Assembly: GCA_001898145.1 (NCBI GenBank) | Contig: MKSR01000041.1 | Coordinates: 1 to 64,000, forward strand | Direction: 5' to 3' | Origin: Dyadobacter sp. 50-39 | GTDB taxonomy: Bacteria > Bacteroidota > Bacteroidia > Cytophagales > Spirosomataceae | Length of the DNA: 64,000 bases | In this document: positions 1 to 64,000 of the stretch, piece by piece | Numbering within the stretch: the first letter of the stretch is position 1 | Layout: each line of letters begins with the position of its first letter | Made by a program: the position numbers and the translations under genes | Notes under the pieces: generated by a model | The model's input: the letters and a program-made list of their open reading frames with translations, nothing else | Database searches by the model: none | What the model was told of the DNA's origin: nothing

Positions 1-1
1 C

Positions 2-382
2 ATATCTAATTCCGGTAAGCTTGTTTTCCCCGCATCCGCGCTACGCGACCTGGGAATTGATCCGGAATCTACCCATTTCAAAATCGGTACACAGGAAGGC
101 AAGCGAAAAATTAAATCAGTATATCTTGTTCCGGCAGCAAGTTCGGACCAGACTTTTTCTTTTGAGAAAAGTGGCAGAGGCCACGTAATTCCACTGGCGC
201 TTATTCTGAAAAAAGGTAACGTCAATTTCGAAAGCGAAAAGCTGATCTTCAAGATTTCCACCTTTGACTTTGATCAAACTACGAAAGGCTATGAAGTCGT
301 GATCGAAACGAAAGCGCCGAAACCGGAATACACCGGCAAACCGCGTGGCAGAAAACCGAAGGGTACTTCGGAGGTCGAATAA
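2..382 (+). CDS. Unknown protein, 3' end only
   Basis: The window opens inside an open frame that reads 126 residues to TAA; the start lies upstream of the window. I do not recognise the family. The visible part is mostly beta-prone (for example GKLVFPASALRDLGID near its start) and ends in a basic tail GKPRGRKPKG, which resembles an AT-hook (GRP/GRK core). That suggests, without proving, contact with DNA or another polyanion. Codon use looks normal for the neighbourhood, and a clean intrinsic terminator follows directly, so this is probably the last gene of an intact transcription unit. It lies next to the integrase and may be chromosomal flank or cargo. Confidence 0.6.
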   Translation: MSNSGKLVFPASALRDLGIDPESTHFKIGTQEGKRKIKSVYLVPAASSDQTFSFEKSGRGHVIPLALILKKGNVNFESEKLIFKISTFDFDQTTKGYEVVIETKAPKPEYTGKPRGRKPKGTSEVE

Positions 383-394
383 AACGTAATAAAA

Positions 395-424
395 AAGCAG
401 GTAACCGGCCCCAGTTACCTGCTT
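395..424 (+). terminator. Intrinsic terminator-like hairpin
   Basis: A perfect 11-bp stem (AAGCAGGTAAC with GTTACCTGCTT) encloses an 8-base loop, 12 bases after the stop of the gene at 2-382. A-rich sequence on the 5' side means it could also stop transcripts arriving from the integrase on the opposite strand. From 425 to 546 I see only a weak hairpin near 495-512. Confidence 0.7.
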
Positions 425-546
425 CAAATCGGGCCACATTTGCTTGCAATTTAAATTAAGCTAACCCAGTTGTATGTGCCCTTGGGCACTTAATGAAACC
501 ACCAGTGGCTTCATCCTGCGGCTGTACAAGCAGCCTCTGTGAAAAT

Positions 547-1773
547 TCATTCAACCAGCACGGAAAGCCTTTCGCTAAGTTTAGCCATGTCGTTGCTAAC
601 TTTTCTATCGACGATACGAGCGTAGTGCTGCGTCGTTTTCAGATCTTTGTGCCCCAACATTTTTGACACAGTTTCGATCGGAACGTCATTAGCGAGTGTA
701 ACGGTTGTGGCGAAAGTGTGCCGTGCCAAATGGAAAGTGATTGGCCGGTCAATTTGACAGACATCTCCAATTTCCTTCAAATAAGAATTCATCTTCTGGT
801 TTGTTAAAACCGGCAGCAACCGTCCTTCATTTATACAAGCTGGATCTTCGGCATACAAGTCTATAATTGTCTTTGGAACCGCCAATAATGGAATCCGCGA
901 AGGTGTGCCGGTTTTTTGCCTTTTGATTGAAATCCACTGTTTTTTATCATGCCCAAGAATAATGTCCTTCCGATGCAAATTTTTCACGTCCACGTAAGCG
1001 AGACCAGTATAGCAACAAAATAGAAAAATATCCCGCACCTTTCGAAGGCGATAGTTATTGAATTCTTTGTTTGCAATTTTGAATAATTCTTCCAAATCAA
1101 GGGGCCTGCGATCCACTTCGTCAAACGAAATTTTGAAAGCAAAAAATGGGTCACGGGCCAGCCAGCCATTTTTAACACAAAGCAAAACCACCTTTTTTAG
1201 GTATTTCAAGTACCTCATGGCTGTATTATGCGAGATATGCCTTATCGCTTTGAGATAAAACGCATAGTCCGAGATGAACGAATAGTTAAGCTGTTCTATT
1301 TCGATGTCCTTCGCTTTGTATTTGTAGAATAGGAACTTACTAACATTTCCCAGTGCAGCCTCGTATCTGTTGCACGTGCTGAGGGTAAAATCACGACCTA
1401 CCAGCGCAAACATTTCATCATTATGCTTTCGAAATACATCCAAGAGCGAAATAGTCTTGCCTTCTTTCCCGGAAAACATGGATTTAAGGTATTCCAGAGT
1501 TACAGGAATATTATGGTCTATAAGATGGCGATGAATGTCGTAGGCTTTGTTCTGTAGCGTGTCAAGGTATGAATTGAGTAGTTTAACATCCTCCTTGTTA
1601 CCAATCTTGCGCCCTGCGTGAGAGTTCCACTTCTCCGGTTCACAGTCCCTCTGAGTTGATAATTCGATGCGTCTCCCATCGACAGTAAACCGAAGGTAGA
1701 TGTGCATCTTGCCACTTTTGTAGTTGCGCGGCTTTTTTAGAAAAAAAAGTAATGAGAACGTTTTACTTAGCAT
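547..1773 (-). CDS. Tyrosine recombinase / integrase (Bacteroidota mobile-element type)
   Basis: This is a 408-residue site-specific recombinase that would catalyse integration and excision of a mobile element. The order is an N-terminal arm-binding region (LLFFLKKPRNYKSGKMHIYL), a SAM-like core-binding domain, and a C-terminal catalytic domain. Visible catalytic pieces are HLARHTF (H-x-x-R), MLGHKD and the nucleophile tyrosine in TTQHYARI. The usual TGLR arginine is replaced: the sequence reads TGLAYVDV. Loss of the first arginine is known in the IntDOT group. I chose the ATG at 1773 instead of an in-frame start 36 bases upstream because the family normally begins just before LLFFLKKP. Repeats lie directly upstream. 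No matching element boundary was identified. Confidence 0.85.
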   Translation of the reverse strand: MLSKTFSLLFFLKKPRNYKSGKMHIYLRFTVDGRRIELSTQRDCEPEKWNSHAGRKIGNKEDVKLLNSYLDTLQNKAYDIHRHLIDHNIPVTLEYLKSMFSGKEGKTISLLDVFRKHNDEMFALVGRDFTLSTCNRYEAALGNVSKFLFYKYKAKDIEIEQLNYSFISDYAFYLKAIRHISHNTAMRYLKYLKKVVLLCVKNGWLARDPFFAFKISFDEVDRRPLDLEELFKIANKEFNNYRLRKVRDIFLFCCYTGLAYVDVKNLHRKDIILGHDKKQWISIKRQKTGTPSRIPLLAVPKTIIDLYAEDPACINEGRLLPVLTNQKMNSYLKEIGDVCQIDRPITFHLARHTFATTVTLANDVPIETVSKMLGHKDLKTTQHYARIVDRKVSNDMAKLSERLSVLVE

Positions 1774-1870
1774 AACCAACAGTTTAAAGTCTAAATGTAC
1801 GGTTTGCAAGCAGTAGAAATCAAGATGTTTATTTGGCGAACAAGCTCAAAATCAAACCCTTAAAGCCACT

Positions 1871-1920
1871 TTGGTGAGTCATTTTTCCAAGTTATAGTGA
1901 CTCACCGAATGACGCACCAA
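1871..1920. repeat. Cluster of TTGGTGNGTCA repeats upstream of the integrase
   Basis: Three copies of a GGTGnGTCA unit lie within 50 bases: 1871-1881 on the plus strand (TTGGTGAGTCA), and on the minus strand 1906-1898 (GGTGAGTCA) and 1920-1910 (TTGGTGCGTCA). The first two form a perfect 9-bp inverted repeat. A looser copy (TTGGTGAG) occurs near 2175. Lying 100-150 bases before the integrase start, they could be arm-type binding sites for the integrase or an operator of its promoter; both are inferences. Confidence 0.45.
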
Positions 1921-1965
1921 GACATTGAGCATATTTGAACGTTTTAATGCCACCGAGCTAAAAAC

Positions 1966-1998
1966 AAATCCCTACAAACCAATGATTTGCAGGGATTT
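1966..1998. other. Hairpin, 13-bp stem with one mismatch
   Basis: AAATCCCTACAAA pairs with TTTGCAGGGATTT across a 7-base loop. It resembles a rho-independent terminator or recombination-site hairpin, but no gene clearly ends here. With the hairpin at 2140-2160 it is the main structure in the gene-poor stretch between the integrase and the ISL3 fragment. Confidence 0.4.
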
Positions 1999-2139
1999 AG
2001 CTAATTTTAGTAACTTACTCAGTGCAGTTGAGGGGACTCAAATCGAACACCTAATAAAGCTTTTGGCTCTTTTTGAGAAAATCAAATCAGACAGTGAGTC
2101 CACTCATAACACAAACTAGATAGCAAATGGAGAATACGG

Positions 2140-2160
2140 TGCCAGTGACCATCACTGGCA
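2140..2160. other. Perfect 9-bp hairpin
   Basis: TGCCAGTGA and TCACTGGCA are separated by three bases. No U-tract follows directly, so it is not a convincing terminator. It sits upstream of the truncated ISL3 transposase and may be a leftover of a mobile-element end. Confidence 0.35.
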
Positions 2161-2284
2161 TCTGTTAAAAAACCTTGGTGAGACTATACATAAAATAATG
2201 ATCCGGGAATACGCCAAGCTCAATAAACTCCTGTCCAATAATTCAGTTGATTAGCCTATTGAGCCACTCACCCAAAAGCCGGAA

Positions 2285-3061
2285 GTGGTTAGGACAAGCG
2301 AGTCAAACGGAGTCAGAAAGCAGCGTTTTGCTGAGCTAAAAATATTGCAGGCGGAAGGCCACTCGATCAAGGGAATAGCTGGACGTTTAGGTATGCACAG
2401 GCAAGCAGTAAAAAAGTACATGGTGATGCAAGCGCTCTCCCGCAGATTTCACGGTGAGCGGAAAATGCTCGAACAATATTTTCCATACATCAACAGGCGT
2501 ATGGAAGAGGCTCCCGCACTGTACCTGAAAACGTTATGGAACGAATTGAAACAATTGGGTTATCAAGGTGCCTATACAACACTCTCCGAAGCATTGACCT
2601 ACTATGATATCCGAATAGGTAAGAAGGCAAGCCAATCGAAGTTTCCCCAGCGTACAGGCTCATTTTTCAAACCTTCACAAGCAGCTATGCTATTCATCGC
2701 TGCAAAAGATAAACTCGGTAGGATACAGCTCAAAATGATTGATGATCTCCGCAACAAATCCGATGAATTGAGAAAAACCTATGCGCTGGCCGAGGCCTTT
2801 CGCCAGATGATGACCAATAAACTGGGCGATCAACTGAAACATTGGATCGATCGCGCACGAGCATCTGGGATCCGGGAGATGGCCGCTTTTGCAACTGGAT
2901 TGCTGACAGACTACCAGGCCATTTGGAATGCCATGTCTTTGCATTGGAGTAATGGGCCAGTCGAAGGCAATGTCAACAAACTCAAAACTATAAAACGGCA
3001 AATGTATGGTAGAGCTGGATTTGATTTGTTGAAGAAACGATTAGTTTTAGCTCCGTCATAA
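2285..3061 (+). pseudogene. ISL3-family transposase, N-terminally truncated
   Basis: The frame encodes about 258 residues matching the C-terminal part of ISL3-family DDE transposases: a helix-turn-helix segment (HSIKGIAGRLGMHRQAVKKY) followed by the conserved end WSNGPVEGNVNKLK / IKRQMYGRAGFDLL. ISL3 transposases are normally over 400 residues, with an N-terminal zinc-binding domain, DNA-binding domain and the first catalytic aspartates. None of these is present in the roughly 470 bases upstream, so the protein is a remnant and probably inactive. The nominal GTG start at 2285 is simply the first possible start in the surviving frame. No terminal inverted repeats could be paired around it. Confidence 0.75.
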
Positions 3062-3156
3062 CCACCAAAAGTGGGGATGAACCAACTTCTCCGAAATACC
3101 CAGATAAGCATGCCACTTTGATTCTTTCCAGATCAAAGCATTTTTAATTTCTTTGC

Positions 3157-3375
3157 TTACTCAATTAGGCTACCGAACGGATAAATCTCAGAGAGACGAT
3201 TTTGACCTGGGCTTGCAAGAAACCGCACAGCGACGGGTTGAATGGGGCTTGCGGGTTCAAGACCTTCCGGCACTGCGGAATCTGTTTTCCACTCAATGCG
3301 GGCAGTAAAACGCAGAGAAGAAGCGTGATAGTTTTTGTAATCCAATTCTGTCCCGTTTGGGTCAAGCACTTTCAA
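3157..3375 (-). pseudogene. 3' remnant of an unrecognised gene, probably cut by the IS110 insertion
   Basis: About 72 codons with ordinary codon use read on the minus strand to a TAA stop (core ...LDPNGTELDYKNYH..., ending IYPFGSLIE). No ATG start exists; upstream the frame is closed about 30 bases beyond 3375, close to where the IS110 element would begin. The likeliest reading is the C-terminal end of a gene cut by insertion or deletion. I do not recognise the family. The opposite strand also carries an open frame over the same bases, but its composition is unconvincing. Confidence 0.4.
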
Positions 3376-3384
3376 AATTGGTGT

Positions 3385-3633
3385 ACAAAGTGTAACAGCA
3401 TTTCAAAAGGAAAAAGTACTAATCGCTCGCTTTTGAACCGATTTGACGCGATCGAGCAGTGCGATGACTGCGGTCTTAAGGCGCTGGACAGGAGGTCAAC
3501 ATTTACCATCTACCGAGATACATGCGCAGAGCCAAATGAAGATGTGGACTTACAAACAAAACAATTATGAATTGGGGGAATTCACCCACGCGCATGAAAG
3601 TCGTTTTAATTAGAGACCAATCTATCAAACGAC
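3385..3633 (+). ncRNA. Candidate IS110 left-end non-coding (bridge/seek RNA) region
   Basis: Roughly 250 bases without a credible gene precede the IS110 transposase. In the IS110 group, a structured guide RNA that pairs with target and donor DNA is encoded between the left end and the recombinase gene (in the IS1111 group it is downstream). Short stems are visible, for example GCAGT-GCGATG-ACTGC at 3456-3471. I could not define the element end or the guide loops, so only the position is suggestive. The alternative is the shorter gap downstream of the gene, 4858 to about 5035. Confidence 0.25.
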
Positions 3634-4857
3634 ATGGCAGTAGTAGAATTCCCCCAGCTCATAGCCCGAGGTTGTGGCCTGGATGTACACAAAGATACAG
3701 TAGTTGCTTCAATCAGAGGAACGGGAATCCAGGAAGAAACCCGGACCTTCGCCACCTTTACCAGAGACCTGGAAGGTTTATCGCTTTGGCTTGAAGGCCA
3801 TCAGATTACCCACATAGCTATGGAGAGTACGGGTGTTTATTGGCGGCCGGTATATTATGTTTTGGAAGGCCACTTCGAGATTATCCTGGTCAATGCGCGT
3901 CATATCAAGAACGTTCCCGGCCACAAAACCGATAAAAAGGACTCCGAATGGATTGCCAAGCTGCTGCTGAGCGGCCTTCTAAGACATAGTTTTGTTCCGG
4001 AGGGATGGGTTCGTGAGCTGAGGACATTATTGCGCCATCGCAAAAAACTGGTCAATGAACGCAGTAGGGAAAAGAACCGGCTTCAAAATATCTTAGAGGA
4101 TGCCAACATCAAACTCGGCAGCGTGGTCAGCGATGTATTTTCCAAAACTGGACAGGGAATTATAGATCTGCTTCTAGAAGGGGTTACTGACCCTGTTGTT
4201 CTTTCAAACCAGGCCAAAGGTTCGTTGGTGAACAAAAAACAAGCTTTACAGCAGGCACTTTATGGTCGGTTCTGCGAGCGACACCGCTTTATGTTGAAGT
4301 TGCTGACCCAAACAATGTGTGCCTTGGACAAGCTAATTGCCCAACTCGATCAGCAGATTGAACTTTGCCTGAATGGCAAGCTGGACCAGCTTGCCTTATT
4401 ACAAACCATTCCGGGTGTGTCCAGGCAATCCGCGATCGGCATCATTTCCGAAATTGGTATTGACATGTCCCAGTTTACTTCCGACAAACACCTGGCTTCC
4501 TGGGCAGGAGTTTGCCCGGGCAACAACGAGAGTGCAGGAAAGGTAAGATCAGCAAGGACAACCCATGGCAACACCTATTTGAAAACAACATTGATAGAAG
4601 CGTCCTGGGCAGCCAGCCACACCATCAATACCTATCTGTCTTTTAAGTACCACAAGCTCACCCAAAGACGGGGAAAGAAGAAAGCGGCAATGGCGATTGC
4701 CCACCACATACTGACAGCATCATACCATATCCTGCGAGATAAATTACCCTACAAGGAACCAGCAATGAGAGCAGAAATCTTGATCGAAAGAAGGAAAGCT
4801 GAAATCTTGCGGTTGGAAAACCGTGTAAGGAAATTGAAAATATTAGCGTCCCAATAG
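3634..4857 (+). CDS. IS110-family transposase (DEDD recombinase)
   Basis: This 407-residue protein appears complete. The N-terminal RuvC-like DEDD domain shows GLDVHKDT (first D, about residue 17), MESTGVYW (E, about 64) and KTDKKDSEW (paired D, about 99-102). A coiled middle region follows, then the C-terminal Tnp_20 domain with IPGVSRQSA and SWAGVCPGNNESAGK, which carries the conserved serine. IS110 recombinases move circular intermediates under RNA guidance and usually leave no target duplication, so the ends cannot be read from duplicated flanks. It follows the cut gene remnant at 3157-3375 and lies convergent to the SusCD operon. Confidence 0.92.
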   Translation: MAVVEFPQLIARGCGLDVHKDTVVASIRGTGIQEETRTFATFTRDLEGLSLWLEGHQITHIAMESTGVYWRPVYYVLEGHFEIILVNARHIKNVPGHKTDKKDSEWIAKLLLSGLLRHSFVPEGWVRELRTLLRHRKKLVNERSREKNRLQNILEDANIKLGSVVSDVFSKTGQGIIDLLLEGVTDPVVLSNQAKGSLVNKKQALQQALYGRFCERHRFMLKLLTQTMCALDKLIAQLDQQIELCLNGKLDQLALLQTIPGVSRQSAIGIISEIGIDMSQFTSDKHLASWAGVCPGNNESAGKVRSARTTHGNTYLKTTLIEASWAASHTINTYLSFKYHKLTQRRGKKKAAMAIAHHILTASYHILRDKLPYKEPAMRAEILIERRKAEILRLENRVRKLKILASQ

Positions 4858-5035
4858 AAAGGTCGAGGCTTTTTTTGGTGGACTATACCCCGTTAACAAA
4901 ACTGATAACAGACGCTAAGCACCCACAGCTGTTGCCTGAGAGCACGTAGAAAAAATTTTTCTCTAAGAGAAAACTGCTTAGATCGATCTGTGATCATGGG
5001 ATTACTTTGTCTATACGGGTTTGGAAGAGGCTTTC

Positions 5036-5074
5036 AGAAAAAAAAACAGTAGCAGAACTGAGTCTGCCACTGTT
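5036..5074 (-). terminator. Terminator of the susCD operon
   Basis: The minus-strand hairpin (AACAGT-x-GCAGA paired with TCTGC-x-ACTGTT across a 6-base loop, one internal mismatch) is followed by nine T residues. It lies 60 bases after the SusD stop. The arm sequence is nearly symmetric, but only the minus strand has the T-tract. Confidence 0.75.
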
Positions 5075-5134
5075 GAAAATTTAAATACAACTATCTGAAA
5101 CCTGTATCGGCTTGTCAGGCTAGTTAGATTCGAT

Positions 5135-6883
5135 TTAATATCCCTGATTTTGTACAAGGAACCCTTCCTGTGCCGAAGCTCCGTCGATCGCCCTCTGAGG
5201 GATTGGGAATAGTCGTTTGTTTACGTTTTTATCTGTTTTTTCCGTCCAGTTACCTTCGTATTTTCCAAACCGGATCTGATAGTTTCTTCTGAACGCTTCC
5301 CAATACAATTCAAATCCCGACTCACGTAATAAGACATCAAGGTCAATTCTGGTCAGCGCTTTCGGAGTCTGGGCTGGTCGGGCATTTCTTGAAGTTCTTA
5401 ATGTATTGACGTCAGCCAAAGCTCCTGCATTATCGCCATTTCTCAGCTTCGCTTCGGCACGCATCAGGTAAATCTCTCCAAGACGTATTAATACCAAGTC
5501 GACACTGCTGTAACTGCAGCAATTGTTACCCGTATGGCTGAATTGGTACTTCGAAAACCGGTAGCCTGTGTTGTGCAAGCTGCCCGGACCAGTAAAGTCA
5601 ACATTGCGGGTATGGTTTACGTAAGTCAGGTTAGCTCCGCTGGTCCTTTTATTGATCACCGGATAGATTTTTACCTTACCGTCTGCAGATTTCAAAATAT
5701 TGCCGCTTCCGTCTTTTCTGGGGCCCCAGATAATTCCGCGCAAAATCCCTCTATCTATTTCGAACTGCGTGGCCTCTACGGAATAATAATGCTCAGCGTC
5801 ATTCAAGGGCGTTACACCTGTCAGGTCTTGCAATTTAGCAGGTACGTTTGTTTCTTTTTTGAAAAAACGGGCATCGGCATCGGCTGGGTCTGTATTACCA
5901 TAGGCATCCACCCAGGTTTGATAAAAGTCAGGTGTTGCCGCTACCGCATCTGTTCCGCGGGTATTGGGAAATTCTGGTCTTGGTATCTGGTCACCGGAAA
6001 TCGACCAATACGCCCACCGCTGCTGATCAGTCTCCAATACCCCACGTTGATCGAGCGCAAAAATGAGCTCTTTGTTCGTATGGTTATCGTCGCTGAACAA
6101 ATCAAAGTATTCAGGGGATAGCGAATATGGTCCAGCAATGATTTCGTTGGTGTATTTAATCACCTTATCCATATCCTCCTTTTTGAATTCGGGCGTGCCA
6201 TATGGATTGCGATAGACGGCAGCATTCAAATATAAACGCGCCAGCAAAGCCTTCACCGCATTTTGATTCAACCGGCCAGGGTCATTGTCTTTCCTAATCT
6301 GGTCGACCACCGATAAAAGCTCGCTTTCGATATAACCAATCGCTTCCTGTCCTCTCAGGATTTGAGACACCTCGCCCGAAAGCTCTTTCTTGAAAACAAG
6401 CCCCCAGTTGTCCAATGCCAGCATATTCAGGTACGCCTTCATGGCAACCATTTCGTAGTAACCCGCCTGAGCACTTGCATTACCCGTCTTAGCTGCTTCG
6501 TTCAATCTTTCTGCAGCAATGACGGCTCTCGATAATGTAAGGGTGATCTGCGTCCAGGTATCGGTTACTAGGCCATTACTTGGGGTCATCAAATGCTGGT
6601 GAACCGCGATGAACTTCCCACCATCATACCAGTCGGTACCGCCACGATAAGGAAGGATACCCTCGTCAGAAGCTACCTCCTGCAGTCCGAAATTGTTTGT
6701 ATGCAGCCACACACCGGCGCGCAGAAGGCCATATACCGGGGCTATGGACCCGCTTACAAGTTCCGCCTGGCCTGTTCCTGTGAGGGATTCGTCGAGAATT
6801 TCCTCGTCAAGGTTGGTACAACCGACAAAAGCCGTTAGAAATGCAATGATCGTCAGTGCTTTATAAAGTCCTGTATTTTTCAT
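5135..6883 (-). CDS. SusD/RagB-family outer-membrane lipoprotein
   Basis: This 582-residue nutrient-binding lipoprotein forms the lid of a SusC-type transporter on the cell surface. The signal peptide ends in AFVGC with lipidation at Cys22. The rest has the tetratricopeptide-rich SusD layout and a typical C-terminus (LRTSRNARPA, ESGFELYWEAFRRN, LFPIPQRAID). It follows the SusC gene by 45 bases and shares its terminator, so the two form an operon. The ligand cannot be read from sequence. No sigma/anti-sigma pair or glycoside hydrolase lies beside it; the nearest enzyme is the divergent phospholipase-like gene at 10203. Confidence 0.93.
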   Translation of the reverse strand: MKNTGLYKALTIIAFLTAFVGCTNLDEEILDESLTGTGQAELVSGSIAPVYGLLRAGVWLHTNNFGLQEVASDEGILPYRGGTDWYDGGKFIAVHQHLMTPSNGLVTDTWTQITLTLSRAVIAAERLNEAAKTGNASAQAGYYEMVAMKAYLNMLALDNWGLVFKKELSGEVSQILRGQEAIGYIESELLSVVDQIRKDNDPGRLNQNAVKALLARLYLNAAVYRNPYGTPEFKKEDMDKVIKYTNEIIAGPYSLSPEYFDLFSDDNHTNKELIFALDQRGVLETDQQRWAYWSISGDQIPRPEFPNTRGTDAVAATPDFYQTWVDAYGNTDPADADARFFKKETNVPAKLQDLTGVTPLNDAEHYYSVEATQFEIDRGILRGIIWGPRKDGSGNILKSADGKVKIYPVINKRTSGANLTYVNHTRNVDFTGPGSLHNTGYRFSKYQFSHTGNNCCSYSSVDLVLIRLGEIYLMRAEAKLRNGDNAGALADVNTLRTSRNARPAQTPKALTRIDLDVLLRESGFELYWEAFRRNYQIRFGKYEGNWTEKTDKNVNKRLFPIPQRAIDGASAQEGFLVQNQGY

Positions 6884-6928
6884 TATAATTTGATTTTCAA
6901 CGAATCGTAGATAATCGTTTATGTTCTG

Positions 6929-9900
6929 TTAAAATGTCACGTTAAGGCCAAGCAGGAATGTTCTCGCCCTTGGATAGGTAAAGCGGTCGATACCAAATGT
7001 CTGGATTCCGCCGGCAGCTGATCCTGTATTTACTTCCGGATCAAAACCTGAATAGCTGCTGATAACAAATAAATTCTGACCAGTTAATGTAAGACTGGCG
7101 CGTTGGATTGCATTTTCCAGCTTGGTTCCGGCAAAATTCAGCGTGTAAGCCAGCGTAGCATTATTCAATCTCATAAACGAGCCGTTTTCCAGATATCGGG
7201 TCGAGACAACATTGGCATTGCTCAACGCCTCATTGGGATATTGAATGGCAAAATCAGTAGTGTTGTTGGATTTGGCCAATTGTGCCTTGCTAAACAAGGT
7301 CATGGTCGTATGGTTGAAAATCTTGTTGCCGGCTACACCATTGAAATTCAAGCCGAGGTCAAAAGCCTTGTATTTGAAGTTCAGGTTATATCCATAGATG
7401 ATTTTCGGGATCGCGCTACCTACCACAACACGGTCATTGTCCAGTATCGCCCCATCTCCGTTTGTATCTCTGAATACATTTTGACCATTATCCGCATTAA
7501 TGCCATCGAATTCGTACATATAGAATGCGCCCAAAGGTTGACCATTAATATAGCCGTTAATAGTCGCCCCCGACTGACCGGAACCCTGTGCTGCCCCAGT
7601 CGCCAACACTGCGTAAGGTGACTTCTTAACTTTATTTTGAATATAAGTGAAGTTACCTCCGATATTGTAGGAGAAGTCCCGGCTCGGGTCGCTGCCGTAA
7701 TTCAATGTCAGTTCCACACCATTGTTCTGGATTTTCATATTTGGGATATTGGTCCAGTAGGTAGAAGTGGGTTGAACAGGATCGGACGGAACAACTTCCA
7801 GAAGGATATTGGAAGACTGCTTGTTAAAATAATCCAGCGTACCGGTCAATCGGGATTTAAAAAATGCGAAGTCAATACCCAAATCTGCCTGCGTGGACAC
7901 CTCCCATTTTAGATTAGGATTTGCCAATCTCGTAAAAATAATCCCATACGGATAGCCTTGCAGGGAAGTAGCATCGGTATCGATGGGATAAGTACTCACG
8001 CTTCCCGTACCTGTTTGCAGGCGTTGTTCCAAATAGCTCGCCTTTGTAATCTTGGACGGAATTTCCTGATTACCAGTCTGCCCCCAGCTCGCGCGTAATT
8101 TAAGGTTGTTGAAAACCGTATTGTTCATGAAAGCTTCCTTCGAGATGTTCCATCCGGCAGCGAATGAAGGGAAATAGCCGTATTTATTATTCTGCCCAAA
8201 TTTGGAAGATCCATCGGCGCGGAACGTACCGGTGAACATATATTTATCAGCAAAAATATAGTTGACCCTTCCGAAAAAGGATTGGAGTTCGTTTTTCAAA
8301 GCCTCCGAATTTACCGCCGTCGGCAAAGCAGTTGTACTTGTGTGGTCCTGATAAATCGGGTCGATATTGTTATTTGCAAAGCCGCGATAAGTGGTAATTC
8401 TGGTCTCATCCAAAAACTTCTGATAGGAATGACCCGCTAGGAGCGTAATACTATGATCCTTACGGAACCAGTTATATGTCAAGGTATTTTCTACAAGCTG
8501 ATTGGTATTTCCGCTTATTGCATTGTCCAGGACACCATTTGAAACATCTGACTCATTCACCACCGCCGGGAAGGGCTTGTACTGTTGATTTCTGGTTGTG
8601 GTAGAATAATCCACGCCAAAGTTCAACTTGTAGACCAGACCATCCAAAATCTCAATGGATGGCGAAATGTTTGCCAGAATACGGTGATTGATAGCCTTGT
8701 CGCTGAACAAGTTATACCTGGCAAGCGGGTTTAATGCATTGGTGTTCAACAAAGTCGGCACACCGTTGGTATACGGAGGAATCGTCGGGTTCAGCGTGAG
8801 CATGTCGCTCATGGTAGAAGTGATATCCGGGCGTAAATTTTCAGTACGCGAAGCCGTCAGGTTATAGTCCACTTTCATCCGGCCGTTGAATGCCTTCTGG
8901 TTCAGGTTCAATTTTCCGGAATAGCGTTTCAGTCTGCTGTTCTTGAGGATACCCTCCTGGTCCTGATAGCCCACGGAGGTGAAATAGGAAAAGCTTTCGC
9001 TGTTGGCCCCGCTCATCGATAGATTGAGCGTGTTGGATACGCCTGTTTGAGACAGCTCGTCCTGCCAGTTCGTATTAGCCCCAAAATCCTGCAAAGTCCC
9101 GCCCGTAGCTACAACCTCTCTGCGAAAAGCGTCGGCGTCGAAAACGTCTATCTTCTTAGCCATAGAAGATATTGCCGTAGACGCTGCCAGAGTCATCTGC
9201 GGTTTTCCCTTTCCTTTTTTAGTAGTAATCACCACAACCCCATTAGATGCCCTGGATCCATATACGGCTGTCGCACTGGCATCTTTCAGCACATCGATAC
9301 TTTCGATATCGTTAGGGTTGATGAAAGTAAGCGGGTTCGTGGGAACACCGGTGTTGGAATTGTCGAGCAAAAATCCGTCAACGACGTACAGCGGCTGGGT
9401 TCCCGAGCGCAAACTGCCGATCCCCCGGATAATAATGTCCTGTGCGGCCCCTGGTTCACCGCTGTTTGCAGCGATGGAAACACCGGCCAGTTTGCCTTGC
9501 AGCAATTCGCCCGGGTTCGTGACAACGCCCCTATTGAAGCTTTCGCTGCTGATGGAAGAAATAGCGCCGGTAATGTCCGACCTTTTCTGCGTGCCGTAGC
9601 CGACTACAACCACCTCGTTCAGTTGTGAAAGGTCCTGGCCTAACTGGATAACGATCGACGATTGGCCATTTACGGGAATCTGTTTGGTGGCATACCCTAC
9701 AAAAGAAACGACCAGAACGGCGTCAGCATCGGCATCTATCACAAACTTCCCTTCGGTATTCGTGGATGTCCCCTTTGTTGTTCCTTTGACGACCACCGTC
9801 GCACCCGGCAGCGGCGCTCCGGCCTGATCTGTAACGGTACCCGAGACCGTCTGTGCAGCCGCCTCCGTATTTGTAAAAGAACTTTCAGCTTGAAACGAAA

Positions 9901-10012
9901 GCTTTGTATTTACACTCGCAGGAAATGCCTGGGCCGGGTTGGCAGTCAGCACAACCCAGGACAAACATGCGGAAAGACCTACGAGCTTAGATAGACGTAT
10001 TTTTGAACGCAT
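6929..10012 (-). CDS. SusC/RagA-family TonB-dependent outer-membrane transporter
   Basis: This 1027-residue TonB-dependent receptor imports the ligand captured by its SusD partner. After the signal peptide comes a carboxypeptidase-regulatory-like domain (VSGTVTDQAGAPLPGATVVV, about 57-135), then the plug (NEVVVVGYGTQKRSDITGAI, about 133-250) and a 22-strand-type barrel ending in an aromatic TFLLGLNVTF. Length and order are standard for the family. It is the promoter-proximal gene of the pair. It reads divergently from the PI-PLC-like gene, with 190 bases between the two starts. Confidence 0.95.
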   Translation of the reverse strand: MRSKIRLSKLVGLSACLSWVVLTANPAQAFPASVNTKLSFQAESSFTNTEAAAQTVSGTVTDQAGAPLPGATVVVKGTTKGTSTNTEGKFVIDADADAVLVVSFVGYATKQIPVNGQSSIVIQLGQDLSQLNEVVVVGYGTQKRSDITGAISSISSESFNRGVVTNPGELLQGKLAGVSIAANSGEPGAAQDIIIRGIGSLRSGTQPLYVVDGFLLDNSNTGVPTNPLTFINPNDIESIDVLKDASATAVYGSRASNGVVVITTKKGKGKPQMTLAASTAISSMAKKIDVFDADAFRREVVATGGTLQDFGANTNWQDELSQTGVSNTLNLSMSGANSESFSYFTSVGYQDQEGILKNSRLKRYSGKLNLNQKAFNGRMKVDYNLTASRTENLRPDITSTMSDMLTLNPTIPPYTNGVPTLLNTNALNPLARYNLFSDKAINHRILANISPSIEILDGLVYKLNFGVDYSTTTRNQQYKPFPAVVNESDVSNGVLDNAISGNTNQLVENTLTYNWFRKDHSITLLAGHSYQKFLDETRITTYRGFANNNIDPIYQDHTSTTALPTAVNSEALKNELQSFFGRVNYIFADKYMFTGTFRADGSSKFGQNNKYGYFPSFAAGWNISKEAFMNNTVFNNLKLRASWGQTGNQEIPSKITKASYLEQRLQTGTGSVSTYPIDTDATSLQGYPYGIIFTRLANPNLKWEVSTQADLGIDFAFFKSRLTGTLDYFNKQSSNILLEVVPSDPVQPTSTYWTNIPNMKIQNNGVELTLNYGSDPSRDFSYNIGGNFTYIQNKVKKSPYAVLATGAAQGSGQSGATINGYINGQPLGAFYMYEFDGINADNGQNVFRDTNGDGAILDNDRVVVGSAIPKIIYGYNLNFKYKAFDLGLNFNGVAGNKIFNHTTMTLFSKAQLAKSNNTTDFAIQYPNEALSNANVVSTRYLENGSFMRLNNATLAYTLNFAGTKLENAIQRASLTLTGQNLFVISSYSGFDPEVNTGSAAGGIQTFGIDRFTYPRARTFLLGLNVTF

Positions 10013-10043
10013 AAAATTTAAGTTTTTACTTATTATTCGGGTT

Positions 10044-10051
10044 CAAAATTA
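10044..10051 (-). promoter_or_regulatory. Possible -7 element for susCD
   Basis: The minus strand reads TAATTTTG, an exact fit to the Bacteroidota TAnnTTTG element, 32-39 bases before the SusC ATG. A clear -33 TTTG is not visible, so the call rests on the -7 box alone. Confidence 0.4.
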
Positions 10052-10173
10052 CTTTCGGGGAGGCGAGAGGTGAGTTAAACCCGATTACCATTGTATTAAC
10101 AAAAAGTTACCAGGCTTCAGACATCGGCAACTCTGGTAACACAAACTTAACACCGCTGTCTTCGCTGCCCGGC

Positions 10174-10181
10174 TACCTTTG
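10174..10181 (+). promoter_or_regulatory. Possible -7 element for the PI-PLC-like gene
   Basis: TACCTTTG fits TAnnTTTG and ends 21 bases before the chosen ATG at 10203. A transcript starting here would exclude the alternative start at 10179, which overlaps the box. This is the reason for choosing 10203. Confidence 0.45.
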
Positions 10182-10202
10182 CATTGTACGAAACCATCCC
10201 CA

Positions 10203-11246
10203 ATGAAAGCGCTACTAGGTCTATTGCTCGCCGGCTGTTTTCCGGCTTTTGCCCAAACGGATGAAAATCTGAAAATCAACAAAACGCAGGTAATCGGTTC
10301 TCACAACAGCTATAAACAAGCCATAGACCCGGCATTGTTCGCGGCATTTTCCAAGAAGGATTCTGCTTCGGCAAGCTCGCTCGACTACGAGCACATTCCA
10401 GTGACAGCACAGCTTGATCTTGGCTTGCGCAACCTTGAAATTGACGTGTACCCTGATGATAAAGGCGGAAAGTATGCGAATCCGAAAGGGTTGGAAATGG
10501 TCGCAGGTCGAAAGCCGTATGACCTGCAGGGCAAAATGAAACAGCCCGGGTTCAAGATTCTGCATGTGCCAAACCTTGATTTCCGAAGTCACTATTTCAC
10601 CTTGGCAGATTGCCTCGACGACCTGAAAGCATGGTCAGAGGCGCATCCCAACCATACCCCGGTATACATTACCCTTGAAGTGAAGGGAAAGATTGCCGAT
10701 GGTAATGGGACTGATGGCATTGTTGCCAACGACTTTGACAAACTGGATAAAGAACTTCTTGCACACCTGGGCAAAGCCCATATTCTCACGCCTGACATGG
10801 TAAAAGGTAAATACGAGACCCTGGAAAGTGCCGTGTTTCACGATAACTGGCCGACATTAAAAGAGGCAAAAGGTAAGTTTGTGTTTGTACTTGACGATTC
10901 GGGCAGCAAGCGGGATATGTACATCGACGGCCACCCGTCACTAACCGGCAGGATAATGTTTGCCAACGCTTTGCCCGGCACACCGGAAGCCGCTTTGTTG
11001 ATCAGAAATAATGCCAAGTCTCCCGAAATACCCGATCTGGTAAAAAAAGGTTACCTCATCCGCACCCGCGCCGACTCCGATACCCGTGAAGCGAGAAGGA
11101 ATGATAAAACTACATTCGAGGCTGCGTGCAAATCGGGCGCACAGATTATTACTACGGACTACTACCAGAAAAGCACCCGTTTCGAATCCGATTATTCTGT
11201 AAGCTTCGAAGACAGCACCTATTTCAGGAAGAACCCGCTGTTTTAA
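10203..11246 (+). CDS. Ca2+-dependent phosphoinositide phospholipase C-like protein (PI-PLC-C1 family)
   Basis: A 347-residue secreted protein with signal peptide MKALLGLLLAGCFPAFAQ. The PI-PLC TIM-barrel signature is near the start: INKTQVIGSHNSYKQ, with the first catalytic histidine, then LDLGLRNLEIDVYPD (metal-binding E and D) and ILHVPNLDFRSH (second histidine). The late segment IRTRADSDTREARRND and ITTDYYQKS completes the barrel as in the family. The likely reaction is cleavage of glycerophospho-inositol head groups or related phosphodiesters in the periplasm. The substrate and any link with the divergent SusCD system are inferred from position only. Confidence 0.85.
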   Translation: MKALLGLLLAGCFPAFAQTDENLKINKTQVIGSHNSYKQAIDPALFAAFSKKDSASASSLDYEHIPVTAQLDLGLRNLEIDVYPDDKGGKYANPKGLEMVAGRKPYDLQGKMKQPGFKILHVPNLDFRSHYFTLADCLDDLKAWSEAHPNHTPVYITLEVKGKIADGNGTDGIVANDFDKLDKELLAHLGKAHILTPDMVKGKYETLESAVFHDNWPTLKEAKGKFVFVLDDSGSKRDMYIDGHPSLTGRIMFANALPGTPEAALLIRNNAKSPEIPDLVKKGYLIRTRADSDTREARRNDKTTFEAACKSGAQIITTDYYQKSTRFESDYSVSFEDSTYFRKNPLF

Positions 11247-11482
11247 GCACGGGCAAAAATTCATCAGGTTGTCATTGCGTTCAAATCGAATGCGCTGACT
11301 ATGCCAGTGTTCCGTTCTGGCAAACAATGTGATTGGCGGCGCGGCCTTGCACAAGGTTCTCAGAATTAGCTAGCTTCTTTGATGTAAACCGTACAGTTAA
11401 AGTACTCCTGATCCCAAAAGTATATAACTGTTCTGCCTAAGTACACTGATGTAATCAGGCATATATACATCCCAAGACAAAA

Positions 11483-12163
11483 ATGAAAAAAATTCGTTTT
11501 TTTAATTCCATATTTCTTGAGTCGCTAGACCAACGAACAACCTCGATACTAGAAAGCCACAAAACAATTGTAAAACAAGTAGAGTATGAACTGCAAGGTC
11601 AGCAACTCAAACTGGATAAAAAAATCAATGAAGAGTTAGATTTTCTAGTAACGGGCAAAGAATCGGCAATTATAGAATATAAGCTTAGGCAACTATATGT
11701 AGTTGAGAAATACATTTCGGAAAGAAGCGCGTTTATTGCAAGGAAAAGCATGCTAAAAATAATAATTTCAACGTTTGAAGAGATTCTAATAGAGTTGCGA
11801 ACTATCCTTGTCAACGAATTGCGCTTACTAGATCAAATGGTGTTGCAAATTACAGAATCACATCAACTACACAGCACAATACTAAATGAAATACCCGTTT
11901 ACTCGAAGACGATAAATAGCTCATGGATCCAAATTAAAGGAGCAATTAATATTGAGCCGAATATCAACGAGTATTTTGCAAATACACCAAAAGAAATAAG
12001 AGAGTCAGTTGTTAAAATTAAGTCCATAAAAAGAGTGAAACTAAAAAATGAAAAGGAAATACTGGCACTAATAGACTGCAACTACCAGCAAGATCTAATA
12101 AAAGCAATTGAAATATACTTCATTGAAATGAATGATAAAATAAACGCGCTAATTAAAAAATAG
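11483..12163 (+). CDS. Unknown AT-rich, helical protein
   Basis: The predicted 226-residue protein starts MKKIRFFNSIFLESL and has no signal peptide or membrane segment. It is rich in E, K, I and L with long helical, coiled-coil-prone stretches (YELQGQQLKLDKKINEELDF; LRTILVNELRLLDQMVLQIT). I do not recognise the family. The gene is clearly more AT-rich than its neighbours and stands alone between degraded sequences, which points to horizontal acquisition. A cytoplasmic role in assembly or partner binding is possible but unproven. Confidence 0.6.
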   Translation: MKKIRFFNSIFLESLDQRTTSILESHKTIVKQVEYELQGQQLKLDKKINEELDFLVTGKESAIIEYKLRQLYVVEKYISERSAFIARKSMLKIIISTFEEILIELRTILVNELRLLDQMVLQITESHQLHSTILNEIPVYSKTINSSWIQIKGAINIEPNINEYFANTPKEIRESVVKIKSIKRVKLKNEKEILALIDCNYQQDLIKAIEIYFIEMNDKINALIKK

Positions 12164-12192
12164 TAAGATAGATACACATTTCCATACCCGTT

Positions 12193-12351
12193 TCATCCCG
12201 TCGCATTTCTGCGCTGCTCGTCTTTCAGGTAGGCGTTGGACAATACATACAGCCCTTCATCCAGAGGGCCTGCTGCCTTGCGCGATCCGAGGTACGGAGC
12301 TCTGTGTATTTCAATTACGTAGCCTCCCAACCCCCACGCGCATTTCTTCAT
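12193..12351 (-). CDS. Small unknown ORF, 52 residues
   Basis: An ATG (12351) opens a complete 52-codon frame ending in TGA, beginning MKKCAWGLGGYVIEIHRAPY and ending YLKDEQRRNATG. Codon use is that of coding DNA, and the plus strand carries nothing better here. It may be a genuine small protein or the tail of a decayed gene. No signal peptide or membrane segment is visible. It reads in the same direction as the next gene upstream (12434-12976). Confidence 0.35.
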   Translation of the reverse strand: MKKCAWGLGGYVIEIHRAPYLGSRKAAGPLDEGLYVLSNAYLKDEQRRNATG

Positions 12352-12433
12352 TTGTTAAGAGAGAGTCTGCGGCATTTATTTTGCCGCGCCCGGCCAATGA
12401 TCTGCCATACCATTCCTTTGTCGAAGATGGGTT

Positions 12434-12976
12434 TTATCTATCGGCTCGGTCGGGAGCCAACTTTGCCGACTTACTTAGCTGCCACGGCGAACGATGCCTT
12501 GCGAAATACATTTCGGAGTAGAATTTATGCCCATGTGCAGAAGGGAGCCAATCAGATTTCTGGCTGATGTCTATTAACAACTGCGCGAGCGGATCAACAC
12601 GCTCAGAGTTAACACTATTATGCAGGTAAATTGGCCTGTCGGAAGAAGTCTGTATGGCGAGTATATACTGCCAGCCGACAGCAGCTGCGCCCGCCCAGCT
12701 CGAATCCATCGTGTCTGTATCATATTCGTCTAAGAGGCTATCGAGTTGATTAACCTGAATTTTGTTCAAAAGAAAATAATTGGCTTTATGATAGGCTTTG
12801 CCAAGTTCTGCATCTTGATAGTTGTTTTTTAGCCAGATAGTGTCACTGCCAGTAAATTTGACAGAAAATAGGGTAACACCGTCTCGGTACGTCAAATCGA
12901 CCACCTTTCCGCTATTTGCTTGATGTTGACGACAGTTGCCCAAAAATGCAAAAACTAACCAGGCACACCATTTCAT
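12434..12976 (-). CDS. Unknown small protein with N-terminal hydrophobic segment
   Basis: From ATG 12976 the product is 180 residues, starting MKWCAWLVFAFLGNCRQ. This resembles an export signal with a cysteine, but the residue before the cysteine is Asn, so it is a poor lipobox. The body is soluble with no motif I recognise (DTIWLKNNYQDAELGKAYHK; WAGAAAVGWQYILAIQ). A start 54 bases upstream is possible but adds a second hydrophobic Cys-rich stretch without improving the signal. The base composition is average, and no operon partner is evident apart from the tiny ORF downstream. Confidence 0.5.
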   Translation of the reverse strand: MKWCAWLVFAFLGNCRQHQANSGKVVDLTYRDGVTLFSVKFTGSDTIWLKNNYQDAELGKAYHKANYFLLNKIQVNQLDSLLDEYDTDTMDSSWAGAAAVGWQYILAIQTSSDRPIYLHNSVNSERVDPLAQLLIDISQKSDWLPSAHGHKFYSEMYFARHRSPWQLSKSAKLAPDRADR

Positions 12977-13279
12977 TATCCGCGTACAACCCATAAAAAT
13001 ACAATCTACTATACAATCCATCCACGACATCTTCCCGCATTGAATCCTCGCCTTTTAGGTGAATCAGGAAGGGTATTTATAACGAAATCCTCGAAGTCCC
13101 AATTGGCCACCCACGAAATTTATTCCCATCGTTTGCCAGTTCTTTTTGATCGAAAATTAGCGAATATTTCCAGCGCACGCCTCATACGGCGACTACCCAG
13201 CGTCGTCTGTAATTTCGGAGAGCGAACCGGAATTTACCAGTGAGGCCGCGCTGCCAGCACTGACGATGAAACATCATCG

Positions 13280-13657
13280 CTATCTGGCTTGGCCTGATTC
13301 TGCTTTCAACATGACATCCAGGGATGTCTTAGTACCCAAATGAATTTCCTGTGACTGATAGCCGGTTAAGGAGAAAACCAATGTCGCTTCTTCACCTGCA
13401 TTGACTGAGATCAGAAATCGACCGGCAGCATCGGTACGTGCACTACGCTGCGTTCCTTTGATGAGTACATGGACCTCCGGTAACAATGTACCATCCTCAT
13501 TTCTGACAGTTCCTTCGATATCTGCTGTTATATGGCTTGTCTCCATAAAGAGCTCATTAGCGGCGGGCTCTGGCCTACGATCAAATAAGAAAAATGCTGC
13601 TGCAAGTACGAACAAACTCGCCAGGAATGTATGGTATGATTTTAAGGTTTTTGCCAT
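13280..13657 (-). CDS. Membrane-anchored stand-alone carboxypeptidase-regulatory-like domain
   Basis: The 125-residue protein has one N-terminal hydrophobic segment (FLASLFVLAAAFFLF, about 11-25) and then a single CarboxypepD_reg-like/SusC N-terminal domain (IEGTVRNEDGTLLPEVHVLI, GRFLISVNAGEEATLVFSLT). This beta-sandwich is usually the first domain of SusC-type receptors; here it ends after the fold with no plug or barrel. It follows the DUF202 gene by 10 bases and is probably cotranscribed with it. Its function is unknown. It may be a partner or scaffold at the inner or outer membrane, or a duplicated receptor domain. Confidence 0.7.
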   Translation of the reverse strand: MAKTLKSYHTFLASLFVLAAAFFLFDRRPEPAANELFMETSHITADIEGTVRNEDGTLLPEVHVLIKGTQRSARTDAAGRFLISVNAGEEATLVFSLTGYQSQEIHLGTKTSLDVMLKAESGQAR

Positions 13658-13667
13658 AGCAAGGATT

Positions 13668-14084
13668 TTACTGAGTTAAGTAATCTTGGAAGTTTACGCT
13701 TTGCACCAGATACACCACAAGCAGGACACTTATTAGCATCAGGACAGCAGTCAGCATATTCGTCAGCCAGCTCCTGGGATGGTACGTCCCCCTTTTCAGC
13801 TCTTCCTCTGTGAGACGGTACTGGATGAACCCCAACAATATCGCTCCAATGCCTAGTAGCACCAGCACAATTCCGATGATTTTGGAATAGCCGTGCGAAT
13901 GAATTTTGACCGGTTTATCCAGTACAAAACCAATCTGGGCGATAAACAGGGAAAATTTGACGACAACAAAGCCAAACGCCATAATCCCGACACCAGTCCG
14001 GACCCAGGCAAGGTAAGTCCGCTCATTAGCCAGATGGTCATTGGGTTTGTATTCTTTAATATCGGGAATTGTATTTTTTGCCAT
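13668..14084 (-). CDS. DUF202/YidH-family inner-membrane protein
   Basis: From ATG 14084 (MAKNTIPDIKEYKPNDHLAN) the product is 138 residues. The family signature NERTYLAWVRTGVGIMAFGF is complete and lies at the start of the first membrane helix. Two further helices follow (IIGIVLVLLGIGAILLGFI and LTAVLMLISVLLVVYLV). DUF202 proteins are small integral membrane proteins of unknown biochemical role. A second ATG nine bases upstream is possible. The upstream leader carries a strong hairpin. Confidence 0.85.
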   Translation of the reverse strand: MAKNTIPDIKEYKPNDHLANERTYLAWVRTGVGIMAFGFVVVKFSLFIAQIGFVLDKPVKIHSHGYSKIIGIVLVLLGIGAILLGFIQYRLTEEELKRGTYHPRSWLTNMLTAVLMLISVLLVVYLVQSVNFQDYLTQ

Positions 14085-14118
14085 ATTTATCAAAACTGTA
14101 TCGGTTTTCTAAAACTAA

Positions 14119-14147
14119 AAAGCCAGCGTTCAACGAATACTGGCTTT
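14119..14147 (-). terminator. Hairpin with T-tract in the leader of the DUF202 gene
   Basis: AAAGCCAG pairs with CTGGCTTT, and the loop can fold further (CGTT-C-AACG). On the minus strand the stem is followed by a T-rich run. It stands 35 bases before the DUF202 start and about 130 bases beyond another terminator, so it is either a backup terminator for the gene at 14419-14895 or a leader attenuator. Confidence 0.5.
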
Positions 14148-14273
14148 ATTCCAAACGAACATAGTGCGATATTATCACACCAAAAATGATTACTAAATTA
14201 AGATTTTCTTGCAGTAGCAAAATACACTTTCCAGGCATATTTCCTGACAAGTAAATCCGGTTACACGCTCAAA

Positions 14274-14302
14274 AATCCACTGCGAAACGATCGCAGTGGA
14301 TT
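14274..14302 (-). terminator. Intrinsic terminator after the gene at 14419-14895
   Basis: A perfect 11-bp stem AATCCACTGCG / CGCAGTGGATT with a 7-base loop is followed on the minus strand by TTT. It lies about 117 bases beyond the upstream gene's stop codon. Confidence 0.7.
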
Positions 14303-14418
14303 AAGCATCATCTGCTCATGCATAGCGATTTACGCCACACTATCTCAAATATTCAAAAATGGGTGCGTCAAAATTTTGACAGTCGTCAACTTGCAGGTCC
14401 CTGTTTTAATCAAAATAC

Positions 14419-14895
14419 TCACAGATTCCCTTGCCTTTCTTTTTCGATTTCAAAAATTAAGCTCTCTGCCCTCTCTACTAGTTTTGCATCCCATTTTCTC
14501 CCATCTGGCGCTGGTCTGTCAAGCTCATTTAGCCTATTTGCAATTTCATTCAGTGAATTGTATCCCGTTTCCCTCAGCGCTTTGATAAAAGCGGCTACCT
14601 CCAAAGCAAGCTTCTGGCCTGCACTTAAACTTTCTGCCTTTCTTGTCATTTGACTGCCTGTTGCCGCCGTCACCCCAACAGCGGCATGACCTGCTTTCAC
14701 ACCCGCATAGTATACCTCCCCAAGGACCTTGTAAAACAAATAGCGGCTATACACGTCAACGGGCATTCTGCCTTCGACCGGCCTAGTAACAAACCCGATG
14801 GCCTCATCAATCAGTACATTCCGAAGCTTTTCATCGCGCAGCTTTTCCAGTAGCGACAAGCACAAATGCATAAATTCACTATTTGAATGCACCAT
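14419..14895 (-). CDS. Unknown protein with a recombinase-like winged-helix C-terminus
   Basis: 158 residues without membrane segments. Residues about 95-145 (FIKALRETGYNSLNEIANRL, NELDRPAPDGRKWDAKLVER) look like the small helical domain that follows the catalytic part of large serine recombinases: a helix, S-x-x-x-I-A-x-x-L-N, then a P-x-P-x-G-x-x-W loop. The resolvase catalytic domain itself is absent; the N-terminal hundred residues are helical and unrecognised. It may be a DNA-binding offshoot rather than a recombinase. The next gene upstream (RND adaptor) ends 33 bases away on the same strand, but the terminator pattern suggests its own unit end. Confidence 0.6.
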   Translation of the reverse strand: MVHSNSEFMHLCLSLLEKLRDEKLRNVLIDEAIGFVTRPVEGRMPVDVYSRYLFYKVLGEVYYAGVKAGHAAVGVTAATGSQMTRKAESLSAGQKLALEVAAFIKALRETGYNSLNEIANRLNELDRPAPDGRKWDAKLVERAESLIFEIEKERQGNL

Positions 14896-14928
14896 ATTGT
14901 GTAAGTTTATGCCGCTCTTGGCGACAAG

Positions 14929-16038
14929 TTACCAGCTTGCTACCACTTTCGTTCCCTGCCTAAGGTCATTTCGCGGGTTCACAATTATCCTATCTCCTTT
15001 TTTGAGGTTTCCAAATACCTCTGTCATTTTTGCCTGCTGCCCCAGGCGTACATCGACAAACTCGGCATTACCTTCCGGGTTCACTTTGATCACGTACTGG
15101 CGCTCGGTTGAAACCACAACGGCAGTGCTGGGCACAGTAAGCGCGCCTTCGGTTCCTTCGGGCGTGAGCGTCACCTCTGCAAACATGCCTGGCTTAATCA
15201 TCCGGCTTGCATTGTTGACATCGATTTCCACAGTTTCAGATCTGAATTTCAGGTTCATATTGCCTGAACGGCGGCTTATTGTTCCCTTGAAAGTTTCACC
15301 AGGCACCGCGTTGATATGATAGCTTACCGGCTTGCCCTTTTTCAGGCCAAGACTGTAATTCTCGGGAACATCCACCACGAGCCTTAACCGGTCCTGCTGC
15401 TGTAAATTAAGCATGGGTCCTACCTGCCTAAGCCCTGATCCCACTAGTGCCCCGGGATGGACATTACGCTCTGTGATAATCCCATCGAACGGTGCCCTAA
15501 CGGTCAGGTAGCTTTTAATTTCAGTCAATGCATCGAAATTCGCTTTTTCTCCCATCGCCGAGGCGCTGTCGGCCATCATCTTGGCATGTGCGCTTTCCAG
15601 ATCGAGCGCAGATACCGAGCCGGTTATGCGTGTACTGGCTTTGAGTCGGCGGTAGTGCTCCTTGCTAGCCACAAGCATGGCCTGGGCTTTCAAAAAATTG
15701 GAACGCGCTGCGACCAGTTGCTGCTCGGTTTCGGGCGCCTCCAGCACCATTAACACCTCTCCTTTCCGCACGGGGGAGCCACGGTCTACCAGCACTTTCT
15801 GTACAAAGCCATCGGCCTTAGGGTAAATACTAACCTCCTGAAAGGCAAGAAACTCGCCCGGCAGCTGGATCTCTTGACCGACTGAGCCTTCTGATACTTC
15901 GCCGATTTTAAAGGAAACTTCGCTCTTGTTTTTTTGCTTTTTTGATTCCTTGGGAGTCGATGATTCAGAGGAAGAACAGGCTGAAAAAGCACCCAGTCCT
16001 GCGAGTAGTATTAAACAGTTATATGGCTTAGTTCTCAT
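14929..16038 (-). CDS. RND efflux adaptor (membrane-fusion lipoprotein)
   Basis: A 369-residue periplasmic adaptor linking the RND pump to the TolC-like channel. It has a lipoprotein signal ending FSAC (Cys21), a low-complexity linker (SSSESSTPKESKKQKNK), and then the barrel-sandwich hybrid, alpha hairpin and beta-barrel order of HlyD/AcrA proteins (ADGFVQKVLVDRGSPVRKGE; LTVRAPFDGIITERNVHPGA). Its first 11 bases overlap the end of the pump gene, which implies translational coupling. The gene order channel-pump-adaptor is reversed from the commoner adaptor-pump-channel. The substrate is not readable. Confidence 0.92.
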   Translation of the reverse strand: MRTKPYNCLILLAGLGAFSACSSSESSTPKESKKQKNKSEVSFKIGEVSEGSVGQEIQLPGEFLAFQEVSIYPKADGFVQKVLVDRGSPVRKGEVLMVLEAPETEQQLVAARSNFLKAQAMLVASKEHYRRLKASTRITGSVSALDLESAHAKMMADSASAMGEKANFDALTEIKSYLTVRAPFDGIITERNVHPGALVGSGLRQVGPMLNLQQQDRLRLVVDVPENYSLGLKKGKPVSYHINAVPGETFKGTISRRSGNMNLKFRSETVEIDVNNASRMIKPGMFAEVTLTPEGTEGALTVPSTAVVVSTERQYVIKVNPEGNAEFVDVRLGQQAKMTEVFGNLKKGDRIIVNPRNDLRQGTKVVASW

Positions 16039-19000
16039 TTCTTAATGGTTGTTCAGGTTTATAGGAGCCGTTTGTTGAAAGGGATGGATGCACCGCTGCC
16101 GGGTGATCTGGAAGCAGTGAAGGATCTTGGAGCGGAGTTTTCTTTTGCAAAAGCGCATACACCTGCGGAACAATATACAATGCTGCCAATGTAGACGCTA
16201 CCAGTCCGCCGATTACGGCCCTTCCCAGTGGCGCTACTTGTTCGCCCGCTTCACCGGTGCCCAACGCCATGGGCACCATACCGGCCACCATCGCAAAGCT
16301 TGTCATCAGAACCGGCCGCAAGCGAAGAGCTGCGCTGTCAAGCGCAGCTTTACCGGCATCGCGGTATTCCCAGCGCAAGCGCTCTGCGTTTGTTACGATC
16401 AGGATCGCGTTGGCCACCGAAATACCTGTCGACATGATGATACCCATGTAAGATTGCAGGTTCAACGTACTTCCAGTCAGAAGCAAAGCGGCAATCGAGC
16501 CGGCAATTACAGCCGGGATCGTCGACAAAATCACCAGCGACAATTTAAAGGATTGGTAGTTGGCCGCAAGCAGCAGGAAGATCACCAAAATGGCAATACT
16601 CAAACCGATTTGAAGACTGTTAAGTGTCTCGGTCAAAAGTGAAGACATTCCCTTTACTTCGGTCAAAATGCCTTTCGGCGGCTGACCAAGCGAGGCTATG
16701 GCATTTTCGACTGAGGTGGTTGCCGAACCAAGATCCTGATGGTGCATGTTGGCAGAGACTGTTACGAAACGTCTGGGTCCAATCCTGGAATATTCTCCGG
16801 GCAAAGTATCCACCGAAAAAGTGGCAACATCCGCTAATACTGGGCGGGCCTGGCCCGCTACCAGAGGCACCTCCTGCAATTGGGCCAGGTTACGCATAGC
16901 AAATTCGGGGATTTGAACCTGCACCTGGTAGGTATATGCAGAGTTCGGGTCGAGCCATTGGTTTTTTTCAGTGTACCGGCTCGACGACGTCGATGCAGTA
17001 ATAGAGCGGGCCGCTGCTTGCAAGCTCAGTCCCATCACCGCTAGCTTCTGACGGTCAAGTTTGATATTGATGACCGGAAATTTGAGCGGCTGCACAATCC
17101 GGACGTCACGCAGGTGATCATCTTGGGACAGTTTTCCAACCAATTTGGACGCATAGCCTTCAATTTCTTTCATGTCCCGGCCCGCGACCTGCACCTCAAT
17201 GGGCGTGAAAGCCCCGCCGCTCATGAGCTTTTCAGTCAGGTCGGCCGGTTCAAATGAGAGGGTAATGTCAGGCATTTCCTGATGCACCATCGTTCGGATG
17301 CGTTCTTTAAGGTCCTGGATATTGGTTTTGTAGCCCTCCGCGAGACCTACTTTGATAACCGCATCGTTTGGGCCGCTGGTACTGACATAGAGGTTGGAGG
17401 TCGCGTAGTTAGTAGGCACCACCCCTACATAGGCAGATGAAACTTCAAGGTGCCCGTCGGCGGCGTCGTTTACCAATGTCAATAATTTACTCACTTCTTG
17501 TTCCGTACGTTCCAAGCGCGTACCGTCCGGGGTTTTCATGCGGATTACCATCTGCCCCGAATTGATCTGCGGGAGCATATCCTTGCCAATCACTGCAAAA
17601 CCCCATGCGGCTAACCCAACGATCAGCACAGCATAGACGCCTACTACAAGTTTGTTAGATTCAAGCAATTTGCGGTTATGGGACATAAACACAGACCGCA
17701 CCCTATCAAAAAGGCCCGGCGCTTTTACTGCTTCTGGCGTGTGCCCATGGCTTTGGTGCTCTTTAAGCATCCAGTTGGCCAAAATCGGAACCAGACTCTG
17801 GGCCAAAAGGTAGGACACCGTCATAGCGAACCCTATCGAAAGCGAAAGCGGCAAGAACATGGCCCTAGGCACACCGGACATGATAAATGACGGTGCAAAT
17901 ACCGCGATAATACAAAGCAAGATCAGCAACAGCGGCAGGGCGACTTCCCGGCACGCATCATAGATCGCGAGTCTTTTGGGCTTACCCATCTCAAGGTGCT
18001 GGTGGATATTCTCGATTGTCACCGTAGCCTGATCGACCAGTACCCCGATCGCCAGCGCAAGACCTGAAAGCGTCATGATATTGATCGTCTGCCCTGCAAG
18101 GTTCAGGCAAAGTACGGCCGAAATCACTGAAACTGGGATCGTGATAATTACAATGAGCGATGAGCGCCAATCTCCCAAAAACAGCAGTACCATAAGCCCT
18201 GTTAAAAGCGCCCCTAGCCCACCCTCAAAAAGCAGGCTTTTGACGGAATTGATTACAAATATGGACTGGTCAAACTCGTAATTCACTTCAATGTCGTCTG
18301 GCAGAAGGCTGCGCATTTCAGGTAGCTTCGCTTTCAGAGCCGTCACCACATCCCAGGTCGATGCATCAGCCGTCTTCACCACGGGGATATAGGAAGAACG
18401 GCTACCATTGACAAGTGCATAGCCCGCGGTAACATCCGAACCATCGGCCACATTGGCTATATCCCTTAAAAACACCGTCCGGCGCCCTTGAGTACTGACC
18501 GGAATCTGGCCAAAATCTGCCACCCGTTCTTCCAGCGAATTAAGCGTGGTTATATAAGTCGTGTTATCAACCCTGATATTTCCAGATGGGGTCATTGCGT
18601 TATTGGACGCGAGCGCTTCTACCACTTCATCTGGTGACAGGTTCAAAGAGCGTACTTTTTGCGGGTCCAGATTAATCACAACCGTACGGGCATTTGTACC
18701 GATTGGAGGAGGCGCGGTAAGCCCGGGCACTGTCGAAAAAAGAGGACGCACCCTGGTCACGGCAAGTTCATGGATTTCTTTCAGGGGCCGCGTTTTGCTG
18801 CTAAAAACTAAATCACCTATCGGTACGGATGACGCGTCATAACGGACTACCTGTGGCGGCAGTGCGCCAGGCGGAAAGAATTTCATCGCCCTGTTGACCT
18901 GTATTGCCACTTCTGCCGCAGCCTGGGCCATATCGCTTCCTTCATAAAAGGATAGCTTGACGATTGTAAGTCCTTGCACGCTTTTACTGGAAATTTCCTT

Positions 19001-19225
19001 GATCCCTCCTATGTACAGGAACTGGTCCTGCATCCGGGTAGCGAAAAAGCCCTCCATCTGGGCCGGAGACATCCCGCCATAGGGCTCGATAACGTAAATG
19101 ACCGGCGAATTAAGCTTGGGAAAAATATCGACAGGGATCTTTGTAGCGGCCATAATGGAAAAGACCACCAGCCCGGCCACAAAAACCAGTACCGCAATCG
19201 GACGTTTTAATGATAGATTTAACAT
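16028..19225 (-). CDS. RND-family efflux pump, inner-membrane component
   Basis: A 1065-residue proton-driven transporter with the internal duplication of RND pumps: two sets of membrane helices and two large periplasmic loops. It begins MLNLSLKRPIAVLVFVAGL. The helix-4 signature reads GVLVDQATVTIENI, so of the two aspartates usual in drug-type pumps (VDDA) only the first is present, with Gln in the second position. That variation occurs in other divergent RND pumps and does not by itself mean loss of function. The protein ends in a soluble tail rich in P and N. It lies between the channel and the adaptor in one operon. Confidence 0.93.
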   Translation of the reverse strand: MLNLSLKRPIAVLVFVAGLVVFSIMAATKIPVDIFPKLNSPVIYVIEPYGGMSPAQMEGFFATRMQDQFLYIGGIKEISSKSVQGLTIVKLSFYEGSDMAQAAAEVAIQVNRAMKFFPPGALPPQVVRYDASSVPIGDLVFSSKTRPLKEIHELAVTRVRPLFSTVPGLTAPPPIGTNARTVVINLDPQKVRSLNLSPDEVVEALASNNAMTPSGNIRVDNTTYITTLNSLEERVADFGQIPVSTQGRRTVFLRDIANVADGSDVTAGYALVNGSRSSYIPVVKTADASTWDVVTALKAKLPEMRSLLPDDIEVNYEFDQSIFVINSVKSLLFEGGLGALLTGLMVLLFLGDWRSSLIVIITIPVSVISAVLCLNLAGQTINIMTLSGLALAIGVLVDQATVTIENIHQHLEMGKPKRLAIYDACREVALPLLLILLCIIAVFAPSFIMSGVPRAMFLPLSLSIGFAMTVSYLLAQSLVPILANWMLKEHQSHGHTPEAVKAPGLFDRVRSVFMSHNRKLLESNKLVVGVYAVLIVGLAAWGFAVIGKDMLPQINSGQMVIRMKTPDGTRLERTEQEVSKLLTLVNDAADGHLEVSSAYVGVVPTNYATSNLYVSTSGPNDAVIKVGLAEGYKTNIQDLKERIRTMVHQEMPDITLSFEPADLTEKLMSGGAFTPIEVQVAGRDMKEIEGYASKLVGKLSQDDHLRDVRIVQPLKFPVINIKLDRQKLAVMGLSLQAAARSITASTSSSRYTEKNQWLDPNSAYTYQVQVQIPEFAMRNLAQLQEVPLVAGQARPVLADVATFSVDTLPGEYSRIGPRRFVTVSANMHHQDLGSATTSVENAIASLGQPPKGILTEVKGMSSLLTETLNSLQIGLSIAILVIFLLLAANYQSFKLSLVILSTIPAVIAGSIAALLLTGSTLNLQSYMGIIMSTGISVANAILIVTNAERLRWEYRDAGKAALDSAALRLRPVLMTSFAMVAGMVPMALGTGEAGEQVAPLGRAVIGGLVASTLAALYIVPQVYALLQKKTPLQDPSLLPDHPAAVHPSLSTNGSYKPEQPLRNEN

Positions 19226-19237
19226 GGAAAAGGGATT

Positions 19238-20617
19238 TTACGGCCGGCGGAAAAAACTAAAAAACTCATCGAAGTCGCTGGTTGCGTACGCGCGTTGCAA
19301 CCTGAGCTCGACTGCGCGTCGTTGTATGTCAACTGCCTGCTTCTCAACTTTGGTTAAAAGCTGCATGGCATCGGTGAGTCCCAGGATGTTTTCAATACCA
19401 TTGTTATAGAGGGAAAGTCGCTGCTGATAGGCGCTCTCTGCGGAACGGATCGCGGTAGGAAGCTCACGTAAGGCCTGGCGCATGATCGACATGACCGAGT
19501 CGGAAGCAGCAAGGGTGTTTTCAAGCTTCATTCTTTCGAAATCAAGCTTTGTATCCGCTTCCTTCACTTTCCACCGCTGGACCTGCATGCGGCTTTTCAC
19601 GCGCCTGAAATCAACCAGGTTGACCGTTGCGGCAAGGCCCACCAAAAAATTAGTGCGACTATATCCAAACCCTGGACCAAGTGGTCCAAAGTTATTATCC
19701 AGATCAAGGCTAGTACCCCGAGCCCAGGCGGCTGTCATCAGCGATACCCTGGGCAGTGCTGTTTTCCGGATGAGTTCCACCTCGGTTTGCTGTCTGCTCA
19801 ACAAACTTGCCTGGTAGCGAAGTAGCGGGTGTCCGGCCCCGACATGTAAATCAAGCGGGGGAGAAAGAAGGACCTGCTCATGGAATGTAGTATCAATGAC
19901 CAGCTCGTTTACTGTCCTGCCGGTAAGCATGGCCAGCTGCAAGAATGAACGCCTAAGTCCTTCATCGATCTCGTAGTAGTTGAGCCGGGCCCGGGATAGC
20001 TCCACGCTTGCCAGAGACGAGTCAAGTCCGGGTCTGATACCGTTACCTACAAGGTTATTGATGATTTTACTGACCGTATCGGCCCGGGCCAGGTTCTGGG
20101 ATTCGATTTGAAGGATCCTTCCCCGCCACAGCACATCCAGGTAGGTCCCGACCACCGCCTGCCGAAGCAGAAATTCTTCTCGTGCCAGACCCGCCTGACC
20201 GATAGCGATATCCGCATTGGCAAGCTGGTCTTCCGCTTTGAAACGGCCAAAGTTGTATACTTCCCAGTCTGCGGTTGCCAGCGCTATGTTGCCAGAAGTC
20301 AGATCCATGCGGTTTTCAGGCCTTCGGCCACCGGAAGTGGGAACGATCATCCCCATTGAAAAGTAAGAGCCGGACAATCCGTTTGCTGTGCCGACATCGA
20401 TCTGGTCGTGAAGCCTTACATTCGGTAGCCGGTTGTCCTTTACAACGCTTGCGCCGGCTTGAAACGCGGACAATGCTGCCCTCTGGGCCTGAATCGTAGG
20501 GTATTTCTCGATAGCAGAGTTAACCGCTTGCTCCATACTGAGCAGTTGACCTTGCGCGGCTGAATGGCTAACGAAGGCTGTTACAATAATAAAAAGGGCA
20601 CGCGATATTCTTAACAT
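19238..20617 (-). CDS. TolC-like outer-membrane efflux channel
   Basis: A 459-residue outer-membrane factor with a signal peptide (MLRISRALFIIVTAFVSHSA) and two repeats of the long helical hairpin and beta segments of TolC proteins (LLSMEQAVNSAIEKYPTIQA; RMKLENTLAASDSVMSIMRQ). It would form the exit duct for the RND pump encoded 12 bases downstream. The receiver-like gene precedes it by 6 bases. Confidence 0.9.
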   Translation of the reverse strand: MLRISRALFIIVTAFVSHSAAQGQLLSMEQAVNSAIEKYPTIQAQRAALSAFQAGASVVKDNRLPNVRLHDQIDVGTANGLSGSYFSMGMIVPTSGGRRPENRMDLTSGNIALATADWEVYNFGRFKAEDQLANADIAIGQAGLAREEFLLRQAVVGTYLDVLWRGRILQIESQNLARADTVSKIINNLVGNGIRPGLDSSLASVELSRARLNYYEIDEGLRRSFLQLAMLTGRTVNELVIDTTFHEQVLLSPPLDLHVGAGHPLLRYQASLLSRQQTEVELIRKTALPRVSLMTAAWARGTSLDLDNNFGPLGPGFGYSRTNFLVGLAATVNLVDFRRVKSRMQVQRWKVKEADTKLDFERMKLENTLAASDSVMSIMRQALRELPTAIRSAESAYQQRLSLYNNGIENILGLTDAMQLLTKVEKQAVDIQRRAVELRLQRAYATSDFDEFFSFFRRP

Positions 20618-20623
20618 ATTGGT

Positions 20624-21031
20624 TTATAAGTTCTTCGCAAACAAGACTACCGGACGCAGTAATTCTTTCCACTGATTGAAAGACACCGGCTTAAACAAAT
20701 AGCCATTTACCTTCCGGCTATATGCATCTGAAATCATATCGGGATTGGTATTGGCCGACAAGATAAAAACAGGCACTTGGTCAAAGGCAGGGCTTCGGCG
20801 GATCTGGTCAAGCATATCCAATCCGGTTCCTGTAAGCATTGTCAGGTTGATAAATAGGATGATGCGCTGCAAAGAGCCATGGAAAGCCACCCCGTCAATT
20901 AAGCTTTCAAACGAATCGAAGCGTTCGACAACACAATCAGGATGGGCTTGCGTCACGGCCATTTCAAAGAAAATAACATCATCTTCATCGGTTTCCATGA
21001 AAAACACAGCCCATTGATTCCCAGTAGCCAT
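20624..21031 (-). CDS. Degenerate response-regulator receiver (no phosphoacceptor Asp)
   Basis: A 135-residue single-domain receiver. The acidic cluster after strand 1 (METDEDD), the Ser in VFILSAN and the Lys in GYLFKPVS are kept. The third strand reads IILFINLTMLTGTG: at the phosphoacceptor position, eight residues before the conserved Gly, there is Phe instead of Asp, and the Pro at +4 is Thr. It therefore probably cannot be phosphorylated in the standard way. It is the promoter-proximal gene of the efflux operon, six bases before the channel gene, and divergent from a canonical OmpR-type pair. It may be a phosphorylation-independent partner of that system. Confidence 0.85.
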   Translation of the reverse strand: MATGNQWAVFFMETDEDDVIFFEMAVTQAHPDCVVERFDSFESLIDGVAFHGSLQRIILFINLTMLTGTGLDMLDQIRRSPAFDQVPVFILSANTNPDMISDAYSRKVNGYLFKPVSFNQWKELLRPVVLFAKNL

Positions 21032-21177
21032 TGCGCATCAGAGTTTGAATCCCAAAGTAAACAGGCAAGTTCTTATAGGGTAATTAGAAGGTTATTAAAA
21101 GTTGATTAGAGCGGCCATTTTTATAGGATTTCTAAGGTGCAGGGTTGTTAATTTGGAAGCATAAACCACCAATGCAT

Positions 21178-21855
21178 ATGAATGTATTAGTCGTAGAAGA
21201 TGATGTCGAACTAACACAGTTCATTCAAAAAGGGCTGCTCGCCGAAGGGATAGGCGTCTCAATTGCCTTCGATGGCGTTATCGGCCGTACGATGGTCAAC
21301 GAAAATCGGTTTGATGTGGTAGTGCTCGACGTAAACCTGCCCGGCGTGAATGGACTGGACCTTTGCCGCTTTATCAAACAAAATTGGCCCGCCGTCCCTG
21401 TCATCATGCTCACGGCTTTGGGCAGTCTGGATAATAAAGTGTTAGGCTTCGAAGCAGGCGCAGACGATTACCTTGCCAAACCGTTTGCCTTTAAGGAATT
21501 ACTTTTTCGCCTGAAAGCGCTGGCCCGTAGGCATCCTGCACGTGCCCCGCGCCCGAAAAGGCTCGAACTACTTGACCTGGCAATCGAGACCGATTCGCAC
21601 CGGGTTTGGCGAGGGGGCGAAAGGGTCGAGTTGACCGCGCGTGAATATGCATTGCTCGAATACCTGATGCTCAACCAGGGGCGTGTCGTCAACCGGATCG
21701 ACCTGCTTGAAAATGTCTGGGATGTTCATTTCAACAGCAATACTAACGTGGTAGACGTTTACATCAATTACCTGCGAAGAAAGGTAGACCGAACCGAGCC
21801 CAAATTGCTACATACGGTATTTGGGGTCGGTTATATGTTAGGGGCTGAACCATGA
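21178..21855 (+). CDS. OmpR-family response regulator
   Basis: 225 residues. The receiver domain (MNVLVVEDDVELTQFIQKGL) has its phosphoacceptor Asp in DVVVLDVNLPGVNG and Lys in DYLAKPFAF; a winged-helix DNA-binding domain follows (LTAREYALLEYLMLNQGRVV, VDVYINYLRRKVDR). It overlaps the kinase gene by four bases (ATGA). It most likely controls the divergent RND operon, whose first gene starts about 150 bases away. I chose the ATG at 21178 because the receiver's first strand begins there; ATGs at 21172 and 21145 are alternatives. Confidence 0.92.
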   Translation: MNVLVVEDDVELTQFIQKGLLAEGIGVSIAFDGVIGRTMVNENRFDVVVLDVNLPGVNGLDLCRFIKQNWPAVPVIMLTALGSLDNKVLGFEAGADDYLAKPFAFKELLFRLKALARRHPARAPRPKRLELLDLAIETDSHRVWRGGERVELTAREYALLEYLMLNQGRVVNRIDLLENVWDVHFNSNTNVVDVYINYLRRKVDRTEPKLLHTVFGVGYMLGAEP

Positions 21856-23225
21856 GCATCAAACAGCGTATTACAATCTGGTTTGCCACGCTGGTAGCGT
21901 CATTGCTTCTACTGTTTTCCCTCTTTATCTACCAAACCTATGAATCCTACCGCCGGTCATTGATGCGAAACCGTTTGCAGCGGCGCGCGCTGGCCGGACA
22001 GCTGTATTTTCAGAACCGTACCGAATTTCACAGGTCAAGTTACCTAACCCTGCCAGATCAGCATGAAATAATCCTGGGGCCAGACAATAATATCATTTAT
22101 AAGTCATCAGGACCGGACGATCATAAGCTTACGAAGGGACTGTTGGCGCAGGCCCGACAGGGAGAAATCCAGTTCACCTATGATGCTCCTCCCTGGAATA
22201 AGCCAAAGGAGGGCGTAGCACTTTCTTTCATCATTGACGGGCAGCGTTATGTATCGGTGGTAACCGCCTATGATCTGCCTGGCAGGCAAGCCTCCAACAG
22301 CCTTTTATTCATCTTGTTTATAGGCAATGTTATCTTGCTGGTCATTGTCGCTTTCGCAGGTTTCTTGTTTGCCCGCCGCTCAATGCACCCTTTTGATCAA
22401 CTAATCGAGCAAATGAATCCCTCTTCGGCTAACGACTTTTCATTTAGGCTCCAAAGCACTTCCACAGCTGACGAGGCCGCATATTTGGCTGGTTCCTTCA
22501 ATGATCTTTTAGGAAGGCTGCAAGTGCTTGCCGATAGCCAGGAGCATTTCGTCGCCTATGCTTCGCACGAACTGCGCACCCCATTGACAGTTGTGAAGGG
22601 GATCCTTGAAACCTCGATTGCCTATGACAGACAGCTTGCCGATACTCGTTCCAGCATGGAAAAAGCATTACTGCGGCTGGAAGACGCGATCAATTTAGCC
22701 AATTCTCTGCTTCAACTGGCAGAAGTCGAAGGACTGCAGTCGGTTAAAATGCAGCAGGATGTCAACATTGTCGACACAATTCTGGATACGATTTCTTACT
22801 TCGGAGAAAAGCATCCCGATCAGCAAATAGATTTCGTGCTATCAGATGCATTTACAGAAAGCAGTCAGCTTACCCATGTTACTGGTAGTCCGGTCCTTCT
22901 CAGGACCGTGCTGACTAATATCCTGGACAACGCCAGCAAGTATTCAGGTAAAAAGCCTATAGTGCTGGACGTAGATTTAACTGGTAATCAAATGACTATC
23001 ATTGTTACCGACCAGGGAATGGGGATTCCGGACAAACAGATATCGGACATTTTCATGCCCATGATGCGGGCCAACAACGTAGGTAAGATTCCAGGCTACG
23101 GATTAGGGCTAACCATAGCGAAAAAAATCATTGATATTCATCAAGGGAATCTTGAGGTTACTTCCAAAATCAATCAGACTTCTGTGGCCATCAGGCTTCC
23201 AGCAAGTACAATACCGGTTAAGTGA
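21852..23225 (+). CDS. Membrane sensor histidine kinase
   Basis: 457 residues. Two membrane helices (ITIWFATLVASLLLLFSLFI and LLFILFIGNVILLVIVAFAG, about 8-27 and 150-170) flank a periplasmic sensor loop. A HAMP-like linker (RSMHPFDQLIEQM), the H-box ASHELRTPLTVVKG and the ATP-binding domain (N-box NILDNASKYS, G-boxes DQGMGIPD and GYGLGLTIAKKI) follow. It is translationally coupled to the regulator before it. The position beside the efflux operon suggests sensing of an envelope-active compound; this is inferred. Confidence 0.92.
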   Translation: MSIKQRITIWFATLVASLLLLFSLFIYQTYESYRRSLMRNRLQRRALAGQLYFQNRTEFHRSSYLTLPDQHEIILGPDNNIIYKSSGPDDHKLTKGLLAQARQGEIQFTYDAPPWNKPKEGVALSFIIDGQRYVSVVTAYDLPGRQASNSLLFILFIGNVILLVIVAFAGFLFARRSMHPFDQLIEQMNPSSANDFSFRLQSTSTADEAAYLAGSFNDLLGRLQVLADSQEHFVAYASHELRTPLTVVKGILETSIAYDRQLADTRSSMEKALLRLEDAINLANSLLQLAEVEGLQSVKMQQDVNIVDTILDTISYFGEKHPDQQIDFVLSDAFTESSQLTHVTGSPVLLRTVLTNILDNASKYSGKKPIVLDVDLTGNQMTIIVTDQGMGIPDKQISDIFMPMMRANNVGKIPGYGLGLTIAKKIIDIHQGNLEVTSKINQTSVAIRLPASTIPVK

Positions 23226-23375
23226 AAGTTTACAAGGCTGAATGGTTTAATGTTAGCATAACCATTGGCGGGCACAAAATGCCCGTAATCCCAGGGAAGT
23301 GAAAAATACAAATCAGAGCGAAGAGATCGCCATTGATTACTGAAAACCATGCTCATCACGTGAAGGTTGAATCAG

Positions 23376-23645
23376 ATGTTAATTTTGCTACTATTTGTCC
23401 TGGCTGTTGGAATTTTCCTCCCCGTTCTCTTTGCTTTTGCCTCCCGGCTAGCCCGTGGCAAATCCTTTGCCAGGCGCAAGCGGGAGAACTTGGCCAGAAT
23501 AAAATCTGATCTGGATCAGCTTTCGCATGCATTTAACAACGGTGTGCTCAATGAAGAAGAGTTTGAAAAAAAGAGCAATCTTTTGATTGATGAATTGTTG
23601 GAGCAGCTCTATAAAACTACAAACCAGGAAAACGGGCAAGCGTGA
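23376..23645 (+). CDS. Small single-span membrane protein
   Basis: From ATG 23376 an 89-residue product: one hydrophobic helix (MLILLLFVLAVGIFLPVLFA) followed by a charged, helical cytoplasmic tail (RRKRENLARIKSDLDQLSHA; LNEEEFEKKSNLLIDELL). The tail resembles a short SHOCT-like or oligomerisation helix pair, but I cannot name the family. It lies 150 bases after the kinase, convergent with the LytTR regulator, and could be the last gene of the two-component operon. A TTG start nine bases upstream is possible. Confidence 0.6.
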   Translation: MLILLLFVLAVGIFLPVLFAFASRLARGKSFARRKRENLARIKSDLDQLSHAFNNGVLNEEEFEKKSNLLIDELLEQLYKTTNQENGQA

Positions 23646-23699
23646 ACTTGCTGGCCAAACAGGTGGCAAGTGATTTTAACTTTGCTTCTCCGAGCACTA

Positions 23700-24434
23700 C
23701 TAATAAGAATTGCCAAGAAGATTCCGCCGTTGAACACGCTCTGTGAGCGCATCGCGATAGGTCCTGCTAACGGGAATTTCCTTTTTCCCAATCCAGATTA
23801 CATTACCCTGAATGGCTTCGATCTTTGCAAATTGAACGATAAAAGAGCGGTGTACCCGCATAAACCGGGAAGCAGGTAAAATTTCTTCGATTTTACCAAG
23901 TTGTAAGAGCGGCATCAGGCGGTCCGAGCCGCGGTGAATCAAAACATACTCGCCATAAGCTTCGATGTAGTCGATGTCATCGAAAGCTACCCTATATGTT
24001 GTTGCGTCCGATTTGATAAAAATATAGTCTTGCGCTTCCTGAGTCGCAACATCGGTTTGCGGATAGGGACTACGGCTTCCGATCATATCCATGGCTTTAC
24101 CGACAGCCTGAAAAAAACGTTCGAATGCGACCGGTTTGACCAGGTAGTCGAGTGCATTAAGTTCATAACTTTTTACCGCATACTCGGTGTACGCAGTCGT
24201 AAACACGGTCAATTGCTTCCTGGCGAGCGTCTGCACGAAGTTGACGCCATTGATATCAGGCATTTGAATATCCAGGAAAAGCAATTCGACCGGCCGGCTT
24301 TTCAGCACGGCCGTGGCTTCAATCGCGTTTGCGCACGAAGCTACCAGATCGAGTGAAGGGATCTTCGATACGTATTCAGCAAGCAACTTCCTGGCCAGCG
24401 CCTCGTCGTCGACGATCATGCAGGTGATTTTCAT
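23700..24434 (-). CDS. LytTR-family response regulator
   Basis: 244 residues: a receiver (MIVDDEALARKLLAEYVSKI; phosphoacceptor in ELLFLDIQMPDING; Lys in DYLVKPVAFERF) and a C-terminal LytTR DNA-binding domain (DIDYIEAYGEYVLIHRGSD; RFMRVHRSFIVQFAKIEAI). LytTR domains bind imperfect direct repeats upstream of targets. Its start overlaps the end of the sensor kinase gene by four bases. A candidate repeat motif is present in front of the kinase and the divergent gene at 25698. Confidence 0.93.
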   Translation of the reverse strand: MKITCMIVDDEALARKLLAEYVSKIPSLDLVASCANAIEATAVLKSRPVELLFLDIQMPDINGVNFVQTLARKQLTVFTTAYTEYAVKSYELNALDYLVKPVAFERFFQAVGKAMDMIGSRSPYPQTDVATQEAQDYIFIKSDATTYRVAFDDIDYIEAYGEYVLIHRGSDRLMPLLQLGKIEEILPASRFMRVHRSFIVQFAKIEAIQGNVIWIGKKEIPVSRTYRDALTERVQRRNLLGNSY

Positions 24435-25456
24435 AGGTTCACTATCAAGCGGATTTCAAATGTACTGGTATTGTCTATAACTTTCAGGATGTGCCGACCT
24501 GGATAAGTCAGTTCCAACCGCTTTTTTACATTCGCCAGGCCGATGCCGTTAGGCTCGCTTCGCTGAGAAGCTGCTCCCCTTTTTGAGTTAATGCATATGA
24601 AGGATAGTGTATTCCGGTCGTCCACTTGCAGACTAACGAAAATACAGCCCTGCGGATTCATGTCCAAGTCCGAATGTTTGAAGCTGTTCTCTAAAAAGGT
24701 CAACAGCAGCAGGGGGGCAATTAACTGGTCAGAGCTGACGCCTGTTACTTCAAATGTCATGCGCTGCTCGTAAATCTCGGATTTGAGCTTTTGCATTTCC
24801 AGGATATTACGCAGGAAGGTCACCTCGTCTTGTAGCGGTACCCATTGCGCCCGGCACTGGTAAAGCATATACCGAAGCAGCTCGGAGAGCTTCATGATCA
24901 TCGGCGCAGCGTTATCCTCTTTCAGGTATGCTAGTGTGTAAATGTTGTTGAGCGTATTAAACAAAAAATGGGGATTAATCTGATTTTTCAGGAATTGCAG
25001 CTCGCTTTCCAGTTGCTTCCTGGCCATCTCATTTTGGGTTTGCAATGCATGGAAGCGGTCAACAGCGAATTTCCAGGCCGTACTGATGATCAGCACCACC
25101 ATAAAAAGCAGGTAAGTCCGCGCAAACTGAAAGGCTCTTGGGTATTGGATGTTTCGTTTCAGGATCACTTTCACATCCGCCGGCACCAGCGTCAACTGCA
25201 ATTTTGACAACAGCACCAGCACAGCAAAGCACAGCAGCCCGTAAAACAGGTAGCGCCGTTTTTCCAGGAAAGAGGGAATCAGAACCAGGGTATTCAAATA
25301 AACGATAATGGCCTGTAAGCCCACATGGATGGTTGCGGCCCAAACAGCTGCCGCCGTTTGTTGCGTGTTTGAAAACATAAGCACCCAAATGAGCCAATAG
25401 CCCAGCCAGGCAAACAAAGTGATCGTCGGGACCTTCTTCAAAGCAGTGTTTTTCAT
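24431..25456 (-). CDS. LytS-type sensor histidine kinase (His_kinase family)
   Basis: 341 residues. Four predicted membrane helices in the N-terminal third (for example LFAWLGYWLIWVLMF and ARTYLLFMVVLIISTAW) precede the family's phosphorylation motif NQINPHFLFNTLNNIY and a short ATPase domain (LLTFLENSFKHS; GIGLANVKKRLEL). It is the partner of the LytTR regulator it overlaps, and is divergent from the periplasmic protein gene at 25698. Confidence 0.93.
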   Translation of the reverse strand: MKNTALKKVPTITLFAWLGYWLIWVLMFSNTQQTAAAVWAATIHVGLQAIIVYLNTLVLIPSFLEKRRYLFYGLLCFAVLVLLSKLQLTLVPADVKVILKRNIQYPRAFQFARTYLLFMVVLIISTAWKFAVDRFHALQTQNEMARKQLESELQFLKNQINPHFLFNTLNNIYTLAYLKEDNAAPMIMKLSELLRYMLYQCRAQWVPLQDEVTFLRNILEMQKLKSEIYEQRMTFEVTGVSSDQLIAPLLLLTFLENSFKHSDLDMNPQGCIFVSLQVDDRNTLSFICINSKRGAASQRSEPNGIGLANVKKRLELTYPGRHILKVIDNTSTFEIRLIVNL

Positions 25457-25501
25457 TTACAACCGTATTGCCCTGCAATGGTAAGCGATATCTGCTGAAA
25501 G

Positions 25502-25691
25502 CAAAACAAACTCCGTCGAATGGCCTGGTTTATCTTATGAGCGTCCGGTATGTTCCAACGAAATGTATTTTCCCAGACAATACCCGTTCGTCGGCAATCT
25601 CCTGCATTCCATGTCAAATTTGCAGCCCCTCGTTGATTTACTTTTTTTGTCAACCCGCCATTCGTTTGTTTTGACCGGAAACAAAACAAAC
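25502..25691. repeat. Three GTTTGTTTTG elements between divergent genes
   Basis: CAAAACAAAC occurs at 25502-25511, reading GTTTGTTTTG toward the kinase gene; GTTTGTTTTG occurs at 25664-25673; and CAAAACAAAC at 25682-25691. The latter two form a perfect 10-bp inverted repeat with an 8-base spacer, ending six bases before the ATG at 25698. One copy faces each divergent gene, so a shared regulator, possibly the LytTR protein itself, is a reasonable guess. In RNA the inverted pair would also form a hairpin over the translation start region. Confidence 0.5.
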
Positions 25692-25697
25692 TGTCCC

Positions 25698-26075
25698 ATG
25701 AAAAACCTGACCACCGGCGTCTGCATTATTTTCACAATGCTGCTATTTGCCGGCAATGCACTCGCTCAGCAAAACCGGCTCGCCGACATACCTGCCGAAC
25801 AGCGGGCACAATTACAGACCCAACGGATGAAAGAAACACTCCATCTGGATTCGGCGCAGGCCGAAAAAGTGTCTGCGATCAATTTAAGTTACGCCCGTAA
25901 AATGGATCCAATTATTGCGGGCAGCGGTAGTAAACTCTCTAAACTGAGAGCGTTTCAGCAGGTAAACGCTGCCAAGGAAAAAGAACTGCAAATGGTGCTG
26001 AGCCAGCAGCAGTTCAGGCAATTCAAACAGCAACAACAGGAAATGAAGCAGGAAATAAAAAAACGCAAATCATAA
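25698..26075 (+). CDS. Small periplasmic Spy/CpxP-like protein
   Basis: From ATG 25698 a 125-residue exported protein with signal peptide MKNLTTGVCIIFTMLLFAGN and ALAQ cleavage. The mature part is all helix and rich in Q, K and E (LDSAQAEKVSAINLSYARKM; SQQQFRQFKQQQQEMKQEIK), as in the Spy/CpxP-like envelope-stress and metal-responsive proteins; the exact LTxxQ motifs are not clear. It reads divergently from the LytTR two-component genes and is the most probable regulated target. The serine hydrolase follows eight bases after its stop. Confidence 0.65.
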   Translation: MKNLTTGVCIIFTMLLFAGNALAQQNRLADIPAEQRAQLQTQRMKETLHLDSAQAEKVSAINLSYARKMDPIIAGSGSKLSKLRAFQQVNAAKEKELQMVLSQQQFRQFKQQQQEMKQEIKKRKS

Positions 26076-26082
26076 AGACGAC

Positions 26083-27132
26083 ATGAAGAACGTATTCAGG
26101 TTCCTGACGGCTTGCACTCTCCTATTCTGCTCCTGTCACACCGATCAAGTCTCCCCGGAGACACCCCCGGCTTACAATTTTGACACAGTAGACAAATTCC
26201 TGGAAGCACACCTTGCCGACTACAACGATCAGGTGATCGTGCTGGTTTCTCAAAATGGTAAGCTGATTTACAAAAAGGGGTTTGGCCTGGACGAACACAC
26301 CAGTAAACCGATCGCATCGGCCACCAAATGGCTTTCCGCGGCCGTCATACTGAGCCTTGTCGATGAAGGCAAACTGTCCCTTTCCGACAGTATCGGCAAG
26401 TTCCTGCCGATATTTACTGCCCGCCAAAAAGGACATGTGACCATCCGGCAGCTGTTTGCGCATACAGCAGGATTCGGAGGCGACTCGCCTCAAAAGTACG
26501 AGTACAAGCGGCTGATGTCGCTCGCCGAGGCGGTGGATTCCATTGCCCTGTATACGCCGCTGGTAAGCATCGCCGGCACCCAATTCGACTATGGCAGCGC
26601 CGGAATGCAGATCGGCGGAAGGGTTGCTGAAATCGTGTCAGGCAAAAAATGGCAGGATTTGTTTGAGCAGCGCGTTGCCCAGCCTTGCGGGATGACGGCC
26701 GAATATCGTTCCGTTCGCAATCCGATCATCGCAGGCGGTGTGCACACCACCGCTGCCGACTACCTGAAATTCCTGGAAATGCTGGTTAACCATGGTACCA
26801 GTAACGGGCATCGGGTGCTCAGTGAAAACGCGATCGAGGCCATGTTTAGTGACCAGACAGAAAATGCAAAAATCACCGGGACACCCTATCCTACCAATCC
26901 TTTCTCACCAACGCCCCAGAGACCGGTCCGTTACGGAGTCGGCAACTGGCTCGATGTAGTCGATGTCGATGGCCGTGTATTGGAAAGCAGCAGTCCCGGG
27001 CTGTTTGGCACGCACCCCTGACAGGATTCAAAGCATCAAATCGCAGGTATTATTTTCACCCAGACTACGCCCAGACAGAGTACTAGGACCAGCCTGGAAA
27101 TCCGCAAAATGATCAGGGATATTGTGGAATGA
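26083..27132 (+). pseudogene. Serine hydrolase (beta-lactamase-fold lipoprotein), interrupted by one in-frame TGA
   Basis: The lipoprotein signal (TLLFCSC) is followed by a class C beta-lactamase/transpeptidase-like fold: S-x-x-K in ASATKWL (Ser79, Lys82), Y-x-S in FDYGSAGM and a late SPGLFGTHP. The first stop is TGA at 27019-27021. The same frame then continues with clean coding sequence for 36 more codons (DSKHQIAGIIFTQTT ... MIRDIVE) to TGA at 27130. The family has Trp after SPGLFGTHP, so a TGG-to-TGA change explains the stop. The product would lack its last beta strand and helix. Sequencing error or readthrough are alternatives. Confidence 0.8.
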
Positions 27133-27195
27133 ACGCTTGTTGCTAACCGTTTACACCTGCTTGCATAGAAAACAAGTCCGCCTCGGAGCCTTTGT

Positions 27196-27246
27196 GCAGC
27201 TATGTGACTCTGGTCACACAGCTGCACTAGCAATTTTGTAAATTTG
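27196..27246 (+). promoter_or_regulatory. Crp/Fnr-type operator and -7 box of the regulator gene
   Basis: TGTGA-CTCTGG-TCACA at 27203-27218 matches the Crp/Fnr consensus exactly. It sits inside a 30-base near-perfect palindrome (27196-27225, one mismatch between arms). After 20 bases comes TAAATTTG (27239-27246), an exact TAnnTTTG box. The gene starts 25 bases further on. The layout suggests autoregulation. Confidence 0.75.
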
Positions 27247-27271
27247 CTGCATTCCCAATGATCTCATAAAC

Positions 27272-27925
27272 ATGAACCTACAAACCGAGCAAGCTGCAAT
27301 AAGCCAATTCCTGCAAACCCATTTTAGCCAATTTGACCCGGAGCTGGCCAAAAAGCTTGCCCAACACAGCATCTTGCGGGAATTTGAAAGTGATGAACAG
27401 TTAATGCGACCGGGGCAATATTTTAAATCCACGATGCTGATCGTGGAGGGAGGTGTAAAGCTATACCGGGAAGACCATGATGGCAATGAGTTTTTTATTT
27501 ACCAGCTAGGCCCCGGCAATGCCTGCGCATTATCAATGATCTGCGCGACAAAAAAAGAACAGAGCCAGATCTCGGCCAGGGCAGTAGAGCCCACCAGAGC
27601 AATACTGGTCCCGATCGCATTGATGGATGAGCTGATGACAGGCTATAAAAGCTGGTACTATTTCGTATTGGAAACCTACCGGTCCCGGTTTGAAGAACTT
27701 CTGTTGGTTGTAGACAGTATTGCTTTTAGAAGCATGGACGAAAGGCTGGAATTTTACCTTAAAAACCAGCAGAAACTCCTGAACAATGATGAGATAGCAA
27801 TCACCCACCAACAAATTGCAACCGATCTGAATTCATCCAGGGAGGTTGTATCCCGCCTGCTAAAAAAGATGGAACAAAGAGGAATGCTCCGGCTTGGCAG
27901 AAACACGATCAAAATAATCAAGTGA
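27272..27925 (+). CDS. Crp/Fnr-family transcriptional regulator of the sulfur island
   Basis: 217 residues: an N-terminal cyclic-nucleotide-like sensor barrel (FESDEQLMRPGQYFKSTMLI, EGGVKLYREDHDGNEFFIYQ), a long dimerisation helix, and a C-terminal winged helix (ITHQQIATDLNSSREVVSRL). The N-terminal cysteines of FNR-type iron-sulfur sensors are absent; two cysteines in GNACALSMICAT lie within the barrel and could react with persulfides, which is an inference. It is the first gene before the persulfide dioxygenase operon, and its own promoter and three nearby promoters carry similar operators, so it is the probable local regulator. Confidence 0.9.
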   Translation: MNLQTEQAAISQFLQTHFSQFDPELAKKLAQHSILREFESDEQLMRPGQYFKSTMLIVEGGVKLYREDHDGNEFFIYQLGPGNACALSMICATKKEQSQISARAVEPTRAILVPIALMDELMTGYKSWYYFVLETYRSRFEELLLVVDSIAFRSMDERLEFYLKNQQKLLNNDEIAITHQQIATDLNSSREVVSRLLKKMEQRGMLRLGRNTIKIIK

Positions 27926-28130
27926 GGACAATTCGCATCTGTAACCGCAACGGGAAATACCAGCACCGGATCGGCCCTATTTGGGTGACGGCAAAAGCGG
28001 GCCGATGTGCAATCACGTGTCCAGCGACATGTCCAAAGCCCTATACAAACGCTAGAATAGCAAGCTGATTAACAGCACGTTCCAAATCCCAAGATCTATC
28101 CGATTTACTTTATCTGGAAATTTGCCCTTA

Positions 28131-28175
28131 CGTGACAAATATCACTGACGGGCTCGCCTCCCATTCCGAAATTTG
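28131..28175 (+). promoter_or_regulatory. Crp/Fnr-type operator and -7 box of the persulfide operon
   Basis: CGTGA-CAAATA-TCACT at 28131-28146 is followed after 21 bases by GAAATTTG (28168-28175), which differs from TAnnTTTG only in its first base. The ATG of the dioxygenase lies 34 bases downstream. From 27926 to 28130 the leader holds one 8-bp stem (ATCGGCCC at 27970 with GGGCCGAT at 27999) but no gene. Confidence 0.7.
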
Positions 28176-28209
28176 TATCATTCTTTAAGAAAAACAAACA
28201 AGGAAGGTT

Positions 28210-29631
28210 ATGCGAATCGAACAAATCTATACAGGCTGTCTGGCACAGGGCGCCTATTACATTGAAAGCAACGGTGAGGCAGTAGTTATCGACCCCCTTC
28301 GCGAGGTCGAACCGTATATCAAACGGGCCCAAAAAGACGGGGCAAAAATCAGGTATGTTCTTGAAACGCACTTTCACGCTGATTTTGTCTCCGGCCACAT
28401 TGACTTGGCTGAAAAAACGGGCGCGCAAATCATATTTGGCCCCACCGCCAAGCCGGGATTCCCAGCCCATGTTGCACAGGATGGTGAAGTGCTGAAAGTA
28501 GGTAGTGCTACAATCAAAGTGCTGCACACCCCAGGGCATACGATGGAGAGTACCTGCTTTCTTCTTTCCGATGAAAATGGAAAGGATATCGGGCTTTTTA
28601 CCGGCGATACTCTATTTATCGGGGATGTCGGCCGTCCGGACCTGGCGCAAAAGGTCGTGGCAGACCTTACCCAGGATAAACTGGCCCGGCATCTGTACCA
28701 TTCACTGCGCAACAAGATCATGCCGCTTTCCGATGATATCATTGTCTATCCGGCCCACGGCGCAGGCAGCGCCTGTGGTAAAAATATGAGCAAAGAGACA
28801 ACCGATACACTAGGCAATCAGAAACTGTTCAATTATGCGCTGCGCGCGGATATGACCGAGCAGGAGTTTGTGAAAGAAGTAACTGACGGACTGATGCCTC
28901 CGCCTGCATACTTCCCCGAAAACGTAATGATGAACATCAAGGGGTACGAAAGCATCGATACGGTACTCGAACGTGGAAACGCAGCGCTCGATCCCGATGC
29001 CTTTGAAGCCGCCGCCAATGAAACCGGCGCGCTACTGCTGGATACCCGTGATGCCGGCGTCTTTGCCCAGGGATTTATACCCAATTCGATCAATATAGGG
29101 ATTGATGGCAGTTTTGCCCCTTGGGTTGGTGCGATGATTCCCGATATCAAACAGAAAATACTGGTCATTGCCGACCAGGGCAGAGAAGAAGAGGTCGTAA
29201 CCAGACTGGCAAGGGTCGGCTACGATTACACAATCGGTCATCTCAAAGGCGGTTTTCAGGCCTGGAAAAAGGCAGGAAAGGAAACAGATCGTATAGAATC
29301 GGTAACGGCCATCGAAATGGCCGAGCGTCTCAAAAAGGTCCCTTCCCTGATCGTGCTTGATGTACGCAAGGCAAGTGAGCACTTTTCCGAGCATGTGATC
29401 GGTTCCGAAAATATACCGCTGGATTACCTGAATGACCACCTGGCTGAGATCGGCAAAGATAAAACCTATCTGGTCCACTGCGCCGGAGGGTACCGTTCGA
29501 TGATTTTCAATTCTATCCTCAAATCAAGGGGATACGACAATCTGATCGACGTTCAGGGAGGCTTTAAAGCCATTAAAGAATCAGGACTTGTGCCGGTAAG
29601 CAATTACGTATGCCCGAGTACCATGTTGTAG
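28210..29631 (+). CDS. Persulfide dioxygenase-rhodanese fusion (CstB-like)
   Basis: 473 residues in three domains. The N-terminal metallo-beta-lactamase domain (about 1-250) has the persulfide-dioxygenase motif ETHFHADFVSGHIDLA (His54, His56, Asp58) plus HTPGHTMES and TGDTLFIGDVGRPDL; non-haem iron would oxidise persulfides to sulfite. A first rhodanese-like domain (about 255-355) lacks the catalytic cysteine: the loop reads ADQGREEEV. The second (about 360-470) keeps it in VHCAGGYRS. This layout is that of CstB, which releases thiosulfate from persulfide and sulfite. It is the first gene of a seven-gene run and is preceded by a Crp/Fnr-type operator. Confidence 0.93.
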   Translation: MRIEQIYTGCLAQGAYYIESNGEAVVIDPLREVEPYIKRAQKDGAKIRYVLETHFHADFVSGHIDLAEKTGAQIIFGPTAKPGFPAHVAQDGEVLKVGSATIKVLHTPGHTMESTCFLLSDENGKDIGLFTGDTLFIGDVGRPDLAQKVVADLTQDKLARHLYHSLRNKIMPLSDDIIVYPAHGAGSACGKNMSKETTDTLGNQKLFNYALRADMTEQEFVKEVTDGLMPPPAYFPENVMMNIKGYESIDTVLERGNAALDPDAFEAAANETGALLLDTRDAGVFAQGFIPNSINIGIDGSFAPWVGAMIPDIKQKILVIADQGREEEVVTRLARVGYDYTIGHLKGGFQAWKKAGKETDRIESVTAIEMAERLKKVPSLIVLDVRKASEHFSEHVIGSENIPLDYLNDHLAEIGKDKTYLVHCAGGYRSMIFNSILKSRGYDNLIDVQGGFKAIKESGLVPVSNYVCPSTML

Positions 29632-29668
29632 ATACTGGGTATCTCTATCAAAAGAAAAAAATAAACTT

Positions 29669-29974
29669 ATGGGAATCTTATCATCATTATTCGGATCAAA
29701 AAGTTTGGATTACAAAACCCTTGTTCAGCAAGGGGCACTTGTTGTCGATGTTCGCTCTGCTCAGGAGTTTGCGGCAGGGCATATTCCAGGGAGCATCAAC
29801 ATTCCCCTGGATCAGATCAATGCAAAGGCGGATATGCTGCTCAAAAAAGGCAAACCGGTAATTACATGCTGCCGGAGTGGCTCAAGGAGCGGCATGGCCG
29901 AAGGCATGTTGAGATCTGCCGGCATAGACGCCTACAACGGAGGCGCATGGGAGAGCCTCAAACAGAAAATGTAA
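29669..29974 (+). CDS. Single-domain rhodanese (sulfurtransferase)
   Basis: 101 residues forming one rhodanese domain: [20 protein letters not shown], then the active loop [14 protein letters not shown] with the catalytic cysteine (the second of the pair by alignment). It probably carries sulfane sulfur between the persulfide dioxygenase and downstream acceptors in the cytoplasm. No signal peptide is present. It starts 37 bases after the fusion enzyme and ends 16 bases before the first transporter half. Confidence 0.9.
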
Positions 29975-29990
29975 ACTACGAAACATTGAC

Positions 29991-30554
29991 ATGCTGGATA
30001 TAATCAAGCAACCGTGGCCCTGGTATGTAGCAGGGCCACTTATCGGCCTGACTGTGCCCGCCCTGCTCATTCTCGGCAACAAGTCATTTGGGATATCCTC
30101 TTCATTGAGGCATGCCTGCGCCGCGTGCATGCCGGCCAAAATTCCCTTTTTTCAATATGAATGGAAAAAAGAAACCTGGAACTTGGTATTCGTGCTGGGA
30201 ATATTTTTGGGAGGAATGGTTGCCTCCCACTTTCTGGCCAATCCCGCGCCAATCAAGGTAAATGAAACCCTGGCAAAAGAGCTGGCAGCTTACGGCATAA
30301 CGGACTTTTCGGCAATGGTACCCCTTGACATTGTGAGCTGGGAAAAACTATTCACGGTTTCTGGCGTGATCATGATGGTTGGCGGAGGCTTTCTGGTAGG
30401 ATTTGGGGCTCGCTACGCCGGAGGATGTACGAGCGGGCATGCCATTATGGGGCTGTCCACATTACAATGGCCATCTCTGGTAGCTACAATCTGTTTTATG
30501 ATTGGAGGATTTGTGATGGCTAACTGGATATTGCCAATCATTCTCAATTTGTAA
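29991..30554 (+). CDS. YeeE/YedE-family sulfur-compound transporter half
   Basis: 187 residues with about four to five membrane helices ([58 protein letters not shown]). The diagnostic loop [13 protein letters not shown] holds the cysteine that handles thiosulfate in YeeE. Full-length YeeE has two such halves; here the second half is a separate gene at 31180, with a methyltransferase gene between them. The two products would pair to form the channel. N-terminal cysteines ([10 protein letters not shown]) may add a sulfur relay. Confidence 0.88.
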
Positions 30555-30555
30555 T

Positions 30556-31179
30556 ATGATAGATGACACATTAAGAACACATTGGGAGGATGTATATAGA
30601 ACCAAACAATCCGACCAAATGAGCTGGACGCAGCCCAGGCCAGACACTTCCCTGACCTTGATAGACGCCTTGCAACTCGATAAAAACGAGCCCATCATTG
30701 ACGTTGGTGGCGGAGAAAGCAGGCTGGTTGACTACTTGTTACAAGAGGGCTTTACAGATATTACCGTTCTGGATATCTCACAAAGGGCGATCGATCGTGC
30801 AAAGGCCCGACTAGGCCCGTTATCAGACCGGGTAACCTGGATTGTCATCAACGTTCTGGATTTTATTCCATCGCGAGCCTATCGGGTTTGGCATGACAGA
30901 GCTACATTTCATTTTTTGACTGGTAAGCACGACATCGAAAAGTATGTCGGAATCGTTGAAAAATCCGTCATTGGAGGAGACCTGATACTGGGTACTTTCT
31001 CGATGGATGGTCCGGTAAAATGCAGTGGATTGCCCGTTAAACAATACGATCGGAGCTCGATTCAGCAAGTTTTCGGCCAAAGTTTCCGGTTGGCCACAAG
31101 CGCTCACGTAGATCACATAACTCCATTCGGTACCAGTCAGAGCTTTATATTTTCAAATCTCAAAAAAAAGCCGCAATAA
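30556..31179 (+). CDS. Class I SAM-dependent methyltransferase in the sulfur operon
   Basis: 207 residues with the Rossmann methyltransferase core: HWEDVYRTKQSDQMSWTQ at the start, motif I PIIDVGGGESRLVD, the acidic ribose-binding end ITVLDISQRAID, and DRATFHFLTGK in the position of motif IV. It begins one base after the first transporter gene stops and ends immediately before the second one, so it is firmly embedded in the operon. Possible roles are methylation of sulfide, a thiol or another small sulfur acceptor; the substrate cannot be read. Similar methyltransferases occur near other thiol- and metalloid-handling genes. Confidence 0.85.
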   Translation: MIDDTLRTHWEDVYRTKQSDQMSWTQPRPDTSLTLIDALQLDKNEPIIDVGGGESRLVDYLLQEGFTDITVLDISQRAIDRAKARLGPLSDRVTWIVINVLDFIPSRAYRVWHDRATFHFLTGKHDIEKYVGIVEKSVIGGDLILGTFSMDGPVKCSGLPVKQYDRSSIQQVFGQSFRLATSAHVDHITPFGTSQSFIFSNLKKKPQ

Positions 31180-31689
31180 ATGAGCAATTCGACATCTGAA
31201 ATAACCAAAGAGAAGGAACACCAGGTCCGCGCAACTGATGCGATGTGCATCAATGAAAGCAAGCAAAGTCACCAATGGTATTACAACTTCAAATATCTGA
31301 TTGTAGGTGTGTTGTTCGGCATTGTGTTTGTCAAAGCCGAAGTAATCAGCTGGTTCAGGATCCAGGAGATGTTCCGCATTCAGTCTTTCCACATGTACGG
31401 GATCATCGGCAGCGCAGTGCTGATAGGAGCGCTCTCTGTTTGGCTCATCAAGACCTTTAAAATCAAGACCATACATGGAGAAGAAATTACTTTCTCTGAT
31501 AAAAAATTCAACAGAGGACAAATTTATGGCGGGCTGACATTTGGACTGGGCTGGGGACTTACCGGCGCTTGTCCGGGACCCTTATTCGCCCAAATTGGTG
31601 TAGGAGCCACGGTGGTAATCGTGACCCTACTGAGCGCCATCGCCGGGACATGGGTATACGGGCGTTTCCGGGAGCAGTTGCCCCACTGA
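31180..31689 (+). CDS. YeeE/YedE-family (DUF6691-like) transporter half
   Basis: 169 residues. A 45-residue cytoplasmic N-terminus precedes about four membrane helices (LIVGVLFGIVFVKAEVI; MYGIIGSAVLIGALSVWLI; GATVVIVTLLSAIAGTWVY). The signature GLGWGLTGACPGPLFAQIG carries the family cysteine. It is the complementary half to the protein encoded at 29991. The ATG directly follows the methyltransferase stop, consistent with coupled translation. Confidence 0.87.
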   Translation: MSNSTSEITKEKEHQVRATDAMCINESKQSHQWYYNFKYLIVGVLFGIVFVKAEVISWFRIQEMFRIQSFHMYGIIGSAVLIGALSVWLIKTFKIKTIHGEEITFSDKKFNRGQIYGGLTFGLGWGLTGACPGPLFAQIGVGATVVIVTLLSAIAGTWVYGRFREQLPH

Positions 31690-31788
31690 CATTAACACTG
31701 AGGGGATGGGATATCAAATTAAATAAACCCGTCTCCCCTGACATTTTCAATCCATTTGGTAATCTTGTGACGAAAACTTCATTCAGTG

Positions 31789-31974
31789 ATGAAAAAAGCC
31801 TCAATCTTATATTCTTTTGCGGGCGTAGCGATCGGGGCAGTCCTGGGGTATTTATACTACCACTTCATTGGCTGCTCCTCGGGTACATGCCCCATTACTT
31901 CAAACCCTGCCAGCTCAACCGTGTATGGCGCTGTGATGGGCGGATTGTTGATCGGTTCAATAGCCAGAAAATAG
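31789..31974 (+). CDS. DUF6132-like small membrane protein with a CxxxxC motif
   Basis: From ATG 31789 a 61-residue protein with two short helices flanking the loop GCSSGTCPITSNP, which is the recognisable feature of this family. The two cysteines five residues apart suggest thiol or persulfide binding at the membrane; this is inferred. It lies within the sulfur operon between the transporter half and the sulfide:quinone reductase. A GTG three bases upstream is an alternative start. Confidence 0.8.
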   Translation: MKKASILYSFAGVAIGAVLGYLYYHFIGCSSGTCPITSNPASSTVYGAVMGGLLIGSIARK

Positions 31975-32037
31975 TCCGTAGCGTCATGGAAGGTTTCTGG
32001 AATGAAAGGTAGTCCCGTGAAGAATACATATACGGGA

Positions 32038-32054
32038 CCAGGCCCAACGCCTGG
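32038..32054 (+). other. Hairpin before the sulfide:quinone reductase gene
   Basis: CCAGGC and GCCTGG are separated by five bases; a further stem (GTCCCGT near 32012 with ACGGGAC near 32032) lies just before. There is no T-run, so a terminator is unlikely. Possible roles are mRNA processing or tuning of expression inside the operon. Confidence 0.35.
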
Positions 32055-32077
32055 TTCAAACACCAGTTGAATCTTAA

Positions 32078-33234
32078 ATGAAAAGCCATTGTCAAATATT
32101 AATAATCGGCGGCGCGGCAGGCATTATGACCGCCGCACAGTTAAAAGCCAGCAGGCGTTCGCTGGAAGTGGCCATCATAGAACCGTCCGCGTCTCACTGG
32201 CACCAACCTGCCTGGACGTTGGTCGGGGCGGGAAGCTATGACTTTGAGGAAACGAGAAGAAATGAAGCATCTTTGATTCCCTATGGCGCAGACTGGATTC
32301 AGAACCGGGTTACGGGGATATTCCCGTACCATAATGAGGTACAAACCACGCAATCGGGCTTTATACCCTATGATTACCTTATTGTCTCACCAGGGCTCCA
32401 GATAAACTCCGATGCCCTTCCCCAGCTAAAACAGGCTTTACTGACGGAGTCGATTTGCAGCAACTACATCGATCCTCAGAAAACCTGGGACGTTTTACAC
32501 AAATTCAAAGGGGGAAATGCATTATTTACCTTGCCTTCCACCCCTATTAAATGTGGTGGCGCGCCGCAGAAAATCATGTACCTCGCCGACGATCATTTTC
32601 GGAAAAGCGGCGTAAGAGGCAACACTAACGTTATTTTCGCCACTCCCGGGACCGTCATATTCGGAACGAAGAAGTTTGCCAACACACTGACCAAGGTGAT
32701 CAAAAGAAAAGATATCATTACCAGGTTCTTCTATGCTCCTGCCAGCATCGATCCCCTGAAAAGGAAGTCCGGTTCAGATACACCGGCCCTGAGGAATGGA
32801 AAGGCATCCCGGCCATCAACGAAAAGATGGGTCTGGATAAGCTGGTTACCGTGCCTTATGATATGCTGCACCTGGCGCCGCCGCAATCAGCCCCGGATTT
32901 TATCAGGGAATCGGTACTCGCTGTCGAGAATGGGGCCAATCAGGGTTGGCTGGATGTAAATATTCATTCCTTACAGCACAACCGCTTCCCGAATGTATAC
33001 GGTCTGGGTGATGTTGCCGCCCTGCCGACGGCTAAAACGGGGGCGGCTATCAGAAAACAAGCTCCGGTGGTAGTGTCCCATATTTTGTCGGAGCTGGGAG
33101 AAAAGTCCCAGCCGCAAATGTACCATGGCTATTCGTCGTGCCCCCTGGTAACGGGCTATGGCAAAATGCTGCTGGCCGAATTCAAATATGGCAACGAGCC
33201 TGGCAGCGATCCCTTCTTGAGATGTCACCGTTAA
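32078..33234 (+). pseudogene. Sulfide:quinone oxidoreductase, broken by a 1-base frameshift
   Basis: The FAD-dependent enzyme oxidises sulfide and passes electrons to quinone, yielding persulfide for the dioxygenase. Frame 1 (from 32078) has the FAD motif ILIIGGAAGIMTAAQLK and Cys in TPIKCGGAPQK. It goes out of frame at an AAAA run (32759-32762). The correct continuation lies in the next frame (VRFRYTGPEEWKG, VPYDMLHLAPPQSAPDF, GLGDVAALPTAKTGAAIRKQ, YSSCPLVTGYGK) to a stop at 33234. Adding one A at the run restores a full-length protein of about 385 residues. The change is either real inactivation, a slip in sequencing, or recoding. Confidence 0.88.
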
Positions 33235-33235
33235 A

Positions 33236-33268
33236 ATAATCCAGCAGGTTGCTGACCTGCCGGATTAT
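33236..33268 (-). terminator. Terminator between the convergent SQR and DsrE genes
   Basis: ATAATCC-x-GCAGGT pairs with ACCTGC-x-GGATTAT across five bases. The minus strand continues with T-rich sequence, so it fits best as the DsrE gene terminator and may act in both directions. Confidence 0.65.
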
Positions 33269-33335
33269 GCTTTGATGGACTTTGCTATCGTCCCATGTCG
33301 GCTTGATGATTGCTTTACACATTTTCGAAAAAAGA

Positions 33336-33791
33336 TCAGGGATGTATGTAAGCCCAGCCCTCGGCCTGGCGTATGATCAGCTCACCGTTGGCGCTGGGCG
33401 CAAATGAAACAAACGGCCACAGCTGGTCTTTGCCAATCTTTCTTTCCCGTAAGGTATTTTCGCATTGGACCAGTATTACCCCCTTATCCAGTAATGCCCT
33501 AAGTTCAGCTTCATAAGGGCCGTTGTTCGTGTAAAGCGCCACCCCGCCTCCATGCACGATCAACTCTATCTGTAACTTCCCTTTCAGGCGCGGATCATCC
33601 AGCGCGTTCTGGATGTTTTTCAGCGTCGCCTTTATTTTCTTCTCCTCCTCGGAATTAAGCTGATAAATCGCTCTGTACATCTTTTTTGTTGCCTGGGCAC
33701 CGTTGAATGTCAAAGGATCGGCCTTCTGTGCAATAGTTTTACACGAGAACGCCATCATCGTGGCCAGGCATGCGAGTCTGAATACTTTCAT
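33336..33791 (-). CDS. DsrE-family periplasmic protein
   Basis: From ATG 33791 a 151-residue exported protein with a signal peptide (MKVFRLACLATMMAFSCKTI) and a DsrE/DsrF-like alpha/beta domain (KLQIELIVHGGGVALY; LRALLDKGVILVQCENTLRE; RQAEGWAYIHP). The cysteine in VQCENTL is in the place of the sulfur-carrying cysteine of the family. It probably binds or relays sulfane sulfur outside the cytoplasm. A TTG start 60 bases upstream would put the Crp-type operator inside the gene and lose the clean signal peptide, so I rejected it. It has its own operator facing minus. Confidence 0.88.
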   Translation of the reverse strand: MKVFRLACLATMMAFSCKTIAQKADPLTFNGAQATKKMYRAIYQLNSEEEKKIKATLKNIQNALDDPRLKGKLQIELIVHGGGVALYTNNGPYEAELRALLDKGVILVQCENTLRERKIGKDQLWPFVSFAPSANGELIIRQAEGWAYIHP

Positions 33792-33814
33792 TTTGTCTGA
33801 TTGGTTTAAAGCCG

Positions 33815-33859
33815 CCAACTTATCCAAAAGCTGTATCACGCTTTGTGACAATTGTTACA
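33815..33859 (-). promoter_or_regulatory. Crp/Fnr-type operator and -7 box of the DsrE gene
   Basis: TGTGA-CAATTG-TTACA at 33844-33859 (read on the plus strand) lies 21 bases before TAAGTTGG (minus strand, 33822-33815), one mismatch from TAnnTTTG. The start codon is 23 bases beyond that box. Spacing equals that of the operators at 28131 and 34349. Confidence 0.65.
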
Positions 33860-33894
33860 TAACAGCGGGGATAACATGGTTAATTTTGCCAACG

Positions 33895-34193
33895 ATGATA
33901 AGAAAGACAAATCATATCCCCACTTATAATATTTGCAACCTAAATGGCCAGCAGGACACAGTCAAGGACATCACCGTTTATGACCTTCAATATTTTCTGG
34001 GCATCCGGATATGATTTTCCCTCACCGGCATTCGTTTTATCAGCTGTTATATATTTCGTCCGGTGCGGGGCGCCATGTCATTGATTTTGAGCAGTACGAT
34101 GTAGAACAAGGTTCCATCTATTTTCTTGCTCCCCGGCAAGTCCACCAATGGCTTTTTGATCATTCAACTCAAGGCTCTGGACGACCGTTTTGA
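33895..34193 (+). pseudogene. AraC-family regulator remnant
   Basis: An ATG at 33895 opens a frame resembling the N-terminus of AraC-type regulators (MIRKTNHIPTYNICNLNGQQ, ITVYDLQYFLGIR), which stops at 34014. The sequence resumes in another frame with FPHRHSFYQLLYISSGAGRH and GSIYFLAPRQVHQWLFD, the cupin-like sensor, and then stops at 34193. The two C-terminal helix-turn-helix motifs are missing altogether. At least one frameshift and a deletion separate it from a working gene. It may once have regulated the neighbouring exporter or DsrE genes. Confidence 0.7.
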
Positions 34194-34348
34194 TGCTTAG
34201 CAAAAGTGAGAATCTCAGAAAGCAAACCACAGTACTGGACAGCAAATACCTACTCATCAAAGGGTTATACTAAACAAAATAATCACACTAAACGCAGTAT
34301 AGCGATTTGAGGAAAAACAAACCTAGAAACAACGATGTAATGATCATA

Positions 34349-34393
34349 TGTAACATTTATCACTGACCAGGGCTTTTGCGGCAGGTACTTTTG
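34349..34393 (+). promoter_or_regulatory. Crp/Fnr-type operator and -7 box of the TauE gene
   Basis: TGTAA-CATTTA-TCACT at 34349-34364 is followed after 21 bases by TACTTTTG (34386-34393), an exact TAnnTTTG element. The exporter starts 30 bases further on. The implied position of the operator centre is about -42, the usual place for activation by contact with RNA polymerase. Confidence 0.7.
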
Positions 34394-34423
34394 CAGAGTA
34401 TTTAATTCAACAACTACTCAGAA

Positions 34424-35233
34424 ATGCAAACCTCAGAAGTTTTGGGATTTTCAGCCTCCATATTAATCGGGATAAGCCTCGGGCTGATCGGCGGGGGAGG
34501 CAGCATACTTACTTTGCCGGTGCTCGTTTACATAATGGGGATCAATCCGGTACTTTCAACGGCATATTCCCTTTTTGTTGTGGGCACGACTTCACTGGCA
34601 GGGTCATTCAATTTTATGCGCAAAGGGCTTGTCAACTACAAAGCCGCCCTTGTTTTTGCCGTTCCATCATTTGTCGCCGTATTTCTCACGCGAAAATACC
34701 TGGTTCCGATCATACCGGATTCGCTCTTTACGCTGGGCGGCTTTGAGGTAACTAAAAATACGGGGATCATGCTCTTTTTTGCCCTGGTGATGCTGGCTGC
34801 CTCTTATTCGATGATCAAGGAAGACAAGACAGAGCCCGAAGACGCCCGAGGTGAGCTGCAATTCAACTACCCGCTGATCGGACTCGAAGGAGGTGTTGTG
34901 GGGATACTCACCGGCATTGTTGGCGCGGGAGGCGGGTTTCTGATCATCCCGGCGCTGGTCTTATTGGCAAAACTGCCTATGAAGATGGCTGTTGGGACCT
35001 CGCTACTGGTCATTGCAGCGAAATCGCTGATTGGTTTTGCGGGCGATATTTCAAATACGACCATTGACTGGACTTTCCTTTTGGAATTTACATCGCTTTC
35101 AATAGCAGGTATCTTTCTTGGATCCTTTCTTGCCAAGTTTATTTCAGGTGAAAAACTCAAAAAATCTTTCGGCTGGTTTGTGCTCGTGATGGGTATCTAT
35201 ATCATTTCAAAGGAAATTCTTTTCAAATCGTAG
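34424..35233 (+). CDS. TauE/SafE-family (TSUP) sulfite or sulfur-compound exporter
   Basis: 269 residues with eight predicted membrane helices in two repeats. Each repeat begins with a glycine-rich segment (GISLGLIGGGGSILTLPVLV; GGVVGILTGIVGAGGGFLII), as in TSUP transporters. The likely cargo is sulfite or another sulfonate-like anion generated by the persulfide dioxygenase, by family and context. It is preceded by a Crp/Fnr-type operator and stands 190 bases upstream of the dihaem cytochrome gene. Confidence 0.9.
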   Translation: MQTSEVLGFSASILIGISLGLIGGGGSILTLPVLVYIMGINPVLSTAYSLFVVGTTSLAGSFNFMRKGLVNYKAALVFAVPSFVAVFLTRKYLVPIIPDSLFTLGGFEVTKNTGIMLFFALVMLAASYSMIKEDKTEPEDARGELQFNYPLIGLEGGVVGILTGIVGAGGGFLIIPALVLLAKLPMKMAVGTSLLVIAAKSLIGFAGDISNTTIDWTFLLEFTSLSIAGIFLGSFLAKFISGEKLKKSFGWFVLVMGIYIISKEILFKS

Positions 35234-35311
35234 TCGGCATAAGCAATGTCGCAAGCGCAGCACTTTCCGATGCAGCAAATAGGAAGCCATGAAAAGGCCA
35301 AAGCAAGCTTG

Positions 35312-35323
35312 ATATACGTATAT
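35312..35323. promoter_or_regulatory. 12-bp perfect palindrome before the dihaem cytochrome gene
   Basis: ATATACGTATAT is the only clear symmetrical element in the 190-base gap between the exporter and the cytochrome gene. It does not resemble the TGTGA-N6-TCACA operators seen elsewhere in the island. Confidence 0.25.
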
Positions 35324-35425
35324 ACCAAAGAGTTATATTCGGTACAAGCTTTGCTTAATTGCTCATTGAAGCTCAAAGCAACAAAATAATCAGGATTATC
35401 AAATTCAAAAACAGCCTATTCTCCA

Positions 35426-36493
35426 ATGATATCTCCCGATGATTCCGTTGTTAAATTAATCCGCTCATTGAAGCTGCTTACGGGTCTTTTAGCCGTTGTT
35501 TTCGGGTTGTTTTCCGTGTTTTTGCTTGTTGTACTGTTCGGCAAGCCCGAGCCTGGTCCGGATCAAGCCGCCGGTGAGAAATTAACCGAAACCAAGACGG
35601 CCGACATAGCCCGCCTTATGCCGTGGAAGGGTCCGTCTGAAAGCGATCTTTCAAAGCTTACGCCAGCCGAGCAGCAAATGGTCAGATACGGGAAAGAGCT
35701 GATTGTCCATACATCGGATTATCTCGGCCCCAAAGGCAGTGTAAAACACCTCTCGAATGGAATGAATTGCCAGAACTGCCATCTGGATGCCGGCACCAAA
35801 CCTTGGGGAAACAACTATTTTGCCGTAGAAGCTACTTATCCCAAGTTCAGGGCACGGTCTGGGAAAATAGAAACCCAGGCCAAACGGATCAACGACTGTT
35901 TTGAGCGAAGCCTGAACGGAAAGGGCCTGGATGAGCAAAGCAATGAAATGCGGGCCTTGCTGGCCTATATGAAGTGGCTGGGGACAGGTGTTCCGCCGAA
36001 ACAAGCACCTGATGGCATTGGGATCTATAAAATGAATGATCTTGACCGAGCCGCCGACCCGGTAGCGGGCAAAGCGGTATATGAACAAAAATGTCAGAGC
36101 TGTCATCAGCCTGCCGGAGAAGGTATGCTCGCCTCCGATGAAATACATTATTTATTTCCGCCTCTTTGGGGCAAGCACAGCTACAATACCGGTGCGGGGC
36201 TTTACAGGATATCCAATTTGGCTGGCTATGTGAAGGCGAACATGCCGCTCGGGGCTTCCTACGATGCGCCGCAGCTCACTGATGGGCAGGCCTGGGATGT
36301 GGCCGCTTTTATAAATTCCATGCCCCGCCCCCAGAAGGATCTGAGTAAAGACTGGCCCAATCCGGCAGATAAGCCCTTCGACCACCCCTTTGGCCCCTAT
36401 GCGGATCCATTTTCCGAAAAGCAGCATAAGTATGGCCCATTCAATCCCATAAAAGACTGGCAAAAGCGGCACAAGAATCTAGATGCCAGATAG
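35426..36493 (+). CDS. TsdA-like dihaem thiosulfate dehydrogenase / tetrathionate reductase
   Basis: 355 residues. One N-terminal membrane helix (LLTGLLAVVFGLFSVFLLVV, about 18-37) anchors two periplasmic cytochrome c domains. Haem motifs are CQNCH (115-119) and CQSCH (223-227). The segment RINDCFERSLNGKGL contains the cysteine (158) that in TsdA enzymes serves as the unusual axial ligand of the active haem, and LFPPLWGKHSYNTGAGLYRI matches the family's active-site region. The reaction would be joining two thiosulfates to tetrathionate, or the reverse. Thiosulfate is the expected product of the CstB-like enzyme, so this gene fits the island's pathway. Confidence 0.87.
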   Translation: MISPDDSVVKLIRSLKLLTGLLAVVFGLFSVFLLVVLFGKPEPGPDQAAGEKLTETKTADIARLMPWKGPSESDLSKLTPAEQQMVRYGKELIVHTSDYLGPKGSVKHLSNGMNCQNCHLDAGTKPWGNNYFAVEATYPKFRARSGKIETQAKRINDCFERSLNGKGLDEQSNEMRALLAYMKWLGTGVPPKQAPDGIGIYKMNDLDRAADPVAGKAVYEQKCQSCHQPAGEGMLASDEIHYLFPPLWGKHSYNTGAGLYRISNLAGYVKANMPLGASYDAPQLTDGQAWDVAAFINSMPRPQKDLSKDWPNPADKPFDHPFGPYADPFSEKQHKYGPFNPIKDWQKRHKNLDAR

Positions 36494-36532
36494 CTTTCGG
36501 GGAAGATTCGGAAGGAAGTAAAACCTAAATCT

Positions 36533-37930
36533 ATGAAAACACGCCTCTTTCTTCTCGTCCTTTGGTGGATACAGACAAGTTTCCCACTTCTCGCACAGGA
36601 AGTTCCAAAGTCGCAGGAGGTAATCAGGGATACGAATACACTTCGCCATTTTCTGAAAACGGGGAAGTTTTACGGTCATGCAAGATCTTACTGGTCGGCA
36701 ACCCTAAACCAAAATCGACTTACCGATTACTATGCGTGGGCGGTGGGCGGTGGAATTGGCTATCAAACGCTAAAGCTGGCCAAGCGATTTCAGCTGGGAG
36801 TCAGCGGCTTTTTCATATTTAACCTGGCCTCATCCGATCTTGCTCGTCCTGATCCGGCCACCTCTATGGTAAACCGCTATGAAATCGGTCTTTTTGACAT
36901 CGAACGCCCGAATTATCACCGTGACCTTGGTCGCCTGGAGGAATTTTACCTCAAAGCTCATTTTGGTAAAAAGTCGATACTGACCCTCGGCCGCCAGGTT
37001 CCTGAATCCCCCTTTATCAACCCACAGGATGGACGTATGAGCCCGACCTTAACCGAGGGTGCAGTGCTGGACGTTAATGAATGGCCACATTTGAAATTAC
37101 GCAGCCAGTACCTATGGCGAATTTCGCCCCGCTCAACAATGCGCTGGCTGGAAATCGATGAAAGTATGGGAATGTACCCCGTGGGGGTTGGTCTCGATGG
37201 GCGACCTTCTCAGTACAAGGGACAAACGGAGTCGGATTTCATTGCAATTTTTGGCGCTACTTACAAAAAGTCGAAATGGGAGATACAGCTTTGGGACACT
37301 TACGTGGACAATGTTCTGAATACTTTTTTTGTAAAAGCAGAGTGGAGGTCGCTGGCCAAAGGCGGAACAAACTGGATGACAGGAGCCCAGCTTACGATCC
37401 AGAACATCACAGGGAACGGAGGAAACCCTAACGCCTTGTTAGCCTATGCGCAGCCCGGCAGCGCGGTAGTAACCTCAGGACGCATAGGGCAAGAATCTGA
37501 AAGATTTGACTGGTATCTGAATGCAACGCACATCTGGTCTCAGCAGCGGTACCTGATGCCAAGAGAATGGGGTAAAGAACCATTTTACACCTTTATGCCC
37601 CGTGAGCGTAACGATGGGTTCGGTAACTTAACGGCCGCTACCGTGAATACCCGCTTTAAACCGCAAAAGGACATTGAACTAACACTAAGTGGAGGATACT
37701 TCCATTTGCCTGATGTCAAGAATTTCCGGCAAAACAAATATGGGATGCCCGGCTATTCACAAATCAATTTGGGTCTTACCTACCAATTTGACCAATATCT
37801 AAAAGGACTCAGCGCTTTTCTGCTGGTGGTCCGCAAAGACAAGATAGGCAGCGTCTATGATGACAGCCGGTACATCTTCAACAAAGTCAACATGGTTCAT
37901 GCCAATCTTATACTCAATTACCGTTTTTGA
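36533..37930 (+). CDS. Outer-membrane porin, OprD-like
   Basis: 465 residues with a signal peptide (MKTRLFLLVLWWIQTSFPLL, cut after AQ) and a barrel that resembles the OprD-type porins of Bacteroidota (HARSYWSATLNQNRLTDYYA; KSILTLGRQVPESPFINPQD; terminal ANLILNYRF with a closing Phe). It starts 40 bases after the TsdA-like gene and is probably cotranscribed. In that position it could admit thiosulfate or tetrathionate to the periplasm; the specificity is inferred only from neighbourhood. It ends five bases from the convergent efflux ATPase gene. Confidence 0.75.
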   Translation: MKTRLFLLVLWWIQTSFPLLAQEVPKSQEVIRDTNTLRHFLKTGKFYGHARSYWSATLNQNRLTDYYAWAVGGGIGYQTLKLAKRFQLGVSGFFIFNLASSDLARPDPATSMVNRYEIGLFDIERPNYHRDLGRLEEFYLKAHFGKKSILTLGRQVPESPFINPQDGRMSPTLTEGAVLDVNEWPHLKLRSQYLWRISPRSTMRWLEIDESMGMYPVGVGLDGRPSQYKGQTESDFIAIFGATYKKSKWEIQLWDTYVDNVLNTFFVKAEWRSLAKGGTNWMTGAQLTIQNITGNGGNPNALLAYAQPGSAVVTSGRIGQESERFDWYLNATHIWSQQRYLMPREWGKEPFYTFMPRERNDGFGNLTAATVNTRFKPQKDIELTLSGGYFHLPDVKNFRQNKYGMPGYSQINLGLTYQFDQYLKGLSAFLLVVRKDKIGSVYDDSRYIFNKVNMVHANLILNYRF

Positions 37931-37935
37931 CATGG

Positions 37936-38610
37936 TCAAGACATAATTTTCCCATCCACCATCTCGATGATCCGGTCACAATTCGCGGCAAATTCATCGT
38001 CGTGGGTGACGGCTATAATGGTTTGTCCTCTTTCCTGAGCCAATTGACGAAAGATGTCAAACACCACTTTGGTATTCTTCGAATCGAGATTCCCGGTAGG
38101 CTCATCCCCCATGATGATTGCCGGCTCGTTGATCATCGCCCTGGCAATCGCCACCCGTTGCTGCTGTCCGCCCGATATTTTCGATGCCTTCTTCATTTCG
38201 TGCCCTCGAATATCCAACATCGTCAGTAGCTCCATGGCATTTGCTTCTATCGACTCCTTGGGCTTTTTCCCTAGTTTGAGTGCAGGCAGCATCACATTGT
38301 CCAACACCGAAAATTCAGGCAGCAGGTAATGAAACTGAAACACGAACCCGATGTGTGCATTGCGGAACCGCGACAATTCGTTTTGGCTAAGCCCGGTAAC
38401 GGTGGTGCCATCGATGGTGATCCTTCCCTGGTAATCGGAATCCATCGTCGAGAGAAGGTAAAGCAGGGTCGATTTACCGGAACCTGATTTTCCGACAATG
38501 GCGACAAATTCACCTTTTTTTACTTCAAAGTTCACATCCCTGAGTACCTGGAAGGTTTCCGACTCATGGAAGTATTTATTGAGGCCTTTTGCAGACAATG
38601 CTGTTTTCAT
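37936..38610 (-). CDS. ABC transporter ATP-binding protein (LolD/MacB type)
   Basis: 224 residues with all nucleotide-binding motifs: Walker A GKSGSGKSTLL, signature KISGGQQQRVAIARAM, Walker B AIIMGDEPTGNLDS and H-loop AVTHDDEFA. The family drives FtsX/MacB-type permeases in lipoprotein release or efflux. It is the last gene of a four-gene unit (channel, adaptor, permease, ATPase) and follows the permease by 18 bases. Confidence 0.94.
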   Translation of the reverse strand: MKTALSAKGLNKYFHESETFQVLRDVNFEVKKGEFVAIVGKSGSGKSTLLYLLSTMDSDYQGRITIDGTTVTGLSQNELSRFRNAHIGFVFQFHYLLPEFSVLDNVMLPALKLGKKPKESIEANAMELLTMLDIRGHEMKKASKISGGQQQRVAIARAMINEPAIIMGDEPTGNLDSKNTKVVFDIFRQLAQERGQTIIAVTHDDEFAANCDRIIEMVDGKIMS

Positions 38611-38628
38611 TTTGTTGTAGTGGGATAA

Positions 38629-39870
38629 TTAACCCCTTAGTATTTCCACGGGATCGACTTTCGAAGCTTTACGGGCTGGCAGGTATCCGGCCACGAATGT
38701 GATGATCAGCCCAAAGACCATGGCCAGGATATAGTCAGCTGGCAGATAAGAGATCGGGAGTGTATCGAAAGATGCGATTTTGAAAGGAATCCGGTCAACA
38801 ATGGAAGCAATGCTAAACCCAAGCAGCAGCCCGATAAAGCCGCCGATCAGACCAATGATGACGGATTGCACCAGGAAAATTTGCACGATGTCCCTGCCCT
38901 CGAAACCCATTGCTTTCAGGATCGCTATTTCCCGAATTTTCTCGCTGACAGTCATGTTCATAATGTTGTAAATACCGAACCCTGCCACGATCAGTATCGT
39001 AAGTGAAACCGCAATCGCGATAATATCACGCAGCGTGTTAGCCGACTCCAGCTGCCCGTTGCCTTCCTGCCAGGCCTCCGTTTTGTATCGGATGTCGGGG
39101 CGGACGTCACCGGCTACTGCTCTTGCCTTGTTGTAATCGTCGACATTGGCAAGCACTTCTGTTGCATAGCTCTTATTTTTAGAAAGCAACTGCCTGGCCG
39201 TATTGATCGAGATTAAAGCACGCGTCTTGTCAACGCTACCCGTTCCGGTCTGCATCAGGCCCGTCACTCTAAGGATTTTACCGACCCCGTCCGACGTGGT
39301 TAGGGATACATTGTCCCCCACCGACGCATTAAGCTTGTTAGCCAGCCCTGTACCCAACACAATCGCATCAGAGCGTCTTTTCAGCTCGTTTACATCGCCC
39401 TCTGTCATATATTGTACAGTATTGAACACCCTGATCTCGTTGGCTACATCGATACCCGATAAGGTGCCGCTCACTTTGGTCACCCCGTTCCTAAAAAACA
39501 CATTCTCATTGACCTGTTCGGTGATAGCCACCACCTCTTTGTTTTTTTGCAACTCCCGAATGACTTCCTCGGCATTCCTGATTCCCTCGGTATAGCTGAT
39601 ATGCCTGGCATTGCTAACACTCAACAGGGTATCTCCGCTACCGTTCGGGGGTATAAGGACGGTCGGCGCACCGCCCTGTTCATTATACACCCTGATGTGA
39701 GCCATGGTGGTGAAAGTGATCTCTGTCTGCGCGCCGTTCACGCCATTCATAAAGCTGTTCATGAAGATATACATCGATATCCCGAAGGTTACGCTCAGCA
39801 CCGCTACGATCAGCTGCCTTATTTTGGAGGTCAAGTGGACCCAGGATATCTTGATATTTACGTTTGCCAT
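38629..39870 (-). CDS. MacB/FtsX-type ABC transporter permease
   Basis: From ATG 39870 (MANVNIKISWVHLTSKIRQL) the product is 413 residues. It has one N-terminal helix, a large periplasmic domain (about 45-270) and three C-terminal helices (AIAVSLTILIVAGFGIYNIM; FLVQSVIIGLIGGFIGLLLG; ILAMVFGLIITFVAGYL), ending ARKASKVDPVEILRG. This is the MacB permease layout without a fused ATPase; the ATPase is the next gene. An in-frame start 30 bases upstream adds residues unlike the family. Confidence 0.92.
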   Translation of the reverse strand: MANVNIKISWVHLTSKIRQLIVAVLSVTFGISMYIFMNSFMNGVNGAQTEITFTTMAHIRVYNEQGGAPTVLIPPNGSGDTLLSVSNARHISYTEGIRNAEEVIRELQKNKEVVAITEQVNENVFFRNGVTKVSGTLSGIDVANEIRVFNTVQYMTEGDVNELKRRSDAIVLGTGLANKLNASVGDNVSLTTSDGVGKILRVTGLMQTGTGSVDKTRALISINTARQLLSKNKSYATEVLANVDDYNKARAVAGDVRPDIRYKTEAWQEGNGQLESANTLRDIIAIAVSLTILIVAGFGIYNIMNMTVSEKIREIAILKAMGFEGRDIVQIFLVQSVIIGLIGGFIGLLLGFSIASIVDRIPFKIASFDTLPISYLPADYILAMVFGLIITFVAGYLPARKASKVDPVEILRG

Positions 39871-39988
39871 GTTGTTGATGTATAGAATCCGGCAATCCAA
39901 CGCCTTTTATCATACTGTCGAGCATAATACTGGTCCAAACTGCGAACAGGTGCTGTGAGTGCGTCAGCGTATATAGGGTTAGGTCGTG

Positions 39989-41119
39989 TCAGTTGCCGGG
40001 TAGTTCAACGCCTTGTTTCGCGTCTTTATCATCCTGGGGTAAAAGGATGATGTCTTTTTCGGTCAGGCCGGCTTTCACTTCCACCCAGCTGCCAACTTTC
40101 TGCCCCGTTCTGATCGCCCTTTCCTCTCCGTCCCGCATTCGTACAAACTGCCCTCTCACCAAAGCGGCTGACGGGATCACCAGCACAGACCTGACACCGT
40201 CCTGCATAATGTTGGCCTGTAACTGGGTACCCGATAATAAGAGCGGCGGTAAGTCCACGAACTCCGCTTCCGCCGAATACGATTGTGCTGTTTGGTCGAA
40301 TGCAGGCAATATGCGGGTGATGGTGGCGGTGAAAGTAGTGTCGGGATAATTGTTCATCTGTATAATAGCGCGTTGGCCCAGGCCGAGCCGCGTGATATCA
40401 TCTTCCGCTATAAAAAGCTTCACAATGTGCCGTCCGCTTCCAATCCTGGCAATGATCTCGCCTTTTCGCACCAGCTCCCCCTTCTTTTTGAGTACGTCTA
40501 ACACGATACCCGGGTGATCGGTAGTGGTTTCGTACTCGCTCAATATGGCCTGCTGGGTTTTTACCTGTTGCAGACTTCGGGCGGCATTCAAGCGCAGCGC
40601 ATCCTGAACCTGGCTGTAATTTTGTTCTAGCGCCACAAGGTTACTGTGTGAAGTTTTGTACAGCAGTTCGGCCTTTTCCAATTCCAGCTGCGATGCTGAA
40701 TTTTTGCTTCGCAAAGCTGTATAGCGCTCATAGTTGATCCGGTCCTGATCGAGTTGTGCCCGCGCGACAGCGATTTGGGCTTCCAACTGTGAGAGCTGTG
40801 GTGCACCAGGGGCGGCATTTTTCCGGGCATCGTTATACACAATCCGTGCTTCCCGCAGCTGCGTGCTGGGAACATCGCTTTTGATACGAACCAAGATCTG
40901 CCCGGCGCCAATTCGGTCTCCCTCACGCATATAGAGCTCTGTGATCGTACCTTCCGCCGTAGCGGCGATCACGTATTCATTTTCCTGTTCCAGATGTCCG
41001 CTGGCAAAAACAGCCTGCCGCAGACTTTTCCTGACCGGGCGGGTTTCCTGCGGGCTACTGCATGCCCCGAGGCTCATCAGAAGTATTGATATGATCACTG
41101 CCGTGCTATTCGACTTCAT
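39989..41119 (-). CDS. Efflux adaptor (MacA/HlyD-type lipoprotein)
   Basis: 376 residues with a lipoprotein signal ending LGAC (Cys20). A lipoyl-like domain (EGTITELYMREGDRIGAGQI), a long coiled-coil hairpin (about 90-200, SQLEAQIAVARAQLDQDRIN) and a beta-barrel (GLGQRAIIQMNNYPDTTFTA) give the HlyD order. It would connect the permease at 38629 to the channel at 41131. Both neighbours read in the same direction with short gaps. Confidence 0.92.
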   Translation of the reverse strand: MKSNSTAVIISILLMSLGACSSPQETRPVRKSLRQAVFASGHLEQENEYVIAATAEGTITELYMREGDRIGAGQILVRIKSDVPSTQLREARIVYNDARKNAAPGAPQLSQLEAQIAVARAQLDQDRINYERYTALRSKNSASQLELEKAELLYKTSHSNLVALEQNYSQVQDALRLNAARSLQQVKTQQAILSEYETTTDHPGIVLDVLKKKGELVRKGEIIARIGSGRHIVKLFIAEDDITRLGLGQRAIIQMNNYPDTTFTATITRILPAFDQTAQSYSAEAEFVDLPPLLLSGTQLQANIMQDGVRSVLVIPSAALVRGQFVRMRDGEERAIRTGQKVGSWVEVKAGLTEKDIILLPQDDKDAKQGVELPGN

Positions 41120-41130
41120 TGATTCCGATG

Positions 41131-42462
41131 TTATAGATGTATCCGCAGATAGCGCTTGTAATAACTGATGTAGTAGTTGCTAAGGCTTTGCATGTACTGG
41201 TTTTGCACGGCCAACAGATCCTGGAATTTCCCAAGCCTTTCATCCAGACCGATGATCCCGCTCTCATACCGGTCGTTGGTGTGGCTGTCGCTGCTGCTTT
41301 GTAGCCCCATGATCACCTCCTGCCGTTTTAAGTCTTCCATGCTCTGCCTGTACTGGATTTGCAAGTTCTCATCTTCCTTTTGGGCCACGCGGGCCTGATT
41401 GTCTAATACCTGTTGCTGCTGATGGAGCTGTATTTGCGCCTGGGTGATTTTTTCCCTGGCAGATAGGCCGTTGAAAACGGGTATAGTGAGCTTGACACCC
41501 CAGAATTGCTGGGGTAAGTTATTGGCCGCCGACAAATTAAACATTTCATCGGTCGTCCAGTTGCGGTTGTATTGGTAACCCACAGAAAGGGAGGGATATG
41601 GCATCGACCTGCTTTGTGCGAGCTGCCGCTCATTCAGTTGCAGCTGCGCCTTGTGGACCTGCACAAGCGGATGAATAAGGTTGGCCCTTTCTTCTTCTTC
41701 TTTGCCGATGGGCTGCGGCGCAGACAGACCGCCGGAGAGTATAATCTGCTCGGAGGTATTCAATTGGGATTGAAACTGATTGTACAGCTGCGCCAACGAC
41801 GCCGAAAGATCTCCTGCCTGCTGGACGGCTTGAATGTGCTGGATTTCACTGCGATTAAGGTTTTCCACCGTAAATATGCTGGCTTCGTATTTGTCCCTAG
41901 CAATGCGGTAAATGCTGTCCGAGGCCGCGACATTGCCCCTCGCTATCCCGATATACCTTTCGGTAAGCAGGATGGAGTAATAGGTCTGCGCAAGCTGATC
42001 ATATAGCTGAAACCTGGCATTGCGAGTATTGGCCTCGCTAAGCTTTTGCGTCGCCATCGTGGTTTTCAAATCGAACCATTTTTGGAAATTGAGCACATCC
42101 CAGCTTGCTTGCACGCCCGTGCTGTACAGGTACCGCCTGCCGAAAGTATACTCATTAAAGGTCCCTTCGGGAGCCGCGGGATTGAACAGGCTGGCCGGAA
42201 CGAGCGTGGGCTGAAGTGTAAGGTTATCATTAAACCCGGCCGAAGCATTCACAACGGGAAGCAAAGCCCCTTTCGCCCCCCTGTTTTTTGAGGCTGCAAT
42301 CAGTTCCTGATTCCTTGCGCTTTGTATGCTCACCGCGTTCTGATCCGCAAAGCGGAACACGTCGTCGAGCGAGCTAAACCTGACCTGTGCCCTACCAGGA
42401 AAACCGGCGGAACAAAGAAGGAACAACAGGAGCATTAATTTTAAGTTTATCATCTTCAACAA
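41131..42462 (-). CDS. TolC-like outer-membrane channel of the MacAB-type system
   Basis: 443 residues with a signal peptide (LKLMLLLFLLCSAGFPGRAQ) and the two helical repeats of outer-membrane factors (VSIQSARNQELIAASKNRGA; LHQQQQVLDNQARVAQKEDE). It is the first gene of the unit, 11 bases before the adaptor. This is the second TolC-like gene in the window; its repeats differ from those of the RND channel at 19238, so the two are not recent copies. Confidence 0.9.
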   Translation of the reverse strand: MLKMINLKLMLLLFLLCSAGFPGRAQVRFSSLDDVFRFADQNAVSIQSARNQELIAASKNRGAKGALLPVVNASAGFNDNLTLQPTLVPASLFNPAAPEGTFNEYTFGRRYLYSTGVQASWDVLNFQKWFDLKTTMATQKLSEANTRNARFQLYDQLAQTYYSILLTERYIGIARGNVAASDSIYRIARDKYEASIFTVENLNRSEIQHIQAVQQAGDLSASLAQLYNQFQSQLNTSEQIILSGGLSAPQPIGKEEEERANLIHPLVQVHKAQLQLNERQLAQSRSMPYPSLSVGYQYNRNWTTDEMFNLSAANNLPQQFWGVKLTIPVFNGLSAREKITQAQIQLHQQQQVLDNQARVAQKEDENLQIQYRQSMEDLKRQEVIMGLQSSSDSHTNDRYESGIIGLDERLGKFQDLLAVQNQYMQSLSNYYISYYKRYLRIHL

Positions 42463-42528
42463 CCGCTTAGCCTTTGTGGCAACGAAATATACCAGTAGAC
42501 CTGGATCTGAAAACCGCTCAATTCAAGA

Positions 42529-42906
42529 TCACTTACATCTTTTCCATCGCTTCGTGCGGCTTATCATACCGACTTTTCCGGTCATTTCGAGTTCGTCGTC
42601 GCCAGGCATGGAAATGCTGACCGGGAGGTCCCGGTCACGTGCAGGTATATACGCGCTTCCTTCCCAATGGTCGTTTTTGTAAATGATGTTTTTCATTACG
42701 ATATCTCCCACCCTCACCTTGCCGGTGTTGCTTTTCAGCCAGATAATCTTTCCCGAATAACTTCCATTGTTCTCATAGATCTCAATTTTCCGGTCGCCGT
42801 CCGGGCTGAGCCATTTCCCGCTAATTTCGGCCTGGCTGTAGCCGACATCGCACCAAAAAATAAGAACACCCGCGATTAGGCATGTCGATTTTCGGAATAA
42901 ACTCAT
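42529..42906 (-). CDS. DUF2147-family secreted protein
   Basis: From ATG 42906 (MSLFRKSTCLIAGVLIFWCD) a 125-residue secreted protein. The DUF2147 lipocalin-like fold is visible: EISGKWLSPDGDRKIEIYEN, GSYSGKIIWLK, a middle segment that is shorter than usual, and MTGKVGMISRTKRWKR. The biochemical role of the family is unknown. An upstream in-frame start 123 bases away adds no signal and is rejected. It ends near the start of the efflux unit but is separated from it by 67 bases. Confidence 0.8.
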   Translation of the reverse strand: MSLFRKSTCLIAGVLIFWCDVGYSQAEISGKWLSPDGDRKIEIYENNGSYSGKIIWLKSNTGKVRVGDIVMKNIIYKNDHWEGSAYIPARDRDLPVSISMPGDDELEMTGKVGMISRTKRWKRCK

Positions 42907-43041
42907 TGCTGCTTTGTTTAAGTGATTCTTAAAATAAACATCTGGCCTGATGCCAATTTTGCCAAAATGGAATGAAGAGGACAAATTGCCGGTTGAAAGG
43001 GACCGAATAGATGCCGGGTGGTGTGGCAACGGCCCATGACG

Positions 43042-43857
43042 CTACCGCGTGACCAGGGCATAGCTTACCCTCACGGTCAGCGATGGCAAAAAGAAAGAGC
43101 TGAAACTTTCCTGAGTTCTCTCTTGCAATATTGGCTCCGCAAACTGCTTGATTAGCACGTTGCCAATGGGCGAACTGGATTCGATCGCTGTGCGACTACC
43201 TATATTCCACTGCGCCGACAACTCGGTATGAAATCCAAAACGTGGTATTTTGCTGAAACCAAAGCGTCTGCCCAAGGTAATACCCAATCGTTGTAGCGTG
43301 ACTTTGGAAATGATCCGGGTGGTTTCATAAAATTCCCTCAGCCGGGCATTTTTATCTACCAGGTCCAGTATTTTGTCTTTTCGGCCCTGACCATCGAGGA
43401 AGTCATAATTTTCGACTAACTGCTGTGTTGTGGACGGTAGCGTAAACTTCTGGTTCTGAAAATTCAATCCTGCATAAAACCTCCTTCGCTTTGCGAAATG
43501 ATAAGCAAAGCCGGTTTCAAAGACGGTGCCATCTCTGAGATTGTCCTTAATGAACTGCCGCCGCATCTGTTGTTCCACTTTTTTATTCGGCAGGGCATTT
43601 AATGCAACAGTCGTGTAAAACCGGGAAAATTGTCCAAGGCCCAGGTAGCCGGAAAGTTTCGGTTTCATCATCACTTCAAGGCCGATGGCTTGCTGAATCG
43701 GAAACTGACTTTTTAAGGAGACGGTCAGGATAGCAGCACGTTTTCCGGGGATCTTTTTGTCGACAGTTTGGGCCATTGCACCGGAATGGACGAGAAAAAG
43801 CAGGTAAGCTATGAGCCAGTAAGATCCGGCAGCGCGGATCAGCGCTATGTTTTTCAT
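43042..43857 (-). CDS. Unknown outer-membrane beta-barrel protein
   Basis: From ATG 43857 a 271-residue protein with a signal peptide (MKNIALIRAAGSYWLIAYLL ... GAMAQ). Alternating hydrophobic strands (RRFYAGLNFQNQKFTL; GFHTELSAQWNIGS; SFFLPSLTVRVSYALVTR) suggest a small barrel. I do not recognise the family. It follows the DUF4249 gene by 16 bases and probably belongs to the TonB-receptor unit, where its role would be at the outer membrane. Confidence 0.65.
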   Translation of the reverse strand: MKNIALIRAAGSYWLIAYLLFLVHSGAMAQTVDKKIPGKRAAILTVSLKSQFPIQQAIGLEVMMKPKLSGYLGLGQFSRFYTTVALNALPNKKVEQQMRRQFIKDNLRDGTVFETGFAYHFAKRRRFYAGLNFQNQKFTLPSTTQQLVENYDFLDGQGRKDKILDLVDKNARLREFYETTRIISKVTLQRLGITLGRRFGFSKIPRFGFHTELSAQWNIGSRTAIESSSPIGNVLIKQFAEPILQERTQESFSSFFLPSLTVRVSYALVTR

Positions 43858-43873
43858 ACGGGAATACATCTGT

Positions 43874-44680
43874 TCAGGGCGCAGTTATTTCCCGTGTCTC
43901 GCTGGTGTGCGCGCTAAAATATCCCAGCGCGCCGCCTTGCATATTGCTGACCGGGTTGGCCGGGGAGGCTGCGCTGCCGTCGCCCAGCGCACCGCGGTCG
44001 AGACTGTACCAGTACTGATACCCGGCCTGATCGATGCATTGCATTTCCACACTGATCTTGTCGCCGGGCAGTATGTCATTATCATCGTCTGCCGGATAAC
44101 GCAACGGGGCGGTCACCTGGTTACCATCCGTCCGCTCGTCATTGCGGATAAAAATGTTTTTTTCCTTCACCCCGTTTTTAAATTGAACAAAACGGTAAAA
44201 GTTGATCTTGCTTGCCGGGTCCGTGTAAGTGACATTAGCAAGGTAGCGCTCCCTGTTTGAAAGATTGGAACCGTCCGGTTTAACAAATAATGAATCCATT
44301 TTCACCCCATCAGGCATGATCGAAGTTGCCGTATATTCGCTTCCGTTCAGGGTTACATGAAGGCGATAGCTCATTCCAGGCTCTCCCAGCAAAAGGGAAT
44401 CCTGATAAAATCCCTGCTGCGTTTCTTTTAATGGATAGACGTTTCCTTGTGTGTCTGAAATTGTGACGATCGCGCCGGAAACGCCCGGAGAGGTACCTGG
44501 GTTTTCAAAATCCGTCGTTTGGGAAATCACCACCAGTGCACCTTTCTTTTGATTGGTGATCTGTCCTTCAATCACATACCGCTGATCGGCTGGGTTCAGT
44601 TCGACATCGATCACCTTTTCACAGGAAAAAAGAAAGCATGTGAGCAGCAGTAACGCGGCTGTATATTTTATGGCTGACAT
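43874..44680 (-). CDS. DUF4249-family surface lipoprotein
   Basis: 268 residues. Lipoprotein signal ending LFSC (Cys20), then the DUF4249 start EKVIDVELNPADQRYVIEGQ and Ig-like strands (GAIVTISDTQGNVYPL; YRLHVTLNGSEYTATSIMP). These lipoproteins accompany a particular class of TonB-dependent receptors, as here: the receptor gene ends eight bases upstream. They are believed to act as the extracellular partner of the receptor; the substrate is unknown. Confidence 0.9.
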   Translation of the reverse strand: MSAIKYTAALLLLTCFLFSCEKVIDVELNPADQRYVIEGQITNQKKGALVVISQTTDFENPGTSPGVSGAIVTISDTQGNVYPLKETQQGFYQDSLLLGEPGMSYRLHVTLNGSEYTATSIMPDGVKMDSLFVKPDGSNLSNRERYLANVTYTDPASKINFYRFVQFKNGVKEKNIFIRNDERTDGNQVTAPLRYPADDDNDILPGDKISVEMQCIDQAGYQYWYSLDRGALGDGSAASPANPVSNMQGGALGYFSAHTSETREITAP

Positions 44681-44688
44681 ATCTTCGG

Positions 44689-47013
44689 TTAAAATTTGAA
44701 ATTGTAGCTGATCGATGGTATGAATTTGAAAAGCGCCGTTTGGACTGCCTCCGTTCTGCCCGGGACCGATTCGCTGTCCCGGAATTCGATCGTGTACGTA
44801 TTTTCCCTTCCATAAGCATTATAGAGACTGAATGCCAGTTCCTGTTTCAGCTGTTTGCGGTCGCGTAGTTTCATCGTTGCGCCCAGGTCAAGCCGGTGAT
44901 AATCTGGCATCCGGTAACCGTTCCGTTCGGTATAATAGTAGGCCGTCTGGCCATCCACCTGGTATTTGCCGGCCGGGAAAGTGATGGCGTTCCCGGTGTA
45001 GTAGACCCAGTTCGCAGACAACGTCCATTTGTTGTTCAGCTGGTAAATACCTACCAGCGCAACATCATGCGTACGGTCCTGACGGGCGTTGAACCAAAGG
45101 TTGTCGTTGATACCATCTATTTTCCGTTCCGTTTTGGACAATGTATAGCTGATCCAGCCGGTCAGTTTGCCCGACTTCTTTTTGAGCTGCCATTCGGATC
45201 CGTAAGCGCGCCCCTTGCCGAACAGCAGCTGGGTTTCAATCGCATCGAAATTGCTGAATATATTGGCCCCATTGCGATAATCGATCTGATTTTGCATGGT
45301 TTTATAATAAATCTCCGTACTAAGCTCGTACCGGTTCTCGGCGAGGTTTCTGTAATAACCCAGTGAGACCTGGTCGGATATTTCCGGCTTGATATTGTTG
45401 TTGCTCGCGATCCACTTGTCTGTCGGATTGGAGGCAGTGGAATTGGATATCAGGTGCAGGTTCTGCACGTTTCGGACGTAAGATGCTTTCACCGACGCAA
45501 GCTCACCCAGTTGATAGCTGGCAGACAGCCTCGGTTCCAGGTTGAGGTATGTTTTGGCGATCTGCCCCTTATTGTAATGCAGGGTGTCGATTACCATCCC
45601 GGCCGGGGTAACTGTATAAAAATCCCCCTCGCCAATAGCGCTGAATGCCGTGAGCCTGAGCCCATAGGTCAGGTTCAGTCTGGAAGAAACCTGCCAGCTG
45701 TTCGATGCAAACGCAGCATTCTCCCAAGAAAACCGCTTTTGTAGTTCCGAAGCATTGATACTCGACGAACCGGTGGGCGTCACCTCGCCCGGCGTGATGG
45801 TATGGTGAATTGCATTCACCCCAAATCGCACCGTATTTCTGTTGTTGGGAAACCACTGGAATTCCTGTTTGAGGTTGTAGTCGCGAATTTGCGAAAAGAT
45901 ATCGAACTGGTTTCCACCATTCTGAATGGCGACATTGTAATCGTAATTACTGAAAATCAAGGAAGTATTCGAAAACAGTTTACTGTTGAAGATGTGGTTC
46001 CAGCGCACGGTAGCCGTTGCATTTCCCCAATGCAACCCGAAGGTTTCTCCCATGCCCATATCGTCCTTTCCGAAGTAGCCCGAAACGTATAGGCGGTCTT
46101 TTTCGCCAAGACTGAAATTAAGTTTGGCATTCAGGTCATAGAAATAGAGACGATAATCCCTGTACTCGCTCGAAGCCTTTAGAAATGCATCTGCATAGGT
46201 TCTCCTGGCGGAAAGCAGGAACGAGGATTTGTCTTTTTGAATGGGTCCCTCCACATTCAGCTTAGCCGAAATAAGCCCGATCCCGCCACTCACATCATAA
46301 TCCTGGTTGTTCCCTTCGTTCATTTTGATATCCAGCACCGAGGATAGCCTGCCGCCGTACTGGGCGGGCATACCCCCTTTGTAAACAGCCATGTCTTTGA
46401 TGGCATCGGCGTTAAACGTGGAGAAAAAACCAAGCAGGTGAGACGCATTGTAAACTGGTGCTTCATCAAGCAGGATCAAATTTTGATCGGTGGCTCCGCC
46501 GCGTACATAAAAACCGCTCCCGCCATCCCCCGACGACTTGATCCCAGGTAACAATTGCAAAACTTTCAGCGGGTCCCGTTCTCCAAATAGGACGGGAACA
46601 GTACTTATCTCCTTGATATTCAATTTTTCTGCACCCATCTGCGTGCTGGACACCTTGTCATTTTTGTCGGCCGTAATGACCACCTCGTTCAGGGTGGTGG
46701 CCTGGTCCGATAAAGCAATGTCCAGTTTCTCGTCTTTATCCAGCGATATTTCAAACGCCTTTTCGCTGAAACCAACCAGCGAGTAAATCAAAGTGTAGCT
46801 GCCGGGCGGAAGACTCAGCGAGTAAAAACCGTATTCGTTGGTTACAGTACCGGTAGCAGGTAATTGCTTTACCCTCACCGTAGCGCCGATCAGCGTTTCG
46901 CCGGTAGCCGCATCCTTCACTGTGCCGGCAAGGGTAGCTTGTTTTTGTTGTGCCAACGAACCGCCTGCCGCCAGCAGGAGCAGGCAGAGCGTCAGCTTGA
47001 TCAATCGGATCAT
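44689..47013 (-). CDS. TonB-dependent receptor paired with DUF4249
   Basis: 774 residues: a signal peptide (LTLCLLLLAAGGSLAQQ), a carboxypeptidase-regulatory-like domain (LAGTVKDAATGETLIGATVR, about 27-110), the plug (TLNEVVITADKNDKVSSTQM; GSGFYVRGGATDQNLILLDE) and a barrel ending FIPSISYNFKF. It is shorter than SusC proteins and lacks a SusD partner. It heads a likely operon with DUF4249 and the barrel protein, preceded on the same strand by the DUF6515 gene and a LytTR pair. Confidence 0.93.
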   Translation of the reverse strand: MIRLIKLTLCLLLLAAGGSLAQQKQATLAGTVKDAATGETLIGATVRVKQLPATGTVTNEYGFYSLSLPPGSYTLIYSLVGFSEKAFEISLDKDEKLDIALSDQATTLNEVVITADKNDKVSSTQMGAEKLNIKEISTVPVLFGERDPLKVLQLLPGIKSSGDGGSGFYVRGGATDQNLILLDEAPVYNASHLLGFFSTFNADAIKDMAVYKGGMPAQYGGRLSSVLDIKMNEGNNQDYDVSGGIGLISAKLNVEGPIQKDKSSFLLSARRTYADAFLKASSEYRDYRLYFYDLNAKLNFSLGEKDRLYVSGYFGKDDMGMGETFGLHWGNATATVRWNHIFNSKLFSNTSLIFSNYDYNVAIQNGGNQFDIFSQIRDYNLKQEFQWFPNNRNTVRFGVNAIHHTITPGEVTPTGSSSINASELQKRFSWENAAFASNSWQVSSRLNLTYGLRLTAFSAIGEGDFYTVTPAGMVIDTLHYNKGQIAKTYLNLEPRLSASYQLGELASVKASYVRNVQNLHLISNSTASNPTDKWIASNNNIKPEISDQVSLGYYRNLAENRYELSTEIYYKTMQNQIDYRNGANIFSNFDAIETQLLFGKGRAYGSEWQLKKKSGKLTGWISYTLSKTERKIDGINDNLWFNARQDRTHDVALVGIYQLNNKWTLSANWVYYTGNAITFPAGKYQVDGQTAYYYTERNGYRMPDYHRLDLGATMKLRDRKQLKQELAFSLYNAYGRENTYTIEFRDSESVPGRTEAVQTALFKFIPSISYNFKF

Positions 47014-47066
47014 AAATTGAAATGATGTTTAGTGCGAGAAATGCCCGTTAGATAACATTGTGACAA

Positions 47067-47564
47067 TTACTCCGCCTTGCCCACCACCACGTAGCTTTCG
47101 CTGCCATTTTCGGAAACGGATTTTTCATAGTAGGTGTCGTTGATTTTGTAATATTTCCGGCCTGCGATGTAAACACTTTGGGCGCCTTCGGGCAGGGCGG
47201 ATAGTTGGGACGTGCTGTTTACCGCCAATTCCTCAGGAGGTTCTACTACCTCATATCGGCCCGGGGAATACTGTACATAATATACGCCACCGGCATAGAA
47301 ATAGGGCATTCTGCCGATTGTAACGCTGGCGTAACCAACGGGCAGGACGGCTACACGAAGGCCCACAGGTGGCCTGACCACTACATACTGGCGACCATAC
47401 GGTTTGTAATAAACGCCGCCGTAGTAGTGATACCGAACACCGGCGTGCACGACGATCTTCGATTCACGTGGCGGCCGCCGGATTACGGTAACTGAGGATT
47501 GGGCATTTGCATGCAATGAAAGGGCCATCATGATCATGACCAATAGCCTGTTGAGCGTTTTCAT
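47067..47564 (-). CDS. DUF6515-like secreted protein rich in Tyr, Gly and Val
   Basis: 165 residues with a signal peptide (LLVMIMMALSLHANAQ) and three repeats of a Y-Y-x-x-G-V-Y-Y type unit (GVRYHYYGGVYYKPYG; MPYFYAGGVYYVQYSPG; GRKYYKINDTYYE). This repeat pattern is that of the DUF6515 family, of unknown role and envelope location. It is followed by the TonB receptor 54 bases downstream and may share transcripts with it. Confidence 0.8.
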   Translation of the reverse strand: MKTLNRLLVMIMMALSLHANAQSSVTVIRRPPRESKIVVHAGVRYHYYGGVYYKPYGRQYVVVRPPVGLRVAVLPVGYASVTIGRMPYFYAGGVYYVQYSPGRYEVVEPPEELAVNSTSQLSALPEGAQSVYIAGRKYYKINDTYYEKSVSENGSESYVVVGKAE

Positions 47565-47705
47565 GGAATGTTATTTTAATTTTGAAATGACTAAGACCAA
47601 GGGGCTGATAAAGCGTTGATTTCTTTTCAAAATTAAAACCGGTCGCAAGGTTACTTCCGGACAATCGAAATGAAACGGACAAAAATGCAGCTGAACGGGC
47701 CAGGA

Positions 47706-48494
47706 TCAATGGACTTCCAGCCAGCGCAAAAATTCTGAAGACTTGACTTTGGACACAATCACCGGCTCGGAAGTCGGAACGACTAGCCTTACAACAAGGC
47801 GTCTTGTAAAGTAATGTTCCGCGCTGAGAATGCTGTTGCGGTTAATGATAAACTGCCTGTTGGCGCGGAAAAACAGGGAACCATCGATCAGGGTTTCCAG
47901 CTCGTCCAGAGTGTGGCTCAGTACATATTTCTGACCTGAAAATGAATGGGCGCTTACCAGGCTGTTTTCGAAGTGGAAGTAGGCAACCTCGGCAACTTTC
48001 AGCGGGATGATCTTATCCTGGTAATGAATCAGAAGGGTCGATTTGTAAGAACCTGGACCTAGCTTTTGAAGCATCAATTCCATTTTCTTTGTCAGCGTCT
48101 GCTCATATCCGGCATCGTCCGGCTGGCCACCAAATACAGCCCTCATGTGTTGATATTTCCTCAGACCGGCTTCCAGTTTTCTTTCGTCAATGGGTTTGAG
48201 CAGATAATCGACGCTGTTCGTTTCGAAAGCACGGACCGCATAGGTATCGTAAGCCGTACAAAAGATGACCGGTGCGCCGGGTTTGATCTGTTTAAAGATC
48301 TCGAAACTCAGGCCATCCGCCAGTTGGATATCGGAAAATATCAGGTGAGGCGCGCTGTTTTCCGAAAACCAATTCAAGGCACTCTTTATAGAAGGTAGGA
48401 TAGCTACTACTTCAATGCTGTCATCAAGCATTTCCAGCTGAGCTTTGAGCTCCCTTCCGGTTTTGATTTCATCTTCAATAATCAATACTTTCAT
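47706..48494 (-). CDS. LytTR-family response regulator (second system)
   Basis: 262 residues: receiver (MKVLIIEDEIKTGRELKAQL; phosphoacceptor in APHLIFSDIQLADG; Lys in DYLLKPIDERKL) and LytTR domain (VAYFHFENSLVSAHSFSGQK; FFRANRQFIINRNSILS). Its start overlaps the kinase stop by four bases. It lies upstream of DUF6515 and the TonB/DUF4249 unit on the same strand, which are the natural candidate targets. Confidence 0.92.
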   Translation of the reverse strand: MKVLIIEDEIKTGRELKAQLEMLDDSIEVVAILPSIKSALNWFSENSAPHLIFSDIQLADGLSFEIFKQIKPGAPVIFCTAYDTYAVRAFETNSVDYLLKPIDERKLEAGLRKYQHMRAVFGGQPDDAGYEQTLTKKMELMLQKLGPGSYKSTLLIHYQDKIIPLKVAEVAYFHFENSLVSAHSFSGQKYVLSHTLDELETLIDGSLFFRANRQFIINRNSILSAEHYFTRRLVVRLVVPTSEPVIVSKVKSSEFLRWLEVH

Positions 48495-49498
48495 TTCAGC
48501 AGGGGCAACTTGACGACAAAACAGGCGCTCGTACTAATGATTTCAATCTCCTGGTTGGAAAGCAGCTGGTAACGTTCTTTAATGTTGTTCAGCCCTTTTC
48601 CCGTACTTTCTTCCACAGACATTCTGGGTAGAACGTTGTTTTCTACGCAAAGCATTTCCGATTCAATATAAATACGGATACTGAGGGGCGCTTCCACAGA
48701 TACGATGTTATGCTTTACCGCATTTTCTACCAGGATCTGTAAGCAATAGGGCGGTATTCTATGGCTGAGGCTGGTTTCCGGGATTTCGATAGCTACACAA
48801 AGGGCGCGTTCAAAGCGTTCCTGCAAAATGTAAATGTAAGACCGGGCAAATTCCAGTTCCCTTTCCAGTGAGGTCAGGTGTTCCTGCTCGTTGCCAAGCA
48901 GATAACGGTATACATTGGCGAGTTGCATTACGTATTGTTTGGTCGGAGCATCTGCGGCAATCGTCCTGAGTGTGCTCAGCGAATTGAAAAGAAAATGAGG
49001 GTTTACCTGTTGTTTGAGCAGACTGAGCCGGGCTTCCAGATTTTCCTGTTTGAGCCGTTGGTTCTCGATTCTGGAATTCTGACTGTCTGTGACCAGTTGG
49101 AGATAGAAGGAAACAAAATATTCAAGTCCGCCTACCATGAGTCCCCTGAATGCCATCATCATCAGTTTCCGGTCCTGAGGAAGGCCGTTAAGGCTCATCA
49201 TCGGGAAGTTTTCCGTATGCATTTCCCGCAAAGGATAAAGAATAACAATGGCGACCGACGCGCAGGCTATTAGGGCGAAGCCCGTTTTCAGCGCCTTTCC
49301 CCTGATCCAGGTGGCACTCAGTATGTACTGGTTTGTGATCCAGCAGGAAATAGCGATAAGAAATGTAATGCCAGCATTCCTTAGTACGATGTCGCTCTTT
49401 TCCACTTGGTCTAATCGTATCGCGCTCGATATCAAAACGATCAAAGCGATGAATACCGAAATGATAAGCCCTGGCCAAAGATTGAATTTTTTCATCAT
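48491..49498 (-). CDS. LytS-type sensor histidine kinase (second system)
   Basis: 335 residues with about four N-terminal membrane helices (LIISVFIALIVLISSAI; GITFLIAISCWITNQYIL), the His_kinase motif QQVNPHFLFNSLSTLRTI and an ATPase segment (LQILVENAVKHN; GKGLNNIKERYQLL). The partner regulator overlaps its end by four bases. There is no large extracellular sensor domain, so the signal is probably membrane-borne. Confidence 0.92.
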   Translation of the reverse strand: MMKKFNLWPGLIISVFIALIVLISSAIRLDQVEKSDIVLRNAGITFLIAISCWITNQYILSATWIRGKALKTGFALIACASVAIVILYPLREMHTENFPMMSLNGLPQDRKLMMMAFRGLMVGGLEYFVSFYLQLVTDSQNSRIENQRLKQENLEARLSLLKQQVNPHFLFNSLSTLRTIAADAPTKQYVMQLANVYRYLLGNEQEHLTSLERELEFARSYIYILQERFERALCVAIEIPETSLSHRIPPYCLQILVENAVKHNIVSVEAPLSIRIYIESEMLCVENNVLPRMSVEESTGKGLNNIKERYQLLSNQEIEIISTSACFVVKLPLLK

Positions 49499-49812
49499 CT
49501 AAAATAAATCAAAGGAATTGAAAATTAGACACCCACTGGGCGCCGATAAATATGAAGGGGACAAAATTGAACTTTAAACGGCCACTGTGGTTCTTAACCG
49601 GCCTAATAGACCGCGCCTAAAAAGCAACCTGACTGGCCTTGGCAGAGGAAGATCACCCGGCATATTGTGCAGTAAAATTTAAAGACGAGGGTAACAAATT
49701 AAACCTTGTGTCGCCTTCGAAGTCATAGAACCGGATTCTGGCCTGGTGGCTTGCATACATTCCGCATAAGCACCTCCACGTAAATTGTTTAACCCCCATG
49801 TAAATCATTCCC
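49499..49812. other. Intergenic stretch between divergent units
   Basis: About 310 bases separate the kinase start from the DUF1800 start. I see no gene, strong hairpin or exact TAnnTTTG box; both promoters presumably lie here. Confidence 0.4.
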
Positions 49813-51252
49813 ATGGAAAATATCAGCAAATCGCAGCGATTACAGCACCTGTACTGGCGTGCGGGGTTCGGGGCTACCCCTGAGCAGCTACTGAAAGAGG
49901 TCCGGCCCGTCAAAACCTTGGTGAAAGAAATGTTAACGCAATCTGACTTTCAGCCGCTCGTAGTCGTGGATGTTGACCAATTTGAAAACAATAAAACGCT
50001 TAAAAAACTGGCTACTAATGATAAGCCCGATCGTGACGCGATCAAAATGCGGATCAAGGAAAATGCGGGATTGATACGCGACCTAAATGTGCTTTGGATC
50101 GAGCAAATGGCTTCCGGCACGGATATTCTTCGTGAAAAAATGGCTTTGTTCTGGCATGGGCATTTCGCTTGCCGGGTGCTCAATCCGGCCGCTGTTCAGC
50201 GTTACCTGAATACGATCCGTACACATGCCCTGGGCAATTTTGCAGATCTGTTAATGGCAGTTTCCAAAGAGCCGGCAATGCTTCAATTCCTCAACAATCA
50301 GCAAAACCGGAAGGGCGCGCCCAATGAGAACTTTGCCCGGGAGGCGATGGAGTTGTTCGCATTAGGGAGGGCCTCCGGGAGTTATACAGAAGCGGATATC
50401 AAGGACGCCGCCCGGGCGTTTACCGGTTGGGGGTATAATCTGAGGGGAGAATTTACCTTTCGGCAAAATCAGCATGACGATGGGCTGAAAACTATTTTTG
50501 GTCAAACCGGTCAATTCAAGGGCGAAGATGTAATCAGACTGCTGCTCGAAAAAAAGCAGACGGCCCGTTTCGTCACAGGCAAAATATATCAATTTCTGGT
50601 TAGTGACCAGGCAGACAGCCGGGAATCCCAGACCCGTATCAAAGGCCTTGCTGAAAAGTTTTATAAAAGCGATTATGACATCGCCGGGCTTCTGGAAGAC
50701 ATTCTGACGGCTGACTGGTTTTATCAGCCTTCGGTGACGGGTAACCGCATCAAGTCACCTGTTGAACTGCTTGTGGGGATGCAGCATTCGCTCGGGCTTG
50801 TTTTCCAGCAAAAGCAATCGTTGATATTCATCCAACGCACCTTAGGGCAAGTTTTGCTTTATCCGCCTAATGTGGCCGGTTGGCCCGGAGGAAGAAACTG
50901 GATCGATTCTTCCAGCCTTTTATTCCGGATGAAATTGCCCGATCTGCTGCTGAGGTCGCGCCCGGTGACCATGCAGCCCAAGCAGGACGGCGACGTGAAT
51001 ACCCAGCTGCTCGCCAGGCGCGGAGGTGATTTGATGCAGGTGAAGATCGACTGGGATGCATTTGAAAAGTCTTTTTCGGAGGTTGGTCCCGACGAGTTGG
51101 CCGATGCTTTAGCGGCTTATCTGATTCAGCAGCCGCTCGGAAAAACGCAGCGTGCGGTGATTCTTCAAACATCCGCTGACAGTGCGCGAGATGAACGAAT
51201 CAGAAACTTGACTGCGGCACTCATGGCTCTGCCTGAATACCAACTTTGTTAG
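49813..51252 (+). CDS. DUF1800-family protein
   Basis: 479 residues with the DUF1800 layout: N-terminal HLYWRAGFGATPEQLLKEV, central LRDLN... helix bundle with KMALFWHGHFACRV and NENFAREAMELFALG, AARAFTGWGY, and NVAGWPGGRNWIDSS. No signal peptide is evident. The family always travels with DUF1501 proteins in Bacteroidota and other phyla; the shared function is unproven but tied to envelope or secreted substrates. DUF1501 follows 70 bases downstream. Confidence 0.93.
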   Translation: MENISKSQRLQHLYWRAGFGATPEQLLKEVRPVKTLVKEMLTQSDFQPLVVVDVDQFENNKTLKKLATNDKPDRDAIKMRIKENAGLIRDLNVLWIEQMASGTDILREKMALFWHGHFACRVLNPAAVQRYLNTIRTHALGNFADLLMAVSKEPAMLQFLNNQQNRKGAPNENFAREAMELFALGRASGSYTEADIKDAARAFTGWGYNLRGEFTFRQNQHDDGLKTIFGQTGQFKGEDVIRLLLEKKQTARFVTGKIYQFLVSDQADSRESQTRIKGLAEKFYKSDYDIAGLLEDILTADWFYQPSVTGNRIKSPVELLVGMQHSLGLVFQQKQSLIFIQRTLGQVLLYPPNVAGWPGGRNWIDSSSLLFRMKLPDLLLRSRPVTMQPKQDGDVNTQLLARRGGDLMQVKIDWDAFEKSFSEVGPDELADALAAYLIQQPLGKTQRAVILQTSADSARDERIRNLTAALMALPEYQLC

Positions 51253-51325
51253 AATCACTAATAAAAAGAATTGCGTATACTATAAAGCGTTCTGCATAGA
51301 GCTACCATTCAAAAAACTGATGATT

Positions 51326-52546
51326 ATGAAACGACAGGAATTTTTGAAGCAATCGGCCTTAACCACCGCCGGGACTATGATGATCCCGTCATTTCTTAAG
51401 GCTTATGAACTGGGCCAAATGAACGTAGACCCTACGGGCAGCAAAATATTGGTGGTGGTGCAGCTATCGGGAGGCAACGACGGGCTCAATACGGTTGTAC
51501 CCTTTCGAAACGACATTTATTACCGCGAAAGACCCACTCTGGCCATCGCCCGTGAAAAAGTATTGGCATTGAACGACGAAATCGGGTTCAATCCCGCGCT
51601 GGAACCGCTGAAAGCGTTGTATGACGATGGGCTGGTCAAGGTGATCAACAATGTGGGATATCCCAACCCGGACAGGTCCCATTTCCGGTCCATGGATATC
51701 TGGCAAACGGCAAGCAGTTCCGACCAATATCTGAATACAGGCTGGCTGGGACGTTACCTGGATGCCACATGCTCGGGGCCCGGAGGCTGTGCGCAGCACC
51801 GGGCGATAGAAGTAGACGATACGCTTAGTTTGAGCATGAAAGGAAATATGGTCAATGGACTTGCCTTGCTCAACCCCCAAAAGCTTTACAACCAAACCCG
51901 CGACGGGATGATCAAAGCGTTGGCAGACCACAGCTACCCCGAAACGCACAGTAACGCTGGTTACCTTTATAAAACACTGGCCGAGACGGTGTCCTCCGCA
52001 GCCTATGTCTACGATAAATCGGCTAAATCGGTGCATCGTACCATAGGCGTTTATCCCACGCACGAGTTGGGCAGGCGGTTGAAAACTGTTTCCGAGCTGA
52101 TCCAGTCAGACACACGGACAAGGGTGTATTATGTTTCCATTTCCGGCTTCGATACACACATAAATCAAATGGGTCAGCAGGAAAGACTTTTACGGCAATA
52201 TGCCGAGGCAGTCAAAGCATTCATGGATGACATGAAGTCGGCAAACCGCCAAAACGACGTGTTAGTCATGACTTTCTCTGAATTCGGGCGCAGGGTAAAG
52301 CAGAATGCGAGCAATGGGACCGACCATGGCACGGCCAACAATGTTATTCTGGTCGGAGGAGGCCTCAGCGGGACCCGAAGCGACCGTGTCTACGATCAGG
52401 CACCTGATCTGCAGAATCTGGATATGGGCGATTTAAAATTTACCATTGATTTCCGGAGCATTTATGCGACGCTGCTGGAAGATTGGCTTGCAACAGACGA
52501 TGTGGCTATTCTTGGAAAGAAGTTTCCCAAACTCAGCCTGCTGTAA
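51326..52546 (+). CDS. DUF1501-family (sulfatase-fold) exported protein
   Basis: From ATG 51326 a 406-residue protein. The N-terminus MKRQEFLKQSALTTAGTMMI resembles a Tat-like signal with KR in place of RR. The body has the DUF1501 motifs VVVQLSGGNDGLNTVVPF, NPDRSHFRSMDIWQTA and TFSEFGRRVKQNASNGTDHG, which match the alkaline-phosphatase/sulfatase superfamily fold. It pairs with the DUF1800 gene upstream. Another ATG six bases upstream is possible. Confidence 0.93.
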   Translation: MKRQEFLKQSALTTAGTMMIPSFLKAYELGQMNVDPTGSKILVVVQLSGGNDGLNTVVPFRNDIYYRERPTLAIAREKVLALNDEIGFNPALEPLKALYDDGLVKVINNVGYPNPDRSHFRSMDIWQTASSSDQYLNTGWLGRYLDATCSGPGGCAQHRAIEVDDTLSLSMKGNMVNGLALLNPQKLYNQTRDGMIKALADHSYPETHSNAGYLYKTLAETVSSAAYVYDKSAKSVHRTIGVYPTHELGRRLKTVSELIQSDTRTRVYYVSISGFDTHINQMGQQERLLRQYAEAVKAFMDDMKSANRQNDVLVMTFSEFGRRVKQNASNGTDHGTANNVILVGGGLSGTRSDRVYDQAPDLQNLDMGDLKFTIDFRSIYATLLEDWLATDDVAILGKKFPKLSLL

Positions 52547-53524
52547 TTAGCAAGTGTTCCTTGGCAGTTTAACAGTGCTCTTCGAGCACCCTTCGGCCAA
52601 TTCCAACAGGCGTAGCAGTCGAGAAGAAACTGAATGCACTTGTTACGCGCTGATCTGGTTAACCATAGCACTAGTTCTTTGCTTAATTATTATCCTACAT
52701 TCAATCCAAGGGACAAGCTGATTGAAGCCTAGATGATAAAAACCAATTGAGCGACTGCTTGAAAGCGGCCGAAAGAGAATCGAGATCCTAAAAAGCTGAA
52801 ATTGAAGGTGCTGACCTAAAAATCTAACCATTTGCTGGAAGATTTGCCAAGGTTGGCGGCGAGTTTTAACGCTGAAGACTCCGGTTCAAGCCGTCTCATA
52901 ATTCGTGATGGACTCAAATCATTTCTCATATTGGAGTTCGTTGCGGTTATACGTGAAACGGGTCTCGTTCTTTTCTGAGGATGCCAGGGTGGGAATTGAG
53001 CGGCGGTATGGAGTCTTTTTATTGCCATCAAAAGAGAATATGTCTCATTCGTGCTTTCATTAAAGTCCGTTCCATTTAGCATTCAAACAAGCACCTAAAA
53101 AATGGACCATGCCAACAGTTTAAGAGCAGCGAGGCGCTTATTCGTTTCCTTTGAGTAGTTACAGAAGCGGGACATCGAGAAGATGTCGAAGGTGAGCTGA
53201 ACGGCATTTAGGCTATGACAAGCGCGGGCAATCGGCCAAGAGCAATGTAAGCAGCCGGTTGTCCCCCCTTGGTTTCTTCGAGGTGTAGACCAGGATATTG
53301 GTTCAATTTCCAGCGGTTTGGAAGAAGATTTGAGAATTTACCCTGCCAACTCTTGCGTCTGCTGTTGCATACTGCGATTCGTCCGGTCGCGCGACTAGTC
53401 GTTCGATTTCGGACATCCCGAAGGTAAAGAAAACCGCCCATCTGATTTATTATCAATACCTTATATGAGATCGGCTTTATTGGCACATTATTTGTTTAAC
53501 AAATGTTAAGAAAATTATTTTTAT
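52547..53524. other. Long stretch without a convincing gene
   Basis: Nearly 1 kb between DUF1501 and the PadR gene. Short open frames exist (minus 52816-53082 and 53208-53486; plus about 52831-52980 reading LLEDLPRLAASFNAED), but none has a recognisable domain or a good start, and several are mutually overlapping. Two patches share GGAAGATTTG-like wording near 52837 and 53320. Decayed coding DNA is the best guess. Confidence 0.35.
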
Positions 53525-53848
53525 ATGGGAAGATCCTATTTAGGTGAATTTGAAGAATTGGTCCTGCTCACCGTTATCGTGCTTGGCGCCGGAGCATATG
53601 GCTTGAGCATAGCCGAAGAGCTTCGCCAACGCACCAACCGCACCATCAGCCTCAGCGCTGTGCATATTGCATTGTACAGGCTCGAAGAAAAAGGTTTTGT
53701 CACCTCCCAAATGGGCGGCGCCACATTAAGCCGGGGAGGACGAAAAAAGCGGCTTTTCATGATTACTACGGCAGGGCGAAACATGCTGACCGAAATCCAG
53801 GAGATACGAAACCAATTCTGGTATGCAATCGTAAACCCGGCACAGTGA
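53525..53848 (+). CDS. PadR-family transcriptional regulator
   Basis: 107 residues with the PadR winged helix: FEELVLLTVIVLGAGAYGLS, the recognition helix region ISLSAVHIALYRLEEKGFV, and the wing SRGGRKKRLFMITTAGRNML. It overlaps the permease gene by one base in TGATG. PadR genes fused in operons with such permeases are common in this group of bacteria and probably repress their own operon in response to an envelope-active compound. Confidence 0.92.
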   Translation: MGRSYLGEFEELVLLTVIVLGAGAYGLSIAEELRQRTNRTISLSAVHIALYRLEEKGFVTSQMGGATLSRGGRKKRLFMITTAGRNMLTEIQEIRNQFWYAIVNPAQ

Positions 53849-56505
53849 TGAAAAAGAAAAGACAAGCCACCCCTCCGCGTTTTGCTCATAGATTATTTAG
53901 GCTGCTTTGTCCACCAGAACTGTTTGAAGAACTGGAAGGCGACATGCAAGAGCAATTCGAACTTGACGTAAACCGCGCAGGTGAGGCGGCCGCCAGAAAA
54001 ACATACTTATTAGAAGCAGTCAAATTCGCGAAACCATACTATCTGAAAAGACGCATTGCAGGTCTGTTAACCTCGCGGCGAAAAACGAAGAAGAAAGTGC
54101 ATTACTATTCGCCCAAACCATTAAGTACAGCCATGATCAAAAACTATCTTACCGTCGCACGGCGAACAATTGTTCGCTATAAATCTTATACGCTCATTAA
54201 TGTTCTTGGACTTGCACTGGGCCTGAGTTGCGGGATATTGATCTTTTCACTGGTCAATTACCACCTCGGATTCGACAAGTTCCACGCAAATGCTGACCGT
54301 GTTTACCGGATTACTTCCGAGTTGCATAATGAAACAGTCAGCAAATATGGCAGTGTGCCACAGCCCATCGGTGCCGCGATGCGGGACGATTATCCGTTTG
54401 TTGAAAAAGTGTCGATGCTCATCAGCTTCGGTGGGAACATTTCATTTCCCTCCCGCCGGGATAATCCCAAATTCGATGACGGGGTAGCCTATGTCGAACC
54501 CGATTTTTTCCATATCCTGGATTTTCCTTTCCTCGCCGGAAACCCGGAAGATGCGCTCTCGCAACCCAATTCCGCTGTAATTACCGAGCGCCTGGCCGAA
54601 AAATATTTCAAAAAGGATCAGGCGATTGGAAAGAGCTTTCGGCTGGACAACAAAACCGATTTTACCATCACAGGCATTCTCAAAAACTTACCCGAAAATA
54701 CCGATATCCGCCAGGAAATATATCTCTCTTACCCCAGCATCAAGCAGACAACCCCCTGGCTCAACACCTGGGGTGGTATTTTGAGCGCTACCCAAGCATA
54801 TATCTTATTGAAACCCGGCACGGATGCTTCGAAGGCAGACGAAGCTATGGCCAGTATTTCCACCAAATACTACGATGCGAAGGATGCAAAAACTTTCAAA
54901 TTTCATTTGCAACCACTATCCGACATTCACATGAACCAGGAATTTGGCGGCGCCATTGCTAAAAGCCAGCTCTTTGCGCTTTCCCTTATTGGTCTTTTCC
55001 TGGTTATCACGGCCTGCGTTAACTTCATCAATTTGGCCACCGCCCAGGCATTGGGGCGCAGCAAAGAAATCGGCGTGCGGAAAGTGATGGGCAGCATGAA
55101 GGGGCAGCTTTTCTGGCAATTTATCGTTGAAACGGGGCTCATTACCCTCATTGCCTTCATTTTCGCCATCGGGTTATCATATCTCACATTGCCGTTTATG
55201 AATGAGATGCTATCAACCCGCGTCACACTCGATTGGCTGAAAGACATCAATCAGCCAATTTTTGCTGCCTGTCTGCTCGTGGTTGTCATCTTCATTTCAG
55301 GTTCATACCCCGGACTGGTACTGGCCGGTTTTCAGCCGATCACGGCATTGAAAGGGAAGCTCACGCAGAGCCAAATTGGAGGCTTTTCCATTCGCAAGGG
55401 CTTGGTCATCGCTCAGTTTGCCATTTCGCAGACCCTTCTGATCGGTACAATCGTCATCACCGGCCAAATGCGGTTCAACACCCAGGCAGACATGGGTTTC
55501 AAAAAAGACGCTATCGTGCTACTGTCAGTGCCGGAGACAAGCCCGGCTAAGCAGAGCGCCATGCGGGCGCGGTTTTCGCAATTGCCCGGGGTGGAGAAAG
55601 TCGCTTTTTTGAGCGCTCCGCCAGCATCGCCTGAAAACAATTTCGACACTGGTATCAGGTATGCGGGCAGACCGGAGAACGAAAAATTTACCATTTTCTA
55701 CAAAACCGGTGACCCTGAATACCTCTCTATGTTCGGCCTAAAACTGGTGGCGGGCCGAAACCTGGTTCCTTCCGACACCACCAGGGAATATCTGCTGAAC
55801 GAAACTGCGGTTGAAAAACTCGGCGTGAAATCGCCGCAGGAAGTAATCGGCAAAAATGTGAATATTAATGGTCGAAACGGGATCATCGTCGGTGTGATGA
55901 AGGACTTTCATAGCAAGTCATTCCGTGAGAAAATTGACCCGGTTTGCCTGACAACCCGCGCTGCGGACAATGCGCAATGTGCCTTGAAAGTAAGTAACCG
56001 GAACCTGGCCGCAACGCTGGCCTCCATCCAGAAATTATGGAATGAAACCAATCCGGATTACATTTATTCCTACCAATTTCTGGACGAGCACCTGCAACAT
56101 TTTTATGAACTTGATCAGCTCATTCTGCAACTCATGTGGCTCTTCGCCGGCATCGCAATCTTCATTAGTTCCCTCGGTCTGTATGGCCTGATCTCCTTCA
56201 TGGTTGCCCAAAAGACCAAAGAAATAGGTGTTCGCAAAACCCTGGGCGCGGGAGTGGGAAGTATCGTCTGGCTGTTCGGCAGACAATTCGCTCACCTGCT
56301 CGTGATCGCCTTCGTTATTGCCGCTCCGATCGGATGGTGGCTTGTGGATAAATACCTAGCTGATTTCCAATACCATATCGAGCTAAACCTGACAACCTTC
56401 ATCGCTGCGCTCGGTATAACATTTTTGATTGCGATTTTAACAGTTGGATATCGGTCGGTTAAAGCTGCATTGATCAATCCCGTAAATGCATTGAGGTCCG
56501 AGTAA
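53848..56505 (+). CDS. FtsX/MacB-type ABC permease with N-terminal prefix domain
   Basis: 885 residues from ATG 53848. An N-terminal cytoplasmic prefix (LFRLLCPPELFEELEGDMQE) precedes two copies of the MacB-like unit, each with a helix, a periplasmic domain and three helices. The typical segments are YTLINVLGLALGLSCGILIF, ALGRSKEIGVRKVMGSMKGQ and KEIGVRKTLGAGVGSIVWLF, the latter two being the internal repeat. No ATPase is fused or adjacent, so it must use one encoded elsewhere. It is translationally coupled to the PadR regulator. Confidence 0.92.
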   Translation: MKKKRQATPPRFAHRLFRLLCPPELFEELEGDMQEQFELDVNRAGEAAARKTYLLEAVKFAKPYYLKRRIAGLLTSRRKTKKKVHYYSPKPLSTAMIKNYLTVARRTIVRYKSYTLINVLGLALGLSCGILIFSLVNYHLGFDKFHANADRVYRITSELHNETVSKYGSVPQPIGAAMRDDYPFVEKVSMLISFGGNISFPSRRDNPKFDDGVAYVEPDFFHILDFPFLAGNPEDALSQPNSAVITERLAEKYFKKDQAIGKSFRLDNKTDFTITGILKNLPENTDIRQEIYLSYPSIKQTTPWLNTWGGILSATQAYILLKPGTDASKADEAMASISTKYYDAKDAKTFKFHLQPLSDIHMNQEFGGAIAKSQLFALSLIGLFLVITACVNFINLATAQALGRSKEIGVRKVMGSMKGQLFWQFIVETGLITLIAFIFAIGLSYLTLPFMNEMLSTRVTLDWLKDINQPIFAACLLVVVIFISGSYPGLVLAGFQPITALKGKLTQSQIGGFSIRKGLVIAQFAISQTLLIGTIVITGQMRFNTQADMGFKKDAIVLLSVPETSPAKQSAMRARFSQLPGVEKVAFLSAPPASPENNFDTGIRYAGRPENEKFTIFYKTGDPEYLSMFGLKLVAGRNLVPSDTTREYLLNETAVEKLGVKSPQEVIGKNVNINGRNGIIVGVMKDFHSKSFREKIDPVCLTTRAADNAQCALKVSNRNLAATLASIQKLWNETNPDYIYSYQFLDEHLQHFYELDQLILQLMWLFAGIAIFISSLGLYGLISFMVAQKTKEIGVRKTLGAGVGSIVWLFGRQFAHLLVIAFVIAAPIGWWLVDKYLADFQYHIELNLTTFIAALGITFLIAILTVGYRSVKAALINPVNALRSE

Positions 56506-56993
56506 GTTGTAAAAGCAATGCTCAAAGGCCTAGGTCTGTAAAAGAGTTCGGCTACCGGGACCCAGATGGATTACTTTGTAAAGCGCCAGTGAAAAGTGGA
56601 ATTTATTCGCTTTACGTACGATGTAGAAAGGGCCGCAAAAGCGGTGGAAGGCAGTCCCTTACCTAAAGCGTATGCTAATATGCCAAGAAATGGCTAGATA
56701 CAACGTTTCCAGGTATTTAGAAAGAAACTAATATTCGGCGGGGACACCAGACCGCGAAGATGACATCAGCTATCTACCTTTTGCAAATACGTGCAAAAAA
56801 AGTATTGATGAAAAGGAGCGAGCTGCCGAGGCAGTGGCTGAAAGATGCCTTGAAAGAATCCAACCACGCACCAACACGTTTTGAGGTGCACACCTTTTCG
56901 TATATTTACTTCCAAGCCCTCAAAAAGAGGCAATTACATACAAGTAGGTGGCAAGTGCAAGGGAAGGCACTAACATGACGACATATAAAAACA
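56506..56993. other. Intergenic stretch with possible coding remnants
   Basis: About 490 bases with no gene I can support. A plus-strand frame near 56755-56881 (DDISYLPFANTCKKSIDEKE) looks protein-like and may be the tail of a lost gene; it has no start. No terminator with a T-run was found after the permease. Confidence 0.3.
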
Positions 56994-57468
56994 ATGCAAG
57001 ACGTACTCTTTGACTTTATATCAAAATACATTTCTCTTACAGAAGATGAAAAGGACGCTATCCTTTCGTTGGACATATTCCATTCTTTTAAGAAGGGAAC
57101 AACTCTACTCGAAGAAGGTCAAAAATCGAAAAATAGCTACTTTGTTTTAAAAGGCTGTATCCGGACATATTACATAATAGATGGAGAAGAGAAAACAACC
57201 GCTTTCTACACAGAAATGGACGCTTTGACTCCTTATTGTGTCATAAATAAAGCACCTTCGGCATGTTTCATTAGTTGTGTCGAAGATAGTATTCTCCTAG
57301 TCTCAGATTCTGATATGGAAGAGGAAACAAACCGCAAATTTCCAAAGTTTGAGATAATGTGCAGAAAGCTGTCTGGAGAGTTGTTAGCCAGACAACAGAT
57401 AAACTTTGATGAATATAAGACGTCTTCACCTGAACGACGATACCTGAACTTACTTCATAAAAGACCGG
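56994..57468 (+). pseudogene. Crp/Fnr-family regulator, 5' part, split by an IS3 element
   Basis: 158 codons from ATG 56994 give the cyclic-nucleotide-binding-like sensor domain (FHSFKKGTTLLEEGQKSKNS, YFVLKGCIRTYYIIDGEEKT) and the start of the linker helix (SSPERRYLNLLHKRP). At 57468 the IS begins. The rest of the gene is at 58775-58896 after the element. Removing the IS and one copy of the CGG duplication gives an uninterrupted protein of about 199 residues reading ...[12 protein letters not shown].... The wild-type protein would be the regulator of the barrel gene downstream. Confidence 0.92.
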
Positions 57469-57529
57469 TGACGTGGTTCCGTTTTGGTTTACACTTTTGC
57501 GGGTTAGTAAATATTAAAAACTTCAATTC

Positions 57530-58390
57530 TTATCCCGTTTGTCGGTAATATTCAGCCTCAAAGGCTGCTGGATTTAAATAGTTCAAAGACGAATGCAGCC
57601 TTCTTGTATTGTAATATCCTTCGATGTATTCAAATAGCTTAGACTTTAATTTTTCAATATTCTCATAACCGCCTTTGGGCATATCTAATTCGGCCTTCAT
57701 CCTACTCCAGAATGACTCAGCCCATGCGTTATCGTACGGATCATCGGCGCGGGACATGCTTTGTCTCAACTTGAAAGTTTTGATCACTTTCTTTATTTTT
57801 CGCGACAAATATTGTCCGCCACGATCCGAGTGCACTATCATTCCCCTTTTGGCTCTTCGCTTTAAAAGTGCTCTCACCAACGGTTCCCTGACAAGGCCTT
57901 CTTCCATATTGTCGGCTAATTGCCAACCAACAATCTGCCTGGAATACAAATCCATCCAAGTGCAGAGATACGCCCATTTTCCACCTTTCAGCGGCATGTA
58001 TGTAATGTCCGATGTCCAAACTGCATTAGGTCGATCTGGCTTTGGCTGTTCAAGCAGAAGGTTCGGACAAACTCGTTTCCCATGTTTACTATCGGTCGTC
58101 CTCGGAATAAACCTAGGTGGTTGAATAGCCCTCAAACCCTCTTTTCGCATGATTTCAGCGACTTTTCGGCGACTAATCTTGATGCCTTTTTGTTTCAAGG
58201 ACTCTTTGATACGTCGGCTGCCATATCGCTTCAAATTGCGGATAAACTCAATCCGTATTTCATGCTTTGGGCGATTGTATTTTTTGTCCGCATTATGACT
58301 TTCTCCTCGCCTGTACCGGTAATAAGCTGTGCGGCTAACTTCAAAAAGCGAACACAGATAACTTACCCTATTTGTCCTCGAGAGCGACAT
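57530..58390 (-). CDS. IS3 transposase OrfB (DDE integrase domain), copy 1
   Basis: 286 residues as read from the ATG at 58390: an HTH_21 segment (HEIRIEFIRNLKRYGSRRIK) then the retroviral-integrase-like core with D in VWTSDITYMPLK, D in MIVHSDRGGQYLS and E in NAWAESFWSRMK, closing YYNTRRLHSSLNYLNP. It is normally made as an OrfAB fusion by -1 frameshifting on the A-AAA-AAG heptamer of orfA. The -1 frame is open all the way from that site into this gene. Confidence 0.94.
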   Translation of the reverse strand: MSLSRTNRVSYLCSLFEVSRTAYYRYRRGESHNADKKYNRPKHEIRIEFIRNLKRYGSRRIKESLKQKGIKISRRKVAEIMRKEGLRAIQPPRFIPRTTDSKHGKRVCPNLLLEQPKPDRPNAVWTSDITYMPLKGGKWAYLCTWMDLYSRQIVGWQLADNMEEGLVREPLVRALLKRRAKRGMIVHSDRGGQYLSRKIKKVIKTFKLRQSMSRADDPYDNAWAESFWSRMKAELDMPKGGYENIEKLKSKLFEYIEGYYNTRRLHSSLNYLNPAAFEAEYYRQTG

Positions 58391-58410
58391 TATTAAGTCA
58401 TAGACGTCTC

Positions 58411-58722
58411 TTAGTCGGACGTGCTGAAGAGACCCAACGCCTTTTTTAAGATCTCACGGTCGGTTTTCAGGCGTTCAACTTCCGCTCGTAGCTTAGCATT
58501 TTCAGCAGCAAGTTTTGCAGCCTTACTACCTTCACTCTCCACATTCTTTGTTTTTGTCTTCATAGTTGCCATTCTCTTCCAACGATATAGAAGATTTTCA
58601 GCAATTCCAAACGTCTCGGAAATTTCCTTCGCGCTTCTTCCAGAAGCCAACATACTCGTTAATTCCTGCTTAAAGTCAGCATCGTAACTCTTCCGGGTTT
58701 TAACCCCTTTCTGAACTCCCAT
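58411..58722 (-). CDS. IS3 OrfA (HTH and leucine zipper), copy 1
   Basis: 103 residues: an HTH_Tnp_1 domain ([38 protein letters not shown]) and a leucine-zipper helix ([20 protein letters not shown]). It binds the element ends and dimerises with OrfAB. Near its 3' end the codons TTA AAA AAG form the slippery heptamer (58447-58441). Confidence 0.94.
58441..58447 (-). promoter_or_regulatory. Programmed -1 frameshift heptamer, copy 1
   Basis: A-AAA-AAG in the orfA frame, the classical slippery site of IS3 elements. After a -1 shift the frame continues without stop through the gap into orfB ([15 protein letters not shown]). Confidence 0.8.
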
Positions 58723-58771
58723 TTCGCATCAGGTTGTGCAAAAATGTGTGCCGCTTTTAGGAGCCACCTCA

Positions 58772-58896
58772 CGGATCTTACTCAGCGTGTTCCGCAACAC
58801 CAATTGGCGAGCTATTTAGGTATCAAACCTCAATCATTAAGCAGGCTCAGAGCCAGAATTCTTGAAAAAAGAGCTAAGACAGATTTCTTAACTTAG
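58772..58896 (+). pseudogene. Crp/Fnr-family regulator, 3' part after the IS3 element
   Basis: After the duplicated CGG the frame reads [33 protein letters not shown] to TAG at 58896. This is the recognition helix of the winged-helix domain and the short end, completing the protein whose first 158 codons are at 56994-57468. Without it the 5' part would make a sensor with no DNA-binding domain. Confidence 0.9.
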
Positions 58897-58960
58897 GTGA
58901 ACAAGTTATCGTATCCCCCCAATTCACTTTTGCGTATTGTTCAACGTCAATTGAAAAGAT

Positions 58961-59587
58961 ATGCAAAAGAAAATTTTATGGATTGGACTAGCTTTAATGC
59001 TGATAAGCAGTTTACAGGTAAACGCACAATATGACAAACGAGACAGCACTTACAGACGGTGGTTCGTTGGCAGCACTATATTTTTACTGGGTAACCTGGC
59101 AACTACAAACCCACCAAACTTCGCCCAACTCAATGTAGGCTATCGGATAACAGGAAAAGATGTAATTACTTTAGAACCAAAAACCTGGAAATACGCCTGG
59201 CCGAACGGTATTCATCCATTTTTAAACAAAGCATACGGAAGGCCGGAAGAAAAATTGCCGGGGTATGTTCGTGAGTATGGCTTGTCAGTGGCCTACCAAC
59301 GGTTCATTTTTCGTGGCTTATATGCCGAACTTAATGTAATGCCTTCTTTACAAGATTTTGTGAACGAGACGGGCAAAAAAATTGACAATGGTTTTCAGAT
59401 TTTCAATACATACCGGATTGGTTATCACATCAAACTTTTTAGGGACAGATTTTTTATTCAGCCATCACTTGCAATTACTCATCGTGCATATCACACAAGA
59501 ATGCCCGATGGATTTAAACAGTTAGACGATAAATGGTCCAAATTCGTCTTCGGAGAACCAGGATTTCATTTTGGATTTAATTTTTAG
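58961..59587 (+). CDS. Unknown outer-membrane beta-barrel protein
   Basis: 208 residues with a signal peptide (ILWIGLALMLISSLQVNAQ). Alternating strands (FAQLNVGYRITGKDVITLEP; GLSVAYQRFIFRGLYAELNV; HIKLFRDRFFIQPSLAITH) and a terminal FHFGFNF with closing Phe point to a small barrel. I do not recognise the family. It starts 64 bases after the split Crp/Fnr gene and may have been its target; its expression may now depend on a promoter near the IS end. Confidence 0.7.
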   Translation: MQKKILWIGLALMLISSLQVNAQYDKRDSTYRRWFVGSTIFLLGNLATTNPPNFAQLNVGYRITGKDVITLEPKTWKYAWPNGIHPFLNKAYGRPEEKLPGYVREYGLSVAYQRFIFRGLYAELNVMPSLQDFVNETGKKIDNGFQIFNTYRIGYHIKLFRDRFFIQPSLAITHRAYHTRMPDGFKQLDDKWSKFVFGEPGFHFGFNF

Positions 59588-59753
59588 TTGGAAATTTATG
59601 AATTCACCGTTTCCGTGCGCTCAGCGGCTGCTGTGGAATTACCTCTAACTACATTTCAAATTGATAGCCGTTCGGCCAAGCCCAATATGGCCATCCACTC
59701 AGCTAAAACAGACTAGTTTATTGACGGAACCGTTTGCTTCCGAACGTTAAAAA

Positions 59754-59779
59754 GCCGCCTCAGATCTTGCTGAGGCGGC
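59754..59779 (-). terminator. Terminator after the fragment at 59801-60148
   Basis: A perfect 10-bp stem GCCGCCTCAG / CTGAGGCGGC with a 6-base loop is followed on the minus strand by TTTTT. It lies 22 bases after the stop. Confidence 0.8.
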
Positions 59780-59800
59780 CCGTTACTAAAAAATTCATTT

Positions 59801-60148
59801 TTACCTTTCTCCCTTATAGGTCCATTTTTCCGTAAAGAATGTACGGTCAACACCGCCTGCCTGAACCATGATGTATTTTACTTCAAGGGTTTTGCTTCCA
59901 TCATCATTAATGGTGAATTTGTTCACACCTGTCGGGTCAAGTCTGGCCGACCGGCCGTTTGCATTAGTTCCCTGCCCATAGAAATTGGTGACACTGGTCA
60001 CTTTCCCGGCGTCATCCATGTTGAACACCGGGGCGAAGTTCCAGTACCAGGAGTCCGAGGTCCCATTTTTTATCGGATGCCCCTGACGACCATCCAAAAA
60101 AGTTATGCAGTACATAAAAGTATCGAATATTAGCATGACACTTATCAT
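59801..60148 (-). pseudogene. C-terminal fragment of a SusD-associated-type surface lipoprotein
   Basis: The last 90 or so residues (SDSWYWNFAPVFNMDDAGKV, DPTGVNKFTINDDGSKTLEV, FFTEKWTYKGER) look like the end of the DUF1735-like lipoproteins that accompany SusC/SusD systems. The first 25 residues (MISVMLIFDTFMYCITFLDG) are not a lipoprotein signal and look like chance translation, so the gene appears truncated at its 5' end. It retains its terminator. The family assignment is tentative. Confidence 0.45.
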
Positions 60149-60585
60149 TACATCCGCATAAAGTTACTTTCGTGATGATATGTATGCAGGCAGATTTTTT
60201 TATCTTGCAAGACCATCAACTTACGGCACCCAGCAGGGTGCCTATTGAAGCTCCCAAATGATATTATTCTCAACGTTTATAAAACTCTAGGCCGTCCCTG
60301 GCGGCCTAGACGGTTCCTATTAGTGTTCTGCCTTACATTTGCGCCTACCGGGTTGGCGTCATTCACTTACGAACAGCTCGCTATTTCTAGGTTTGCCTAC
60401 ACTATCTTTCTGCACTTCATCGACATCCTCTTGTTTCCAGCCGCAGCCCGTTGGATTTAAGGTGCCCTCGGTCCAAATTGAAAATCAGCAACAATGTGAC
60501 TATTTATGTCAGATTTTTATTCACTTCTGCGGATTAGTACAATGTCGGGCTAAATGTGATGATAATCTGGGTAGAATCAACTATA
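60149..60585. other. Intergenic stretch, no gene supported
   Basis: About 440 bases between the lipoprotein fragment and the receiver gene. A plus-strand open frame near 60245-60460 has no recognisable domain and poor composition. I see no strong hairpin or operator. Confidence 0.35.
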
Positions 60586-61014
60586 TCAAACAAGCACTGC
60601 TCTCATTGATTTCAGCATAATCCCCCGTGTGCCTGCATCCACATACGAGTCCCCCCGCATGACAGTATCCAGGGCCCTTTGATGCTCATTTACGTGGGCG
60701 CTTTTTGACAGGATTCCATTTACCCCTGCTGCCAGGTAGTCAAACAAATACTGCTCATCCTGTTGGAAAGTTGAGTAAACCAATATTTTGGCCCTGCCGG
60801 CCAACATCTTCAATAGCTGAAACCGCTTTCCCAGACGCCCAACAGATCGTGGGGCATAAACGATCAGATCGGGGCTTGGGTTGGACGGAAGGTAACCGCT
60901 GGCTTGTTCACAGTCTATCTCTTCGAGCGCCGCGTCTGAAAATAGGTTGGAAATAAGTGTCTTGATAGCCGAGCACTCCATGCTACGGCTTTTTACCAGT
61001 AAAATTCTTCTCAT
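60586..61014 (-). CDS. Degenerate receiver-like protein (no acidic pair, no phosphoacceptor)
   Basis: 142 residues with the alternating pattern of a response-regulator receiver (MRRILLVKSRSMECSAIKTL; AKILVYSTFQQDE; AAGVNGILSKSAHVNEHQRA; VMRGDSYVDAGTRG). The last two segments resemble the linker of LuxR-type regulators, but there is no DNA-binding domain. The acidic pair is replaced by KSRS and the phosphoacceptor by Tyr in DLIVYAPRS; Ser/Thr and Lys are kept. It is divergent from another degenerate receiver at 61507. Confidence 0.7.
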   Translation of the reverse strand: MRRILLVKSRSMECSAIKTLISNLFSDAALEEIDCEQASGYLPSNPSPDLIVYAPRSVGRLGKRFQLLKMLAGRAKILVYSTFQQDEQYLFDYLAAGVNGILSKSAHVNEHQRALDTVMRGDSYVDAGTRGIMLKSMRAVLV

Positions 61015-61506
61015 AGGCGGATCTGATGACCATTAGTTGGGTTATACGTATGATTAATTACTATTTTGTAACGAAATGAGCAAATTCGGATACTTTCTCC
61101 ATGATAGCAAATATGCTGAAATTGCTACATTCTTTTCAATGTCTCATAAGTTATCCAATCGACATGTTGTAAGGTTGTCCACAGGTATCCGTGGTTTAGA
61201 CTTGTGGTAGACGGTTAACTGGTTGCATCGCTGCTAACACGCGCCACTGTCCGGGTCTATTGGACGTATACGCAGAAGATTTTGACCGTAGGAACCGTAA
61301 CTGCACATACATGTAACCGTTAGGTGCTATTACAAATGGTACGGTTTTTTTGCTACGTATTTTAAATGTTTGGGTGTCGGGGGTAGAGCATAATAGTTGG
61401 GCTCACGACCAAGGCACCTCGTAGACCCGGATAAGACGTATCGAGTCTAACTGACTCTCCCCGGTGGCATGATCATTCTTACAAAAGTGAACCCGTCTTA
61501 ATTTCG
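61015..61506. other. Intergenic stretch between two divergent receiver-like genes
   Basis: About 490 bases without a credible gene. There are scattered ACCGTTA/AACCGTAA words near 61210-61320 but no clean inverted repeat. Presumably it contains both promoters. Confidence 0.35.
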
Positions 61507-61968
61507 ATGAAATCTTACGAGTTTTTGCTCATCGATGATGACCCGGATGAGCACCTGATTTTTAGCATGGTGATTTCTGAACTACCAGTGCTTGCGCATT
61601 GCCAATACTATTTCCGCGTCCAAGACGCTATTGATTCGCTTGGTATGATAACGCCCCGGAGCCCAGATGCGATATTATTAACTTGTGGAGCACCGGTCAC
61701 ACGGGCTGAGTCTTCGGTAGTGAGCTTGCATCAGGTAATCCAACCGGGAGCTACCAAATTAATATGCTATTCTGCTTTCGACAGAACAGCACTCATGCCC
61801 TGGATAAACCAATACGGATGCTATTACCTTCAAAAATCTGTCTCCGTACAGGAAATAGCAAGCGCGCTTGCACTACTGCTATCTGAGGCGGATCAAACCG
61901 CATTCACTGCGGAGCCCGGTAAAAACCTCCTTGAAGGCCCAAGCCTTGACAGCGGTGCGATAGCCTAG
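61507..61968 (+). CDS. Degenerate response-regulator receiver (phosphoacceptor replaced)
   Basis: 153 residues, single receiver domain. The acidic cluster is kept (FLLIDDDPDEHLIF), as are Ser in ICYSAF and Lys in YYLQKSVSVQEI. The third strand reads DAILLTCGAPVTR, with Thr where the phosphorylated Asp should be, judged by the conserved Pro four residues on. A C-terminal tail of 25 residues is unstructured. It closes with a strong terminator and the IS3 copy 2 sits just behind that terminator. Confidence 0.75.
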   Translation: MKSYEFLLIDDDPDEHLIFSMVISELPVLAHCQYYFRVQDAIDSLGMITPRSPDAILLTCGAPVTRAESSVVSLHQVIQPGATKLICYSAFDRTALMPWINQYGCYYLQKSVSVQEIASALALLLSEADQTAFTAEPGKNLLEGPSLDSGAIA

Positions 61969-61981
61969 GTGCTTAGCCATA

Positions 61982-62014
61982 AAAAAGCCTGGCTGCAGCA
62001 CAGCCAGGCTTTTT
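61982..62014 (+). terminator. Strong intrinsic terminator after the receiver gene
   Basis: A perfect 14-bp stem AAAAAGCCTGGCTG / CAGCCAGGCTTTTT with a 5-base loop, ending in five T. The IS3 element begins 12 bases later. Confidence 0.9.
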
Positions 62015-62075
62015 ACTTAAACCCTCTGAGGTGGCTCCGAAATGCGGCACACATTTTTGCACAACATGATGCAAA

Positions 62076-62405
62076 ATGAAAGACCCAAAAAGGGCAAAAA
62101 CTCGTCGGAGTTACGATGCTGACTTCAAGCAAGAAGTGATCAGAATGCTCGTTTCGGGCAGAAGTGCCAGGGAAACTTCGGAGGCTTTTGGAATTGCCGA
62201 GAATGTTCTCTATCGTTGGAGAAGAATGGCAACAAAAAAGACAAAATCGAATAGCGGCGAAAGTGGCAACGATAAAGCAGCGAAGCTAGCTGCGGAAGTT
62301 GCTAAGCTCCGTGCTGAAAATGAGCGCCTGAAAACCGACCGCGAGATCTTAAAAAAGGCATTAGGTCTCTTGAGCCAGTCCGACTCAGGGACGTCTATGA
62401 GCTGA
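62076..62405 (+). CDS. IS3 OrfA, copy 2
   Basis: 109 residues: HTH_Tnp_1 ([38 protein letters not shown]) and a leucine-zipper helix (AAKLAAEVAKLRAENERLKT). The protein is six residues longer than that of copy 1 because its stop lies later. It contains the slippery heptamer at 62351. Confidence 0.94.
   Translation: MKDPKRAKTRRSYDADFKQEVIRMLVSGRSARETSEAFGIAENVLYRWRRMATKKTKSNSGESGNDKAAKLAAEVAKLRAENERLKTDREILKKALGLLSQSDSGTSMS
62351..62357 (+). promoter_or_regulatory. Programmed -1 frameshift heptamer, copy 2
   Basis: A-AAA-AAG in frame with orfA (codons TTA AAA AAG). The -1 frame reads on without stop (RLRDVYELIYSLSRTHK) into orfB, giving the OrfAB transposase. Confidence 0.8.
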
Positions 62406-62440
62406 TATACTCGCTTTCTCGGACGCACAAGATCAATTAT

Positions 62441-63268
62441 TTGTTCTCGCTTTTTGAGGTGAGCAGGACAGCATACTATCGCTATCGTCAAGGGAAGAGC
62501 CACAACGCTGATAAAAAATTTAACCGGCCAAAGCATGAAATTCGGAAGGAATTTATTCAAAACTTCAAGCGGTACGGTAGTAGGCGCATTAGGGAATCCT
62601 TGAAGCAAAGGGGGATAAAAATCGGTCGCAGGAAAGTTGCTGAAATAATGCGAAAAGAGGGTTTAAGAGCCATTCAACCGCCGAAATTTGTTCCGAGAAC
62701 CACGGATAGTAAGCATGGAAAACGGGTATCTCCTAATCTTTTATTGGGTCAGCCCAAGCCAACCAAACCTAATTGTGTGTGGGTTTCCGATATCACGTAC
62801 ATGCCTCTAAGAGGCGGCAAATGGGCATATTTGTGTGTTTGGATTGATCTATTCTCACGGCAGGTAATTAGCTGGCAGCTGGATGATAATATGCAGGAAT
62901 GCCTTGTACGGGAGCCATTGGAAAGGGCTCTTTTGAGGCGCAGGGTAAAGCCAGGGATGATCATACATTCTGATCGTGGTGGTCAATATCTGTCACACAG
63001 AATGAAGAAATTAATAAAGACCTTCAAACTGAAACAGAGTATGTCCCGTGCGGATGATCCATACGACAATGCTTGGGCAGAGTCGTTCTGGGGCAGGATG
63101 AAGGCCGAATTGGATATGCCGAAAGGTGGATATGAGAGCCTAGAAAGATTGAAGACCGTTTTATTTGAATACATTGACGGATACTATAATACAAGAAGAC
63201 TACATTCTTCTTTAAACTATCTGAATCCAGCTGCCTTTGAGGCTGAATACTATCGGCAAACTGGGTAA
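62441..63268 (+). CDS. IS3 transposase OrfB (DDE integrase domain), copy 2
   Basis: About 275 residues from the first possible start (TTG 62441). There is no ATG at the expected place, which supports production as an OrfAB fusion. Catalytic residues: D in VWVSDITYMPLR, D in MIIHSDRGGQYLS, E in NAWAESFWGRMK; the end is YYNTRRLHSSLNYLNP. All three are intact, so the element may be active. Confidence 0.93.
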   Translation: MFSLFEVSRTAYYRYRQGKSHNADKKFNRPKHEIRKEFIQNFKRYGSRRIRESLKQRGIKIGRRKVAEIMRKEGLRAIQPPKFVPRTTDSKHGKRVSPNLLLGQPKPTKPNCVWVSDITYMPLRGGKWAYLCVWIDLFSRQVISWQLDDNMQECLVREPLERALLRRRVKPGMIIHSDRGGQYLSHRMKKLIKTFKLKQSMSRADDPYDNAWAESFWGRMKAELDMPKGGYESLERLKTVLFEYIDGYYNTRRLHSSLNYLNPAAFEAEYYRQTG

Positions 63269-63501
63269 GAACTGAGAATTTAAATATTTACTAACCCGCA
63301 AAAGTGTAAACCAAAACGGAACCACGTCACTCCTCTAAAAGTGTATAGCATAATAGATTGGCAAAGCTAGAAAAAGGCTAATCTCCTCCCAAGAATGATT
63401 CGTAAATTGAATTATTGCTACACGGCGGTGGCACCGGATAGCACCGTTTTTTAGCTATGAAGGATGAAAGCACAGTTAGTGCGTAAACGGTAGTAATACC
63501 T

Positions 63502-63533
63502 ACACCCCTTGGGAATCCCAAGGGGTGTTTTCT
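63502..63533 (+). terminator. Strong intrinsic terminator
   Basis: A perfect 12-bp stem ACACCCCTTGGG / CCCAAGGGGTGT with a 3-base loop is followed by TTTTCTT. A weaker hairpin CGGTG/CACCG with six T lies at 63426-63452. Neither follows a recognisable gene on the plus strand, so the gene they once ended may have been lost with the IS insertion; the first also lies close to the end of the minus-strand gene at 63562. Confidence 0.75.
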
Positions 63534-63561
63534 TAACTGGGAGCCTTACACGAGTCGGCAT

Positions 63562-63750
63562 CTACCGTTGGTTTCTTCGGATTGTGCGCTGCCCTGGCTG
63601 GAAGTCGCCTTCAATCCACCGAATGAAGTTTTCTGAATGCGTTTTATAGATTTTAGCTGATAAGGGTTTTAAGTCGCTGGTGTCAATTTCGGTAATGTAC
63701 TTCTTGTGCAGTTGCCGGATCTCTGTCAATATGTCCAAATTCGTTCTCAT
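63562..63750 (-). CDS. Small unknown protein
   Basis: From ATG 63750 a 62-residue product (MRTNLDILTEIRQLHKKYIT ... FIRWIEGDFQPGQ), soluble and basic at the end. I do not recognise it. The frame is open further upstream (ATGs at 63807 and 63870), but that extension is read through a 41-bp palindrome at 63753-63793 and gives a composition unlike the rest, so I prefer the start just after the palindrome. Confidence 0.5.
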   Translation of the reverse strand: MRTNLDILTEIRQLHKKYITEIDTSDLKPLSAKIYKTHSENFIRWIEGDFQPGQRTIRRNQR

Positions 63751-63752
63751 TC

Positions 63753-63793
63753 GTTTAAAGCGCACTATATACTGATATAGTAACGCTTTAAAC
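63753..63793. repeat. 41-bp near-perfect palindrome before the small gene
   Basis: The left arm GTTTAAAGCG-c-ACTATAT and the right arm ATATAGT-aa-CGCTTTAAAC are complementary over 17 bp with one unpaired base difference, around the centre ACTG. It lies 3 bases upstream of the ATG at 63750. As DNA it could be an operator for a dimeric or tetrameric protein, or a recombination or replication-type cruciform; as RNA it would be a long leader hairpin covering the translation start. Confidence 0.6.
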
Positions 63794-63919
63794 CATGCTT
63801 TCGTCATCCGGTCCGCATTTGTCCCAATGAAAAGGCTTTTTGTTGAGATCATACCAAGAAACCATTGCAATGAATTTAGATGAACCTGTCGGCCTGCCTG
63901 GTTTTCAGTTCATGTGGGC

Positions 63920-63927
63920 TATCTTTG
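63920..63927 (+). promoter_or_regulatory. Possible -7 element near the window end
   Basis: TATCTTTG is an exact TAnnTTTG match, 28 bases before the ATG at 63955. A -33 TTTG is not obvious. Confidence 0.4.
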
Positions 63928-63945
63928 CCCGTATACTCTTATAAC

Positions 63946-63995
63946 CCAGCACCCATGCTATTTAGCGATGTCCCCGATTGGGGACATTGTGCTGG
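63946..63995 (+). other. Nested hairpin at the window end
   Basis: An outer stem CCAGCAC / GTGCTGG (63946-63952, 63989-63995) encloses an inner perfect stem ATGTCCCC / GGGGACAT with loop GATT (63968-63987). It overlaps the start of the partial ORF at 63955. Confidence 0.45.
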
Positions 63996-64000
63996 CTTCT
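63955..64000 (+). CDS. Possible gene start cut by the window end
   Basis: An ATG opens a frame (MLFSDVPDWGHCAGF) that runs off the end. It lies behind a good -7 box, but the bases also form a nested hairpin, so the frame could be fortuitous. Fifteen residues are too few to assign a family. Confidence 0.25.
   Translation, partial: MLFSDVPDWGHCAGF

Follow-up and report, generated by a model that had tools for sequence, protein, structure and literature searches.

Within the window, the whole 64,000-nucleotide stretch of Dyadobacter sp. 50-39 DNA analysed here, the gene of a Crp/Fnr-type regulator of 217 aa (27272..27925, plus strand) lies beside a group of sulfur genes. Domain profiles identified, on the same strand, an MBL-fold/rhodanese protein of the persulfide dioxygenase-rhodanese type (28210..29631), a rhodanese-like protein (29669..29974), a YeeE-type sulphur transport protein (Sulf_transp; 29991..30554), a SAM methyltransferase (30556..31179) and a second YeeE-type protein (DUF6691 / Sulf_transp; 31180..31689). 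Translation and profiles together revealed an SQR-like gene that is broken across two reading frames (32078..33234, plus strand). A DsrE-family protein is encoded on the minus strand (33336..33791, counted from its ATG; the listed ORF begins at TTG 33851). Further along the plus strand, domain profiles identified a TauE/SafE family exporter (34424..35233), which is followed by a SoxA/TsdA-type cytochrome c (35426..36493) that is possibly cotranscribed with TauE.

The regulator contains a cNMP_binding domain (PF00027, 39.7 bits; cut-off 27.5) and a Crp-type helix-turn-helix (PF13545, 39.9 bits, cut-off 27; PF00325, 27.1 bits, cut-off 21), and these domain profiles place it in the Crp/Fnr superfamily. 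It failed the NCBIfam equivalogs for CRP (NF008732; 45.2 bits, cut-off 266) and NtcA (TIGR03697; 32.5 bits, cut-off 244.95). The predicted model (pLDDT 82.6, pTM 0.60, weakest in the stretch 144-152) matched CRP-fold chains in Foldseek with E down to 4e-15 and TM of just 0.46-0.60 among the matches listed; we read these as ordinary CRP-fold matches only. The initial annotation had stated that the protein lacks FNR-type N-terminal cysteines. No such residues for an iron-sulfur cluster were found in the translation, which has just two cysteines, C85 and C91, both within the effector domain. The cAMP-contacting residues of CRP are presumably missing as well. The recognition helix carries R190, E191 and R195, and it is nearly identical in two paralogs encoded in the same genome (74% and 58% across the part that matched).

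A site search confirmed the four palindromes with boxes described in the initial annotation. The operator of the regulator gene, TGTGACTCTGGTCACA, matches the consensus exactly (27203..27218, plus strand) and is followed after 20 bases by the -7 type box TAAATTTG (27239..27246). The operator of the MBL-rhodanese operon, CGTGACAAATATCACT (28131..28146, plus strand), is followed after 21 bases by GAAATTTG (28168..28175), and that of TauE, TGTAACATTTATCACT (34349..34364, plus strand), again after 21 bases by TACTTTTG (34386..34393). The fourth operator, TGTGACAATTGTTACA (33844..33859), can be used both ways, with a box 21 bases away on either side. Its right-facing box, TAATTTTG (33881..33888, plus strand), is perfect and faces an AraC-type remnant (34020-34175), whereas the DsrE-side box, TAAGTTGG (33815..33822, minus strand), is imperfect. 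D. endophyticus has a site, 21 bases and CAACTTGG upstream of its own DsrE gene, which supports the attribution of this site to DsrE. The proposed common spacing held for three of the promoters and not for that of the regulator, whose 20-base spacing recurs in D. endophyticus. This spacing and the imperfect DsrE box count against the activator regulon proposed below.

The palindrome alone (at most 2 mismatches) occurs in the window at chance level, with 25 matches against 24.5 expected. The exact 16-mer was found in 39 of the 194 genomes of the order: 9 of the 21 with a regulator scoring 177 bits or more, and 30 of the other 173. Because this signal across the order is weak and the count in the window fits chance, we rejected the bare palindrome as evidence. 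The module, defined as a site (at most 2 mismatches) with TAnnTTTG (at most 1) at 20-21 bases, occurs five times in 27000-34500 when both directions of the 33844 palindrome are counted. Dinucleotide shuffles of this region (n = 300) gave a mean of 0.07 and a largest value of 2. The whole window holds six modules, compared with a mean of 0.72 in 60 shuffles (largest 3). The sixth, at 41835, has a spacing of 20 bases and the box TAAATATG; it may be a chance match.

The module recurred at five further loci of the same genome. We therefore rejected the initial view of a local regulon; the regulon comprises at least six loci. Another 320 kb of stretches from this genome contained 30 sites (tighter consensus, at most 2 mismatches) and no module at 21 bases.

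To extend the comparison, we collected 80 regulator loci from other Bacteroidota genomes. Site and box were separated by 21 bases 129 times, whereas each of the remaining spacings between 5 and 45 occurred 0-15 times. Dyadobacter contributed 37 of these modules and other genera 92, and the peak was visible in each set separately. The modules lie chiefly before persulfide-dioxygenase/rhodanese and TauE genes. Of the 129 modules, 108 precede sulfur genes and 7 precede the regulator gene. The preference for 21 bases also showed in counts made without conditioning on the box. Among promoters with a site of at most 3 mismatches, an exact NAnnTTTG stood at 21 bases in 44 of 60 MBL-rhodanese promoters and in 44 of 51 TauE promoters; the remaining spacings between 10 and 32 gave 1 and 2, respectively. 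Between the conserved ends the spacer is near random, and an A-rich stretch lies near -60. Box mismatches fall at -12 in 66 of 116 distinct modules. Against the regulon, 8 of the 80 loci lack the module, and 2 of these have an MBL-rhodanese gene. As had been claimed at the outset, the combination of site and box is unlikely by chance: the shuffles, the genome background and the cross-genome spacing led us to reject a chance origin. General autoregulation was likewise rejected, because a site (at most 2 mismatches) within 350 bases upstream of the regulator gene was present in just 15 of the 80 loci. Thirteen of these 15 are in Dyadobacter, and the regulator's own site with its 20-base spacer is mainly a trait of that genus.

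Where the regulator was present, 15 of 19 dioxygenase/rhodanese genes had the module; where it was absent, 1 of 34 did. The limit of 3 total mismatches used here is permissive for near-perfect sites, and the score limits for the regulator (177 and 130 bits) were chosen after earlier results had been seen. With the same limit and any of ten other spacings, the counts were 10 of 19, 2 of 14 and 1 of 36. A stricter limit of 2 mismatches gave 13 of 19 at 21 bases vs 2 of 19 at the ten other spacings. At the level of co-occurrence, these counts show that the module at the target gene depends on the presence of the regulator. E191 pairs with GTGAC half-sites and V191 with GTAAC (121 of 125 against 2 of 14), and the tree calls for three or more changes. 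Such a natural E191/V191 exchange, accompanied by a change of half-site, offers a clean experiment on DNA-reading specificity. Sequence statistics thus demonstrate the fixed spacing, the target genes and the way in which residue 191 and the half-site change together.

According to PMC9723704, the housekeeping sigma-A promoters of Flavobacterium psychrophilum have TAnnTTTG at -12 to -5. The box of the module is this known Bacteroidetes -7 element, positioned here by analogy with another class of Bacteroidota. A 21-base spacer before a box at -12 to -5 puts the centre of the site at -41.5 from the predicted start, the position of a class II activator, in agreement with the earlier estimate of about -42. 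The exact spacing across genera, the co-occurrence of regulator and module, and the co-variation of residue 191 all support a Crp/Fnr sulfur regulon. Leaving the signal aside, we consider it highly probable that a Crp/Fnr-type activator controls these sulfur genes as a regulon, from sites in class II geometry. The regulator and its close paralogs would act as activators that bind TGTGAC-N4-GTCACW centred at -41.5, in place of a -33 element. Once bound, they would bring the housekeeping RNA polymerase of Bacteroidetes to a -7 box, nAnnTTTG, whose first base is degenerate. Transcription would then start about 5 bases past the box, and binding would turn on, rather than repress, genes for uptake, oxidation and detoxification of sulfide, persulfide and thiosulfate. 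Because the class II arrangement is preserved to the exact base with a box unlike that of E. coli, the regulon could serve as a test system for activation in Bacteroidota.

For the signal, we propose a sulfane-sulfur species that reacts with C85 and C91, a suggestion whose chances we regard as even. It gains from the invariance of both residues, the protein's only cysteines, in 81 of 81 rows of the close family. Among wider matches, C85 is kept in 133 of 133 and C91 in 115; the wider family can therefore do without the pair. The loss of C91 in those 18 matches that retain C85 would suit a regulon of the same geometry that responds to redox state, oxygen, nitric oxide, thiosulfate, sulfite or a nucleotide; C85 and C91 would then have a structural or metal-binding role. 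This is a serious possibility that we hold to be somewhat improbable, since the targets handle sulfide and persulfide and both cysteines are invariant within the close family. More broadly, and tentatively, for we rate it slightly below an even chance, a Bacteroidota subfamily of Crp/Fnr proteins may be a C85-C91 sulfane-sulfur sensor, a persulfide sensor built on a CRP scaffold that activates instead of repressing. In this view, Dyadobacter has gained additional copies of the regulator and of its target operons, and a single residue has changed the operator code on three or more occasions.

With their nearly identical recognition helices, the two paralogs may share the sites, and one of them could be the main activator and the window's copy a minor one. 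We think this unlikely; co-occurrence and co-variation concern one family, so it would alter only which copy acts. Far less probable is that the regulator is a repressor which leaves its promoters on reaction with a sulfur species, like SqrR and CstR, even though the persulfide regulators in the available parts of PMC12170894 and PMC9918477 are mostly repressors (SqrR, CstR, CsoR). A repressor would need no single-base spacing, yet the peak is at exactly 21, and the site lies in the classical activator position upstream of a -7 box that is weakened at -12. That the modules are copied promoter DNA or chance matches devoid of regulatory meaning, for which the chance-level loose palindrome and the common ancestry of orthologous promoters could be cited, has a negligible probability, as different gene types carry the same module around a near-random spacer, the module is absent without the regulator, and its site co-varies with residue 191.

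At class II promoters of E. coli, CRP and FNR bind sites centred at -41.5 with a TGTGA-type half-site and a TATAAT box, and CRP has the recognition residues R-E-x-x-x-R. The regulator resembles these proteins in its fold, helix-turn-helix, TGTGA-type half-site, -41.5 centre and R-E-x-x-x-R; it differs from them in the TAnnTTTG box, the sulfur targets and the missing FNR-type N-terminal cysteines, and from CRP proper in scoring far under the NCBIfam cut-off (45 vs 266 bits). Its best match, by sequence and by Foldseek, was PDB 3dv8, a Crp/Fnr family regulator of Eubacterium rectale. A C-x-L-S-x-x-C motif in 3dv8 aligns with the stretch from C85 to C91, but identity is 22% (Foldseek alignment), and the record states neither function nor signal. 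The sigma-A promoters of F. psychrophilum share TAnnTTTG at -12 to -5 with the boxes of the regulon but differ in that no Crp/Fnr site is described in the available text of PMC9723704, where crp and fnr occur zero times.

A regulator of persulfide genes in Bacteroidota was not found in the titles and abstract starts of the literature matches listed, which mostly exclude subscription papers and may miss the spelling 'Crp/Fnr'. The present regulator is a direct candidate for this role. According to the available parts of PMC12170894 and PMC9918477 and to the matches listed, SqrR/BigR/YgaV (ArsR), CstR/CsoR-like proteins and FisR likewise control SQR, persulfide dioxygenase and rhodanese genes, and several of these persulfide sensors are cysteine-based. 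Neither there nor among the matches listed is a persulfide sensor described as a Crp/Fnr member. SqrR and CstR repress and FisR works with sigma-54, and in those same sources they belong to protein families other than the Crp/Fnr superfamily of the regulator described here.

The initial annotation placed four palindromes of the TGTGA-N6-TCACA type with TAnnTTTG-type boxes in the window (contig 41; genome size 7.7 Mb); their coordinates (27203, 28131, 33844 and 34349) were confirmed, with spacings of 20, 21, 21 and 21 bases. The loose palindrome by itself occurs in the window at chance frequency (25 found versus 24.5 expected). Palindrome plus box at 20–21 bases was found 5 times in 7.5 kb, whereas 300 shuffles averaged 0.07, which bears out the claim that such a pair is unlikely by chance. 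By arithmetic, leaders of 21, 30, 19 and 26 bases are predicted for the Crp/Fnr-type regulator (27272..27925, plus strand), the MBL-fold/rhodanese gene (MBL-rhodanese; 28210..29631, plus strand), the DsrE gene (minus strand) and TauE (34424..35233, plus strand), respectively. The regulator promoter retains its site and box, but its spacing of 20 deviates and a site of its own is not general among regulator genes. At DsrE the 21-base spacing holds, but the box is imperfect and a better one points the opposite way.

The window's regulator is 100% identical to the copy of Dyadobacter jiangsuensis DSM 29057, though a few promoter bases differ. A longer inverted repeat (27194–27227; 15-base arms with one mismatch around TCTG) encloses the regulator operator and is mismatch-free in D. 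jiangsuensis (locus L025). The SQR-like gene (32078–33234) looks broken because it is split over two reading frames, with matches to an intact copy at 32078–32752 and 32845–33201; contig 46 carries an intact SQR-like ORF with a module of its own. Between DsrE and TauE lies a remnant of an AraC-type regulator (34020–34175; 48% identity over 52 aa to an intact one on contig 46, which also has a palindrome upstream). A methyltransferase gene (30556–31179) is flanked by both YeeE-type genes, and the operon copy on contig 13 has one too.

The regulon was described as local, a term that no longer applies: the 21-base module was found again at five further loci of the genome, chosen by homology to the regulator or to MBL-rhodanese/rhodanese proteins. 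Modules precede MBL-rhodanese, TauE and SQR on contig 46; TauE, MBL-rhodanese and an unassigned ORF on contig 47; TauE, MBL-rhodanese and a short ORF without family match on contig 13; rhodanese on contig 10; and a YgaP-like membrane protein and unassigned ORFs on contig 37. The regulator has two close paralogs (74% and 58%), making three copies, and MBL-rhodanese has four additional copies (71–88%), its five lying on contigs 41, 46, 47, 13 and 44 (71–100% identity). No module was found at the contig 44 MBL-rhodanese copy or the contig 1 regulator copy; in four other Dyadobacter loci with a contig 1-type regulator the site is present, with TAACTTAG at 21.

A genome search for the exact 16-mer TGTGACNNNNGTCACW gave 5 places, each belonging to one of these sulfur loci, and 0 for the reversed control. 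Allowing one mismatch gave 46 rows, or 31 distinct places by our own count, 10 of which have a box (≤ 1 mismatch) at 21 bases, all within the six sulfur loci. The place at 27203 has its box at 20; two on contig 46 (11456 and 26682, the latter preceding a SoxA/TsdA-type cytochrome) have two-mismatch boxes at 21; contig 6:148086 and contig 40:621769 have one-mismatch boxes at 20 and 22, respectively. The other places among the 31 had no such box. The genome-wide count proposed initially also covered 320 kb of other stretches, with 30 sites (≤ 2 mismatches) and 0 modules at 21.

The proposed search of related genomes was likewise carried out, using the best 80 of 310 regulator relatives. Site and box at 21 bases occurred 129 times, in 72/80 loci; other spacings from 5 to 45 occurred 0–15 times each. 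The 129 modules precede MBL-rhodanese (52), TauE (48), the regulator (7), SQR (3), rhodanese (3), YeeE (2), other genes (10) or no clear ORF (4). Judged by their families, the genes of the regulon serve sulfur transport (YeeE types, TauE), oxidation (SQR, MBL-rhodanese) and passing on (rhodanese, DsrE). Anchoring on genes instead of boxes in the same best 80 gave the same outcome for MBL-rhodanese and TauE, a site of their own being rare before YeeE, rhodanese and regulator genes. The module was absent in 8 of these 80 loci, 2 of them with MBL-rhodanese.

Because these 80 loci had been fetched via the regulator, MBL-rhodanese genes were also sampled. At E 1e-100, they are present in 134 of 194 genomes of the order; we scanned 69 upstream stretches (29 loci returned by the search, own genome excluded, and 40 hand-picked from the remaining matches). 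The module (≤ 3 total mismatches) was found in 15/19 where the regulator scored at least 177 bits, in 10/14 where it was weaker and in 1/36 of the last group, which becomes 1/34 without regulator once two second copies from genomes that do carry the regulator are set aside (with versus without, Fisher p 9e-9). This limit is loose for near-perfect sites, as at least one of ten other spacings passed in 10/19, 2/14 and 1/36; at 2 mismatches our own count was 13/19 at 21 bases versus 2/19 at other spacings. In each of the four misses among the 19, the regulator locus carries a module instead: before TauE with three site mismatches apiece (G086, G190), before the regulator (G014), or, perfect, before TauE and a distant MBL-rhodanese (G160). 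One genome, G041, has site AATGACGAAAGTCATT and box TATATTTG upstream of a TauE/MBL-rhodanese gene set (L235, position 6059, minus strand), though no regulator match at E 1e-30 was found in it; this module is perhaps served by another Crp/Fnr protein. Across the order, the bare 16-mer shows only a weak association with the regulator. The regulator itself, found at E 1e-50 in 22/296 genomes sampled from the phylum, is thus far from universal there.

The recognition-helix residues R190, E191 and R195, which correspond to those with which E. coli CRP reads TGTGA, are invariant in 81/81 rows; divergent relatives often carry V at position 191. Of the modules in loci with E191 regulators, 121/125 contain one or more GTGA half-sites; in loci with V191 regulators 2/14 do, both from G072, a genome with an E191 regulator at another locus. 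The Fisher value of 7e-11 is inflated by near-copies. At least three changes at residue 191 are required on an 86-row tree, one of them in G141 (regulator 56% identical to the window's), their exact placing being unsure because some branches are long. Such separate switches are not explained by kinship, and this co-variation is the strongest evidence that the regulator family itself reads these sites.

In the Flavobacterium psychrophilum start-site map, TAnnTTTG is the −7 box of the housekeeping sigma factor, at −12 to −5 (PMC9723704). With that placing, a site 21 bases before the box would span −49 to −34 and be centred on −41.5 (−40.5 at the regulator promoter, spacer 20). At class II promoters CRP and FNR sites are centred on −41.5, in agreement with the initial suggestion that a centre near −42 would fit activation. 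Box mismatches gather at −12 (66/116 modules), an A-rich stretch lies near −60, and no further conserved upstream element was found in the module promoters. A repressor at these promoters would not need single-base spacing. Most likely, the regulator would be an activator contacting polymerase at class II promoters, since one-base spacing precision, the −12 mismatches, the A-rich stretch and the lack of another upstream element all fit a protein touching polymerase.

The only cysteines of the regulator, C85 and C91, both lie in the effector domain and are invariant in 81/81 rows, an invariance that is not built in, as the search patterns left them out. We infer that the signal may be sulfane sulfur; a result against is that C91 is missing in 18/133 wider matches.

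A literature search, in which subscription papers were mostly outside coverage and 'Crp/Fnr' may escape matching, found no earlier account of this regulon. As regulators of sulfur oxidation, two articles name SqrR, CstR, CsoR, FisR, NreBC and thiol sensors, for instance OxyR and MarR types; none is described as Crp/Fnr in the passages that name it (PMC12170894, PMC9918477). Judged from its sequence features, the regulon would be of the already known Crp/Fnr class II kind, here on a Bacteroidetes promoter.
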